Below, one piece after another: positions 1-33,963 of a stretch of DNA of 33,963 nt. The DNA is from Spirochaetaceae bacterium. GTDB taxonomy: Bacteria > Spirochaetota > Spirochaetia > SZUA-6 > Bin103. A program made the translations under genes and the position numbers. Where the stretch lies: the NCBI GenBank assembly GCA_028821475.1, contig JAPPGB010000153.1:1-33963 (forward strand). Reading direction: 5' to 3'. The notes beneath the pieces were generated by a model. That model made no database searches. It saw only the letters and a list, made by a program, of their open reading frames with translations, and was not told where the DNA came from. Position 1 is the stretch's first letter, and the number at the start of each line of letters is the position of its first letter.

Positions 1-1254
1 GTCTCCGGCGCCGCGTGCGGCAGCACGGCGCTCGGTGCCGCGGCCGGCGCCGGAACGGCGACGGTCGTCGCGTGCGCGCCCTCCGAGGTAGTGTCCGAGC
101 CGCGCGCCGCCGGTGATGTCCTCCAGGTAGAGGTCGTCGGTGGCCTTGGACACCGGTATCGGATTGCGGATGAACTCCTCGATCCCCTGCAGCGCGAACA
201 CCCACTCCTCGCACGCCAGGGCGACCGCCTTGCCGCTGCGCCCCGCGCGTGCGGTGCGCCCGATTCGGTGTACGTAGTTCTCGCTGTGCTCCGGCAGCTC
301 ATAGTTGACCACCAGGTCGAGTCCGTCGATGTGCAAGCCGCGCGCCGCCACGTCGGTCGCCACCAGGTAACGCAGTTCGCCCGCCTTCAACTGGTCGATC
401 AGGCTCTGCCGCTTGCTCTGCGGCAGGTCGCCGATGATGTACTCGCAGCCGAGGCCATTGCGCTGCATGCGGGTGGCGAGTTCGTACGCCGCCTGCTTGG
501 TATTGGTGAAGATCAGCGCGTTGTCGGGCTGATCGCGCGCCATCAGGCCGAGCAACAGGCTGAATTTGCGCTCGCGGGAGACGTGGTACAACTCCTGCGA
601 GATCTCGTCGACGGTGACCCGCTCCGGGGTTATGGTGATCTCCGCAGGGCTGCGCATGTAATCGAACGCCAGGGTCTTGACGCGCGTCGACAGGGTGGCG
701 CTATACAACATGGTGACGCGCTCGTCCCGCCCCGGCATCTGCCGGATCAACCGGCGCAGGTCGGGGATGAATCCCATGTCGAACATGCGGTCGGCCTCGT
801 CGATCACCAGGATGCCCACCTTGCGCAGGTCCAGCTTGCGCTGCTCGGTGAAGTCCAGCAGGCGCCCGGGCGTGCCGATCGCCAGACGCACACCCTCCTG
901 CAGTGCCCGCTCCTGCTTGGCGTAGCCCACGCCGCCGTAGAAGCTGGCGATGGGAAAGTCGAGGTGCTTGCCGAGCAGGCGCGCGTCGTCTTCGATCTGG
1001 TCGGCGAGTTCGCGGGTGGGGGCGACCACCAATGCGATGCAGTCATCGAGGCTGCGCTGCTCCAGGAACAACTGGAATATGCTGATCAGAAATGCGGCGG
1101 TCTTGCCGGTGCCGGTCTGGGACTGGACCGCTACGTCGGCACCGATAAGACTGTAAACGAAGGTCTGCTCCTGCACCGGTGTACAATGGGTGAATCCCAG
1201 TTCGTCAATCGCCTGCAGGAGCTTCGGATCAAGATCGAGCTCGTGGAAAGTCAT
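1..1254 (-). CDS. rhlB: RhlB-like DEAD-box ATP-dependent RNA helicase, C-terminus cut by window edge
   Basis: ATP-dependent RNA unwinding, probably in mRNA decay or ribosome assembly in the cytoplasm. The frame is open for 418 codons and leaves the window before a stop. The DEAD-box motifs appear in order: Q motif TPVQEQ, Walker A SQTGTGKT, Ia PTREL, Ib TPGR, II DEAD, III SAT, V ATDVAARGLHID and VI HRIGRTARAG. The stretch after motif VI (ALACEEW ... IPVSKATDD) closely resembles E. coli RhlB (SLACEEY ... IPVSKYNPD), so RhlB is preferred over RhlE. The ATG at 1254 gives the expected short N-terminus (MTFHELDLD) before the Q motif. No clear Shine-Dalgarno precedes it. An A/T-rich patch around 1310-1340 is the likely promoter zone. 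The visible end turns Ala/Pro-rich, as in the low-complexity tails of this family. Confidence 0.95.
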   Translation of the reverse strand, partial: MTFHELDLDPKLLQAIDELGFTHCTPVQEQTFVYSLIGADVAVQSQTGTGKTAAFLISIFQLFLEQRSLDDCIALVVAPTRELADQIEDDARLLGKHLDFPIASFYGGVGYAKQERALQEGVRLAIGTPGRLLDFTEQRKLDLRKVGILVIDEADRMFDMGFIPDLRRLIRQMPGRDERVTMLYSATLSTRVKTLAFDYMRSPAEITITPERVTVDEISQELYHVSRERKFSLLLGLMARDQPDNALIFTNTKQAAYELATRMQRNGLGCEYIIGDLPQSKRQSLIDQLKAGELRYLVATDVAARGLHIDGLDLVVNYELPEHSENYVHRIGRTARAGRSGKAVALACEEWVFALQGIEEFIRNPIPVSKATDDLYLEDITGGARLGHYLGGRARDDRRRSGAGRGTERRAAARGAGD

Positions 1255-1404
1255 AGAAGTACAGATAGATGAGGTCAAGGGCCCGCAAGGTGGGGCCGTG
1301 CGAAAAACCGTTAACTGCCAATAGTATACAAAAGGTTGACCCGAAGGCATAGCAGCCCGGCGCGCGCGGGCGCACGCCCCGCATCGTGCGGGTGCCGGCG
1401 GGGG

Positions 1405-1735
1405 CCGACGCCGCTGGCGCTGCGCGTTACCCCCGCGGACGCCGGAGCCGCGGGTCTCGGCATCGGGCACGGCGCGGCGCTCGTGCTGATCGGGGACCCG
1501 GCGGCGCGAGCGACAGTCGACCCGGACCACGTAGCGACGGCCCTCGGCCTGACGCCCGCGGTGAGCCGGATCGCGGCGGCACTTGCCGATGGCCTCACAT
1601 ACGGCCCGTCGCGGCCGCCTCGCACCGTGCCCCGAGCACCGTCCGAGAGCTGCTTGAGCGGATCCATGCCACGCCGGGGATTTCGCGCCGCGCAGATCTG
1701 GTACGCATGGTCCTCGCGCTCTCCCCGTTTCGCGC
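1405..1735 (+). pseudogene. Decayed C-terminal remnant of a LuxR-type HTH regulator (frameshifted)
   Basis: Two adjacent frames together spell the end of a LuxR-family regulator. One frame (about 1405-1599) reads PLALRVTP ... AALVLIGDPAA ... ALGLTPAVSRIAAALADGLT. The next frame (about 1600-1735) continues with HRAPSTVRELLERIHA and GISRRADLVRMVLAL. Joined, they match the layout of the intact regulator at 12255-13433: LHVTP ... AALVLAIEPN ... NLGLSAAESEVAALVAEG ... HTVRWHIKQAYAKLG ... EFTKLVQ. The frame breaks near 1600, inside the first HTH helix region. No sensor domain is visible upstream. I infer a dead paralogue. A sequencing error is possible, but it would not explain the missing N-terminal two thirds. 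Confidence 0.6.
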
Positions 1736-1882
1736 ATTTCGACCAGGTCGACCAAGGTCGACCGCTGCGAGGCCACGCGCGCCGCGAAGCGCCGCACGCC
1801 TGACCGAGTGAAGGCCGGCCCGGCGTGATTTCGTCAAGGTGCAAGCGAGACTTGGCGTCCGTACTCTGCCGCAACGGGACAA

Positions 1883-1919
1883 TTCGACGAATTCACGAAA
1901 AAACCGCAGCATTCACGAA
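1883..1919 (+). promoter_or_regulatory. Composite direct-repeat site A (candidate LytTR operator)
   Basis: ATTCACGAA occurs at 1891-1899 and again, identically, at 1911-1919, separated by 11 bp (20 bp period, about two helical turns). A related 8-mer, TTCGACGA, abuts the first copy. The arrangement of site B (4245-4283, opposite strand) is the same. Paired 9-mers about two turns apart are the usual form of LytTR-family targets. Assignment to the LytTR proteins in this window is inference. Confidence 0.5.
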
Positions 1920-2073
1920 CTTTCCCCAATATGTCACGGGAGGGTTGCTATCTTTGCTGCGGCGATCGCTCGAATCTACCAGATTCAGCGATTGGCTGCA
2001 GGAGAACAAAAATTGCCGCCGGGGCCCCCGGGTTGTTGCACAAGCCGGTTATCGTCAACCCCGGCGGCTTTTT
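1920..2073 (+). ncRNA. Possible small structured RNA ending in an intrinsic terminator
   Basis: Downstream of repeat site A lies a near-perfect hairpin at 1965-1992: ATCGCT-c-GAATCT, loop acc, AGATTC-AGCGAT. After it comes the GC-rich terminator with a T tract ending at 2073. No convincing reading frame covers the interval. A short transcript starting just after site A and ending at the terminator would be about 130-150 nt. The terminator is also well placed for the convergent pentapeptide gene, so the RNA is a hypothesis. No clear -35/-10 pair was found. Confidence 0.3.
2015..2073. terminator. Bidirectional Rho-independent terminator
   Basis: GCCGCCGGGG (2015-2024) pairs with CCCCGGCGGC (2059-2068). 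On the plus strand TTTTT follows directly. On the minus strand the stem is followed by AATTTTTG. It lies about 40 bp past the stop of the minus-strand pentapeptide gene and would end that transcript. It could also end any plus-strand transcript from the site A region. Confidence 0.75.
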
Positions 2074-2112
2074 CTGTCTTGCGCCGGTCCGTTGGTCAAC
2101 ACACGAACGCAC

Positions 2113-2676
2113 TCATGAGCCCAGGTAGCAGCCGGGAAGCCGCCTGCTGTCGTCGCAGCCAATCGTGTCTATCATGGTCGCGCCGTTCAGGATTGCGCTG
2201 CCGAGATATGCGTCGGCCAGGTTCACGTAGCTCAAGTTCGCTCCTCTGAGATCGGCGCCGTTGAGATTCGCATGGCTGAGGTCAGCGCCCGTGAGATCGG
2301 CACGAATCAGGGTAGCAGGCGGGCCGCCCTTGCCGGAGAGGTCCACCTTCCGCAGGTCGGCACGGGTCAGCGTTGCGGCGGTGAGGTCGACGTCGACCAG
2401 AGTCGCGCAGAACAGCGAAGCACCGGTCAGGTCGGCTCCCACCAGCGACACCCCCGTCAGATCGGCGTCAGTAAGGTCGGCATTGACCAGGTCAACACGG
2501 TTCAGGTTCAGGTTCGCCAGGCTTGCGTTCGCCAAGTCTGCCCCGCGGCAATCCGGAACGCAGTCGAGGGTCTGCGTCTCGCCGAACGCCGCGCCGAACA
2601 CAATCAGAACCGGAATCAGCAATCCGCAACGAAGTCCGCAACAAACAAGTCCGCAACAAACATTGTCGCTCATCAT
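2113..2676 (-). CDS. Secreted pentapeptide-repeat protein
   Basis: Probable exported right-handed quadrilateral beta-helix protein. About 16 consecutive A(D/N)LXX-type pentapeptides fill most of the chain (ADLANASLANLNLNRVDL, ADLTDADL, ADLTGASL, ADLSHANLNGADL, ANLSYVNLADAYL). The hydrophobic N-terminus (RCGLLIPVLIVFGAAFG) looks like a signal peptide or anchor. Cysteine pairs cap the repeat at both ends (CVPDC and CDDSRRLPGC) and may form disulfides outside the cytoplasm. The start is uncertain: ATG 2676 or 2673, with an in-frame TTG at 2706. None has a good Shine-Dalgarno. The n-region is Cys-rich because of a small DNA repeat there. It stands alone between LytTR gene 1, whose stop is at 2785, and the terminator at 2015-2073. 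Function unknown. Confidence 0.8.
   Translation of the reverse strand: MMSDNVCCGLVCCGLRCGLLIPVLIVFGAAFGETQTLDCVPDCRGADLANASLANLNLNRVDLVNADLTDADLTGVSLVGADLTGASLFCATLVDVDLTAATLTRADLRKVDLSGKGGPPATLIRADLTGADLSHANLNGADLRGANLSYVNLADAYLGSAILNGATMIDTIGCDDSRRLPGCYLGS
2633..2662. repeat. 15-bp perfect tandem duplication in the pentapeptide gene 5' end
   Basis: The unit agtccgcaacaaaca occurs twice in a row (2633-2647, 2648-2662), and a third degenerate copy lies just left at 2621-2632. The length is a multiple of three, so the frame is kept. It produces the CCGLV-CCGLR-CGLL pattern before the signal-peptide core. Confidence 0.8.
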
Positions 2677-2784
2677 GCCGACATTATCGGCACCGAACTG
2701 CCGCAATTTGGGTGATGTCCCAACGGTGAGGCGCTTTCGCTTGCATCGATAACCGCAAATTCGCGAATTCGCTTCTCCTGATCG

Positions 2785-3816
2785 CTAATCTGACGAACTC
2801 ACGTTCTGTTCCGGCGACTGCAATACCGTTTGAACCGCGACTCGGTGGCGGGCACTGATCGGCACGAGGTGGTCGCCGCTCAGCCGCAACATCAGCTTGC
2901 GGTCGCGCTTCGTCAATCCCCTCATGTGGTGGAAAGCAACCCAGTAGGAGCGGTGCACCTGGATACCCGCACCGCCGAGCTCGGCGATGGCCTCCGCGAA
3001 CCGCATCTTGATCAGCGCCGAATCCGTCGAGGTGCGCACGTGGATGTAGTGATCCTCACTCTTGAGGAAGATTACTTCGCTGCCAAACTCGGCAAGCGGC
3101 GACGCCGCCACTCTTTCGTCCCGGTCGTCTTGCGTACCGTCGGATTCCCGCGACGTGCGCCCCGGCTTCTGGGACTCTTGAGCGGGTGCCCCGTCCGGTT
3201 CGCGGCGTGCACCGGTCGCGGCACCCCCAGCGTCGGAGGTCTTGCTCGCACCTCCGGTCGTGGTGGAGGCGAACTCCGGGGATGTCTCGGCGCCAGCCCC
3301 GGCCTGATCGACCAGCTCGCCGGCGTGAGGGGCAGCCGTGACGGCGCTGTTGGTGTTGGAAACTCGAGCGGACGCGAGCGCGTGGCCGTGCCTGGTGCGC
3401 ACGTACACCAAGTACAGAAACAGAAGGTCGTACACCACCGCTACCGTTGCCACCTGAATGTATAACCGCGTCAGGCCGGCGGACGCCGAATAGTGCGGGT
3501 GCGCCAGTGTTTCTACCGTGTGCACGACCGCAGTGCATGGCAAGGACACGAATAGCGCCACCGCCGTCAGCGCCAGGGCCATGGTCAGCGCAGATTGCCG
3601 GCGCAAGAAGTATGCCGCCACCACGACTGCCGCATAACCGAGAGGCCAGCCGATAACGGCGTACAATGCACCGAATGCCAAGCGCTGCCCCGCGGTAAGC
3701 GCGTCATACGTCCCCATCGGCCCGAGCACCGCGAACGCCGCCACGGCCACCGCCACCATGACGATGGCGACCAGGATCGCTGGACGGCTCAGCATCTCCT
3801 TGTACACCGATCGCAT
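2785..3816 (-). CDS. Membrane-anchored LytTR-family transcription factor 1
   Basis: DNA-binding regulator tethered to the cytoplasmic membrane. The N-terminal half has four hydrophobic segments: AILVAIVMVAVAVAAFAV, LAFGALYAVIGWPLGYAAV, ALTMALALTAVALFV and a segment near VATVAVVYDLLFLYLVY. A Ser/Ala/Asp-rich linker of about 100 residues follows. The C-terminal ~100 residues are a LytTR domain (EVIFLKSEDHYIHVRT, LIKMRFAEAIAEL, VHRSYWVAFHHMRGL, LMLRLSGDHLVPIS). No response-regulator receiver domain is present. ATG 3816 gives M-x3-Y-x-EMLS, which aligns with the paralogues at 10867 and 13532. A GTG at 3954 would add 46 residues with no paralogue match and would run through the repeat motif. The copy is more diverged than the other two. 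The signal it senses is unknown. Confidence 0.88.
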   Translation of the reverse strand: MRSVYKEMLSRPAILVAIVMVAVAVAAFAVLGPMGTYDALTAGQRLAFGALYAVIGWPLGYAAVVVAAYFLRRQSALTMALALTAVALFVSLPCTAVVHTVETLAHPHYSASAGLTRLYIQVATVAVVYDLLFLYLVYVRTRHGHALASARVSNTNSAVTAAPHAGELVDQAGAGAETSPEFASTTTGGASKTSDAGGAATGARREPDGAPAQESQKPGRTSRESDGTQDDRDERVAASPLAEFGSEVIFLKSEDHYIHVRTSTDSALIKMRFAEAIAELGGAGIQVHRSYWVAFHHMRGLTKRDRKLMLRLSGDHLVPISARHRVAVQTVLQSPEQNVSSSD

Positions 3817-3925
3817 CGCGCCGCCTGCAGGCGAATTCACGTCGTGCAGCTTGAGTCCCACCACTCGCGCACTATCGTGACGCACCCGCTTCGCGAAATC
3901 AACTGCATCGACCCCAAACGCCGGC

Positions 3926-3957
3926 GAATTCGAACGTTCATTAAGCGAATTCACGAA
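3926..3957 (+). promoter_or_regulatory. Composite repeat site D, upstream of LytTR gene 1 (looser copy)
   Basis: GCGAATT leads into ATTCGAACG (3928-3936). After 12 bp comes a perfect ATTCACGAA (3949-3957). Close by, TTCACGTA is repeated in tandem at 3973-3980 and 3981-3988. The spacing is one base longer than at sites A-C and the first half is weaker. It sits 110-140 bp before the preferred ATG of LytTR gene 1, which suggests autoregulation (inference). Confidence 0.35.
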
Positions 3958-4540
3958 CGACCGTCGTGCAGTTTCACGTATTCACGTACGGGAAGCGCAG
4001 CCGGGCCCCGGACCGGTTTGTGGACACAAAGTACAATGCCCCGGCTAACGATGCCTGTACCTACCCATACTCCATTCGTAGCGCTGAAGCCGGGTTTGCG
4101 AGCTTGGAACACCTATACAGCAGAGGGAAATAGGTCCGCTGGGGGGCCATGTCGAAGTAGTGGGTATCCTGGCAGCGAGATACACCCCGGCGGCGCGTTT
4201 GAGAACACCATGGTACAGGCACCGCCGCGGGGCTGGAGCTGGGTAATTCGTGAATACAGTGTCATATTCGTCAATTCGCCAAATGGGACGCCGGTGGCAC
4301 CTTTGCAATCCACCAAAGGAGAGGCGGGAGCGGACACCAGTGCGACGAGCCGTGCACCAGCAGCATGTGCGACGGCGGTGCGGTAACGCTGCGCTCCCGC
4401 TACTCTCCGGCGGCGGTCCGGCAGCCATCCGGTGACCGCGGGCCGCCGCCCTGGCGGTGACCGCTGGAGCGCTACAGGGCGACGTTGCTTGTCTTCGGAA
4501 ACACCGACAACGGGCAACCGCGTCGGCGACTTGTAGGACT
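3955..4540. other. Long intergenic region upstream of LytTR gene 1
   Basis: About 590 bp with no convincing gene. Short open frames on both strands have no recognisable domain and no good start. It contains repeat site B and the tandem TTCACGTA pair. Near 4505-4530 a weak hairpin (CGCCGAC / GTCGGTG on the minus strand) is followed by only three T residues. That hairpin could poorly terminate the gene ending at 4541. The region is probably the regulatory region of the LytTR gene. Confidence 0.4.
4245..4283 (-). promoter_or_regulatory. Composite direct-repeat site B (candidate LytTR operator)
   Basis: Read on the minus strand: TTTGGCGA, then ATTGACGAA, 11 bp, then ATTCACGAA. This matches site A (TTCGACGA, ATTCACGAA, 11 bp, ATTCACGAA) in order, spacing and composition. 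It points towards LytTR gene 1, about 430 bp from its preferred start. Confidence 0.5.
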
Positions 4541-5035
4541 TCAGCATGGTCGGTTGCAGGCCGCAGTCTGACGGGATTCCTGGCGCAGCAAAACCAGGGA
4601 GGCGCCGAGGACCAGGGAGCCGTCGAGCGGTTCGCCGAATGGTGCGCGGTAGCCGACGGTGATTCCGATCCAGGAGTACACGTAGCCGGTAAGCTTCACG
4701 TCCAATCCCCACACCGTCCGTCGCTCGATCAGGTCATCCCCGCGCCACCGGCGATTGTTCTGGAAGCTGATGGCCAGGCTTGGGTAGAGATCGATCGGGG
4801 TGGCTACGTTGGCGCCGAGCGAGCCCGAGAATCGGGCCGCCCGCTCCCGGTCACTACGGCTGCCGCCCGCGTTGATTGCGGCCTCGACACCGAAGAGCCC
4901 GAACGTGTCGAGCAGCGACAGCGATAGCCCGACCGGCAGGAGGGGGACAAACTGGTAGCCGAGTGCGACGCCGGGTCCTTCGGCGAAGGTCACGCCGGAG
5001 ACGGCAACGAAGAGAATAACGGCTATACGACGCAT
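4541..5035 (-). CDS. Small exported beta-barrel-like (putative outer-membrane) protein
   Basis: 164 residues with a short Sec signal peptide (MRRIAVILFVAVSGVTFA, probable cleavage before EGP). The mature part is rich in alternating hydrophobic/polar, Gly- and aromatic-containing strands (GVALGYQFVPLLPVGL, SLGANVATPIDLYPSLAISF, VWGLDVKLTGYVYSWIGITVGY, DGSLVLGASLVLL). This pattern suggests a small eight-strand-type barrel. The chain does not end in the classic aromatic residue; it has a Cys-containing tail. ATG 5035 lacks an obvious Shine-Dalgarno but fits the signal peptide. Divergent from the zinc-ribbon gene at 5209. No specific family recognised. Confidence 0.65.
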   Translation of the reverse strand: MRRIAVILFVAVSGVTFAEGPGVALGYQFVPLLPVGLSLSLLDTFGLFGVEAAINAGGSRSDRERAARFSGSLGANVATPIDLYPSLAISFQNNRRWRGDDLIERRTVWGLDVKLTGYVYSWIGITVGYRAPFGEPLDGSLVLGASLVLLRQESRQTAACNRPC

Positions 5036-5155
5036 CGACGAACTTAGTTTGCCGCATCAGGCGGGTGCGGGCAATTGCTCTTCAGCTTGATTGGACCACA
5101 CTCGGCGCCGGCTCGGGCAGGTTGTGTTGGCGACGTTCGCAGGCAATGCGCGAGG

Positions 5156-5184
5156 TTGAGGAAGCGCTTGTCCTGCCCTATACT
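5156..5184 (+). promoter_or_regulatory. Sigma-70-type promoter of the zinc-ribbon gene
   Basis: TTGAGG (5156-5161), a 17-bp spacer, then TATACT (5179-5184). The expected start of transcription is near 5191, giving an untranslated leader of about 18 nt before the ATG at 5209. Confidence 0.6.
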
Positions 5185-5208
5185 GGGCAGACCCAAGAGG
5201 ATGGCGAG

Positions 5209-6144
5209 ATGATGCGGTACCGGCAATGTCGCAGCTGCAGCTACTGGGTGACCCGCGACGAACGGTTCTGTATCAACTGCGGCGTCTACCGGCCCTTTCA
5301 GTCGGGGCGCGGCCAGCGTTCCGCCTGGCTGGTGTTCACCACCATGCTCGGCGGCGTACTCGGCGGCAGCGTGTTCTACCGTCCCGAATCCAGCCTGCTC
5401 GTGTATGGCTGCATCGCCGGCGGTGCTACCGGTCTGGCCTGGGGACTGGGCCTGTTCGCCGAGGTCTCCGCCATCCTGCAGGGGCGCCGCCGCTCTCCCT
5501 CCCTGCAGACCAGCGAGTTGCGGCTGGCCGGCAGGCTGGCCGAGATCCTGCAGACCAAGCGGCAGGTGCGCGACCTGCTCGGCCGCCTGCGCGCTGAGGC
5601 CTCCACGGTAGCCGGCAGTCAACTCCTGACCGTCCTGCGCAAGGCGGAAGGCGCCGTCAACCGCGCCGTGCGCCGCTATACCGCGGAGCTGGCCAAGCTG
5701 GAACTGATCCGCTGGCGCAACGGGCTGGAGCCGCTGCTGCCGCAGCCGCAACCGGACGGCGGTCCGCATGCGAGCCCACGCGAGCGCCTGGACGAGATCC
5801 ACCGCCACCGGCAGCGCGGCCACCGACTACTGTCCGCGTGGCGCGGCGCCGGCCTGGACACGCCGGAGTTGGGCCGACACACCGTGCAGCAACTCCAGCG
5901 CTGGCTGGCCGCGTGCGACCGGCTCATCGAACGCACCATCGCGGAGCAGGCGCACGCCACCCTCAGCAGCATCGCCGCCGCGGAGTTGGTCCCGTGCGCC
6001 GACCCCCGGGTGGAGGCGGAACTGCACCGCCTGGACGCCGCCGGCGGCGACCTTGAACTCGACGAGCTGGAACAGGTACAGCACGCACTGGACCGCCTGC
6101 AGGCCAAGGAACAACTCGACCGCGAGTTCGACGCCCGCGGCTGA
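5209..6144 (+). CDS. Zinc-ribbon, two-TM, coiled-coil protein of unknown function
   Basis: 311 residues. A treble-clef or ribbon-like CX2C-X11-CX2C (CRSC ... CINC) lies in the first 30 residues and should bind zinc. Two hydrophobic Gly/Ala-rich segments follow (WLVFTTMLGGVLGGSVF, LVYGCIAGGATGLAWGLGLF), consistent with a membrane hairpin. The remaining ~200 residues are helical, charged and Leu-rich, with likely coiled coils (LAGRLAEILQTKRQVRDLL, DELEQVQHALDRLQAKEQLD). The ATG at 5209 is preferred: it places the zinc ribbon at the N-terminus, AGAGG lies just upstream, and a good promoter precedes it. Start sites further upstream would overlap that promoter. It converges on the MBL gene with an 11-bp gap. 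Function unknown. Confidence 0.75.
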   Translation: MMRYRQCRSCSYWVTRDERFCINCGVYRPFQSGRGQRSAWLVFTTMLGGVLGGSVFYRPESSLLVYGCIAGGATGLAWGLGLFAEVSAILQGRRRSPSLQTSELRLAGRLAEILQTKRQVRDLLGRLRAEASTVAGSQLLTVLRKAEGAVNRAVRRYTAELAKLELIRWRNGLEPLLPQPQPDGGPHASPRERLDEIHRHRQRGHRLLSAWRGAGLDTPELGRHTVQQLQRWLAACDRLIERTIAEQAHATLSSIAAAELVPCADPRVEAELHRLDAAGGDLELDELEQVQHALDRLQAKEQLDREFDARG

Positions 6145-6155
6145 CCAGGTAAGTG

Positions 6156-6803
6156 CTACAGGAAGGGGTTGTGGCGCTGTTCGGCGTGCAGGGTGGTGTG
6201 CTCGCCGTGTCCCGGTACCACGTACGACTCGCCGGGCAACTCGAACAGGCGCTGCTTGATCGACCTGATCAGCGCGTACGCATCGCCTCCCGGCAGATCG
6301 GTGCGGCCCACCGACTGGCGAAACAGCGTATCGCCCGCGAACAACAGCGGCTCCCCGGTCACCTCGGTATAGAAACAGCATGACCCGGGAGAGTGGCCGG
6401 GGGTGTGGATGGTGGTGAGCAGCTTGCGCCCGCCGAGCGCCACCTCGAAGCCCTCCTCGATGAACTGATCCACTTCGCCCGGCGGCTGCACCGGAATCCC
6501 GAACAGCAGGCCCTGCTCCTGCAACCGCCGGTACAACTCCTCGTCGTCCCGGTGCAGCAGGATCGGCACTCCGAGCCGGCGCTTGACCGCGTCGGATCCG
6601 CCGATGTGGTCGAAGTGGGCATGGGTGTGCAGGAGCTGCGTCACCTTCAGGCCGCGCTCGCCCACCGCCTGCAGCAGCGCCTCCGGGTCGTCGCCCGGAT
6701 CGATCACGATCGCCCGGCGGCTGTCCCGCTCATACACCAGCGAGCAGTTGCACCCCAGGCTCCCGATCGCAAACGTCTCCACCACCAGCGCCTCCGGACC
6801 CAT
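6156..6803 (-). CDS. MBL-fold hydrolase (glyoxalase II / YcbL-like)
   Basis: 215-residue metallo-beta-lactamase-fold enzyme, probably hydrolysing a thioester such as S-lactoylglutathione or a related small substrate in the cytoplasm. The dinuclear metal ligands are all present: THAHFDH (HxHxDH), the His in TPGHSPGS, the Asp in FAGDTLF and the His in VPGHGEHT. The length and the absence of a separate C-terminal helical domain fit the short YcbL-type glyoxalase II group better than canonical GloB. ATG 6803 (MGPEALVVETF) fits the family N-terminus. An ATG at 6845 would add 14 residues without a Shine-Dalgarno. No operon partner. Confidence 0.88.
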   Translation of the reverse strand: MGPEALVVETFAIGSLGCNCSLVYERDSRRAIVIDPGDDPEALLQAVGERGLKVTQLLHTHAHFDHIGGSDAVKRRLGVPILLHRDDEELYRRLQEQGLLFGIPVQPPGEVDQFIEEGFEVALGGRKLLTTIHTPGHSPGSCCFYTEVTGEPLLFAGDTLFRQSVGRTDLPGGDAYALIRSIKQRLFELPGESYVVPGHGEHTTLHAEQRHNPFL

Positions 6804-6904
6804 GCGCCGCCCACCAAAACCTGCTTCCGCCACATCCCACAGCATAACAGACACGGGACAAACCCCCGAGCCGCCCGCGCAGTCCGGCTCGCGGGCGCCG
6901 AGCC

Positions 6905-7195
6905 TCAGCGGATGCCCTTCGTCACAGCGCCACTCGCTTCTTCCAGGCCGTGCTGCCCGGCGCTGTCGGCGTAGACGGTCGCACCGGAGTCCAGCACCTG
7001 CAACTTGCGTTTCCCGCAACGGATACATCGCCAAAACTGAACGCGGCCGCCGGGATCCGTATGCACGTACATCATGAGCACCCAGCGATGGTAAGCCGTC
7101 TCGGAACAACCGCCCTCTCGAGGCGACCACGCGGCATCGGGTATCGCAGCGATGGACCGCATCGCCCGCCAGGTCGCGTTGTCAGCGGCCGCCAT
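6905..7195 (-). CDS. Possible small hypothetical protein with a CxxC motif
   Basis: 96 codons from ATG 7195. The best protein-like stretch is HRWVLMMYVHTDPGG followed by WRCIRCGKRKLQVL, where CIRC could be half of a zinc ribbon. No second Cys pair follows, so any zinc site would be incomplete. It ends about 100 bp before the MBL gene and lies on the same strand. It could be a fragment of a zinc-ribbon protein or a chance open frame in GC-rich DNA. No family recognised. Confidence 0.3.
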   Translation of the reverse strand: MAAADNATWRAMRSIAAIPDAAWSPREGGCSETAYHRWVLMMYVHTDPGGRVQFWRCIRCGKRKLQVLDSGATVYADSAGQHGLEEASGAVTKGIR

Positions 7196-7532
7196 GCCCG
7201 AACCAATAGCCATGTGGTCGCCGCCTCCATGGCTCCGGGTACGCACTGCCGCATTTGCCACGGTCGAAGCGGGACGCCATACCGTTACCGCCGTCCGCGC
7301 CAGACCGTGCGCGGTCAGATTTGCGCCGATCCATGCGCCGATCAATCGGATTCAAGCTGCAGCGTACCTGACAGCACTGCCGCGTACGGCGAGGGAGTTC
7401 TTGCCCCTGGACGTCCACGCCGAATAAGGATTAGGTTGGTGGACAGCGTCGTGGCACGCGGGCAGCAACGGACGAGTGCGGTTGACAGCCGCCCTCCGCC
7501 GGCGGCCTGGCGTGGAAGGATTGCCACGAGGC

Positions 7533-7601
7533 GGGGCACCGTGGCGGAAGGAAGGGGCAGAAGGGTTCTTGAGTTCACGTCCCTCCGCCGCCACGTGCCT
7601 C
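7533..7601. repeat. Imperfect palindromic repeat element, copy 1
   Basis: GGGGCAC-c-GTGGCGG on the left pairs with CCGCCACGTGCC on the right around a loop holding AAGGGGCAGAAGG and GTTCACGTCCCTC. The order and internal words are shared with copy 2, which starts 115 bp later. The element is about 70 bp and resembles a REP-like dispersed hairpin. Confidence 0.55.
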
Positions 7602-7647
7602 CTGTTCCGACTCCAGGGGCTTGACATGGCGCGATGAACAACACAGC

Positions 7648-7717
7648 GGGGCACCGCGGCGTGGGGAGGGGCAGAAGGTCTTACGTTCACGTACCCTCAC
7701 CACAGCAACGGTGCCCC
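7648..7717. repeat. Imperfect palindromic repeat element, copy 2
   Basis: The ends are exact inverted repeats: GGGGCACCG (7648-7656) and CGGTGCCCC (7709-7717). An inner arm pair, GTGGGGAGGG / CCCTCACCAC, mispairs at one position. The loop carries GGGGCAGAAGGTCTT and GTTCACGTACCCTC, as in copy 1. It lies just past the stop of the 41-residue membrane protein gene and may shape its mRNA 3' end. Confidence 0.6.
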
Positions 7718-7751
7718 GACATCTTCATCACGTAACGCCGGATCTTGCCGG

Positions 7752-7877
7752 CTAGCGGCCCTGCCGTCGCCGCTTCCTGATACGGAAGCAGTAGACCTCA
7801 AGCAGGGCCGCGGCTATCCCCAGCAGCACGATGGCCCCTGCGACCAGGTAGCCAACGTCGGGGGTGGTATTCAACAT
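7752..7877 (-). CDS. 41-residue single-pass membrane protein
   Basis: A small frame with the full signature of a real membrane microprotein. ATG 7877 is preceded by taggaaacggga, with AGGA about 7 nt upstream. A short polar N-terminus (MLNTTPDVG) leads into one uninterrupted hydrophobic segment (YLVAGAIVLLGIAAALLEVY), then a strongly basic tail (RIRKRRRQGR). The charge pattern predicts N-out/C-in topology. Size and layout resemble CcmD-like or other accessory microproteins, but no cytochrome-maturation genes are nearby, so no function is assigned. It sits between the hairpin repeats and a structured region, on the same strand as the large lipoprotein gene but beyond that gene's terminator. 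Confidence 0.5.
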   Translation of the reverse strand: MLNTTPDVGYLVAGAIVLLGIAAALLEVYCFRIRKRRRQGR

Positions 7878-8107
7878 TCCCGTTTCCTACTACCGCGGCC
7901 AGGCACGGTGCGGTGAGAATGAGACGGGACTGGCCCGAGGGTGTGACGGCCGCTTATCATACTGGACCCTCCCCGAGTCAGTCCCGCTGATGGTCGTGTG
8001 CTTGTGCTCGTATCTACCTGAGTTGTGCGGCTCCGTGCCTCATGCCGATGCTGATAGCGGGATTGTGCACGATACCAACAGCGCTCCGGCAGCCACAAGA
8101 AAGAAAA
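7878..8107. other. Structured intergenic region with nested inverted repeats
   Basis: No gene recognised. AGGCACGG (7901-7908) pairs with CCGTGCCT (8033-8040). Inside it, CGGGACTG (7925-7932) pairs with CAGTCCCG (7979-7986), and inside that GAGGG (7937-7941) with CCCTC (7967-7971). On the minus strand this would form the 5' leader of the 41-residue membrane protein gene. It could be a regulatory RNA element or a protein-binding palindrome cluster. No known riboswitch motif was recognised. Confidence 0.3.
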
Positions 8108-8167
8108 GGGCCACCAGACGCGAGCGGGCAGGAGGTCTAGACCATACCGCACTTGCTCTGGTGGCCC
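8100..8167 (-). terminator. Intrinsic terminator of the large lipoprotein gene
   Basis: Minus strand, 24 bp past the TAG at 8191-8193. GGGCCACCAGA (8167 to 8157) pairs perfectly over 11 bp with TCTGGTGGCCC (8118 to 8108), followed by TTTTCTTTCTT. The loop is long (38 nt) and can fold further. Confidence 0.8.
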
Positions 8168-8190
8168 CGATTTTCACGCTTTGCTAACTC

Positions 8191-10224
8191 CTACGGCTCA
8201 TCCACTTCGTTGACACGAACCGAAAGGTCCTTGCTGTTTTCGGTCAGCGGCGTACCTGCGGTTTCAGCCCCCCAAGCCTTGTAGGTAACCGTGATGGTTA
8301 CGTTACCGGGCTTGAGAACCTGGAAGTTGATAGTGTGAGTGCCGGGGTCGGTGCCGCTTCCATCTTCCTGCAGCAGACCGATACCCGGAGTTCCCGCCTT
8401 GCCCGCAGGTCCGATCTTCACGGTTTCCGGATCGGATGAAGTAACCACGTAGCAGGACATTTCCGCGGTTCCCTCTTCGAGCCTGTCGGCGGGAACCGGC
8501 GTAGCCAGACCGACGCCGCAGATCTTGTTGTGGTTGGCCCCGTCCGCACCGGCCATGTCTTGTGCAAACTTGAACCCGGCTTCGGCGTTTGCGTCTCCGG
8601 TGAACACCAACTGGTGCCAGCCTCGCCGGTTCGGCGGGTCGGGGTCGTTGTGGTTGTCAGGGTCATTCCTGCGATAGTCCACGTTCCTAGGATTGTGGAA
8701 GTTGAAGTTCTGCGGCGCATCGAACTGCCCCACGTCGTACCTCCAACTGAGCACCGGCCGCAACTCCACGCGCAACAGCAAGGAGTTGTCATCGGCCGAA
8801 CGTGCGCGAGTGTCATCGTCGTCCGTTGCACTGAAGGTGAAGGTAACCACATCCCCCGTGTTATGCAGCACGTCAATCAACACCTCGGTAGTCCCGTCAG
8901 CGATCTCGTTGTAACCTACCACGATAGCCCGATCGGGATGACTCGACTTGGCAGTGAACCTGATGTCGTCACCGTCGGGATCCGTGAAGTAGTCGTTGAG
9001 GTTGAGTGCCGCCGCGTCAGCCGCCTTGCTCACCACGATCTTGTAGAGCGGTTCCTCGGGGCTGTTCACGAATATCGGATCGCCATCGTCATCCTTGAAC
9101 AGCGGATCGGCTCCGTCATCCGGGTAATCCGGCGTCTCCAGAGTAGCCGCTGCCGTGGAAGCCATCGCCAACTGATGCAGTCCGGGGTTGTCACCCTTGC
9201 GCTTCGGAGCACGGTTGTTGATGTGTATCTCGAATGTCTCCACCAATGCGTTGGTGTCCGAGTTGCGCACTTCGACGGTGGCGTCTCCCTTCGCTATGGC
9301 CAGAACCTCCCAGTAGCCGTCCTTCTTCGTTACGGTCAACAGATTCTGGTTCCCGCTCCTGACGGTGGTGCCGTCCGGAGCCATCACCTTGCAGGTGTCA
9401 CCAACGTCGAGCGTGTCGCAGTCGGTGCTGGCACCCGTGGTCTCTTCCTGGTCTCCGTCGCCGACCGTGACCTCGAACGACAGCTCGACCGACTCTCCAT
9501 TTGCATCGGTCGCGGTCACGGTAATCGTTGCGGTACCGTCGGCCACACCGGTCACGGTCACCACGCTGCCTTCGACAGCTACGGTCGCCACGTCGGTGTC
9601 GGACGACTGAGCGCTGTAGGTGAGATCCGTACCGTCGACGCTGTCTCCAACGTTGACCGAAGTAGTTTCGCCGGCGCCTACCGTTATGCCATCGATGGTT
9701 CCGACAATAGTGGGTCCGGTCGCTGCCTCGACGACGAAGAGCCTCAGAACGACGCTGGCCGACAGGTCATCGGGGTCCGTCGCAGTAACCGTGACATCGG
9801 CTCTGCCACTTGCCACGGCGGTCACGTACAAGTGAGTGTAAGTGCTTGTTACGCCGTCCTCGGTAACCTGTACCTGTACCAGTTCTGCCGTTGCGACTTC
9901 CTCGTTCGACGAAGTCACGCTGAACTGCAGCGGCGCGGTCCCGGCGGTGGCGTCAGGGTCAGAGAACCACCTATCGACCTGGTGCCAGTCGTACGTGTCG
10001 TCACTCACCTCAAGGGTGTACGCGCCGTGCGCTCTGACGCCGTCTGCGGTGAGAGCCGGTGCTACCCCTCCGGACTCGCCGGGATCACCGGTGTCTCCCT
10101 GGTCTCCCTGGTCTCCCTCTTCGCCAGTTGGCCCTACGGCGCCCTGGCAAGCCACCATCGCGAACCCCAGGGCCGCGACCATCATCAGCAGCGCAATTCG
10201 TTTGATTGCGCCCCATTCCTTCAT
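8191..10224 (-). CDS. Large surface lipoprotein with collagen-like stalk and Ig/cadherin-like domains
   Basis: 677-residue exported protein. The signal peptide (IKRIALLMMVAALGFAMVAC) ends in a lipobox-like VAC. The mature Cys is followed at once by eight Gly-X-Y triplets (GAVGPTGEEGDQGDQGDTG and on), a short collagen-like stalk. Several beta-sandwich modules of about 80-110 residues follow. They are Asp/Thr/Val-rich and end in TVTATDPDD- or TITVTATDANG-type strands, typical of Ig-like/BIg2 and cadherin-like repeats. One holds DYFTDPDGDDIRF, a calcium-type motif. ATG 10224 has GGAGGG six bases upstream and gives a normal signal peptide. An in-frame ATG at 10326 has an even better AGGAGG but would add 34 polar residues before the signal. 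It is probably a surface adhesin or scaffold. Monocistronic, with repeat site C upstream. Confidence 0.85.
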   Translation of the reverse strand: MKEWGAIKRIALLMMVAALGFAMVACQGAVGPTGEEGDQGDQGDTGDPGESGGVAPALTADGVRAHGAYTLEVSDDTYDWHQVDRWFSDPDATAGTAPLQFSVTSSNEEVATAELVQVQVTEDGVTSTYTHLYVTAVASGRADVTVTATDPDDLSASVVLRLFVVEAATGPTIVGTIDGITVGAGETTSVNVGDSVDGTDLTYSAQSSDTDVATVAVEGSVVTVTGVADGTATITVTATDANGESVELSFEVTVGDGDQEETTGASTDCDTLDVGDTCKVMAPDGTTVRSGNQNLLTVTKKDGYWEVLAIAKGDATVEVRNSDTNALVETFEIHINNRAPKRKGDNPGLHQLAMASTAAATLETPDYPDDGADPLFKDDDGDPIFVNSPEEPLYKIVVSKAADAAALNLNDYFTDPDGDDIRFTAKSSHPDRAIVVGYNEIADGTTEVLIDVLHNTGDVVTFTFSATDDDDTRARSADDNSLLLRVELRPVLSWRYDVGQFDAPQNFNFHNPRNVDYRRNDPDNHNDPDPPNRRGWHQLVFTGDANAEAGFKFAQDMAGADGANHNKICGVGLATPVPADRLEEGTAEMSCYVVTSSDPETVKIGPAGKAGTPGIGLLQEDGSGTDPGTHTINFQVLKPGNVTITVTYKAWGAETAGTPLTENSKDLSVRVNEVDEP

Positions 10225-10326
10225 GTTATCCCTCCGCATTGTGAGATTAAGCCCGTCGCGATGGCGCACAGCCGCACTGCGCGCCCTATCAGTACAAAAT
10301 TGGGAATGTCGGTATACGTCGTACAT

Positions 10327-10866
10327 TAAACCTCCTGCCCCGACATGGATTATTACGGTCCGATTGACAACCGCATTTCCTGCTCGCGTGCCACGAGGCT
10401 AACAAAATTCCGGTCAGTGACAAACGATCCTGTGCGTGAAGAAGGCGTTAAGTTCGTGAAACCCGACAAATATTCGCGAACCGGGAATCGTCCTGATTCA
10501 CGTCCGATAATGTGTTCGCGGAACCGCTGAATCGCGAACATGAATGCGCGCTTACGCTGAAACGCGAACGATCAGACAACAATCCATGGCAGCTAATACT
10601 TGATTTGGAGGCGCTCATTGTTCGCCGCGGCGGTCTCGAAGTGAAACGTTACGCAAGACTGTCGCGAATTTCTGTCGCTCACGGACACGTGGGCTGGCAT
10701 CGTATGCCATGCCGTGTTCCGGAGATTGCTCGCTTGTTGGAATGAAGACACCCTGCGATCACGAGTCGAAGCTGCTTGACGAAGTCAGCCGGATAGGGAA
10801 CACTCGGAGTTCATGTCCACGGCACGATCGTGAACGTACCGATAGGATAAGTGCTCAGGAATAGTG
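10327..10866. other. Divergent intergenic region between the lipoprotein and LytTR gene 2
   Basis: About 540 bp, clearly more A/T-rich than the neighbouring genes. No convincing gene is present; a 77-codon plus-strand frame at 10512-10745 has no domain and no Shine-Dalgarno. It is crowded with TTCGCGAA/TTCACG-like words: 10453, 10473, 10497, 10515, 10531, 10561 and 10672. This suggests a multi-site control region serving both divergent genes. Confidence 0.4.
10452..10480 (-). promoter_or_regulatory. Composite direct-repeat site C (candidate LytTR operator)
   Basis: Read on the minus strand: GTTCGCGAA, 11 bp, TTTCACGAA, then CTT, as at site A (ATTCACGAA, 11 bp, ATTCACGAA, CTT). It points at the lipoprotein gene, 126 bp from the ATG at 10326 and 228 bp from the ATG at 10224. 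Further half-sites lie to its right. Confidence 0.5.
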
Positions 10867-11922
10867 ATGACACCGACTACAGCAACGCGCCGGCGGAACG
10901 GCAAGCATGTACAGGAATCGATGCCGCATGGTTACCGGGAAATGCTCAGTGGGCACACGGTCCGCGTCAACGTAGCCTTGAGTGGCGCCTTCGTCTTGGT
11001 CCTGGCGCTCGTGGGTCCGGTTGGTTCTTTCGATGCTCTCGGGCTGCCGGAACGCTTGGCGTTCGGTTTGCTGTATGCCTGTGTGTGTTGGCCCATTTTC
11101 TATTCGCAGATAGTGGTGACGCTGTACTTCTTTCGCTTCCGGAGGCCGTTGCAGATCGGGATAGCCTTGACGATCGCGACGATGTGTTCGGCCCTTCCGG
11201 CGAGCGCCGTGGTAATCGCGGTCGAATCTCTGGCGCACCCCTCCTATTCCAAGAAGCTCGACATCCTGCAATTGTACTTCCTGGTCACCGCCCAGGCGTG
11301 GGCCTGGACCATGCTGTCCTGGTACCTGCTACGACAGCGAGTCAGACACACGGCGGCCGCGGAGCCCACCGGCGCGGTCGGCACCGTGCTTGCGACGCCC
11401 AGCGAGGCAAACGGGGCGACGCCTTCCGAGGGTGGGGACTCGACTGGGTACGAGCCGTCAGGTTCCAGCGGCACATCGCCTGACACATCGCCTGCAGTTG
11501 GCGTTCAGGACGACTCCAAGGACCCGCGGGCAGGTAATGGTGGCGGGCCGAAGGCGGAACAGGCCCTCGTGGTCCCGCAGCGATCCAACGCGCCACGCCC
11601 GGCTGACCGGCCGCGTGCTCCTCTCCTGAGACTGCTGCCGGAGAGGCTGGGTACCGACCTCATCTACATAAAGAGCGAGGATCACTATCTCGAAGTGCAC
11701 ACCACCGTCGGTTCGAGTCTGATAAAGATGCGGTTCTCGGACGCGGTGGCCGAGCTCAGCGACCATGGGATGCAGGTGCACCGCAGCTATTGGGTGGCAA
11801 CCCGTCACGTCACCCGATCGGTGAGGAGCGGCAAGCGGACAATGCTGCGCCTCACAGGAGACCACAAGGTACCCGTGAGCGTGACCCACCTGCCTGCCGT
11901 GCGTGCCGCCCTGCGCCGCTGA
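10867..11922 (+). CDS. Membrane-anchored LytTR-family transcription factor 2
   Basis: Four predicted membrane helices (VRVNVALSGAFVLVLALV; LAFGLLYACVCWPIFYSQI; IGIALTIATMCSALPASAV; LQLYFLVTAQAWAWTMLSW) are followed by a polar, Pro/Ser/Gly-rich linker. A C-terminal LytTR DNA-binding domain comes last (DLIYIKSEDHYLEVHTT, MRFSDAVAEL, VHRSYWVATRHVTRSV, LRLTGDHKVPVS). The last ~95 residues are almost identical to those of LytTR protein 3, whereas the membrane half has diverged. ATG 10867 has AGGA six bases upstream and is chosen; ATG 10921 (MPHGYREML) would match the shortest paralogue start. No receiver or kinase domain is present, so the membrane part or the linker must carry any sensing function. 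It is transcribed divergently from the lipoprotein gene. Confidence 0.9.
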   Translation: MTPTTATRRRNGKHVQESMPHGYREMLSGHTVRVNVALSGAFVLVLALVGPVGSFDALGLPERLAFGLLYACVCWPIFYSQIVVTLYFFRFRRPLQIGIALTIATMCSALPASAVVIAVESLAHPSYSKKLDILQLYFLVTAQAWAWTMLSWYLLRQRVRHTAAAEPTGAVGTVLATPSEANGATPSEGGDSTGYEPSGSSGTSPDTSPAVGVQDDSKDPRAGNGGGPKAEQALVVPQRSNAPRPADRPRAPLLRLLPERLGTDLIYIKSEDHYLEVHTTVGSSLIKMRFSDAVAELSDHGMQVHRSYWVATRHVTRSVRSGKRTMLRLTGDHKVPVSVTHLPAVRAALRR

Positions 11923-12254
11923 CTGCGGCGCAGCCTCATCCAGCGCCACGCTCAAGGATCACGGTGTGGCTGCTTCTACCATTTCTGGTAGTGACGTACA
12001 TGACCGTTTGATCCAGAATCAGGGATCAATGAGCATTCGGTTCCTACGGTACCTGGGGTGGATCCTTTGACGTTCCACCAATCGTGTCGCCCCACAGCGG
12101 GGCTTGGGTGGCATCGTGTATCCGCAACCGGGCGTCGCCGCCACCGCCGTGCTAGGCTGGTCGACACCGGCACTGCCGGTAGCAGTGGCGCTGCGGCGGC
12201 GAAGGCCGGCAGTGCGCCAATGACGCCGTGGCAGCGAGGAGCGCAGGATCCGGC
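11923..12254. other. Intergenic region between LytTR gene 2 and the LuxR-type gene
   Basis: About 330 bp without a gene. Two small perfect hairpins lie close together: CTACCA-tttc-TGGTAG (11976-11991) and TGATCC ... GGATCA (about 12010-12028). Neither has a T tract, so neither is a good terminator. The composite repeat seen elsewhere is absent here. The promoter of the LuxR-type gene probably lies in the last ~150 bp. Confidence 0.3.
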
Positions 12255-13433
12255 ATGAGCCGGCAGGCGAGGTTCGAGCGCATCCTCGCCTCTTTGCATG
12301 AGGCAATGTTCGACGACTCCCACTGGGTAGAAACGTCTGCTCTCATCGACGAGGCCTGCGGAGCCAAGGGCAATCACCTGGTGTTCCAAACGACATCACG
12401 GGACGACGACATCGCGCCCCTCTTCATGCGTTTCTGCTACCGCGGAGAACATCGCAGCGAATGGGAACGGGAGTACCTTGCCAACGACTACCCAGCGGAT
12501 GAGCACCTGCCACGCCTGCGACAACTGCCGGGCGATAGGATTGTCCACGTCACCGAACTTCTCTCCGAGGCGCAGTTGAAGCACTCGGCGACCTACAACG
12601 AGATAATGCCGCGCTACCACTTCCAGGACGGGTTGAATGTCCGCCTCGATGGACCGAGGGGCTCGCGAATCGTCTGGGGGATCGCAGATCCGAGTGACGG
12701 CAAGGGGTGGTCCACCGATCAGGTCGACATGGTCGCGCGACTGCTGCCGCACGTTCGTCAGTTCGTTCGGATGCGTCACGCATTGGTCGAAGCCCGTGGG
12801 CTGCAGACGACGCTTGAGCGGCTCCTCGACAACACGCGGGCCGGGGTGATTCAACTCGACCGACAGAAACGCGTCGTGGCAGCGAACGACCGTGCCCGGG
12901 AGCTGCTCTGCCAAGGGACTCTGCTATCCGATCGCGCCGGCCTGCTCCACCTCGCGGTACCGATCGACAACTCCCACCTTCAGCGGCTGTTGGATCGCGC
13001 TCTTCCACGTTTCGGAGGACAGGGCGAGAGCGGATCGATGGTGGTGAGGCACCCAAACAGCTACCCGCCATTGATCGCACTGCACGTCACGCCGGTTGAG
13101 GACCGGGACACCGGCTTCCGGTCTGTGCGCCCGGCTGCGCTGGTGCTGGCCATCGAACCGAATAACCAGGGACGAATTGATCGAAAGGTGCTCAGAACGA
13201 ATCTCGGGCTGTCGGCGGCCGAGAGCGAAGTGGCGGCCCTGGTCGCCGAGGGAAAGTCGATCCGGGAAGTCCGAGGGACGATCGGGCGAGGGGAACATAC
13301 GGTGCGCTGGCACATCAAGCAGGCTTACGCGAAGCTCGGGGTGTCCTGCCGGGCGGAATTCACGAAGCTCGTGCAAGCGGTCGGTGGGATTCTTCCAAGA
13401 GACGAAGGGGCTCTCGACCGAAGTGACGGATAG
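12255..13433 (+). CDS. LuxR-type HTH transcriptional regulator with a PAS-like domain
   Basis: 392 residues. The N-terminal third starts SRQARFERILASLHEAMFDDSHW, an opening common in a group of one-component LuxR regulators. A PAS-like segment (LERLLDNTRAGVIQLDRQKRVVAANDRA, about residues 175-230) suggests a small-molecule or redox sensing pocket. The C-terminus is a GerE/LuxR HTH: LGLSAAESEVAALVAEGKS, a recognition-helix region EHTVRWHIKQAYAKLG, and EFTKLVQ. ATG 12255 has AGGA eight bases upstream. The next gene, LytTR 3, starts about 100 bp later on the same strand, so the two may be co-transcribed. A broken paralogue lies at 1405-1735. The ATTCACGAA word at about 13354 lies inside the coding sequence and is probably chance. 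Confidence 0.85.
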   Translation: MSRQARFERILASLHEAMFDDSHWVETSALIDEACGAKGNHLVFQTTSRDDDIAPLFMRFCYRGEHRSEWEREYLANDYPADEHLPRLRQLPGDRIVHVTELLSEAQLKHSATYNEIMPRYHFQDGLNVRLDGPRGSRIVWGIADPSDGKGWSTDQVDMVARLLPHVRQFVRMRHALVEARGLQTTLERLLDNTRAGVIQLDRQKRVVAANDRARELLCQGTLLSDRAGLLHLAVPIDNSHLQRLLDRALPRFGGQGESGSMVVRHPNSYPPLIALHVTPVEDRDTGFRSVRPAALVLAIEPNNQGRIDRKVLRTNLGLSAAESEVAALVAEGKSIREVRGTIGRGEHTVRWHIKQAYAKLGVSCRAEFTKLVQAVGGILPRDEGALDRSDG

Positions 13434-13531
13434 AGCGGAGCGAATGGCCCAACCGTTCCCCGCTCGGGGCGGTTGTCACGGGAGCTGGATCCCTGCACAG
13501 CACGGCACCGGCGTGCGTAGTCGGTAGCCGG

Positions 13532-14587
13532 GTGACCGACACTTCCGGCGGTGCCGTGAGAGCTCGGCCGGCGACGATGGAGCGTGGCTACGTCGAAATG
13601 CTGAGCGCATGCATGGTGAAGGTCACGATCGCCACCTGCCTTGCGGTAGCAGCCGTGTATTCACTGATCGGTCCCCTCGGCTCCTACTCGGTAGCGAAAC
13701 TCTTGGATCGCTGGGCATACGGCGTGCTCTGCGCCGTCGAGGGATGGCCCGTGCACTACTCACTCACAGTCGTGACGCTCTATTTGCTGCGTTCTCGAAA
13801 GCCTGCCGAAGCACTGGCGGGTGTGGTGACGGCGGCGTTGATCGTGGCGCTCCCGAATACGGCGTGGACGCTGATGATCGACCGCTTGGTCATCCGCACC
13901 CTGCCAACCGAGCTCGGCCCGCTCGAGGTATATCTGCTGGTCGCGAGCACGACCGTGGTCTGCAGCGTTCTCTATTTCTACGTGATGTGGCTACGCATCA
14001 GGCATGGCCGGTCTGCCACGGATGCCGGTCGTGGCCGGGCGGCGCCCGCCGATGCGGCAGCCGAGCCGCTCGGAACGACCGACACGGGCGAAGACAAGAC
14101 CGAACAACATCGCTCGGAACCCAACTACCCGTCGCCGGCCATTGCACCCGACGGTGCCTCGGCCGAGGCTCAGGCCGAAACTGCGGATTCGCAGGTGCAA
14201 CCAGGAGACGAGATGCCGGCGGCGGAACAGAGACCTGCCGACCCACGTGAACTCGCTCTTCACCGGCCCGCCTGGCGGGTCGGCACCGTGCTGCAACTGC
14301 TGCCTGATCGGCTGGGAACGGACCTCGTCTACATCAAGAGCGAGGACCACTACCTCCAAGTGCACACCACGGTTGGCTCAAGCCTCATCAAGATGCGGTT
14401 CTCGGACGCGGTGGCCGGGCTCGGCGACCGCGGCATCCAGGTGCACCGCAGTTACTGGGTCGCTACCCGCCACGTGACCAAGGCGGTGCGCAGCGGCAAG
14501 CGCACGCTGCTGCGCCTCACCGGGGACCACAAGGTTCCGGTGAGCGTTACCCACGTACACGCCGTGCGCGCCCTCCTCGCCCGCTGA
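13532..14587 (+). CDS. Membrane-anchored LytTR-family transcription factor 3
   Basis: Same architecture as proteins 1 and 2. Four hydrophobic helices (VTIATCLAVAAVYSLIGPL; AYGVLCAVEGWPVHYSL; ALAGVVTAALIVALP; LEVYLLVASTTVVCSVLYFYV) lead into a linker of about 100 residues rich in Ala, Glu and Pro. A LytTR domain follows (DLVYIKSEDHYLQVHTT, MRFSDAVAGL, VHRSYWVATRHVTKAV, LRLTGDHKVPVS). The LytTR domain differs from that of protein 2 at only a handful of positions, pointing to recent duplication or conversion of the DNA-binding end. The GTG at 13532 and the ATG at 13577 (MERGYVEML) are both possible, and neither has a strong Shine-Dalgarno. It follows the LuxR-type gene and is probably in its operon. 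Confidence 0.88.
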   Translation: MTDTSGGAVRARPATMERGYVEMLSACMVKVTIATCLAVAAVYSLIGPLGSYSVAKLLDRWAYGVLCAVEGWPVHYSLTVVTLYLLRSRKPAEALAGVVTAALIVALPNTAWTLMIDRLVIRTLPTELGPLEVYLLVASTTVVCSVLYFYVMWLRIRHGRSATDAGRGRAAPADAAAEPLGTTDTGEDKTEQHRSEPNYPSPAIAPDGASAEAQAETADSQVQPGDEMPAAEQRPADPRELALHRPAWRVGTVLQLLPDRLGTDLVYIKSEDHYLQVHTTVGSSLIKMRFSDAVAGLGDRGIQVHRSYWVATRHVTKAVRSGKRTLLRLTGDHKVPVSVTHVHAVRALLAR

Positions 14588-14907
14588 CAACGCGCACGCA
14601 GTGCTCTTCTCCCGACTCCCGTACGTGGACCGGTCCGAGACCAAGGCGGGCCAGATCTACGTCGGCGAGTTCATGATCGCCACCGGCTCGGCACCGACAC
14701 TTGGTGCGCGCCCAACACCGAGAACCTCGGTCGCCACAGATCCGCGACTACGCCACCAACTACGGCAACGGCAAGATGCCGTCCGACTTCGACGTGGCGT
14801 ACGACATCGCGGCGGCCACGACTCGTATCGCGGCTGCCGCCGGTTCCGCCCTGACACGTCCGGACGCGATGGGGCCAAGGCCGCCGGCAGGCAGCGGTTC
14901 TGGGGCG
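14588..14907 (+). pseudogene. Possible remnant of a protein-coding gene, three frames
   Basis: Protein-like pieces appear in succession in different frames: AGQIYVGEFMIATGS (about 14648-14692), DTWCAPNTENLG (about 14695-14730), and RDYATNYGNGKMPSDFDVAYD continuing to AAATTRIAAAAG (about 14740-14850). Joined, they read like one smooth protein segment of 60-70 residues. This suggests a gene fragment broken by two small indels. I do not recognise the family. Non-coding GC-rich DNA could give the same impression by chance. Confidence 0.25.
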
Positions 14908-15717
14908 CTACGCGGGTTCGCCGGGCGCGGCGGGGGCTACCAGCCTGCCGTCGAAGAGCTGCCACACCCCGCGCTGCCGGGCCAGTTCCGCCGCCTCTCT
15001 GGTCACGGCTTTGCCGCCCACGACCGGCAGCGTGGTGATGTCCAGTCGGGCCAGCAGGTCCGCGCGGCGCACCGCGCGTTCCACGTCCTTGATTCCCACG
15101 CCCCACGAGACCTCGGCGACGGCCACCACCGGCGCGCGGTCACTGCGGCGGCGGCCGCGCACGATGGCGTCCGCCCAGAGCACTTCGTGGTACTCGTCTT
15201 CGGTCAACACGCCCCGCTCGACCGCGTCGTCGAGCAACTCGTCCAGCTCGTCGTTGGTCAGCACGTGGGGGCGCCGCAGCAGGCGGCCGAAGTACGCGGA
15301 CGCCTTCTCCCGGTAGCGGCGCTCCAGACTGTCTCCCTTCAACTCGCCAACGTCATTTACGAGGGTGTCGACGGTACGGGTCAGGGCTGCGATCTGATCT
15401 TCGACCTGCCGAAAACGCCGGTCGGTCTCGCGCCGCTGCTCCACCATCCGCTCTTCGATCCGCTGAAAGCGCTGCTCCGTCTCGATACGCTGCTGCGCAA
15501 TCTGCTCTTCGATCCGCTGAAAGCGCCGCTCCATCTCCAGCCGCTGCTCCGCGATCTGCTCTTCGATGCGCTGGATGTCCCGCCGCTGCTCCGCGACCTG
15601 ACCAGGCAACGCCAGGAACTCGTCGGTCAGAATCTGGCGGCGCACCTCGGCGCGCCACTCCGGCCGTTCATCCAGCAGCCGCACCAGATCCCGAACATCG
15701 GCTATCGTGAATGCCAC
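14908..15717 (-). CDS. Coiled-coil protein with C-terminal PD-(D/E)XK-like domain
   Basis: 269 residues. The conserved N-terminal segment (TIADVRDLVRLLDERPEWRAEVRR) is followed by a long coiled coil (about 40-125) built from an 18-residue repeat. After that comes a C-terminal domain (about 135-260) of the restriction-endonuclease-like kind: an Asp in LWADAIVRGRR, then VVAVAEVSWGVGIKDVERAVRRADLL, and VVGGKAVTREAAELARQRGVW. The family is common as an uncharacterised protein in cyanobacteria and other GC-rich genomes. The core resembles PD-(D/E)XK folds, although Ser-Trp follows the Glu where many nucleases have a Lys, so catalysis is doubtful. GTG 15717 has GAGGT upstream. The start region overlaps the divergent oxygenase gene. 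Role unknown; a DNA-associated structural or nuclease function is inference. Confidence 0.75.
   Translation of the reverse strand: MAFTIADVRDLVRLLDERPEWRAEVRRQILTDEFLALPGQVAEQRRDIQRIEEQIAEQRLEMERRFQRIEEQIAQQRIETEQRFQRIEERMVEQRRETDRRFRQVEDQIAALTRTVDTLVNDVGELKGDSLERRYREKASAYFGRLLRRPHVLTNDELDELLDDAVERGVLTEDEYHEVLWADAIVRGRRRSDRAPVVAVAEVSWGVGIKDVERAVRRADLLARLDITTLPVVGGKAVTREAAELARQRGVWQLFDGRLVAPAAPGEPA
15409..15570 (-). repeat. 54-bp (18-residue) tandem repeats encoding a coiled coil
   Basis: Three in-frame copies of an 18-residue unit: RIEEQIAEQRLEMERRFQ, RIEEQIAQQRIETEQRFQ and RIEERMVEQRRETDRRFR. A partial fourth begins QVEDQI. The DNA copies are similar enough for length change by slippage or recombination. 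Each unit adds 18 residues, equivalent to five helical turns, so the coil register is nearly kept. Confidence 0.85.
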
Positions 15718-18017
15718 CCCGTACCTCGCGGTACGATGCTACCCGGTCCCGCCCCTCCAGGCAACGGCACCCGACTCTGAGGCAATTGATCTCCTTTCCG
15801 GTTCCGCCCGTCCAGGCGGACGCTCTGGCGGCGGTTGCCGAACGGGCGCCATACGGCAGGGGACCTGACACCGTGCTGGACCGCTCGGTGCGCGACTGCT
15901 GGCAGATCGACGCCGGCCAGGTGGAGGTGGGCGGCGGGGCATGGAACGACACGCTGGCGCAGATCGTCGGCCGCGCCGCCGAGGCCCTGGGATGCCCGCG
16001 CGAGCGTACCGAGGCGCGGCTCTACAAGCTGCTGGTCTACGAGCCGGGAGGGTTCTTCAGCGCCCATCGCGACAGCGAGAAGGCGACCGGCATGGTGGCG
16101 ACGCTGGTGATCTCGCTGCCGGTGGCCGGCACGGGCGGCGAGCTGGTGATCCGCCACAAGCAGAGCGAAACGGTGATCGACCTGCGCACCGAAGATCCGT
16201 CGGAACTCGCGTTCGCGGCGTTCTACGCCGACTGCGTCCACGAGACCCGGCCCGTCGCAACCGGTCACCGCATCGTCCTCGTGTACCAACTGCTGGTGAG
16301 CGGCACGCGCGACGGCGGGCTGGAGCGGGCGCCGGACTACACCGCGGTGACGGAAGGTGTCGCCGCCCTGCTGAAGCAATGGGACCGGAGCACGAAGGGG
16401 GCGGAGAAGATCGTCTGGCTGCTGGAACACGAGTACAGCGAGGAAGGACTCTCGTTCGCGGCCCTGAAAAACACCGACGCCGCCGTGGCCCGCACACTGA
16501 CCGAGGCAGCGCGGCGCGCCGGCTGTGCCGTGCACGCGGCGATCCTCCACATCGAGGAGGTGTGCGTTGCCGAGCACCCCCAGGACCTGCCGTATGGATA
16601 CCATCCGAACGACAGCGACCTGGAAGCAGGTGAGGTGATCGACTCCGATCACTGGCTCGATGGCTGGGTGGCTCCGGATGACGCCAGGCCGGCGTACGGC
16701 AAGCTGCGCTTGCAGGCCGGCGAGTTGTTGCCCGCCGGAGCCCTGGACGGCGTCGACCCGGATGATGAATGGGTAAACGAGGCAACCGGCAACGCGGGCG
16801 TCGAGATCGAGCGAGCGTATCGCTCGGCGGGGCTGGTGTTGTGGCCGCGAGACCGGGCGCTTGCGGCCCTGGCGGATGCGGGCACCGGTGCGATGGTTGC
16901 CCACGTGGCCGACGAGTTGGAGCGCAGCGGCCAGTCGGACGCCGAGCACGTCCGCCTGCGAGGGCTCGCCATGCAGCTCATCGACGCGTGGCCGGCAGCG
17001 CGGCCGGGGCGCCATACCGAAGTCGAGCAGAGCTGCCGAGCCGCGTTGCGGCTGCTCTCCCGGTTGGGTGACCAGTCCATCACGCTCCGCTTCCTGCGCG
17101 ACGTTGCCACCTCGATCTACGCCGGCGGGCTGAACGCGGAACTGGCCGCCGTGGTCACCCCGTCCGCGCTCCGCGACTGGCTGCCGGAGTTCATCCGCGC
17201 GAATCTGCCGCTCCAGACGGACGGTGTGATCGACCTCGTGTGGCGGCTCGTCGGGATTCCGGCAGCGGGCCGGGGCTCCAACTGGCAGTTGGCCCTGTGC
17301 GATGGCGCGCAACACCTGCTGCGCGCCATCGGCGGCGCACTGGCGCACCGTACCGGCAACGACGGGGATCGATCGCTGCGCCAACCTCCGCCGCCCCTGG
17401 AGGCCGCCACGATCCGCAACCTGTTGGCGCTCGCCTGGCACTTCGACCTCACCCGCGAGGCGGACGCGGCCGCCGCACTGCTGATCGAGCACCCGGCGGC
17501 GGCGCCCCCCGGTCGGGCGCTGCCGGTAGCACTGTCGGAACTCGCCACCCTCAAGCAGCGCCCCGCCGAGGGCTCGGCATTCGATACGCTGTGGCGCCAT
17601 GCCGCCGGCTGTCTGCTCGCCCGCAGCGCACAGCCGCCCACTGCACCCGCCGACTGGTCGCAGCAGGCGTCGATCCCGTGCCGCTGCCCGCACTGCCGCC
17701 GGCTGCAACGGTTCTACGCCGACCCGCGGGAGCGCGTACTGCGCCTGCCGCTCCGCAAGGAGCTGCGCCGCCACGTGCACGGAATCATCGATGGCAACGG
17801 GCTCGACCTGCTCCACGAGACCGAGCGCAAGGGCAGACCGTACACGCTGGTCTGCACCAAGACCCGCGCCGGTCACCGGCGGCGGCTCGCACAGTACGCC
17901 GAGGACGTGACGCACATGCGCCTGCTGGTGGAGGCCGCCGAACGGTTTGGAGCGACGGCCGCCACGTACGCCGCCGAACTCGATCTACTCCGCTCTGCGC
18001 TCGCCCGCGCAGGATGA
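15711..18017 (+). CDS. Large 2OG-Fe(II) oxygenase-like protein
   Basis: 768 residues as read. An N-terminal prolyl-hydroxylase-like 2-oxoglutarate/iron dioxygenase domain spans about residues 45-200. LYKLLVYEPGGFF precedes the HxD pair (H119, D121 in AHRDSEK); the distal His is H177 in CVHETRP, and R187 in GHRIVL is the probable 2-oxoglutarate contact. The remaining ~550 residues are helical with no domain I can name, apart from a Cys cluster CRCPHC near residue 660 that may bind zinc. Similar long proteins occur in actinobacteria and myxobacteria, with unknown substrates. The start is uncertain: ATG 15711 overlaps the divergent gene's first codons, and TTG 15786 (preceded by GAGG) is an alternative. 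An inverted repeat CGTACC-tcgc-GGTACG (15720-15735) lies in the divergent region. Confidence 0.8.
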   Translation: MPPRTSRYDATRSRPSRQRHPTLRQLISFPVPPVQADALAAVAERAPYGRGPDTVLDRSVRDCWQIDAGQVEVGGGAWNDTLAQIVGRAAEALGCPRERTEARLYKLLVYEPGGFFSAHRDSEKATGMVATLVISLPVAGTGGELVIRHKQSETVIDLRTEDPSELAFAAFYADCVHETRPVATGHRIVLVYQLLVSGTRDGGLERAPDYTAVTEGVAALLKQWDRSTKGAEKIVWLLEHEYSEEGLSFAALKNTDAAVARTLTEAARRAGCAVHAAILHIEEVCVAEHPQDLPYGYHPNDSDLEAGEVIDSDHWLDGWVAPDDARPAYGKLRLQAGELLPAGALDGVDPDDEWVNEATGNAGVEIERAYRSAGLVLWPRDRALAALADAGTGAMVAHVADELERSGQSDAEHVRLRGLAMQLIDAWPAARPGRHTEVEQSCRAALRLLSRLGDQSITLRFLRDVATSIYAGGLNAELAAVVTPSALRDWLPEFIRANLPLQTDGVIDLVWRLVGIPAAGRGSNWQLALCDGAQHLLRAIGGALAHRTGNDGDRSLRQPPPPLEAATIRNLLALAWHFDLTREADAAAALLIEHPAAAPPGRALPVALSELATLKQRPAEGSAFDTLWRHAAGCLLARSAQPPTAPADWSQQASIPCRCPHCRRLQRFYADPRERVLRLPLRKELRRHVHGIIDGNGLDLLHETERKGRPYTLVCTKTRAGHRRRLAQYAEDVTHMRLLVEAAERFGATAATYAAELDLLRSALARAG

Positions 18018-18077
18018 CACTCGCGAGGAACTGACGGCCCCGACTCTGGGTAGCCCGTCTCCTGCCCCTTGTATTTT

Positions 18078-18091
18078 GTCCATATATTGAC
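18078..18091. promoter_or_regulatory. Palindromic operator candidate of toxin-antitoxin pair 1
   Basis: GTCCATATATTGAC is a 14-bp near-palindrome (six of seven pairs) in the only A/T-rich patch here, ending 6 bp before the antitoxin ATG. Phd/YefM antitoxins usually bind such short palindromes at their own promoter with A/T-rich centres, so autoregulation is the likely role. Confidence 0.5.
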
Positions 18092-18097
18092 CAAGAT

Positions 18098-18355
18098 ATG
18101 GGCATGATCAAGGTGAGTACCGCCGAGTTGAAGTCTCGGCTCGGAAAGTACCTCGGGATGGTGCGGGCCGGAGCGACAATCGACATCACCTCGTACCGGC
18201 AGAGCGTTGCCAGGCTGGTACCGGCCGTCGAGGAGGAGTTGCTCATCGAAGAACCGACCGAACCTGCCGAAGCGCTTGCCCGGCTCGACCGCTTGCCGTC
18301 CGGCAGACCGATTCCGGGAGTAGCCGCGCTGCTGGCCGACCGCAGGCGGCGATGA
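18098..18355 (+). CDS. Phd/YefM-family antitoxin (pair 1)
   Basis: 85 residues. The N-terminal DNA-binding fold is clear: IKVSTAELKSRLGKYLGMVRAGATIDIT, then RQSVARLVPA, the usual end of the Phd/YefM core. The C-terminal tail (EELLIEEPTEPAEALARLDRLPSGR) would wrap and neutralise the toxin. ATG 18098 or the internal ATG 18104 could be used. The stop overlaps the toxin start as ATGA at 18352-18355, giving translational coupling. A palindrome just upstream is the probable operator. Confidence 0.88.
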   Translation: MGMIKVSTAELKSRLGKYLGMVRAGATIDITSYRQSVARLVPAVEEELLIEEPTEPAEALARLDRLPSGRPIPGVAALLADRRRR

Positions 18356-18804
18356 CGGTCTACCTCGACACGTCGGTGGTGCTGAGTTGGTTGCTCAACC
18401 AGGATCCGTCGATCCGGGAGTGGGGACTCTGGCAGGCCGCCTACACCAGCGAGATCTGCCGGGTCGAGTTTCACCGGACCATCGACCGGCTCCGCCTCGG
18501 CGGCGACCTCGATGATCGCGAGCGTGTGTTCCTGCACGAGCGGTTCACCACGTTCTGGAAGTCCGCGCACCGGGTGCGCGTGTCCGCCTCGCTCCTCACC
18601 CGGGCAAGCCAATCCTACCCAACCGTCGTCGGGACGTTGGATGCCATCCACCTGGCAAGTGCGCTCGTGGTCCACGAGCGACGCAACCGCCGGATCGACG
18701 AGTTTCTTACCCACGACGGGCAGTTGGGGACGGCCGCCCGCGCCGTGGGGTTTACCGTGCGGGGCGTAGCCGAGGAGAACGATTCCGTCGCCACCGGGTG
18801 CTGA
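18352..18804 (+). CDS. PIN-domain toxin ribonuclease (VapC-like, pair 1)
   Basis: 150 residues. The PIN-domain acidic residues are in place: the Asp in VYLDTSVVLSWLL, the Glu in EICRVEFHRT, the Asp in TLDAIHLASA and the Asp in FLTHDGQLG. These coordinate magnesium for RNA cleavage. The start overlaps the antitoxin stop. The C-terminus extends about 15 residues past the usual end (VAEENDSVATGC). The next gene begins 9 bp downstream on the same strand, so the acetyltransferase may be co-transcribed. Confidence 0.88.
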   Translation: MTVYLDTSVVLSWLLNQDPSIREWGLWQAAYTSEICRVEFHRTIDRLRLGGDLDDRERVFLHERFTTFWKSAHRVRVSASLLTRASQSYPTVVGTLDAIHLASALVVHERRNRRIDEFLTHDGQLGTAARAVGFTVRGVAEENDSVATGC

Positions 18805-18813
18805 CGGCCTGCA

Positions 18814-19239
18814 ATGGCTGCGCTACGGATTCGGGCCTGCCGGGAGTCCGATCAGGACGCCGTGGTAGCGCTGTGGCGCGAGTGCGGGCTGGTCCGGCCG
18901 TGGAACGACCCGGTGAAGGACATTCACCGCAAGCTGCGCGTGCAGCGGGATCTGTTCCTGGTCGGGACCGTGGATGGCCGGCTGGTCGCGACGGTGATGG
19001 CCGGGTACGAGGGCCATCGCGGCTGGATCAACTACCTGGCGGTGGCCAAGAAGTGCCGTGGACGCGGCTTCGGCCGCCGCCTGATGGACGAGGTGGAGGC
19101 ACGCCTGCTGGCGATCGGCTGCCCCAAGATCAACCTGCAGATCAGGCGCTCGAACACCGAGGCCGTCGAATTCTACCGCTCACTCGGGTTCACCGAGGAC
19201 GACTCCGTCAGCATGGGCAAGCGCCTGATACCCGACTGA
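18814..19239 (+). CDS. ypeA: GNAT acetyltransferase, YpeA-like
   Basis: 141 residues, the full length of the YpeA subgroup of GNAT N-acetyltransferases. Diagnostic stretches match E. coli YpeA: VALWRECGLVRPWNDP, a DI-x-RK segment, GTVDGRLVATVMAGYEGHRG, the acetyl-CoA pyrophosphate loop CRGRGFGRRLM (R/Q-x-x-G-x-G/A), GCPKINLQI, FYRSLGF and the tail SMGKRLIPD. The natural substrate of YpeA is not well established. The gene ends one base before the convergent pyrF stop, leaving no room for a terminator. Confidence 0.85.
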   Translation: MAALRIRACRESDQDAVVALWRECGLVRPWNDPVKDIHRKLRVQRDLFLVGTVDGRLVATVMAGYEGHRGWINYLAVAKKCRGRGFGRRLMDEVEARLLAIGCPKINLQIRRSNTEAVEFYRSLGFTEDDSVSMGKRLIPD

Positions 19240-19240
19240 G

Positions 19241-20044
19241 TCAGCTCTCGGCAGCAACTTCCTCCGCGGTCAGGCGCACGGCTTGTGCAGGATCGGCGTG
19301 GGTGATGACGGGACGGGCGATGACGACGTGGCTGGCGCCGGCGGCGAGGGTGGCGGCGGGGGAGGCGACGCGGCGCTGATCGTCCGCGGGAGCGGTGCCG
19401 CCGGCGGTGAGCCAGCGCGGGCGCACGCCCGGCACTACCAGGTTGAAGTGCGGCCAGCGGGCGTGCAGGGCCGCTACTTCGTGGCCGGAGGTGACCAGGC
19501 CGTCGGCGCCGCCGCGCTCCGCCAGCGCGGCCAAGCGCTCCACCTGTACGGCCACGGTTCCGGTGACGCCGGTGGCGGGCAGGTCACTGTCGTCGAGGCT
19601 GGTCAGGACGGTCACGGCGATGAGCAGGGGACGCTCGACGCCGGGCTGCCGGGCCTGCTCCAGGGCCTCGCGCGCTGCGGCCAGCATCCGGACGCCGCCC
19701 GCCGCATGCACGTTCACCATCCACACGCCCTGCTCCGCGGCAGACCGGCAGGCATCGGCCACGGTGTTGGGGATGTCGTGCCACTTCAGGTCCAGGAACA
19801 CCCGGCCGCCGTGCTCATGCACCAGGTCGATGGCCGCCGCCCCGGCCCTGGTATGGAGCACGGGCCCGATCTTGAGCGCCCCGACCCGGCCGGCCAGCGC
19901 CCGCACCAGCGGCCGCGCCTCGTCCAGGCCGGGCACGTCGAGGCCGACGATCAGCCAGTCGAGGCGCCGCGACTCCTTTGGTCCGGCACGTTCGGCTGCT
20001 GGCGCCGGTGCCGCTTCCGACGACGACTGGGCTGCACTATTCAT
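19241..20044 (-). CDS. pyrF: Orotidine 5'-phosphate decarboxylase
   Basis: Last step of UMP synthesis: OMP to UMP plus CO2. The catalytic D-x-K-x-x-D is seen in FLDLKWHDIPNT. Other conserved pieces are LIVGLDVPG at the start, KIGPVL for the first Lys, VTVLTSLDD, GLVTSGHEVAAL and LVVPGVRP, and VIARPVITHADP at the phosphate-binding end. The start is not settled. ATG 20044 overlaps the stop of an upstream 27-codon frame. ATG 20113 would begin just past the pyrD stop and give a longer Arg-rich extension. Even with the shorter start, 28 residues of Ala/Ser/Pro-rich sequence precede the barrel. It is the last gene of the operon. Confidence 0.93.
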   Translation of the reverse strand: MNSAAQSSSEAAPAPAAERAGPKESRRLDWLIVGLDVPGLDEARPLVRALAGRVGALKIGPVLHTRAGAAAIDLVHEHGGRVFLDLKWHDIPNTVADACRSAAEQGVWMVNVHAAGGVRMLAAAREALEQARQPGVERPLLIAVTVLTSLDDSDLPATGVTGTVAVQVERLAALAERGGADGLVTSGHEVAALHARWPHFNLVVPGVRPRWLTAGGTAPADDQRRVASPAATLAAGASHVVIARPVITHADPAQAVRLTAEEVAAES

Positions 20045-20120
20045 CGCGAGAGTTTCCAACCTGGTAGCTCGACGACGGGTTGCCGTAGCCCGGTGACGGT
20101 GGCTCGGTGGCATGACTCAT
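20037..20120 (-). CDS. 27-codon ORF coupling pyrD to pyrF (candidate leader peptide)
   Basis: The ATG overlaps the pyrD stop (ATGA at 20120-20117), and AAAGGAGGAG lies just upstream, the best Shine-Dalgarno in this part of the operon. The product starts MSHATEPPSPGYGNPSS and ends SRDE. Its stop overlaps the preferred pyrF start in ATGAATAG. The likely role is translational coupling of pyrD to pyrF, since neither pyrF start has its own good Shine-Dalgarno. It could also be a chance frame if pyrF starts at 20113. Confidence 0.4.
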   Translation of the reverse strand: MSHATEPPSPGYGNPSSSYQVGNSRDE

Positions 20121-21091
20121 TCCGACTCCTCCTTTGCGGCCGGCGGTTGGGCGGCACCGATCAGGTCGGCGATGCGCTCTACGCCGGAGTCTCGAAGATA
20201 GCCCTCCAGACCGTCCAGCACCTCCAGCGCGGCACTTGGATTGGTGAAGGTGGCGGTGCCGACCTGCACTGCGCTCGCCCCGGCCATCAGGAACTGCAGC
20301 GCGTCGCGGTGATCCATGATACCGCCGACACCCACCACCGGAATGTCCACCGCACCTGCCAACTGGTAGGTGAGGCGCACGGCCAACGGCCGGATCGCCG
20401 GCCCGGACAAGCCGCCGGTGACGTTGGCCAGCACCGGCCGGCGCCGCTCCAGGTCGATCACCATGCCGGGAATGGTGTTCATCACCGCCAGCGCATCCGC
20501 CCCCGCGGCCTCGGCGGCGCGCCCGATGGCGGCGATGTCGGCCACGTCCGGCCCCAGCTTGGCGATCACCGGCAGGCTGGTGACCGACCGCACCGCTCCT
20601 ACCGCCTCGGCGGTCAGCTCCGGCTCGTGGGCGAACATCTTCGCGCCGTCGCCCGCGCCGTAGGCGACGTTGGGACACGACAGGTTCAACTCCAGGCCGT
20701 CCACCCCCGGCAGTCCATCCAGCCGCTCGGCGAGGGTCACGAACTCCCCTGTCGTGTAGCCCATGACCGACACCAGCACCACCGGATCGAGCCCCGCCAG
20801 GTACGGCAGCTTCTCCGTCACGAACCGGTCTATACCCACGTTCTGCAACCCGATGGCGTTGAGCATCCCAGCCGGCGTCTCCACGATGCGCGGCGGCGGA
20901 TTCCCCGGCCGCGGCTTCACGGTCACCGTCTTGGTAACGATCCCCCCCAACCGCGCCAGATCCACCAGCCCCTCCAACTCGCTGGCGTACCCGAACGTCC
21001 CCGAAGCCACGAGCACCGGATTCGCCAACCTCAGCGTCCCAAGGTCGACCGTCAACGATGTGTTCCCCCTTACGGTCTCACGAGTGGGCAT
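20117..21091 (-). CDS. pyrD: Dihydroorotate dehydrogenase, class 1B catalytic subunit
   Basis: Oxidises dihydroorotate to orotate with FMN. With PyrK it forms the NAD-linked PyrD-PyrK heterotetramer. 324 residues, a normal length. Class 1 features: LANPVLVASGTFGYASE at the FMN end, GGIVTKTVTVKPRPGNPPPR, NAIGLQNVGID, and the active-site loop ELNLSCPNV with the catalytic Cys typical of class 1. The FMN phosphate motifs follow (VIAKLGPDV, IPVVGVGGI, GASAVQVGTA). ATG 21091 has a weak GAAGAG upstream. The gene is separated from pyrK by the inserted nuclease-like gene and is followed directly by the 27-codon frame. Confidence 0.95.
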   Translation of the reverse strand: MPTRETVRGNTSLTVDLGTLRLANPVLVASGTFGYASELEGLVDLARLGGIVTKTVTVKPRPGNPPPRIVETPAGMLNAIGLQNVGIDRFVTEKLPYLAGLDPVVLVSVMGYTTGEFVTLAERLDGLPGVDGLELNLSCPNVAYGAGDGAKMFAHEPELTAEAVGAVRSVTSLPVIAKLGPDVADIAAIGRAAEAAGADALAVMNTIPGMVIDLERRRPVLANVTGGLSGPAIRPLAVRLTYQLAGAVDIPVVGVGGIMDHRDALQFLMAGASAVQVGTATFTNPSAALEVLDGLEGYLRDSGVERIADLIGAAQPPAAKEESE

Positions 21092-21114
21092 CGCTCTTCA
21101 AACGCCACTCAAGA

Positions 21115-21978
21115 TCATCCAAAGTGAGCTTGCTTGGCTAGCCGGATCATCGCTGTGATGAGTTCGCGGTTGTCGTGCAGATCCGATTCTCGGATCTGCA
21201 CCTTACACTTGTTTGATCCCTGCCTGTAGCCGATCTTCGCTAGGCTTGAGTTCTCGATACGAGAATCCACGTCTTGATCGTATGGGATCTTGAAGTGCAC
21301 GTTGACGTGACCACTGCGCTTCGGCCACATCAAGACGAAGTTCTGTACTCCTTCCGCGCCACGGAGCCCGATATAGGACTTTATGTAGTGAGGTGTGATA
21401 TCACCCTTCGTGACGCGAATCATCTCGATGATTCTGTCGCACAGCTTGAGAGCAGCGGGCGATGACTCTCTCTCCCATAGACTGCGATCTGCAGGTTCTC
21501 CATCGTCTTCTTCGTCAACTCCTCGCGGCATCGAGTCGAGCACTTGAGTTGCTACTATTGTCATATAATCGTTCACTTCTACCGCCTTGATCTGGAACGC
21601 TATGAGAGGAATCGCTTGGTTAAACAAACTGATGACGTTGAGAAACCGACTGGTAACGTCCTCGGCGATAATCACGGCAATGTGATCGTACTGCGGATAC
21701 CTCTTCCGCTCGACATCCCAATACTCGATCGTCCGAATGAGGTGCGACTCATCAGTTGCACCAAGCTGCAACTCGACTTCATAGCGAGTGTCCGTCACGG
21801 GATCCACCAGCAACAGGTCGAGGCGTCCGCCACTCGGCTGTCGCCGTTCGCTATCTCGCACGTCGAGATTCCCGAGCCCGAGCAATGACGGGTTTTCGCG
21901 GATTCTTTCGTGCAACCAACGCTCATTGTAAATGGGATGGTCTTTCAGGCTGACATACTTCGGGATTACGAAGTCCAT
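21115..21978 (-). CDS. PD-(D/E)XK nuclease-like protein inserted in the pyr operon
   Basis: 287 residues, unrelated to pyrimidine synthesis. The N-terminus (WLHERIRENPSLLGLGNL) and core (SGGRLDLLLVD, then TRYEVELQLGATDESHLIRT) look like the PD-(D/E)XK/DUF91-type nuclease fold. D54 and the E67-x-E69-x-Q71 cluster sit where catalytic residues are expected, with Gln in place of the usual Lys. ATG 21978 has AGGAG eight bases upstream. It starts 13 bp after pyrK and ends 23 bp before pyrD, so it must be transcribed with the operon. Base composition differs sharply: positions 21541-21600 have 26 G+C of 60, against 45 of 60 in pyrK at 22501-22560. This indicates horizontal gain. Function unknown; a defence or DNA-repair role is speculation. 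Confidence 0.72.
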   Translation of the reverse strand: MDFVIPKYVSLKDHPIYNERWLHERIRENPSLLGLGNLDVRDSERRQPSGGRLDLLLVDPVTDTRYEVELQLGATDESHLIRTIEYWDVERKRYPQYDHIAVIIAEDVTSRFLNVISLFNQAIPLIAFQIKAVEVNDYMTIVATQVLDSMPRGVDEEDDGEPADRSLWERESSPAALKLCDRIIEMIRVTKGDITPHYIKSYIGLRGAEGVQNFVLMWPKRSGHVNVHFKIPYDQDVDSRIENSSLAKIGYRQGSNKCKVQIRESDLHDNRELITAMIRLAKQAHFG

Positions 21979-21991
21979 CGTGATTTCTCCT

Positions 21992-22771
21992 TCACCAAAT
22001 GATGTGCTGGGCGGGGAAGACGGGGCCGTCGCGGCAGACCAGGGCGTAGGCGGGGCCGGCGGGGTCGTCGGGATTCGGGGTGTGGACGCGGATGGCGCAG
22101 CCGAGGCAGACGCCGAAGCCGCAGGCCATCGGTTCCTCCACGGCCACTTGGCTGGCGGCGCCGGTCGCGGCGGCGATTTCGGCGCACCGGTGGAGCATGG
22201 GATGCGGACCACACGCCAGCACGGTCGCGGGCGCCTCATTTCGTGCCGTGGCGGTCGCCAGGGCTTGTTCCAGGAGGTCGGTGACGAAGCCGTGGTGGCC
22301 GCGGGAGCCGTCGTCGGTGGCGGTATGCACCTGCCAGCCGAGGTTTGCGACTTCCTGCTCGCACAGCAGGAAGTCGGCGCAGGCGGCGCCGATCAGGGCG
22401 GTGCCGGTGAGCGGTGCCAGTTCGGCGGCGGCGTGCACCAGGGGTGGCACGCCTACCCCGCCGCCTGCCAGGATCACATCGCCCGCCGCGGCCGCGGCCA
22501 AGTCGAAGCCGTGGCCCAGCGGGCCGAGCAGGTCCAGCTCGGCGCCTTCGGCCAGACCGGCCAGGGCGCGCGTGCCCGGCCCGATGGCCCGTGACAGGAA
22601 GGTGCAGCGGTCGTCCTCGGCGGCCAGGAAGCTGAACGGGCGCGGCAGGAACACCAAGCCGCCGGGCACCCGGATCTGGGCGAACTGGCCGGCTCGCGCG
22701 CGCCGACCGATTTCACGGGTGGCCACGGTCAGCAGGTTGTGTTCCGGCGCCACGATGCGGTTGGCCAGCAC
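21992..22771 (-). CDS. pyrK: Dihydroorotate dehydrogenase electron-transfer subunit
   Basis: FAD and [2Fe-2S] protein that passes electrons from PyrD FMN to NAD+. The order is typical: FAD-binding LPRPFSFL (RPFS motif), GPLGHGFD, the nucleotide-binding LAGGGVGVPPLVHAA, ACGPHPML, and the C-terminal cluster motif CGFGVCLGCAI with a fourth Cys in LVCRDGPVF. The chosen start is GTG 22771 (VLANRIVAPEHNLL) with AGGAA nine bases upstream; an ATG at 22894 would overlap carB by about 95 bp. That makes 259 residues, the normal size. It follows carB by 26 bp. Confidence 0.92.
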   Translation of the reverse strand: MLANRIVAPEHNLLTVATREIGRRARAGQFAQIRVPGGLVFLPRPFSFLAAEDDRCTFLSRAIGPGTRALAGLAEGAELDLLGPLGHGFDLAAAAAGDVILAGGGVGVPPLVHAAAELAPLTGTALIGAACADFLLCEQEVANLGWQVHTATDDGSRGHHGFVTDLLEQALATATARNEAPATVLACGPHPMLHRCAEIAAATGAASQVAVEEPMACGFGVCLGCAIRVHTPNPDDPAGPAYALVCRDGPVFPAQHIIW

Positions 22772-22797
22772 CCGGCAGCGTTCCTGGAGCGGTGCGG

Positions 22798-26025
<3,228 letters not shown>

Positions 26026-26027
26026 GT

Positions 26028-27416
26028 TCAGGCAGAGTGCTCCATGGCGTCGACGAAGCGGTCGAACAGGTATTGGGCGTCGTGCGGGCCGGGGGCGGCC
26101 TCGGGGTGGTACTGGATCGCGAACAGCGGGCGCGCGCGGTGCTCCAGGCCCTCGATGGTGCCGTCGTTGAGGTTGACGTGGGTGACGCGCAGGTGCGCCG
26201 GCAGGGAGTCGGCATCAACCGCATAACCGTGGTTCTGGCTGGTGATCGAGATGACGCCGGTGCGTTCCTCGCGCACCGGGTGGTTGGCTCCGTGGTGGCC
26301 GAACTTGAGCTTGTAGATGTTGGCGTCCAGGGCCAGGCTCATGATCTGCAGGCCCAGGCAGATGCCGAACACCGGCAGGTTGCGGTGCGCGTCGAGCAGC
26401 TCGCGCACGGTGGCGGCCAGGTAGGGCGCCTGCTCCGGGTCGCCGGGGCCGTTGGACAGGAACAGGCCGTCCGGCTCCAGCGCCGAGATTTCCTCCGCCG
26501 TTGCGGTGGCCGGCGCCACGGTAACGCGGCAGCCGCGCGCCGCCAAGTGGCGCATGATGTTGTGCTTGGCGCCAGCATCTATCGCCACCACGTGATGCGC
26601 GCCGCGCCCGGACGGGTCCGCTGCCTGCCGGCCGGCGATCCCGGCGCCGTGGCGTGCCGCTACGTGGTCCGGGGCGACGCCGGACGGGTCCGCGACGACG
26701 GAATCGGCGCCGGCGGCGCTGACGGTCCGTCGCACGGCGCGCACGCCGCCTGGTTCATGCCCGCCCGCCGCGCACGCCGCGGTGTTGGCCGATTCGCCGC
26801 CACGCGACGCTGACGCGGACGCACCCGGGCGGCCACCCGCAGGTGCGGTCTGCGCGCCGGCCGCGAGCTGGCCGGCAAGCGGATCGTAAGAGTCCGCCGG
26901 CAGGCGCAGCGGCGCGATGCCTGCCGAGGTCACGCCGCGGACCAGGTCCAGCTCGCCGAGCTTGGGAGCCTCGCGCGCCTTGCGCACCAGCGAGTCCGCA
27001 TCCAGGTCGGTGGTGGAGATCACCCCGGTCTTGGCGCCGTGCAGGCGCAGGTGGCGGGTGAGCGCGCGCGTGTCCACCTCGTCGATGCCGACGATGCCGT
27101 GCTTCTTCAGGTAGCTGCCCAGGTCGCCGGTGGCGCGCCAGTTGGAGTGGCGGGCGGCCAGCTCGCGCACGATCAGGCCGCGCGTCCACGGCTGCCGCGA
27201 CTCGGGGTCGTCCTCGTTGACCCCGTAGTTGCCGATCAGCGGATAGGTAAGGCACACCAACTGCCCCGAGTAGGAGGGATCGGTGAGGATCTCCTGGTAG
27301 CCGGTCATGGCAGTGTTGAACACCACCTCGCCGGTCACCTCGCCGTCGGCGCCGACCGCCCGGCCCGGAAACAGGGCACCGTCCTCCAGCGCCAGCAGGG
27401 CACGCCGTTCGGTCAT
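26028..27416 (-). CDS. carA: Carbamoyl-phosphate synthase small (glutaminase) subunit with large internal insertion
   Basis: Hydrolyses glutamine and channels ammonia to CarB. The N-terminal CarA domain is normal ([48 protein letters not shown]). The class I glutamine amidotransferase domain has nucleophile C353 in FGICLGLQ and the His/Glu pair in [10 protein letters not shown]. Between them (about residues 172-273) lies an Ala/Gly/Arg-rich segment absent from ordinary CarA. The protein is therefore 462 residues against about 380. A segment around ADPSG ... HVxA is duplicated with a 24-residue period and runs into the edge of the amidotransferase domain. The usual CLGHQ reads CLGLQ. ATG 27416 has GGGAGG ten bases upstream; an ATG overlapping the pyrC stop (27485) is an alternative. 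Confidence 0.95.
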
Positions 27417-27481
27417 GGCGCCGCCGCCTCCCGTTCCCGGCGCGGCGACTGCCGCGCGCACCGGGCGCACGCGTGCCGCGG

Positions 27482-28822
27482 TCATACCACCGCCTTCGCG
27501 GTCTCGCGCTGCTCCGCGGCCGGCACCACGATGCCGCCGGCACGCAAGCGCACCTCGCCGGCCAGCAGGCAGTCGCTGGCGCGGCCGGTCAACGTCTTGC
27601 CCCAATACGGCGAGTTGCGGGATCTGGAATGTGCGGTGGCGTCGTCGTATACCCACCTCGCGCCGGGATCGACCACGGTCACGTCGGCCACCGCGCCAAC
27701 CTCCAGGCTGCCGCGCTCTACGCCGATCAGCCGCGCCGGCTGCACCGCCATCATGCGCACCAGTTGCTCCAGGCTGATCACGCCCTCGCGCTCCAACGCC
27801 AGCATCAGCGGCAGCATCGTCTCTACCCCGGTGATGCCGTTGGGTGCCTGGTCGAATTCCACGTCCTTCTCGTAGTCGGCATGCGGAGCGTGGTCGCTGC
27901 CCACGATCGTGATGGTGCCGTCCGCCACCCCGGCGCGCACCGCGGCCACGTCGGCGGCGGTGCGCAGCGGCGGGTACATTTTGGCGTGCGTGTTGTAGCG
28001 CAACACCGCCTCCTCGGTGAGAAACAGGTAATGCGGGCAGGTCTCGGCGGATACCTCGATGCCGGCCGCCCGCGCCTGGCGGATCAGCTCCACCGACCGC
28101 CCGCAGGAGACGTGCTGGAAGTGAATGCGGCCGCCGGCGAGCGCCGCGATCTCCAGGTCACGCGCCACCATCGCCGACTCCGCCTGGCAGGGACTGCCGA
28201 TCAGCCCCAGCCGTGTGGCCACCACCCCCTCGTTGATGGCCCCGCCCTGCGACAACTCCGGATCTTCCTCGTGCAGCAGCAACGGCAGGTCGAACTTGCG
28301 GGCGTACTCCAGCGCCCGGCGCAGGATCGCCGACGACACCACCGGCTTGCCGTCGTCCGACAGCGCCACCGCGCCGCCGTTGCGCAACTCGCCGAATTCG
28401 GTGAGCTGCTTGCCCTCCTGGCGCACCGTCACGGCGCCAACCGGCCACAGGTTGATCAGGTCCAGGCGGCGCGCCTCGCGGCGCAGGAACTCCATGTCGG
28501 CGCGGGTATCGGAAACCGGGTCGGTGTTGGGCATCGGGCACACGCCGGTAAAGCCGGCCGCCAGCGCGGCGCGCAGCCCGCTCTCGACGGTTTCCTTGTA
28601 CTCGTAGCCGGGCTGCCGCAGGTGGACGTGCACGTCGATCAACCCGGGGAACACCAGTTTGCCGCGTGCGTCGATGATCCGGGCGCCCGCACGTGAGGCG
28701 GCAGCCGCGAGATCGGCGCCGACCTGCCGCACGCGGCCGTTGGCCACCAGCAGGTCGAGCAGGGCGTTCACCCCGTTGGCCGGGTCTACCAGCCGGCCAC
28801 CGCGCACGAGGATCGACTCCAT
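27482..28822 (-). CDS. pyrC: Dihydroorotase, class I
   Basis: Cyclises carbamoyl aspartate to dihydroorotate. 446 residues, the longer class I (B. subtilis-like) type. Metal ligands: HxH in DVHVHLRQPGYEYKE, Asp in SDDGKPVVS, His in LLLHEEDPELSQ, His in HFQHVSCGRSV, and the catalytic Asp in VGSDHAPHADYEKD. Other conserved parts are GFTGVCPMPNTDPV and a late NSPYWGKTLTGR substrate loop. ATG 28822 is 2 bp after the pyrB stop, with GGCGGAG about seven bases upstream. The stop overlaps an in-frame ATG of the carA frame (ATGA). Confidence 0.97.
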   Translation of the reverse strand: MESILVRGGRLVDPANGVNALLDLLVANGRVRQVGADLAAAASRAGARIIDARGKLVFPGLIDVHVHLRQPGYEYKETVESGLRAALAAGFTGVCPMPNTDPVSDTRADMEFLRREARRLDLINLWPVGAVTVRQEGKQLTEFGELRNGGAVALSDDGKPVVSSAILRRALEYARKFDLPLLLHEEDPELSQGGAINEGVVATRLGLIGSPCQAESAMVARDLEIAALAGGRIHFQHVSCGRSVELIRQARAAGIEVSAETCPHYLFLTEEAVLRYNTHAKMYPPLRTAADVAAVRAGVADGTITIVGSDHAPHADYEKDVEFDQAPNGITGVETMLPLMLALEREGVISLEQLVRMMAVQPARLIGVERGSLEVGAVADVTVVDPGARWVYDDATAHSRSRNSPYWGKTLTGRASDCLLAGEVRLRAGGIVVPAAEQRETAKAVV

Positions 28823-28824
28823 CG

Positions 28825-30012
28825 TCACGCTCCGCCGGCCGCGGTGGCGGCGCCGGCGCCTCCGCCCGCGTCCGCGACACCGCTCGCGTCCGGTTCGCGC
28901 GTCAGGGTGGTGTGGAACAGTACCGACATGCGCACCGCCATGCCGTTGGTCACCTGGTCCAGGATCAGCGAGTGGGTGCCGTCCGCCACCTCGGCGGCCA
29001 CCTCGATGCCGCGGTTCACCGGCCCCGGGTGCAGTACCAGCAGGTTCGGCTTGGCGCGCCGCAAGCGTTCGAGCGACAGCCCGTACTCGACCGCGTACTC
29101 GCGCACCGACGGGAAGTAGGCGCCGCTCTGCCGCTCGAACTGGATGCGCAGGATGTTGAGCACGTCGGCATCCTCGATCACCTCGTCGAGATCGTAGGAA
29201 ACCGTGGCACCCAGTTGCTCGATGCCGTGTGGAATCAGCGTCGGCGGACCGCACACCGTGACCACGGCGCCGAGCTTGCGCAAACCCCACAGGTTGGAGC
29301 GCGCCACGCGCGAGTGCAGGATGTCGCCGACCAGGCACACGTGCAGTCCCTCCAGCGGCAGATGCTCGCGGATGGTGAAGATGTCCAGCAGGCCCTGGGT
29401 CGGATGCTCGTGGATGCCGTCGCCCGCGTTGACCACGCTGGCGGCCAGCTCCCTGGCGAGCAGCTCCGCGGCGCCCGACGAGGCATGGCGTACCACCACG
29501 GTGTCCACCTGCATCGCCTCGATGTTCTTGGCGGTGTCGATCAGGCTCTCGCCCTTCTGCACGCTGGAGGTGGAACCCTGGAAGTTGATGGTGTCCGCGG
29601 ACAGGCGCTTGGCGGCCAGTTCGAAGCTGGTGCGGGTGCGGGTGGAGGACTCGAAGAACATGTTGGCGATGGTCTTGCCACGCAGCGCCGGTACCTTCTT
29701 CACCTGCCGCGCGGACACCTCCTTGAACGACTCCGCGGTGTCGAGCAGCAGCTCAATTTCGGTGCGGTCGAGCTCCTCCATCGAGACCAGGTCCTTGCGG
29801 CGCCAGGACACGGCGGGGTCGGTCGATCCGGTACTCCCGCCGCCCTCGGGCACGGGCGCGGCCGGCACCGGATGCGCGGCAGCCGGATCGGCCGCTGCCG
29901 GAGCGACGGTCGCCGCACCGCCGGCTCCCATCGCGGGGACCGAATCGGAGATTGCCGGAAGCGCGGTCGCGGGACCGGACGCGGTTGCCGGGCGCACCCT
30001 ACTGCTCCCCAC
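28825..30012 (-). CDS. pyrB: Aspartate carbamoyltransferase catalytic subunit with N-terminal extension
   Basis: Joins carbamoyl phosphate and aspartate. The core begins near residue 70 ([15 protein letters not shown]) and shows [13 protein letters not shown] for carbamoyl phosphate, the flexible-loop sequence [29 protein letters not shown], and [11 protein letters not shown]. No pyrI regulatory gene is nearby. About 69 Ala/Pro/Gly-rich residues precede the core and about 25 follow it, giving 395 residues against about 310. The start is therefore uncertain. ATG 30012 overlaps the pyrR end by 14 bp, consistent with coupling; GTG 29997 is another option. The extension may be partly untranslated if a later start is used. 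Confidence 0.95.
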
Positions 30013-30568
30013 GGTGTGCGATCACGACCTCTTCGACGGGGTCGGTGTCGCTGAGCCGTACGTGAATGATCTCCGCGCTGCTGGTGGGCACGTTCTTGCC
30101 CACGTAGTCGGCGCGGATCGGATACTCGCGGTGGCCGCGGTCGATTACCACGGCGAGCTGGATGCGGCGCGGGCGCCCGAACGCCATCAGCGCGTCGAGG
30201 GCGGCGCGCGTGGTGCGGCCGGTGTAGAGCACGTCGTCGACCAGCACCACCACCCGGTCTTCGAGCGTAAAGTCGATCTCGGTCCTGCCCACCACCGGCG
30301 CGGCGGCGACGTGGCTCAGGTCGTCGCGGTACAGGCTGATGTCGAGGATGCCGAGCGGCGGCTCGGTCCCGGTGATCTCGCTCACCGTCTGCTGCAGGCG
30401 GCGCGCCAGCGGCACGCCGCGGGTGCGGATCCCGACGAACACCACTTGGTCGACATCGCGGTTGCGCTCCACCACCTCGTGCGCCAGCCTCCTCAGGCAG
30501 CGCGCCAGGTCTGCCGCGTCCAGGATGCGCCGCTCCCGGTGGCCGGGATGCGGTTCAGCCATCGCCAT
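29999..30568 (-). CDS. pyrR: PyrR, bifunctional pyr attenuation regulator / uracil phosphoribosyltransferase
   Basis: UMP-sensing RNA-binding protein that controls this operon and can also make UMP from uracil and PRPP. 189 residues. The PRPP-binding loop is clear ([22 protein letters not shown]). Other family blocks: [36 protein letters not shown] and [33 protein letters not shown] 30568 has GGGAGGGAGT immediately upstream; ATG 30562 (MAEPHPG) gives more usual spacing. First gene of the operon, 32 bp after the attenuator T tract. Confidence 0.96.
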
Positions 30569-30599
30569 ACTCCCTCCCAGTCCGTAAGGCAAAGTGGAC

Positions 30600-30659
30600 A
30601 AAAAAATAGCCTCCTGGCGCCCGCACGCTTGCGTTGCCGTTGCGCGCGAGCCGGAGACT
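30600..30659 (-). terminator. pyr operon attenuator: intrinsic terminator in the leader
   Basis: Minus strand. AGTCTCC (30659-30653) pairs with GGAGGCT (30614-30608), with one G-U. Inside it, GCTCGCGCGC (30651-30642) pairs with GCGTGCGGGC (30628-30619) over all ten positions, using G-U pairs. The loop is 13 nt. An A and seven T residues follow. Only 32 bp separate it from the pyrR ATG, too little for a separate promoter, so the terminator lies inside the operon leader. TCCGGC at 30655-30650, in the 5' arm, can alternatively pair with GCCGGA next to the PyrR-binding hairpin, forming an antiterminator. Confidence 0.85.
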
Positions 30660-30708
30660 TCGCCGGCTGTTCGTGGTTACAAGATCAGAATTCAAGTGTC
30701 CGTCCTTT

Positions 30709-30726
30709 CCGGCCTCGCGGGACCGG
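30709..30726 (-). promoter_or_regulatory. PyrR-binding hairpin (anti-antiterminator)
   Basis: The RNA reads CCGG-U-CC-CGCGA-GG-CCGG. The published PyrR-binding consensus is ARUCCNGNGAGGYU. The sequence GGUCCCGCGAGGCC fits it at 12 of 14 positions. The two differences, A to G first and U to C last, are opposite each other in the stem and keep the pair. The bulged U and the NGNGA loop are intact. With UMP-loaded PyrR bound, this hairpin would block the antiterminator and let the terminator form. Confidence 0.85.
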
Positions 30727-30742
30727 GTTAAAGGATGGGCGT

Positions 30743-30771
30743 ATGCTACTCCATCAAAGCGACGCCGTCAA
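30743..30771 (-). promoter_or_regulatory. Sigma-70-type promoter of the pyr operon
   Basis: Minus strand: TTGACG (30771-30766), a 17-bp spacer, TAGCAT (30748-30743). The expected start near 30736 gives a leader of about 170 nt holding the PyrR hairpin and the attenuator. The -35 lies within 12 bp of the stop of the upstream propeller gene. Confidence 0.6.
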
Positions 30772-30781
30772 CTGCCCGCGG

Positions 30782-31774
30782 CTATCGAGCCGGAGCCCAC
30801 ATCAGGGCGCGAATCTCGCCGAACTCGTGGCGCATCTTGTCCCACCGGTCGCCGCCGTCGGCGGAGCGGTACAGCTCGCCGGAACAGGTGTACGCGTACA
30901 CCAAGTCGGGATCGGCGGTGTGAGTCGCGTAGTCCCAGATGGTGGAGTTGGGATCCACCGGCAACGCGATCCGCTGCCAGCTCGTGCCGCCGTCCCGCGA
31001 GCGCAGCACCGCGCCTTCCGATCCGGGCGGCCCGTTGCCGTTGCCCAGGAAGATGGTGTCGGGTTTCCCGGCCTGCTGGCGGATGCCGCGGAAGTAGTTC
31101 CACGGCGCGATGCCGCTCAGGTCCTGGCGCCGCCAGCTCGCGCCCTCGTCGCCGCTCACGTTGACGCCGTTGTTGGTCGCCGCCACCAGGGTGCGCGAGC
31201 CGTTGACCGGAACCACCACCATGCCGTGCACGTCCAGCGAAGAGAGCCCGTCCGCGTGCCGGCTCCAGGTGTCGCCGGCGTCGTCGCTACGGAAGGCGCC
31301 GTCGATCTCCACCCCCACCCACACGCCGCGCGGGGCGATCGGATCGGGGACGATGGTGGTGATGCGGGTGAACTCGATCACCGGGCACTCGGTACTCGCG
31401 CCGAGCTGCGCGTCATGCCAGGTGTCGCCGCCGTCGGTGGAGCGGTAGACGCCCGCCGGGCGGGTGCCGGCGAACACCGTGTCCGGATCGCCGGGCAGCA
31501 CCATCAGCGCCCACACCTGCATGCCGTCCATGGGGCTGTCCAGCCGCTGCCAGTTGTCGCCGCCGTCGGTGGAGCGGTACACCCCGGCGTGGGTGCCGGC
31601 GAAGATGCGGCTCGGGTTGCCGGGGTGTGCGGCCAGCGCGCGTACCTCCCCCTCGATGTACAGGCCGTTGTTCGACGGGCGCTTGAAGGTCGCGCCGCCG
31701 TCGTCGCTGATGTACAGCCCCTCCCCTACCGTGCCCACAAATACCCGTTCGTCACCGTTCGCCATACTGTTCAC
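30782..31774 (-). CDS. Seven-Asp-box (BNR) beta-propeller protein
   Basis: 330 residues, built almost entirely of a propeller repeat. Asp-box motifs (S-x-D-x-G-x-x-W/F) occur at residues 23-30, 68-75, 112-119, 163-170, 207-214, 259-266 and 304-311, one per blade, for a seven-bladed sialidase/sortilin-like fold. No signal peptide is visible, and no sialidase Arg triad could be recognised. It is probably a cytoplasmic non-sialidase exo-alpha-type or Ycf48-like propeller of unknown ligand. GTG 31774 has GGAGG four bases upstream; ATG 31765 is the alternative. It follows the enolase-superfamily gene by 55 bp on the same strand, suggesting a shared sugar-related role (inference). Confidence 0.85.
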   Translation of the reverse strand: MNSMANGDERVFVGTVGEGLYISDDGGATFKRPSNNGLYIEGEVRALAAHPGNPSRIFAGTHAGVYRSTDGGDNWQRLDSPMDGMQVWALMVLPGDPDTVFAGTRPAGVYRSTDGGDTWHDAQLGASTECPVIEFTRITTIVPDPIAPRGVWVGVEIDGAFRSDDAGDTWSRHADGLSSLDVHGMVVVPVNGSRTLVAATNNGVNVSGDEGASWRRQDLSGIAPWNYFRGIRQQAGKPDTIFLGNGNGPPGSEGAVLRSRDGGTSWQRIALPVDPNSTIWDYATHTADPDLVYAYTCSGELYRSADGGDRWDKMRHEFGEIRALMWAPAR

Positions 31775-31829
31775 TAGGCCTCCCCGCGGGGCCGCTTGTC
31801 AACCGCGCGGCCGCGGTACGCCACCGCGC

Positions 31830-33005
31830 TCAATGTTCCTTGGGCGGGTGGCGGGCAAGCGCGGCCTCGTCCGGCTCGGTGCCCCAGCCGGGGGTGTCGG
31901 GCAGGTGCAGGTGTCCGTCGCGGATGTCGGGTGCCGCGGTGAACAGCTCATCGTCCCACGGGCCGCGGTCGACGTCGGTCTCCATGATGCGCAGGTTGGT
32001 CACCGCCGCGCACAGGTGGGCGCTGATCATCGTCGCCAGGTGGCCGTAGTAGTTGTGCGGCGCCACGTTCACTTGGTGGGCGTCAGCGAGCGCGGCGATC
32101 TTCAGCGACTGCCAGGCGCCGTTCCACACCGCGTCGATGATCGCCACGTCCATCGCCTGCAGCCGCAGGAACGGCAGATACGAGGTCGGGGTGATGATCG
32201 ACTCGCACGAGGCGATCGCGTGCGGGCTGCCGCGGCGCACGTCGGCCAGCGCCTCCGGATGCGGCGAGTCGATCTCGAACCAGAAGATGTCCAGGTCGGC
32301 GAGCGCCCGCAGGATGCGCAGGTAGCCCTCCGGCCTGGCGTTGTAGTTGAGGTCGACCAGGATGTCCACGTCGGGGCCGGCGCCGGCGCGAAACGCCTCC
32401 AGGTGGGCGCGGAGCTGGCGGACGATGTGCCGCTCCACGTTCTGGTCCGGCTGAAACGGGCGTCCGAACCCGGGCGCCCAGCCCGTCACCCGCTCCCCGC
32501 TGTAGTCGAAGATGTTGGTCTTGAGCGCGGTAAACCCCGCCTCGCGCACCTCCGTCCCCAGCGCCCGGATGCCGTCCAGGCCGGAGACCACCGGGCCGTG
32601 CAGGCCGGGATGTGCGATGCGCCACGTGCCGCAGTGCGACCAGTACACCCGGATGCGGTCGCGCACCCGGCCGCCGAGCAGCTCGCAGCACGGCACGCCG
32701 AGCAGCTTGGCCTTGGCGTCCAGCAGAGCATTCTCGATCGCCCCGACTCCCATCGCCATGACGCCCGACATCGACTGGCGCGCCCGCGCGTGCAGCCGGG
32801 CGAACACCCGTTCGTTGTCCTGTACGCGCTCGCCCACCACGGACGGGGCCAGCCGCTCCACCACGCTGGTCACCCCGGCGGCGCCCTGGTGCTCGTCGTA
32901 CTCGCTCCAGCCCACGATACCGTCCTCGGCGGTGAGCTTGACGAAGTGGTAGTTGCGCCAGCCCGCGTCGCAGTGGCGGGTTTCGATGCCGATTACTCGC
33001 ACCAC
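31830..33005 (-). CDS. Enolase-superfamily sugar-acid dehydratase/racemase-like enzyme
   Basis: 391 residues, mandelate racemase/muconate lactonizing enzyme family. The capping domain (about 1-115) is followed by a TIM barrel. Magnesium ligands are D218 (ILVDLNYN), E244 (FWFEIDSP) and E268 (ASCESI). The candidate general base is H317 in VAPHNYYGHLA. On the second strand only K162 (ALKTNIF) is present and the usual second Lys is replaced, so the enzyme may use the His side, as in the galactonate/gluconate dehydratase groups. Substrate not assignable. Starts at GTG 33005 or 33002 with AAGGT close upstream. It lies 36 bp after the PIN gene. Confidence 0.88.
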   Translation of the reverse strand: MVRVIGIETRHCDAGWRNYHFVKLTAEDGIVGWSEYDEHQGAAGVTSVVERLAPSVVGERVQDNERVFARLHARARQSMSGVMAMGVGAIENALLDAKAKLLGVPCCELLGGRVRDRIRVYWSHCGTWRIAHPGLHGPVVSGLDGIRALGTEVREAGFTALKTNIFDYSGERVTGWAPGFGRPFQPDQNVERHIVRQLRAHLEAFRAGAGPDVDILVDLNYNARPEGYLRILRALADLDIFWFEIDSPHPEALADVRRGSPHAIASCESIITPTSYLPFLRLQAMDVAIIDAVWNGAWQSLKIAALADAHQVNVAPHNYYGHLATMISAHLCAAVTNLRIMETDVDRGPWDDELFTAAPDIRDGHLHLPDTPGWGTEPDEAALARHPPKEH

Positions 33006-33041
33006 CTTACCTTAGCAGCCCTTGGCCACCGCCGAGAACCG

Positions 33042-33470
33042 TCAGTGGGAGGCCGGCCGCTCACGGCTTCGTCCATGCTCATCGACGAGTTCCCTGGGGA
33101 TGAGCACCCGCAGATCCCCTACCCGCTCAGCCGGGAAGTGCCTGCGGTTGCCGGTCACCACGCAATCGGCTCCGGCCGCCCTCGCCACCTCGACGAACGT
33201 CGTGTCGGCGGCATCGGGCAGTTCCACTCCGAACGCCTCCGCCAACACGGACTCTCCGTTCGCTTCGATGAACTCCAGCACGGCGTCCACCCGCTCACCG
33301 TCCAACGCCAGGCTCCCACGCGTCAGGACCTCCCGGTACTCGGCGAGGATGCGCTCGTCGAAGCAGAGCGTGACGCTGCCGGCCAGAACGGATCGCAGAA
33401 TCGCGCCCGGGGGACCGTGCGGAGAGAGGAAGCCGGACACCAGGACGTTCGTGTCGAGCACGATCCTCAC
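33042..33470 (-). CDS. PIN-domain toxin ribonuclease (COG1569-like, pair 2)
   Basis: 142 residues. Acidic residues of the PIN site: Asp in RIVLDTNVLVSGFLS, Glu in ILAEYREVL, and two Asp in LPDAADTTFVEVARAAGADCVVTGN, followed by HFPAERVGDLRVLIPREL. This subgroup pairs with Phd/YefM-type antitoxins, as here. The start overlaps the antitoxin stop (ATGA, 33467-33470). Unlike the toxin of pair 1 it has the long N-terminal SGFLSPHGPPG loop, so the two pairs are not recent duplicates. Confidence 0.88.
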   Translation of the reverse strand: MRIVLDTNVLVSGFLSPHGPPGAILRSVLAGSVTLCFDERILAEYREVLTRGSLALDGERVDAVLEFIEANGESVLAEAFGVELPDAADTTFVEVARAAGADCVVTGNRRHFPAERVGDLRVLIPRELVDEHGRSRERPASH

Positions 33471-33757
33471 CGCGCACGCCGGCTGGCGCGAACTGCCTCG
33501 ATCTCGGCGTCAATCTGTTCCATCGACAGCCGGTCGAGACCCCGCCGCGCCGCTTCTCGATGAATCTCGGCAAGCGCGGCACGGGCACGGCTGCGCCGGA
33601 TGTCTCCGAGCGCCCGCTCAAGCGAACGCTCGTCGGTGGCGCTCAGGATGGCCACCGGCTTGCCGTGGCTGGTCACGATCAGATCCCGTTCCCGCGCGAG
33701 GTCTCTCCAGAGTTGCGCCGTACGGTTGCGGAGTTCCCGGACCGATACAAACTTCAT
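33467..33757 (-). CDS. Phd/YefM-family antitoxin (pair 2)
   Basis: 96 residues. The N-terminus MKFVSVRELRNRTAQLWRDL followed by LIVTSHGKPVAILS is the Phd/YefM DNA-binding fold. The basic, helical C-terminus (SLERALGDIRRSRARAALAEIHREA) is the toxin-binding tail. ATG 33757 has GAGGGAAAGGG directly upstream. The stop overlaps the toxin start. A strong promoter lies 42-71 bp upstream, with the perfect palindrome ATCATGAT (33789-33796) near the expected transcription start as an operator candidate. Confidence 0.88.
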   Translation of the reverse strand: MKFVSVRELRNRTAQLWRDLARERDLIVTSHGKPVAILSATDERSLERALGDIRRSRARAALAEIHREAARRGLDRLSMEQIDAEIEAVRASRRAR

Positions 33758-33798
33758 CCCTTTCCCTCTCTCAGCGTCGGGCCCACAATCATGATCCT

Positions 33799-33828
33799 AT
33801 TGTAGCCACAAGTGTGCATTCCTATCAA
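33799..33828 (-). promoter_or_regulatory. Sigma-70 promoter of toxin-antitoxin pair 2
   Basis: Minus strand: TTGATA (33828-33823, five of six), an 18-bp spacer, TACAAT (33804-33799, five of six). It is the best consensus promoter in the window and can also serve the PIN, enolase-superfamily and propeller genes downstream. To the right of it (33829-33963) no gene is visible. Confidence 0.7.
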
Positions 33829-33963
33829 CCCCGGCCCGGCGGGGCGGCGACAGCAAAGCATCGAATTGGTCAAGCCTGGCGGGCGGCCGGTGGTCGTCTG
33901 GGCGATAGCTAGCCCGGAAAGCTCACCAGGGGGATAGACACGGGGTGGAATTTGTGGTTATCT

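Follow-up and report, generated by a model that had tools for sequence, protein, structure and literature searches.

Intergenic sites around a group of LytTR regulator genes in an uncultured spirochaete (Spirochaetaceae bacterium, assembly GCA_028821475.1) repeat related 9-bp words at a fixed distance, which raises the question of whether these sites are operators and, if so, which regulator reads them. The window, that is, the whole stretch of DNA analysed (33,963 nt, contig JAPPGB010000153.1, below C153), is the 34-kb source contig, which was scanned whole; the genome comprises 5.73 Mb in 183 contigs.

Genes and repeated sites of the LytTR island

Three of the eight LytTR genes of the genome lie on this contig, and all three encode proteins with four transmembrane (TM) helices and a C-terminal LytTR domain; every aligned paralogue likewise combines an N-terminal membrane part with a C-terminal LytTR domain. 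In LytTR gene 1 (w1; 2785-3816, minus strand; Pfam LytTR, 3.3e-11) the four helices are followed by a disordered linker and the LytTR domain. The predicted model of w1 places the helices at residues 11-31, 42-70, 76-105 and 115-160 and leaves a linker of about 80 residues disordered; the membrane part is confident, and the overall pTM is 0.48. Comparison of this four-TM part with solved structures yielded no matching fold. LytTR gene 2 (w2; 10921-11922, plus strand; 1.4e-14) has the architecture of w1 according to the alignment, and LytTR gene 3 (w3; 13577-14587, plus strand; 6.9e-14) has a LytTR domain close to that of w2. The two are sisters in the tree (support 99/98) and probably bind the same sites, their LytTR domains being nearly identical.

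A LuxR-type (GerE) regulator with a PAS domain is encoded between w2 and w3 (12228-13433, plus strand), its GerE match lying slightly under the curated cut-off. The other neighbours are a large Ig-like (Big_2) lipoprotein (8191-10224, minus strand), whose lipobox, ...MVACQG, was read from the sequence, and a pentapeptide-repeat protein (2113-2706, minus strand) with a lone TTCGCGAA half-site upstream (2760). Elsewhere on the contig we noted an intergenic sequence of about 55 bp present in two imperfect copies at 7505-7700 (GGGGCACCGYGGCG...GGGGCAGAAGG...GTTCACGT...CCCTC), probably an old duplication; by eye, a possible short membrane peptide of about 40 aa at 7740-7880 (minus strand, start MLNTTPDVGYLVAG); and, also by eye, a toxin-antitoxin-like pair at 18098-18804 (plus strand), in which a PIN-type protein follows a short Phd-like antitoxin.

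Three intergenic sites have the 9-N11-9 layout described in an earlier note on this DNA, which is confirmed here apart from a shift of one base in the coordinates of the second and third. Site A (1891-1919, plus strand; ATTCACGAA-N11-ATTCACGAA) is a perfect repeat and the best match in the genome, and lies 5' of a putative small RNA. Site B (4247-4275, minus strand; ATTGACGAA-N11-ATTCACGAA) lies 5' of LytTR gene 1, at a distance of about 430 bp. Site C (10433-10481, minus strand), flanked by the lipoprotein gene (minus strand) and LytTR gene 2 (plus strand), is a triple repeat, GTTCGCGAA-N11-TTTCACGAA-N11-CTTCACGCA: to the two-half core at 10453-10481 a third half, CTTCACGCA, is added in phase 20 bp further on, at 10433-10441. 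The start codon of the lipoprotein gene is about 210 bp downstream. The three sites have only the 9-mers and the 20-bp period in common; their spacers are unrelated. When half-sites on the same strand with at most one mismatch were paired in the intergenic DNA of the contig, a spacing of 20 bp occurred four times and spacings of 8, 23, 31, 40 and 60 bp once each. Such an arrangement, two or three imperfect repeats of 8-13 bp with their centres about 20-21 bp apart, is that of LytTR direct-repeat operators.

Two further elements of the earlier description fared less well. An additional upstream 8-mer at A and B is present (TCGACGAA at 1884-1891 and TTGGCGAA at 4275-4282), yet the two are only loosely alike. 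Site D (3924-3957, plus strand; 110-140 bp 5' of the ATG of LytTR gene 1), described as a copy with an N12 spacer, proved to have a single half ATTCACGAA (3949-3957), the direct repeat there being of another word, GCGAATTC, with a 21-bp period; it is doubtful that D is a clean member of the set.

Each site was also inspected for promoter elements. Hexamers resembling a -10 element lie 29-31 bp past the proximal half of all three sites and of the sister-species site described below, two of them good (TATCTT at 1949-1954, plus strand, 29 bp after A; TACCAT at 4210-4215, minus strand, 31 bp after B) and two weak (TAGCCT at C and AATTGT at the sister site). An equally good hexamer at the -10 offset of site A is found at 5.5% of intergenic positions. 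None of the sites showed a consensus sigma-70 promoter, and scores were poor; this counts against reading them as operators, and poor scores are expected where an activator is needed.

Downstream of A, the stretch 1957-2075 (plus strand) could encode a structured RNA of about 115 nt, with a 5' hairpin, a GC-rich terminator hairpin and a T run; its predicted folding energy is -65.4 kcal/mol (z -6.7 against shuffles). It matched no Rfam family and was not found in the related genomes G001 and G002. A/T runs flank the terminator hairpin, which reads in the minus direction too and might serve as terminator of the convergent pentapeptide gene as well; transcription of a short structured RNA from this position is thus only plausible.

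Rarity in the genome and recurrence in a sister species

The word ATTCACGAA occurs five times in C153 (14.7 per 100 kb), with one copy in coding DNA (13358), versus a single copy in 292 kb from other contigs (0.34 per 100 kb). TTCACGAA is enriched too (7 versus 0.9 expected, Poisson P 5e-5). Scanning the genome with at most three mismatches over 18 fixed positions gave four matches, all on the 34-kb contig, while the reversed-pattern control gave none. The genome-wide scan proposed in the earlier note thus placed the sites solely around the LytTR genes and the lipoprotein gene of the island, and no random spread was seen. A degenerate form, YYSRCGAA-N12-YYSRCGAA, has exactly three exact matches in the genome, A, B and C; it was designed after the sites of the sister species G002 were known and hence provides no independent test for that genome. 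With one mismatch allowed, its specificity was lost (50 and 51 matches versus 27 and 25 in the control).

The number of matches expected depends on the background model. Modelled as an order-2 Markov chain, the intergenic DNA of the contig is predicted to contain 0.0006 matches with at most three mismatches, compared with the four observed, and the same type of model trained on a whole-genome sample predicts about three per genome at exactly three mismatches. The weight therefore lies on the two matches with zero and one mismatch and on the confinement to a single contig, not on the raw count.

An initial scan for related loci found none. LytTR genes are present in two of the four genomes of the genus and family examined, the source genome and G002 (Spirochaetaceae bin103, same genus, 4.8 Mb), whose assembly we take to be sponge-derived, and among 61 related genomes only these two have good relatives of the LytTR protein. 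Used unchanged, the pattern gave four matches in the 4.8 Mb of G002, two of them 43 bp apart on contig C65. There they form a site with four half-sites, ATCCGCGAA-N11-CTTCACGAA-N14-ACTGACGAA-N11-ATCCACGAA, spaced by 20, 23 and 20 bp; 64 bp downstream is the ATG of the gene for a secreted Calx-beta protein of 1361 aa. The closest homologue of w1 in G002 (gC65) is 9 kb from this site and has a weaker, one-mismatch pair about 100 bp upstream. G001 and G003, both without LytTR genes, gave 0 and 1 matches, and matches in G003 were dismissed as unrelated background since this genome has no LytTR gene. That just one sister genome has LytTR genes counts against the operator reading. A profile search found alphaproteobacterial relatives of the island proteins; no clear tandem operator was seen upstream of distant relatives in Rhodospirillales, Defluviicoccus and Binatia.

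Likeness to known LytTR systems and weighing of explanations

On the reverse strand, AAAGTTCGT and TAAGTTCGT fit the classical LytTR consensus, a fit limited to half-sites A2 and C2. The earlier note held that the words differ from the published consensus; they appear instead to resemble those of RcoM (TTCNNGCA) and CoxC (TTNNNGCN), which are direct repeats 18-21 bp apart occurring in triplets (PMC11347149), and that of AlgR (CCGTTCGTC), with which the opposite strand shares GTTCGT (PMC4064291). The third half of C, C3 (TTCACGCA), agrees with the RcoM word at 6 of 6 positions and TTCACGAA at 5 of 6 (PMC11347149). A hallmark of LytTR operators is direct repetition at a distance of about two helical turns (PMC4064291, PMC11347149, PMC6193735).

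Among proteins, a close parallel is HigX of Caulobacter crescentus, a four-TM LytTR protein proposed to be a 'fused LRS', with a four-helix bundle and a low-complexity linker; it is the best-studied case of a LytTR domain tethered by four helices, in which the membrane part is needed for regulation and envelope genes are affected (PMC13384398). The island proteins also combine four TM helices, a low-complexity linker and a C-terminal LytTR domain, and, just as HigX targets are biased to the envelope, the island has a surface lipoprotein. The HigX ChIP motif, however, is an abutted inverted repeat (ATGTTASC-GSTACCAT) with sites genome-wide (PMC13384398), whereas the island, in a spirochaete, has 20-bp direct repeats at one locus; the inverted motif counts against reading direct repeats as operators of four-TM LytTR regulators. 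In geometry the sites match those of LytTR Regulatory Systems (LRS, such as HdrRM/BrsRM), where 9-bp direct repeats with a spacer of 11-13 bp stand a few bp before the -35 element and serve autoregulation, and where the words diverge from the LytTR consensus; LRS-like LytTR proteins with TM segments also occur in Bacteroides (PMC6193735). Shared features are the 9-bp repeats, the N11 spacer, the spacing of the -10-like hexamers and a site before the regulator's own gene. LRS, however, have a separate membrane inhibitor protein and a soluble regulator, whereas the island regulators unite the two parts, TM helices and LytTR domain, in a single protein, and no separate inhibitor gene was identified for them.

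CoxC, a membrane-bound one-component LytTR regulator, senses CO via a seven-TM MHYT domain, and RcoM via haem (PMC11347149). Their three 8-bp direct repeats every 18-21 bp recall the triple repeat of C, but the island proteins have four helices, no MHYT match and no haem domain, and most half-sites of the island end in GAA, not GCA. In the AgrA-RNAIII system, LytTR direct repeats precede two targets, the promoter of the regulator itself and a regulatory RNA, in likeness to the repeats before a regulator gene and the putative RNA of the island; AgrA, however, is a cytoplasmic two-component regulator, and the putative island RNA is unrelated to RNAIII.

From this evidence we consider it likely that A, B and C are tandem operators of the membrane-anchored four-TM LytTR regulators of the island, forming a local HigX-like regulon of the 'fused-LRS' kind, and the word repeated every 20 bp is, given the similar site before a surface-protein gene in the sister species, very probably a docking site for such regulators. 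Two or three LytTR domains would occupy successive half-sites of 8-9 bp ([N]YYSRCGAA) on one face of the DNA, every 20 bp or two helical turns, beside weak promoters. LytTR gene 1 would be switched via B in an autoregulatory manner, the surface lipoprotein and possibly the divergent LytTR gene 2 via C, and the short structured RNA via A. Operator B does precede w1 as in LRS autoregulation, with a putative promoter, and the weaker pair before gC65 in G002 is a parallel case; B's distance of about 430 bp from the ATG counts against this reading. The interpretation put forward in the earlier note gains support from the clustering in the genome scan and from the similar site in G002, which adjoins the gene of a surface protein and has a LytTR gene nearby. 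Activation is slightly favoured over repression by a position directly upstream of -35, as in LRS; CoxC provides a precedent for repression.

Genuine operators might instead be bound by a different regulator, either the LuxR/PAS protein or a direct-repeat binder of the OmpR/PhoB or MerR/BldC type encoded elsewhere. A LuxR-type gene does lie inside the island, TTCGCGAA is itself palindromic and other families bind direct repeats, but we regard such a binder as unlikely. LuxR boxes are inverted repeats, and OmpR-type units recur every 10-11 bp, whereas no such word is seen at the repeat midpoints here. The sites in G002 lie near a LytTR gene, genomes of the genus and family without LytTR genes are also without the site cluster, and the geometry agrees with that of LytTR operators (PMC11347149, PMC6193735). 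The LuxR/PAS protein might bind the sites in addition, as a second factor.

It is very improbable that the words play no regulatory role and are remnants of a mobile element or of a repeat dispersed between genes: lone half-sites (TTCACG, AATTCG) are scattered in the intergenic DNA of the contig, but the lack of further copies in 5.73 Mb largely refutes such an origin, and the dissimilar spacers and the recurrence in the sister species count against it too. Least credence of all is given to chance, by which AT-rich intergenic DNA of a GC-rich genome would yield such words. The pattern was indeed picked after the contig had been viewed, but the low expectation from the contig's intergenic DNA and the 20-bp phasing refute this origin, and the G002 cluster was found with the pattern unchanged.

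Paralogues and possible operator words of their own

On contig C79 of the source genome, the four-TM LytTR gene oC79 is preceded by GTCCACGAA, 31 bp, GTCCACGAA, 20 bp and AACCGCGAA, a looser relative of the island operator. Its neighbours encode two lipoproteins, a giant cadherin-like protein and a histidine-kinase-like protein; the adjoining giant protein has cadherin-like/Calx-beta repeats (locus L039, 11336-19960, minus strand). An enrichment of TTCACG on C79 was rejected as a sign of operators, being due to coding repeats of the giant adhesin. The cases of oC79, the island lipoprotein and the secreted protein of G002 suggest that some four-TM LytTR genes adjoin surface-protein genes.

The orthologous pair oC161/gC58a has a conserved upstream footprint (L038, 10210-10340; L044, 8720-8850) in which two copies of CCCGAA are separated by about 60 bp; TACACT/TACTAT, likewise conserved, follows about 26 bp past the proximal copy (spacing by eye). 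This different word hints at private words specific to paralogues. LytTR paralogues on C62 of G002 (L046) and on C167 of the source genome (L041) have in common an upstream GAATGCTATGCTAT-like promoter stretch. We also considered a recognition code, since an Asp preceding the invariant His (in w1, w2, w3, oC79 and gC65) tracked the operator word across 18 paralogues, and dropped it, because Asp is frequent in remote LytTR proteins too, at loci without the sites, and because the five proteins form one weakly supported group (68/73). Tentatively, four-TM LytTR genes may have multiplied in the genus (8-10 per genome), each with its own diverged word in the same 20-bp geometry and each switching only its own neighbourhood: the gene of the regulator, that of a surface protein and, in this island, that of a small RNA.

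The geometry of LytTR operators was already known; new here are candidate direct-repeat operators of fused membrane-LytTR regulators as a local regulon in a spirochaete. They provide a concrete candidate for the DNA bound by LytTR regulators anchored in the membrane, whose mode of action from there is unclear, and, for uncultured spirochaetes of the sponge type, would connect such regulators with surface proteins and perhaps with a regulatory RNA. The 18 paralogues in two species with readable operators may serve as a set for decoding how the beta-strand LytTR domain reads DNA.
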